10,720 nt of DNA from positions 1 through 10,720 of the forward strand of contig JAQCGA010000080.1 of NCBI GenBank assembly GCA_027619145.1, read 5' to 3'. The position numbers were made by a program, and so were the translations under genes. The notes beneath the pieces were generated by a model, which was given only the letters and a program-made list of their open reading frames with translations, searched no databases and was not told the origin of the DNA. Position 1 is the stretch's first letter; each line of letters begins with the position of its first letter. The stretch is from a bacterium (lineage in GTDB: Bacteria > Latescibacterota > UBA2968 > GCA-2709665). This document shows, piece after piece, positions 1-10,720 of the stretch.

Positions 1-1
1 G

Positions 2-271
2 ATTGAGCCGCTTTCATCGGACCTGGTGTCGGATTGGGAAGGTTGTCTAAGTATTCCGGAGATTCGGGGAAGGGTTCCACGTTATGAGGGCGTCCGCGTT
101 ACGGCCCTGAATAAGGAAGGCCGCCCGGTGGTTTTTGATGCGCATGGATATCTGGCTCGGGTCATCCAGCATGAGGTTGATCATCTGGACGGGGTGTTGT
201 TTCTGGACCGGATGGAGGACTTTTCCTCGCTCTGTTTCCTGGAAGAGTACGGAAAATATCACCGCGAATGA
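2..271 (+). CDS. def: Peptide deformylase, C-terminal part (5' end outside window)
   Basis: This enzyme removes the N-terminal formyl group from nascent bacterial proteins in the cytoplasm, using a bound metal (usually Fe2+). The window holds the last 89 residues. Two of the three family motifs are visible: motif II EGCLSIP, whose Cys is a metal ligand, and motif III QHEVDHLDG, whose two His are ligands and whose Glu is catalytic. Motif I (GLAAPQ) must lie upstream of base 1. The frame is open from base 2 and ends at TGA 269-271. An ATG/GTG inside the fragment is not the real start, because the conserved motif II context extends to the edge. The next gene follows after about 100 bases. The identification is secure; only the 5' end is missing. 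Confidence 0.95.
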   Translation: MEPLSSDLVSDWEGCLSIPEIRGRVPRYEGVRVTALNKEGRPVVFDAHGYLARVIQHEVDHLDGVLFLDRMEDFSSLCFLEEYGKYHRE

Positions 272-370
272 CCGAATTTGACTTCAGGTCGGGCCGGATA
301 TGCCGAAATAAATAGAAGAGATGCTGGGTGTTTACGAACGATCGTGGACCACACCTCAAAGGGGTGATTG

Positions 371-838
371 GTGGTGTTACAAAAAAAGTATTTGTGCGGC
401 AAGATCGTATTTTACCTGCTTTTTTTCCTGATCGCAACCTTCGGGTGCGCAGTGCGCCGGGTGCCACCGCTGAGGTATGTACCTGTGCTGGGGAGCAAGC
501 CAGATACGTCGATGGAGGGGATTCTGAAGCGCGCGTTGGATGACAAGAATCCGATGGTGCGACGGGATGCGGTTCGGCTTTTGGGTACGATGATTAGCAC
601 GCCCGAAGAACAACGCAGAAGTGCGGCGGCTTTGAACCGGGCACTGGGTGACAAAGAAGAGGACATTCGGTTGGAAGCTGTAAAGGCGCTGGGCAAAATC
701 GCTCCGGAGATCAGTGGCCCCTATTTGAGCCGGGCAATGAGCGACAAAAGCGTGCGTGTGCGCATCCAGGTCGTGCAGGTTCTTCGAGACGCATATCAGC
801 GGCAGGCCGGACAGGTAGAGACGGTATCTGGCGGATAG
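371..838 (+). CDS. Small HEAT-repeat protein, predicted lipoprotein
   Basis: A 155-residue protein. Residues 5-26 look like a lipoprotein signal: KK near the N-terminus, a hydrophobic run (IVFYLLFFLIATFG) and a Cys at 26. The lipobox TFGC is imperfect, so a plain signal anchor is possible. The rest carries about three HEAT/PBS-lyase-like helical repeats (about 47-74, 84-111 and 115-142), each with the D-x-x-x-x-V/I-R-x-x-A/V-V-x-x-L pattern. These act as protein-binding scaffolds; no enzymatic function is apparent. Possible starts are TTG 368, GTG 371 and GTG 374. GTG 371 is preferred because AAAGGGG at 358-364 then sits 6 bases upstream. The gene ends with TAG just before the shared terminator. 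The specific role is unknown. Confidence 0.75.
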   Translation: MVLQKKYLCGKIVFYLLFFLIATFGCAVRRVPPLRYVPVLGSKPDTSMEGILKRALDDKNPMVRRDAVRLLGTMISTPEEQRRSAAALNRALGDKEEDIRLEAVKALGKIAPEISGPYLSRAMSDKSVRVRIQVVQVLRDAYQRQAGQVETVSGG

Positions 839-860
839 GAATCTTGTTACAGAATGGACG

Positions 861-901
861 CACAAAAAAGCCTCCGGAAGAAAATCGGAGGCTTTTTTGT
901 G
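861..901. terminator. Bidirectional rho-independent terminator
   Basis: A perfect 16-bp inverted repeat (861-876 and 886-901) has a 9-base loop and the core GCCTCCG/CGGAGGC. It is flanked by A6 on the left arm and T6 on the right arm, so each strand's transcript gives a GC-rich stem followed by a U-run. It lies between the convergent lipoprotein gene (ends 838, + strand) and the thioredoxin-like gene (ends 918, - strand) and can stop both. Confidence 0.93.
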
Positions 902-917
902 TTGAAAATCTGGCTGT

Positions 918-2186
918 TCAGGCCTCAAAATATGCCCGGAGCCCGGCATGGGGTGGGGTTCGGTCTCGGGCTTCGGTGCCAGCGATGGTGAATGCGAGAC
1001 CCATTGGGGCAGGGTCTGTGTCATCCGGCCGTGCGTTGAAGGTGGTGCCGCCCCAACGGATTCCCGAGACGACCACGTTGAACCGGGTAAATTCACCTGT
1101 GATCCGGTTGAAAGACAGGTGGCCAAGAAGGTTGGCTTCGTACCCGCGCTCGTTCATCATGCAGCACATCTGGCCTCGTTTGTGCGGTGCGTACGAGGGA
1201 GGTTGGGCACACCATTCGCCGTATTCGCAGAGGTCCACGTGACCAGAAAGACGCAGGTCTACCTGTTGCGGGCTGACGTGGGTTGCTGCGAGTTGAATAT
1301 CTGCTTCGCGAACCGCTTCGGGTGTCCAGGGTGAAGTTTCGCCACGGACCATGTCCAGGAGATGAAAGCGGACCAGGCGGCGTGCAACGGGGCCGTAGAG
1401 CGGGAACGAGTCACCGGGTGCAACGTTGTCCGGGATCAAGGAGAGCTTTTCTTCTCGGGTGATCCAGACGTAGTCCTGGTTGTGGGCATTCGAGCGCCAG
1501 TCCTGGGGGCGTGCATCGTTGGGTCGTGGTAAGTCAACGAACCCCTGGTGGAGCACCAGCCCGTCTTCAGGATAGACCCAGGCAAATCGGGCGTCGCGCT
1601 GGATATTTTCTACCTCTGTCGTTTCTTTTTGAGTGCTGCGGTGGTCCCAGTTTTCAAGGGCGCTGCCCAGCATTTCAAGGAGTTGTTCCGGGTCGCGTGT
1701 ATGCCGCGTGCCGAGGAGTTCGCCTTCGGTTGTCGCTACAAAGAGGCCCTGGTGGCATTCGCCGTGATCTACGGCTGCCATTCGAGCTCGGGCTTCATCG
1801 AAGCTGAGTTTGAAGCGGCCCTGCCAGGATACCAGGCGCAGGAAGCTACCTTCTTCGTCGTTCTGACGCTGGAGGTGGCTGATGTTGGCGGCTACGGGTA
1901 TAAAGCGTGTAGAGAGCAGTTCGATCACACGCGGATCGTCGAATGCGAGCGCACGGCCCGCAACGCCGTTGTTTCAAACACAGCCCAGTGGGTGCCCGTT
2001 CATGGCCCAGATGAAGAGGGGTTTTTCCGTACGGGCTGCTTCCTGTCGCCCAGGCCAGAGTTCACCTATCCAGGGTACCTGCGTCCAGCGTTCTCCAGAA
2101 GCTTTGGGGCGGCAGGCTTCGAAGAGTGTTTCGAAGGTAGTGTCTGTTAAAAGGGGTAACGAGTTTTGCAGTGTGGGTGCTGGCAT
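918..2186 (-). CDS. Probable selenoprotein: thioredoxin-like protein with Cys-Val-Sec motif, UGA at codon 71
   Basis: One 422-residue reading frame runs in a single frame from ATG 2186-2184 to TGA 920-918, interrupted only by TGA at 1976-1974 (codon 71). AGGAGG lies 6 bases ahead of the ATG. Before the UGA is a beta-strand-like KPLFIWAMNGHPLGCV; after it come NNG and a helix/strand pattern ending DDPRVIELL...RFIPV. This is the layout of thioredoxin_7-like folds, in which the redox motif sits between the first strand and its following helix. The motif here is C69-V70-U71. A further thioredoxin-like segment follows (GLFVATTEGELLG..RDPEQLLEML, about 147-178). A C-terminal domain of about 230 residues that I do not recognise carries a Cys-rich patch (C320, C326, C341, C342). 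The likely role is thiol/disulfide or peroxide redox chemistry; the substrate is unknown. A nonsense mutation or sequencing error is the alternative, but the hairpin after the UGA and the intact downstream frame argue for selenocysteine. The usual automatic call would be a truncated 336-residue protein starting at GTG 1928. Confidence 0.8.
1944..1962 (-). promoter_or_regulatory. Candidate bacterial SECIS hairpin
   Basis: In the minus-strand mRNA, UGCGGGC (1962-1956) pairs with GCUCGCA (1950-1944) as 7 base pairs including one G-U. The loop is the five bases CGUGC (1955-1951). The loop G is 20 bases after the UGA. Bacterial SECIS elements are known to be short hairpins just downstream of the UGA with a G in the first two loop positions about 16-37 bases away, as in E. 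coli fdhF. All these criteria are met by eye; no folding energy was computed. Confidence 0.7.
1974..1976 (-). other. In-frame UGA, candidate selenocysteine codon 71
   Basis: TGA on the minus strand is preceded by TGT GTT (Cys-Val) and followed by AAC AAC GGC (Asn-Asn-Gly). It falls at the expected redox-active position of the thioredoxin-like domain. No other gene in the window has an internal TGA and many end with TGA, so a reassigned genetic code is not the explanation. Confidence 0.78.
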
Positions 2187-2192
2187 CGGCAA

Positions 2193-2198
2193 CCTCCT
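2193..2198 (-). promoter_or_regulatory. Ribosome binding site of the selenoprotein gene
   Basis: A perfect AGGAGG on the minus strand is separated by 6 bases from ATG 2186-2184. It places translation start upstream of the UGA, which means ribosomes must meet the UGA. It also argues against the downstream GTG at 1928 as the natural start. Confidence 0.85.
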
Positions 2199-2313
2199 GA
2201 ATGGAAAACGGGGTGAGGGTTTTGATTGCACGGGACTTATCTCCGTTCCACTGTAAGATAAGGCATCACAGGCTGAAAGGGAAAGGGTTCTTCACGGGTT
2301 CTGCTTTTCGGAG

Positions 2314-2342
2314 TTGACGTTGAAACTCAATTACAGTAGATT
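2314..2342 (+). promoter_or_regulatory. Predicted sigma70-type promoter of the large operon
   Basis: TTGACG (2314-2319, 5 of 6 to consensus) and TAGATT (2337-2342, 4 of 6) are separated by 17 bases, about 50 bases ahead of the first operon gene. They lie in the 204-base divergent gap 2187-2390. No clear operator repeat was seen in this gap, and no convincing promoter for the minus-strand gene was found. Confidence 0.5.
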
Positions 2343-2390
2343 GGTCCGGCACCTTGCGGAAGCAATTCATATCCAGGAGAGGACCAGATC

Positions 2391-3047
2391 ATGAAGTTGT
2401 TGATTACAGGGGCGGACCGACCCCTTGGGAAGCTGGCTGTGCATCATTTTGGCGCGGCCCATACGCTGCGGCTGACGGGGATCGCGGCCGGTGGAGATGT
2501 TCAGGTGGCAGACCTGCGTGAACCGGAGGAAGTGGCTTCACTGGTTGCTGGAATGGATGCGATCCTGCATCTGGCGGAGTACGATCCTGCTCCGGTATTG
2601 GGGCCCACGGCGGAGCAAGATCGGCTGGAGATTGCGGCACGCGGTTCGTACGTATTATTGGAAGAGGCGCGTAAGGCGGGTGTGGACCGGGTGGTGCTGG
2701 CCAGTACGCTTGCGCTGATGGACGCCTACCCGGAAGAGTATGTCGTGGACGAGAACTGGATGCCCAGGCCGGGGCCACATGCCGATTCGTTGGCCCCTTA
2801 TATGGCGGAAATTGTATGTCGTGAGTTTGCCCGCGAAGGTGGGATCCGGTGTGTGTGTCTTCGTTTCGGGACGCTGGGGGATCTGACGCCGGAAGAAGAT
2901 GCGTTGCAGGCTCTGGATCGAGCGCTGGCTGTGGAATTCAAAGACCCGGGATACCGCTGGTTTCTATTGCATGTTGCAGCATCCGATCGGTTTTTGTGCG
3001 GCGAAGCCCGGCGTGTTCTGCAGTTGGACCGGAAAGGGGGCGCATGA
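2391..3047 (+). CDS. NAD-dependent epimerase/dehydratase-like SDR with degenerate motifs
   Basis: A 218-residue extended-SDR-like protein and first gene of the operon, with AGGAGAGG about 8 bases ahead of ATG. The N-terminal Rossmann motif is TGADRPLG (6-13), in which Arg10 replaces the usual middle glycine. D41 in the VADL strand and the A-I-L-H-L-A strand (57-62) fit an NAD-binding fold, and AST (104-106) is the usual Ser/Thr position. The catalytic Tyr is present (Y137) but the YxxxK lysine is replaced by Ile141. It is also shorter than typical epimerases (about 300 or more residues). It overlaps the next SDR by four bases (ATGA) or abuts it, so the two may form a heteromer. It could be a binding or regulatory subunit or have altered chemistry. 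The family assignment is good; the activity is uncertain. Confidence 0.85.
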   Translation: MKLLITGADRPLGKLAVHHFGAAHTLRLTGIAAGGDVQVADLREPEEVASLVAGMDAILHLAEYDPAPVLGPTAEQDRLEIAARGSYVLLEEARKAGVDRVVLASTLALMDAYPEEYVVDENWMPRPGPHADSLAPYMAEIVCREFAREGGIRCVCLRFGTLGDLTPEEDALQALDRALAVEFKDPGYRWFLLHVAASDRFLCGEARRVLQLDRKGGA

Positions 3048-3850
3048 TGCCTGCAATTGAGAGTGGAAAGGTGTGCATCTTTGGTGCTGGAGGGCCTGTG
3101 GGAGCCTCTGCCGCCCGGTTTCTGGAGAAGGACTACACATTGCGGTTGACGGATATTCGAATGGTGGACGAGATCAAGGAGCCGCAGTCGAAGCACGCGC
3201 CCATGCCCATCCAGCCAGAACCCCCCCACGAGTGGCGGAGGGTGGATATTACGAACTACGAGCAGGTGCTGGCGGCCGCACAGGGGATGGATGCACTGAT
3301 CAATGTGACGGTGGTGCGCCCCGTACTGGCAGGTGCATTTAGCGTGAATCTGATAGGTGCTTATAATGTGATGAAGGCTGCGGCGGCCTGCGGGATCCGG
3401 AGGGTTATTCATACCGGGCCCCGACATATTTATTTGGGGTTTGAGGGCGATTACAGGAACGAGTTCGACATTCCAGACGACATCCCGCTGCAGCCGGGGA
3501 GCAATCTGTATGCATTGACCAAGCATCTGGGTGGGCAGGTGGTGCGCGTATTTGCGGAAGAGCATGGGATTGAAGTCATTTGTTTTCTGTATTGTGGATT
3601 TGCTGCCAGCCATGGCGGTGACAGGGTGGATGGCAGCGGGATTGGGCCGTTTCACACATCCTGGGAAGATACAGGGGAGGCATTCTGGTACGGGCTTCGT
3701 GCACCGGACATGCCCAGGCCGTACGAAGTGTTTGATATTGTGGCGGATCTTCCGCACCGGAAGTGGGGAACCGACAAAGCCGAGCGGTTGCTGGGCTGGA
3801 AACCCCGGTATAACTTTGAACGGTTGTACCGGCGCAAAACAGGCGTGTGA
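3047..3850 (+). CDS. NAD(P)-dependent epimerase/dehydratase (extended SDR)
   Basis: A 267-residue oxidoreductase or epimerase likely to act on a nucleotide sugar or other polyol-type substrate. It has a canonical nucleotide motif GAGGPVG (13-19), with acidic D36 ending the second strand, which favours NAD. The catalytic Tyr-Lys pair is intact in YALTK (Y155, K159), with T123 in the Ser/Thr position. The C-terminal KAERLLGWKP block is typical of UDP-glucose-4-epimerase-like proteins. Two ATGs occur in tandem: 3044 overlaps the upstream stop as ATGA, while 3047 lies 6 bases after AGGGGG and is preferred. The difference is one residue. It is slightly shorter than standard epimerases. The precise substrate is unknown. 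Being next to a degenerate paralogue suggests that the two work on the same compound. Confidence 0.88.
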   Translation: MPAIESGKVCIFGAGGPVGASAARFLEKDYTLRLTDIRMVDEIKEPQSKHAPMPIQPEPPHEWRRVDITNYEQVLAAAQGMDALINVTVVRPVLAGAFSVNLIGAYNVMKAAAACGIRRVIHTGPRHIYLGFEGDYRNEFDIPDDIPLQPGSNLYALTKHLGGQVVRVFAEEHGIEVICFLYCGFAASHGGDRVDGSGIGPFHTSWEDTGEAFWYGLRAPDMPRPYEVFDIVADLPHRKWGTDKAERLLGWKPRYNFERLYRRKTGV

Positions 3851-3874
3851 TCCGGTACAGACCGGGGAGGGTTT

Positions 3875-4621
3875 ATGCCCAGAGGGCGTTGCCATTTTGC
3901 TCTGCTGGCGCGTTTCCACGACGAACTACGGCGCGTACGGCCCGTGGACGCAGCGCTGGTGGACCGACACCTGCCGGAACTGATTGCGGGTGCCGCTGCA
4001 CCAGACGGGTTGCGGTATGTGGCAAAGATGGGCAAGTTTGCCACGCATTTTTATACAGAGAACCGTCGTGAAGCGTGGGGGCAGGCTGTTGCCGGTTTGT
4101 TCCGGGCGCATCCCGACCTCGCGGCTCCGGAGCGAATTGCAGATGCGGATCGGGTGCTGGTATTGGGCTATATTTCCCACCTGACCGTAGATGAAGTGTT
4201 CCGAGATGTGGTTACCGTGCACGTTCACGGGACAGAAGACTGGCGACCCGTGATCGAAGGGTTGTGGTCTATGGTGGATGAATTGCCGTTTCGAAATTCG
4301 GATTATGTAAGCGGAATTGACCGATTTTCGCGGCGCGATCCGCTGGGATTTATTGATTGCGAAAAGGTGGGCGAATTCCTGGCGCTGATTCAGCCCTGGA
4401 TGGTAGAAGAAGATCCCTGGGAAATAGAACGCATCTATTTGCGGCTGATTGGGAGCGAAGTACCCGAGGCACAAGCTCGGCAGGCCTGGATGGAAAACCG
4501 AGGTCGTGCAGCGTCTTTTTTAGATGATCAACGACGAGATGCATTCGTAGCAGAGGCGGTTCGTATTGGGTTAGAAGAAGCCGTGCGTTTTCTGGACGGA
4601 GAGTACCGTGCAGATACTTGA
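3875..4621 (+). CDS. Zinc-dependent phospholipase C-like family protein
   Basis: A 248-residue protein matching the Zn_dep_PLPC fold (PF00882-type) by its spaced metal ligands. These are H7 near the N-terminus, GAAAPD with D44, HFYT with H58, and GYISHLTVDE with H102 and D106. Members are known or predicted metal-dependent hydrolases, often annotated hypothetical, and many do not act on phospholipid. No signal peptide is evident (MPRGRCHFALLARF), so it is probably cytoplasmic. The start ATG follows GGGGAGGG closely. It sits 24 bases after the SDR stop. Its place among oxidoreductases hints at hydrolysis of an ester or phosphoester in the same pathway, which is inference. Confidence 0.7.
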   Translation: MPRGRCHFALLARFHDELRRVRPVDAALVDRHLPELIAGAAAPDGLRYVAKMGKFATHFYTENRREAWGQAVAGLFRAHPDLAAPERIADADRVLVLGYISHLTVDEVFRDVVTVHVHGTEDWRPVIEGLWSMVDELPFRNSDYVSGIDRFSRRDPLGFIDCEKVGEFLALIQPWMVEEDPWEIERIYLRLIGSEVPEAQARQAWMENRGRAASFLDDQRRDAFVAEAVRIGLEEAVRFLDGEYRADT

Positions 4622-4651
4622 TATCTGAAGGAACCATAGAGGGAGGGAAGT

Positions 4652-5041
4652 ATGCGCGTAGAACATGTTGCATTTTTGGTGGACGATCCGGTGGCTATGT
4701 CCAAGTGGTACTGCGAGCATCTTGGAATGAAGGTGGTTCGGTATGGAGGGCCGCCCACGCATATGACGTTCTTGCAGGATTCATCCGGTAAGACGATGTT
4801 CGAAATTTATACGAAAGATGATCTGGAGACACCGGACTACGCCTCGATGCATGTATCTGTGCTCCATCTGGCATTCTGCGCAGACGATGTGAAGGCCGAA
4901 CGGCAACGCTTGATTGATGCCGGAGCTACCCCGGCGCAGGATGTGTTCACCACCCCCGCCGGAGATGAGATGACAATGGTTCGAGATCCGTGGGGACTGA
5001 CGGTGCAGTTGTTGAAACGGAAAGAACCTATGGGTGCGTGA
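4652..5041 (+). CDS. VOC-family (glyoxalase/dioxygenase fold) protein
   Basis: A 129-residue protein with two beta-alpha-beta-beta-beta modules. It resembles glyoxalase I in placing metal ligands at H5 (VEHVAFLV), E51 (MFEIYT) and H72 (LHLAFCADDV). The fourth position is Gln119 (TVQLL) where glyoxalase I has Glu, so the metal or reaction may differ. The closing DPWGLTVQLL is typical of VOC enzymes. Possible roles are lyase, epimerase or isomerase; the substrate is unknown. The ATG is preceded by GGGAGGG (4641-4647). It lies 30 bases after the previous gene. Confidence 0.85.
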   Translation: MRVEHVAFLVDDPVAMSKWYCEHLGMKVVRYGGPPTHMTFLQDSSGKTMFEIYTKDDLETPDYASMHVSVLHLAFCADDVKAERQRLIDAGATPAQDVFTTPAGDEMTMVRDPWGLTVQLLKRKEPMGA

Positions 5042-5098
5042 AGGGGGCAGGGATTCGTATGAAGATTCATGACTCGAACCATTTGATCGGGAGAGAAA

Positions 5099-6145
5099 AT
5101 GCCTGTTTTTGAGGTTGGGAAACTGGAAGGAGATTGTGCGCAAATCTTTGAAGGCGCAGGGCTGACCGGGGAAGAAGCAAGGCGGATCGCGAATTCACTG
5201 GTGGTTTCGAATTTGATGGGTCACGATTCCCACGGGGTGGTTCGTGTGGTGCAGTACGTGGATGCCCTGAGCGAAGGGATTGTGAAAGCAGATCGGCAGA
5301 TCCAGATTACCCGAGAAGCACCGGCTTCGGCGGTGGTGGATGGTGGGTGGGGATTTGGGCAAACGGTGTGTACGCAGGCGATGGATCTGGCAATCCAAAA
5401 GGCCCGGACTACGTCAGTGGCTGCCGTGGAGTTATACAACAGCAGTCATATTGGCCGTTTGGGCGAATATGTGGAGCAGGCCGCGCAGGAAAAGATGATC
5501 GGGATTGTGATGTGCAACAACCACGGAGGCGGCCGCTTGCTTTCGCCGTTCGGTGGAATCGATTCGCGAATGTCGCCCAATCCGGTGGCCGTAGGCGTTC
5601 CAACGGGTAAAGAGTACCCCATTGTGGTAGATATGACGACCAGCGTAGTGGCCGAAGGGAAAATCCGGATGAAGCGTAACCTCGGCGAAGATTTGCCGGA
5701 AGGTTGGGCCATCAACTCGGAAGGCAAACCGGCGAAGGTACCGGCTGACTTTTACGGACCGCCTCGTGGCGCGATTCTTCCATTTGGCGGGAACAGCGCA
5801 CACAAAGGATATGCACTGGCCGTGGTGATTGATATTCTGTCTGGAGCGCTGGGAGGCGCGGGATGCAGTCGTGAGGGTGCGCCATCAGGTGGGAACGGTG
5901 TTTTCTTGATGGCCATTCATATTGAGGCGTTTACAGGTGAAGATCGCTTCAGTTCCGATGTAGATACATTTGTGGATTATCTGAAAAGTTCACGTTTGCT
6001 TCCCGGGTTCAATGAGATTTTGATGCCTGGCGAAATGGAGCATCGGATGCGTCAGAAGCGCGAGGCCGAAGGGGTATTTGTAGATGACGAGACCTGGCGA
6101 CAGATTTGTGAGACCGGGCAGAAGGTGGGCGTGGATCTGGCGTGA
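5099..6145 (+). CDS. Ldh_2-family (malate/L-lactate/sulfolactate-type) dehydrogenase
   Basis: A 348-residue NAD(P)-dependent 2-hydroxyacid oxidoreductase of the Ldh_2 (MdH/YlbC/ureidoglycolate dehydrogenase) family. Landmarks are GHDSHG (41-46), the catalytic-His region SSHIGRLGEY (H117), NPVAVGVP (161-168), DMTTS (178-182) and GGNSAHKGYALAV (230-242). Known members oxidise malate, L-lactate, (R)-sulfolactate, ureidoglycolate or 2,3-diketogulonate, and the sequence does not decide among them. GGGAGAG (about 5090-5096) precedes the ATG. Length is normal. The next gene begins 24 bases later. The family is secure, the substrate open. Confidence 0.9.
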   Translation: MPVFEVGKLEGDCAQIFEGAGLTGEEARRIANSLVVSNLMGHDSHGVVRVVQYVDALSEGIVKADRQIQITREAPASAVVDGGWGFGQTVCTQAMDLAIQKARTTSVAAVELYNSSHIGRLGEYVEQAAQEKMIGIVMCNNHGGGRLLSPFGGIDSRMSPNPVAVGVPTGKEYPIVVDMTTSVVAEGKIRMKRNLGEDLPEGWAINSEGKPAKVPADFYGPPRGAILPFGGNSAHKGYALAVVIDILSGALGGAGCSREGAPSGGNGVFLMAIHIEAFTGEDRFSSDVDTFVDYLKSSRLLPGFNEILMPGEMEHRMRQKREAEGVFVDDETWRQICETGQKVGVDLA

Positions 6146-6169
6146 GCAGCAGTAGGAAGGAGGTACATT

Positions 6170-6940
6170 GTGGCATCTATTAAAATCACTCTGCTGGGGC
6201 ATGCGTCGTTTCGGTTTGAGCCGGATACGGGTGAGGTTGTCTATTTTGATCCCTGGCTGGACGGTAACCCTGCTTGCGACCTGTCTGTGGCCGATGTGAA
6301 AGAAGCAGATGTTGTGGTGGCAACCCATGGTCATAACGATCATATTGGAGATTCGTTTGCGATTTGCAAACAGACGGGTGCAATTTTTGTTGGAAACTAC
6401 GAGCTTTGTCTGGTTGCGGCAAAGAGCGGGCTGGAATTTGGACGCCAGGCAATCCCGATGAATCCGGGGGGGACAGCGGTGTTGCCTGGTTTGAAGATAA
6501 CAGCTACACAGGCGTTCCACTCGTTGTCTATGTCTGCGAACCAGTCTCTGGGAGATGTGCCGGGAGATCTGTATTTTCGGCCAGACGGCGCTGTGTGTGG
6601 GATGGTGTTGCAGTTTGAGAACGGGATTACGGTGTACGATACATCGGACACAACGGTGTTTGGGGATATGGCGTTGATCAGCCAGATGTATGGACCGCAG
6701 GTGGCGATTTTGCCCGTGGGAGGAAAGTTTACTATGGGGGTGCGTGAGGCAGCCCGAGCGGCCAGTTTGATCCGGCCAGACGTTGTGATTCCCTGCCATT
6801 ATGGGGAAGCTGTAGGTCAACCTGCAGATATTGATGCTCTGGCGAAAGGGGTTTCGTTTCTTTCGGCCAACACGCGGGTGGTGAAGCTGGAACCAGGACA
6901 AGCCCTTTCGTACACGGCGAGCCATTTTGGAGTGGGGTGA
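6170..6940 (+). CDS. UPF0173/UlaG-like metal-dependent hydrolase (metallo-beta-lactamase fold)
   Basis: A 256-residue MBL-fold protein. LGHASFRF (9-16) and FDPWLDGNP (26-34) are typical of the UPF0173/YtkL group. Metal ligands are H53-x-H55-x-D57-H58 (THGHNDH), H117, D160 (YDTSDT) and H210 (PCHYGE). Relatives include L-ascorbate-6-phosphate lactonase (UlaG) and uncharacterised hydrolases. A lactone or phosphoester would be a plausible substrate class next to the dehydrogenases. The start is GTG with GGAGG in AAGGAGGTACATT just ahead. It is likely cytoplasmic. Confidence 0.87.
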   Translation: MASIKITLLGHASFRFEPDTGEVVYFDPWLDGNPACDLSVADVKEADVVVATHGHNDHIGDSFAICKQTGAIFVGNYELCLVAAKSGLEFGRQAIPMNPGGTAVLPGLKITATQAFHSLSMSANQSLGDVPGDLYFRPDGAVCGMVLQFENGITVYDTSDTTVFGDMALISQMYGPQVAILPVGGKFTMGVREAARAASLIRPDVVIPCHYGEAVGQPADIDALAKGVSFLSANTRVVKLEPGQALSYTASHFGVG

Positions 6941-6967
6941 CACGTACGCAGGTGCATGCGCAAGATT

Positions 6968-6974
6968 AAGGAGG
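6968..6974 (+). promoter_or_regulatory. Ribosome binding site deciding the reductase start
   Basis: AAGGAGG lies 5 bases ahead of TTG 6980, which is in frame with the reductase. The upstream ATG 6956 has only weak CAGG ahead of it. TTG 6980 is therefore the probable start. Confidence 0.75.
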
Positions 6975-6979
6975 GCCGT

Positions 6980-7798
6980 TTGCCACAGAACCTGTTGACG
7001 AATGCGGTTGTGACGCAAAAAATTGAGGTGACACCTGAATTGATTATTCTTCAGGTGACGCCAGAAGGATGGGAATTGCCCGCTTTTGAAGCCGGTCAAT
7101 TTGCTGTGCTGGGGCTCCCCGGATCTGCGCCAAGAAGTACCTGGTCAGATCCAGAAGATGAAACTCCAGAACCGGATAAATTAATTCGCAGAGCGTATTC
7201 GATTGCATCGTCTTCTGTTGCACGAGAATTCATGGAGTTTTATATCACTGTGGTTCGTTCGGGGGCGCTCACGCCGCGTCTGTTTGCTCTGGAAATGGGA
7301 GACCGTGTCTGGCTCGGGCCAAAAATGACGGGGATGTTTACCCTGGAGCAGGTGCCAGAAGAAGCCCACTTGTTGCTGGTTGCAACCGGGACGGGGCTGG
7401 CTCCGTATATGTCGATGTTACGTACGCATCTGTCCAGTCAGAGCAGGCGGCGTTTTGCGGTGTTACACGGTGCCCGACATTCCTGGGATTTGGGGTACCG
7501 GTCGGAGTTGACAACGATGCAGCAGTTGTGTCCGAACTTTACGTATTTGTCACTTATCAGTCGCCCGGCGCGTGAGCCGGTGGCCTGGAGCGGGATTACG
7601 GGATACGTGCAAGATTTGTGGACCGGGGGGCACCTGGACCGGGCGTGGGGGTTCCATCCAACGGCAGGCGACACGCATGTATTTTTGTGTGGGAATCCGC
7701 AGATGTGCGAAGATATGCTTTCGCTGTTAGAGCAAGAAGGGTTCAAGGAGCAAACGCGTAAACAAGATGGTGTAGTGCACGTTGAACGGTACTGGTAA
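6980..7798 (+). CDS. fpr: Ferredoxin/flavodoxin-NADP+ reductase
   Basis: A 272-residue FAD enzyme transferring electrons between NADPH and ferredoxin or flavodoxin. FAD-binding RAYS (71-74, RRAYSIASS), the NADP-binding TGTGLAPYMSM (136-146), CGNPQMC (237-243) and the terminal VHVERYW are all typical of the bacterial Fpr (subclass I) reductases, whose C-terminal aromatic stacks on the FAD. The start was moved from ATG 6956 to TTG 6980 because of the strong AAGGAGG. Length is near the normal 250-280. An acidic/proline-rich insert (about 52-68: TWSDPEDETPEPDK) lies between the first strand and RAYS. No ferredoxin or oxygenase partner is in the window, though the operon continues beyond it. The stop TAA overlaps the next gene's Shine-Dalgarno site. 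Confidence 0.9.
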   Translation: MPQNLLTNAVVTQKIEVTPELIILQVTPEGWELPAFEAGQFAVLGLPGSAPRSTWSDPEDETPEPDKLIRRAYSIASSSVAREFMEFYITVVRSGALTPRLFALEMGDRVWLGPKMTGMFTLEQVPEEAHLLLVATGTGLAPYMSMLRTHLSSQSRRRFAVLHGARHSWDLGYRSELTTMQQLCPNFTYLSLISRPAREPVAWSGITGYVQDLWTGGHLDRAWGFHPTAGDTHVFLCGNPQMCEDMLSLLEQEGFKEQTRKQDGVVHVERYW

Positions 7799-7807
7799 GG
7801 AGGATTG

Positions 7808-9427
7808 ATGGCTGGCGAAGAATCCAGGTTGTACGACGGAATTATTGTGGGCGCGGGGCACAATAGCCTGGTGCTTCAAGCGTACCTGTGTCAGGCCGGG
7901 ATGGATGTGTTGTGCATCGAGCGGCGCGATATTGCGGGGGGTGGCCTGGCTACCATGGAGGACCCAAGGCACCCTGGGTTTCTGCACAATACACATTCGT
8001 TTTTCCACCGGGCTTTAGATCAGATGCCGTGGTACGTGGATCTGGAACTGGAGCGCCATGGTGCGGTGTACCTTGAGCCAGAACTGAACGTGGCGTTGCT
8101 GCTGGAGGAGGATGAAGTCCTGGAGTGGTGGACGGACTTCGAGAAGACGGCGGTTTCGTTTGAGCGGTTCAGCCCGGAAGACGCCCAGACACTACGCCGC
8201 TGGCGTGAAGAGTTTTTGCCAATTGTTCAGAAGATTTTGGTACCTGAGTCTCAGTCTCCACCGCTTCTGCCCGAGCGGAGACAGGCTCTTCTGGAGCAGA
8301 GTAAAGAAGGTAGGCTTTTGCTGGAAGCCAGCCGGTTGTCTCCACTGGAGTTTGTTCAGCGAGAATTCAAACACCCCGTGGTACAGGCGGGGTTGCTTTT
8401 TTTTAATGGGTTGCGGGAGGTAGATTTGCGGTGTCCGGGGTTTGGACACCATATTGCGGGGCTTCTGGCCAGTTCTGGCAAAGCGCAGATGTGCGTGGGC
8501 GGCTCTGCCGCGCTTGCCCGAGCGCTGGTTTCGGCGGTACAGGAACAGGGGGGTGAGGTGAAGTTGCAGACTGAGCCTCGACGGTTCCTGGTGGAAGGTG
8601 GACGGGTAGTGGGTGTAGAAACAGCAGAAGGGGAGGTGTTTCGAGCACGTCATTTTGTGGCGTCCGGGTTGAACCCTCATCAGACGTTTTTGGATCTGAT
8701 GGACGAGGATGTTCTGCCGAGTGAATGGAAGGACCGCGCACGGAATTTTAAGTATAATGTGATTGCGCCGCTGTTCGGGTTGAACTTGAATCTCAATGCT
8801 CCACCCAGGTACAAGGCTGCGGAGAAACACCCGCAACTGGATGAAGCGTTCATGGTGATTATGGGGCTGGACCATATGGACCGGTATATTGAAATGGTTC
8901 AGGCGCATGAGCAAGGTGTGAAGCCGCCCAATATTATGTGGGGTGCCTGTCCAACGGTGTTCGATCCGTCTCAGGCTCCGGCGGGGAAGCATACGGCGTT
9001 TATGTGGGAGAAGGTACCGTACCGGCTGAACGGGGACGCGAAAAATTGGGACAAAGAACGGGAGCAACTGGGCCAGGAGATGCTGGCGGTCTGGCAAGAG
9101 TACGCACCGAACCTGGAGACGGATGTGATTGACTGGTTTGCACGGAGTGCCCTGGATGTGGAGCGCACGTTTCCCAATATGCGAGAGGGCGATCTGTTGA
9201 TTGGGGCATTTACGAATGGGCAAATTGGATACGATCGTCCTTTTCCGGGAGCCGGGCACTACCGGGGGTACTTGCAGGGGCTGTACCTGTGCGGGTCCTG
9301 TTGCCACCCAGGTGGAAATATTACGGGGTTACCCGGGTACAATTGCGCGCAGGTCCTCTCCGAAGATCTGGGGCTGGATGCATCGTGGGCACCCGGGTCC
9401 GTTGAAGAAGGGTTGGAGCGGTTGTGA
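7808..9427 (+). CDS. Phytoene desaturase-like FAD-dependent oxidoreductase (COG1233 type)
   Basis: A 539-residue flavoprotein of the CrtI/PYROXD2-like group. The N-terminal FAD motif is VGAGHNSLV (14-22), with ERRDIAGGGLA following the second strand (IER, acidic ribose binder). The CrtI-type C-terminal FAD signature is LCGSCCHPGGNITGLPGYN (about 494-512). Members oxidise or desaturate hydrophobic or cyclic substrates; many outside carotenoid pathways are uncharacterised. No carotenoid partner genes are nearby, so carotenoid work is unlikely. The start is ATG 7808, with TAAGGAGG (7796-7803) overlapping the previous gene's stop; a TTG one codon earlier is too close to it. The cysteines SCCHP are unusual where many homologues have S-x-x-H. 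Confidence 0.85.
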   Translation: MAGEESRLYDGIIVGAGHNSLVLQAYLCQAGMDVLCIERRDIAGGGLATMEDPRHPGFLHNTHSFFHRALDQMPWYVDLELERHGAVYLEPELNVALLLEEDEVLEWWTDFEKTAVSFERFSPEDAQTLRRWREEFLPIVQKILVPESQSPPLLPERRQALLEQSKEGRLLLEASRLSPLEFVQREFKHPVVQAGLLFFNGLREVDLRCPGFGHHIAGLLASSGKAQMCVGGSAALARALVSAVQEQGGEVKLQTEPRRFLVEGGRVVGVETAEGEVFRARHFVASGLNPHQTFLDLMDEDVLPSEWKDRARNFKYNVIAPLFGLNLNLNAPPRYKAAEKHPQLDEAFMVIMGLDHMDRYIEMVQAHEQGVKPPNIMWGACPTVFDPSQAPAGKHTAFMWEKVPYRLNGDAKNWDKEREQLGQEMLAVWQEYAPNLETDVIDWFARSALDVERTFPNMREGDLLIGAFTNGQIGYDRPFPGAGHYRGYLQGLYLCGSCCHPGGNITGLPGYNCAQVLSEDLGLDASWAPGSVEEGLERL

Positions 9428-10539
9428 ACCCGACGTTTTCGTATTTGACAGATGTGTATTTTGAGGCCGGTGCCATCCGGTGTATTCCGGAATTGCTGGT
9501 TCGTTTTGCCATACGGCGACCGCTGGTGGTCACCGATCCTGGGCTGGTAGAACGTGGGTTGACTTCGCTACCAGGTCTGATGGGAATGCCCGTATTTGAC
9601 GGCGTGCGGACGAATCCCACGGAAGCCCAGGTTTTGAGTGCTCTGAAGGTTTATCGGGACGAGGGTTGTGACGGGCTTGTGGCACTGGGAGGTGGGTCGC
9701 CCATCGATCTGGCAAAGTGCGTGGGGATTCTGGTGCATCATTCAGAGCCGCTGGCTTCTTATGCGTTGTTGAACGGTGGAGTTTCGCGTATTACAGACAG
9801 GGTACCGCCGTTGATTGCGATCCCGACGACGGCGGGGAGCGGAAGTGAGGTGGGACGGGCGGCGCTTGCAACGCTGACTTCGGGCGAGAAGATGGGTTTT
9901 CTGAGTCCGCATGTACTCCCGAAGACCGCTGTGTGTGATCCGGAATTAACGCTGAGTATGCCGCCGGGGTTGACTGCTGGAACAGGGATGGATGCCATTT
10001 CCCATTGTGTGGAGACGTTTTGCAGTACGCGTACCAATCCAATTGCAGACGCGATTGCGCTGGATGGGCTGGAGCGCGGCTGCGCTTTTCTGGAGCGGGC
10101 GGTTCAAGCGGGCGACGATCTGGAAGCCCGCACTGAGATGATGCTGTGTTCCCTGGAAGGCGGGCTGGCATTTCAGAAGAGTCTGGGCGCGGTTCACAGT
10201 TTGAGCCATCCGCTGGGTGGGTTGGATAAAGGGTTGCATCATGGGACCTTGAACGGGCTGTTCCTTCCGGCTGTGCTGCGGTTTAATGCGGACTTTTGCG
10301 CCGGGAAGTTCGATGAGATGGCTCGGCGGTTGGGCGTTGTATCTGGTTCCATGCTGGCGGATTATTTTGAGGCGTTGAACCAACGGTTGGGATTGCCACG
10401 TACACTCACTGAGATGGGAGTTACAGCAGAGGACCTGGAGCCGCTTGCGGCCAGGGCGGCGGCAGACCACTGTACGCCTACGAATCCACGCCCGCTGGAC
10501 GAGGCGGCCTGCCGGGCATTGTATCACTCTTTGCTTTGA
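9424..10539 (+). CDS. Iron-containing alcohol dehydrogenase
   Basis: A 371-residue group III (Fe-ADH) dehydrogenase. The NAD-binding signature is GGGSPIDLAK (89-98), and PTTAGSGSE (134-142) forms the second site. Metal ligands match D190 and H194 (GMDAISHCVE), H258 (AVHSLSHPLGG) and H272/H273 (LHHG). There is one extra residue between HPLGG and HHG compared with FucO-type enzymes, a variant also seen in other subfamilies. It interconverts an alcohol and an aldehyde or ketone. The GTG start overlaps the previous stop by four bases (GTGA), indicating translational coupling. Length is slightly under the common 380-390. The substrate is not predicted. Confidence 0.92.
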   Translation: MNPTFSYLTDVYFEAGAIRCIPELLVRFAIRRPLVVTDPGLVERGLTSLPGLMGMPVFDGVRTNPTEAQVLSALKVYRDEGCDGLVALGGGSPIDLAKCVGILVHHSEPLASYALLNGGVSRITDRVPPLIAIPTTAGSGSEVGRAALATLTSGEKMGFLSPHVLPKTAVCDPELTLSMPPGLTAGTGMDAISHCVETFCSTRTNPIADAIALDGLERGCAFLERAVQAGDDLEARTEMMLCSLEGGLAFQKSLGAVHSLSHPLGGLDKGLHHGTLNGLFLPAVLRFNADFCAGKFDEMARRLGVVSGSMLADYFEALNQRLGLPRTLTEMGVTAEDLEPLAARAAADHCTPTNPRPLDEAACRALYHSLL

Positions 10540-10546
10540 GGAGCGT

Positions 10547-10720
10547 ATGGTTTCATTTACAGAAATTGATGAACGTGGCCTTCGCAACGCAATGGAGACA
10601 GAAGGGTACGCAGTTCTGAAGGGGTTCTTGGAGCCGGAAGTGCTGGAGGGCGCAAGAGAAGAATTGAACGTGTTGATAGATGGTGAAGCCCGGCGTCTAG
10701 TGGCTGCGGGGAAGATTCCG
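10547..10720 (+). CDS. PhyH-family (phytanoyl-CoA dioxygenase-like) protein, N-terminal part
   Basis: The first 58 residues are present and the rest runs off the window. MVSFTEIDERGLRNAMETEG is followed by YAVLKGFLEPEVLEGAR and EELNVLIDGEARRL. This is the typical opening of PhyH-like Fe(II)/2-oxoglutarate oxygenases (the 'G-Y-x-V-x-x-x-F-x-x-x-x-x-x-x-R-x-x-x' pattern). The catalytic H-x-D...H triad is not yet reached. GAGGAG just overlaps the Fe-ADH stop and lies about 3-4 bases before ATG. It may catalyse a hydroxylation step of the same pathway. Confidence 0.7.
   Translation, partial: MVSFTEIDERGLRNAMETEGYAVLKGFLEPEVLEGAREELNVLIDGEARRLVAAGKIP

Follow-up and report, generated by a model that had tools for sequence, protein, structure and literature searches.

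A predicted DsbH-related thioredoxin-like selenoprotein and its almost Sec-only relatives from Latescibacterota to Verrucomicrobiota

The stretch of DNA analysed here (the window, 10,720 nucleotides of contig JAQCGA010000080.1) contains a gene with one UGA inside its frame. The explanation that best fits the evidence as a whole, and that very probably holds, is a 422-residue protein, in which a SECIS-guided selenocysteine (Sec) at residue 71 would lie in a DsbH-related thioredoxin-type domain and take part in a Cys69–Sec71 redox cycle. For one part of this explanation the case is stronger still: judged from the sequence comparisons, the UGA at codon 71 is almost certainly read as Sec, which makes the gene a bacterial selenoprotein gene. 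The features of the gene are as follows.

918–2186, minus strand: predicted selenoprotein gene of 422 codons, with Sec as codon 71 and a terminal TGA stop at 920–918; 13 of 13 homologous loci have the TGA.
1974–1976, minus strand: TGA as codon 71, the predicted Sec codon, which lines up with the leading Cys of CxxC in DsbH.
1980–1982, minus strand: codon TGT of Cys69, the proposed partner of Sec71; Cys69 is invariant in a 14-row and a 16-row alignment.
2193–2198, minus strand: Shine-Dalgarno sequence AGGAGG, 6 nt before the ATG.
1944–1962, minus strand: putative SECIS hairpin in the mRNA, UGCGGGC-CGUGC-GCUCGCA, with 7 bp and a 5-nt loop, the loop beginning 18 nt after the UGA.
1641–2090, minus strand: thioredoxin-like N-terminal domain, about residues 33–182 (approximate, estimated limits), compared with DsbH domains by hhalign at a probability of 91%.
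921–1640, minus strand: conserved C-terminal part of unassigned kind, about residues 183–422, conserved in the 14-row and 16-row alignments and with no Pfam match in the window protein.

The frame runs on the minus strand from the ATG at 2186 to 918, and the TGA at codon 71 is its only internal stop, standing in the motif IWAMNGHPLGC-V-U-NNG. Across the same bases, the five remaining frames contain 4, 9, 15, 12 and 11 stops. A preliminary description had reported a 422-codon frame with a single UGA and a perfect Shine-Dalgarno site before its ATG; its coordinates and wording were right on both points. It had also predicted that routine annotation would truncate the gene. Mechanical ORF calling splits the gene into ORFs of 85 and 336 amino acids. 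A first search for homologues gave 49 proteins, none of which exceeds 351 amino acids, a length that leaves no room for the region ahead of the UGA.

Comparison of homologues at codon 71, which had been suggested beforehand, favoured the Sec reading. All 13 loci of named genomes have TGA at the aligned codon, as do all 49 distinct family loci that were read at the Sec site, and Cys was found there in one protein, P0051. The records of the 13 loci, which came from a scan of named genomes, are titled Latescibacterota/Latescibacteria, Gemmatimonadetes/Gemmatimonadota, Kiritimatiellia and Verrucomicrobiales. Three genomes with Gemmatimonad titles (G003, G004 and G009) were counted with Latescibacterota because they came up in a phylum search that had the Latescibacteria genome G007 at its centre. 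The count of 49 leaves aside second gene copies (L034–L037, L039, L042–L045, L052–L054, L076, L105 and L113–L115) and L041, whose 87-base stretch is identical to that of L040; no full-length match lacking a stop at the site was omitted from it.

P0051 (396 amino acids) was obtained from a profile search and is a full-length homologue with 32% identity over 389 columns and Cys at the Sec place (GHPLGCTCNNG). It is known from a protein record, in which Sec prints as C, and its Cys is taken to be genuine because ordinary gene callers would have cut a gene containing UGA. A search with P0051 gave no further full-length Cys form among about 8000 candidates scored, and the four other relatives that it returned (303–336 amino acids) lack the active-site part and are uninformative. 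Each protein search scored only about 8000 candidates, and more Cys forms may exist. In a tree of P0051 and 48 loci (L060 omitted), P0051 was placed among the Sec forms L048–L051 with support of 97/94. This position suggests a change from Sec to Cys, on a long branch of unsure placement.

A hairpin follows the UGA. The bSECIS rules, in the part of PMC13188914 that sets them out, are a loop of 3–9 nt, a stem of 4–16 bp, a G in the first two loop positions, a distance of 16–37 nt from the UGA and an MFE of at most −7.5. With its 5-nt loop CGUGC, 7 bp, distance of 18 nt and −10.6 kcal/mol, the window hairpin falls within these limits. The stretch 1930–1976 had been named in advance as the place to look for a SECIS, and the covarying, SECIS-like hairpin lies inside it. 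The SECIS alignment has 24 rows, which are 22 of 25 stretches (without L055, L058 and L059) together with L003 and L049. The retained rows include L060, which has a frame break further downstream. A stem of 6–7 bp around a 5-nt loop, the loop beginning 18 nt after the UGA, is folded by 22 of the 24 rows, the exceptions being L057 with 5 bp and L060 without a hairpin. Taken by itself, the 23-nt core misses the limit of −7.5 kcal/mol in 9 of 24 rows; the 45-nt pieces all reach −9.0 or lower.

Pairing within the hairpin is conserved through changes of sequence. Over the 21 distinct rows, 91.8% of cells are paired. Double changes occur in 34 cells, compared with 11.6 in shuffles, and covariation reaches a score of 0.640, compared with 0.296; none of 500 shuffles reached any of these three values. 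Two weaker measures gave smaller differences, with pairs changed on both sides at 6 versus 3.8 (a value that 23 of 500 shuffles attained) and pair types at 13 versus 11.5 (attained by 88 of 500). When the partner strand was slid by 1–3 columns, pairing fell to 26–57%, and RNAalifold returned the six inner pairs independently. As a control for protein constraint, 5638 placements were scored in a codon alignment of 23 genes (L060 omitted), with stems of 6 bp and loops of 3–8 nt only. The hairpin had the highest pairing of all, 99.3%, and at least 85% pairing together with as much covariation was seen only for it and for the same helix shifted one base outward. The loop contains an Arg codon, which is CGT in all 24 rows; of the 334 Arg codons counted over nine of the genes, this site included, CGT accounts for 52. 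Members with a GETU motif (L055, L059, L084, L118 and L119) instead have a candidate hairpin with a GGUC loop further downstream, as seen in their sequences and single-sequence folds.

Sec machinery accompanies the family. Eleven genomes hold the 13 named loci, since L004 and L010 share genomes with L001 and L009. Among them, tRNA-Sec(UCA) was found in 10, selB over its cut-off in 10, and selA and selD in all 11. In 10 of the 11 (G001–G009 and G011) SelD has an internal TGA, which is the known pattern of Sec-containing SelD. In 14 control genomes the tRNA-Sec model passed its cut-off in 5, selB in 2, selA in 1 and selD in 2. Because the tRNA-Sec model passes in 5 of 14 controls, its score alone is unspecific, and the ARAGORN UCA call was relied on. 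G011, the genome of L013, had neither selB over the cut-off nor a Sec tRNA; this MAG may be incomplete, because its selD lies in two pieces on two contigs. Across Latescibacterota, selB was over the cut-off in 44 of 64 genomes, including 18 of 18 carriers. None of the 20 selB-less genomes carries the family, and 26 of the 44 selB-positive genomes are without it. The chance of this co-occurrence is 2.9e-4 under the assumption of independent genomes, which does not hold. In the class of G306, selB was over the cut-off in 15 of 15 carriers versus 0 of 10 comparison genomes, the latter hand-chosen (9 of 16 genomes with only weak matches, and G308).

The N-terminal half resembles DsbH/DUF255 (PF03190). 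Pfam gave no match in the window protein. When Pfam was run on 14 members, two matched Thioredox_DsbH (best E 0.005) and one matched Thioredoxin_7 (E 0.096), all below the curated cut-offs; L086, L082, L117, L118 and L123 likewise gave Thioredoxin_7 matches below cut-off, and L086 scored 16.8 of the 27 bits of the PF03190 gathering score. In a single hhalign comparison of the family with nine DsbH domains, the probability was 91% and E was 1.2e-7. In a joint alignment of 28 of the 49 family loci with 9 of 14 PF03190 loci, the Sec of all 28 family rows falls on the first Cys of the CxxC in all 9 DsbH rows. A profile search of solved structures gave one match at E 0.13 and identified no solved relative. 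The profile comparison and the joint alignment support a DsbH/DUF255-related domain of thioredoxin type in the N-terminal half, with Sec at the predicted place of the nucleophile. The thioredoxin-like character claimed at the outset thus finds backing in the DsbH/DUF255 profile comparison and in the sub-threshold Pfam matches of relatives, although not in any Pfam match of the window protein itself. The C-terminal domain had been described as fused to this half; it proved instead to be a conserved portion of the aligned members.

No gene among the 49 has a Cys at +3 from Sec, so the CxxC active site is absent. A Cys is found 1–4 residues before Sec in 48 of 49 genes; the commonest position is −2 (32 genes), followed by −1 (11), −4 (4) and −3 (1). 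With the Cys at −1 to −4 over a constant Sec column, Sec stays and its Cys partner moves. In L055 the 10 residues ahead of Sec contain no Cys, so that a model with a resolving Cys is not universal. The CxU motif highlighted in the preliminary description is present in the window protein, but its spacing does not define the wider family.

From these data a mechanism can be proposed. SelB and tRNA-Sec, directed by the hairpin behind the UGA, would insert Sec at residue 71, a step supported by the conservation, the covariation and the machinery in relatives. Sec would stand in for the nucleophile of CxxC, its first Cys, as the profile and multiple alignments indicate. The second Cys of CxxC is missing, and the upstream Cys69 may serve as the resolving partner; this role is suggested by its conservation and by its shifting position among subfamilies. 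The selenolate would then attack a disulfide, a peroxide or a similar substrate, and the resulting Cys–Sec selenenylsulfide would be reduced by thioredoxin or another thiol donor. The conserved C-terminal part could bind the substrate or a partner, which is a guess. On this basis, we infer that the protein acts as a thiol-disulfide or peroxide reductase with a Cys–Sec pair.

It is conceivable, although unlikely, that the protein is a selenoprotein in which Sec binds a metal or metalloid or has a structural or regulatory role, and does not take part in thiol-disulfide or peroxide chemistry. CU motifs also occur in metal-related selenoproteins named in the catalogue of PMC13188914, namely MerB-like SaoL, HgcA and MbdU. 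Further, the C-terminal part is unassigned, and inspection by eye revealed no obvious redox partner among the neighbouring genes. However, Sec sits on the nucleophilic Cys position of a thioredoxin-type domain, and Cys69 and the Sec site are the only invariant Cys/His positions in the 16-row alignment. The reductase with a Cys–Sec pair remains the preferred reading.

Three other explanations, which concern the UGA itself, were considered and rejected on sequence evidence. That the UGA is a true stop between two separate proteins, or lies in a pseudogene frame, is very improbable. Such a stop would agree with the splitting of the gene by mechanical ORF calling and with the database proteins found first, which start after the UGA, but coding conservation extends on both sides of the UGA, and TGA in 49 of 49 loci, the covarying hairpin and the full-length Cys homologue P0051 all argue against it. 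A genome-wide altered code, with TGA standing for another amino acid, has next to no probability, since the gene itself and several neighbours terminate in TGA, the long neighbouring ORFs of the window are open under table 11, and the SECIS and Sec machinery accompany the family. An error of sequencing or assembly at 1974–1976 is just as hard to credit, because all 13 loci of other genomes share the TGA at this codon, which speaks strongly against it.

In Latescibacterota the gene was found in 18 of 64 genomes at 20 places, and each of the 20 has one TGA inside the frame. In the tree, no locus stands closer to the window gene than L003 (65% identity). G010 is the Kiritimatiellia MAG, of the phylum Verrucomicrobiota in GTDB. 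In its phylum, 3 of 387 sampled genomes matched, two of them with TGA members; in its class, 8 of 345 genomes matched and TGA members were present only in G010, which has five such places, the frame being broken in one of them. In the class of G306, which belongs to the same phylum, a broader profile matched 31 of 384 genomes at 42 places. All 20 places with E of at most 4.9e-16 contain the TGA, as do three weaker places (6.4e-8 to 1.2e-6) that fall in a CU branch. The 19 stop-free places have E of at least 2.4e-6 and span only the thioredoxin stretch or the last ~40 positions. Of the seven among these 19 that were aligned, four carry CHWC and are of DsbH type, and two are thioredoxin-like proteins of other kinds with CxxC; the seventh, L095, is a remnant of the C-terminal end. 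The remnant (L095:1504–1626, minus strand, G611) covers about 40 residues of the C-terminal end of the family, and no partner part for it was found within 3120 bases of the locus. G522 has a short C-terminal match that resembles it. Both are perhaps decayed copies.

Several members on the Verrucomicrobiota side (L012, L086 and L117) have N-termini that look like signal peptides by eye, and the window protein has none, so the family may serve two compartments. A related branch (L058, L122 and L123) has the motif E-F/Y-C-U-A-N-G, and, as judged by eye, the stretch after its UGA could fold into a hairpin whose loop contains CGUG. L122 and L123 have HEAT-like N-termini, below cut-off, and matched no NCBIfam family at its cut-off. 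Further CU-type subfamilies have the motifs NCUQNG (L086, L087, L088 and L121), GVCUAAA (L085 and L120), GCUTAG (L116) and ERCUVFA (L089). At L116:1456–3858 (minus strand), a sulfatase domain (PF00884, E 1.8e-58) lies upstream of the Sec member in the same frame and is separated from it by an unread stretch, so that a fusion is at most possible. P0052, from Limisphaerales, carries a PF06439 domain. Its end coincides with the expected place of the family's UGA, and it is probably the truncated annotation of a fusion selenoprotein.

No conserved operon or neighbourhood was seen by eye in the ORF lists around 14 loci. Judged by eye, a similar HEAT-type lipoprotein gene and a peptide-deformylase-like gene lie near L003. 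In the window, an inverted repeat with T-runs on both strands (861–902, by eye) lies between the convergent HEAT and selenoprotein genes and is likely a two-way terminator. Rfam gave eight matches on the window, all below the gathering scores; the best, Thr_leader near 861–902 (33.4 bits versus 55), falls on this terminator-like hairpin and was set aside as a chance match. Divergent from the selenoprotein gene, a same-strand gene run occupies 2391–10539 on the plus strand. Its first part comprises two epimerases, a Zn-dependent PLPC-like protein (sub-threshold), a glyoxalase and an Ldh_2 dehydrogenase, and the rest a metallo-beta-lactamase fold, an NAD-binding oxidoreductase, an FAD-dependent/amine oxidase and an Fe-ADH.

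Taken together, the relatives probably form an unrecognised, almost Sec-only superfamily of DsbH-related thioredoxin-like enzymes. In this superfamily, Sec would be fixed, the Cys partner would have moved among −1, −2, −3 and −4 by subfamily, and the SECIS would be placed differently in at least one subfamily. Its range would extend from Latescibacterota into Verrucomicrobiota, Kiritimatiellia included, with as many as five copies in one genome, and methods that rely on Cys/TGA pairs would pass it over. To our knowledge, the bacterial groups that carry it are little studied and not known for selenoproteins. If the reading is true, a selenoprotein family is added whose members appear in the searched protein collection mostly as pieces starting past the UGA. 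Since Sec is almost never swapped for Cys, the question of why Sec and not Cys is used becomes directly testable when Sec and Cys versions are set side by side with the natural Cys form P0051. The Cys partner that moves around a fixed Sec also offers a natural experiment on the geometry of selenenylsulfides. With so few Cys forms, selenoprotein finders based on Cys homologues would tend to filter the family out. For deep-Sep, the passages of its paper on the homology step indicate that this step may remove selenoproteins without Cys homologues (PMC12013277).

The family is likely absent from print. NCBIfam has no model that the window protein matches, and none of the 119 prokaryotic selenoprotein families catalogued in PMC13188914 fits by name, motif and domain, as far as their descriptions there allow comparison. 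In the open-access literature on selenoproteins, with Latescibacter, Kiritimatiell and Verrucomicrobi included, no title or abstract opening among the matches listed points to the family, and the motif strings matched no paper in it. PMC4807772, on a Porphyra planctomycete, places its selenoprotein candidates in a supplement, and overlap of these with the family is possible.

Among known selenoproteins, GrdA is named in the deep-Sep paper as the one earlier case without Cys homologues (PMC12013277). The family is nearly as Cys-free as GrdA, which by its catalogue name and function is a different protein, the two being set apart by description only. Trx7/PDZ (NF041199) is also a Thioredoxin_7-type selenoprotein, and the distant paralogue L086 matches its thioredoxin part at E 0.043. 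However, L086 scores 12.7 bits versus a cut-off of 300, the window protein has no match, and the motif is CxxU in NF041199, as given in the catalogue entry of PMC13188914, versus CxU in the window protein. The VPGUxxT protein (NF041383) likewise has Sec in a thioredoxin-like protein and drew sub-threshold matches from L089 and L123, but at 11.9 and 15.5 bits versus a cut-off of 275; its Sec motif differs, and it is not matched by the window protein. The DsbH/DUF255 family, for which no PF03190 match was reported in the carrier G001, resembles the N-terminal half across the aligned domain, with Sec on its first CxxC Cys. Unlike DsbH/DUF255, the members have Sec in place of this Cys, a Cys upstream of it and none at +3, and they score below the Pfam cut-off. 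The two have in common the stretch F..DP.V...LN..F.PV, and the solved relatives of DsbH type (PF03190) are 3ira and 7tkv.
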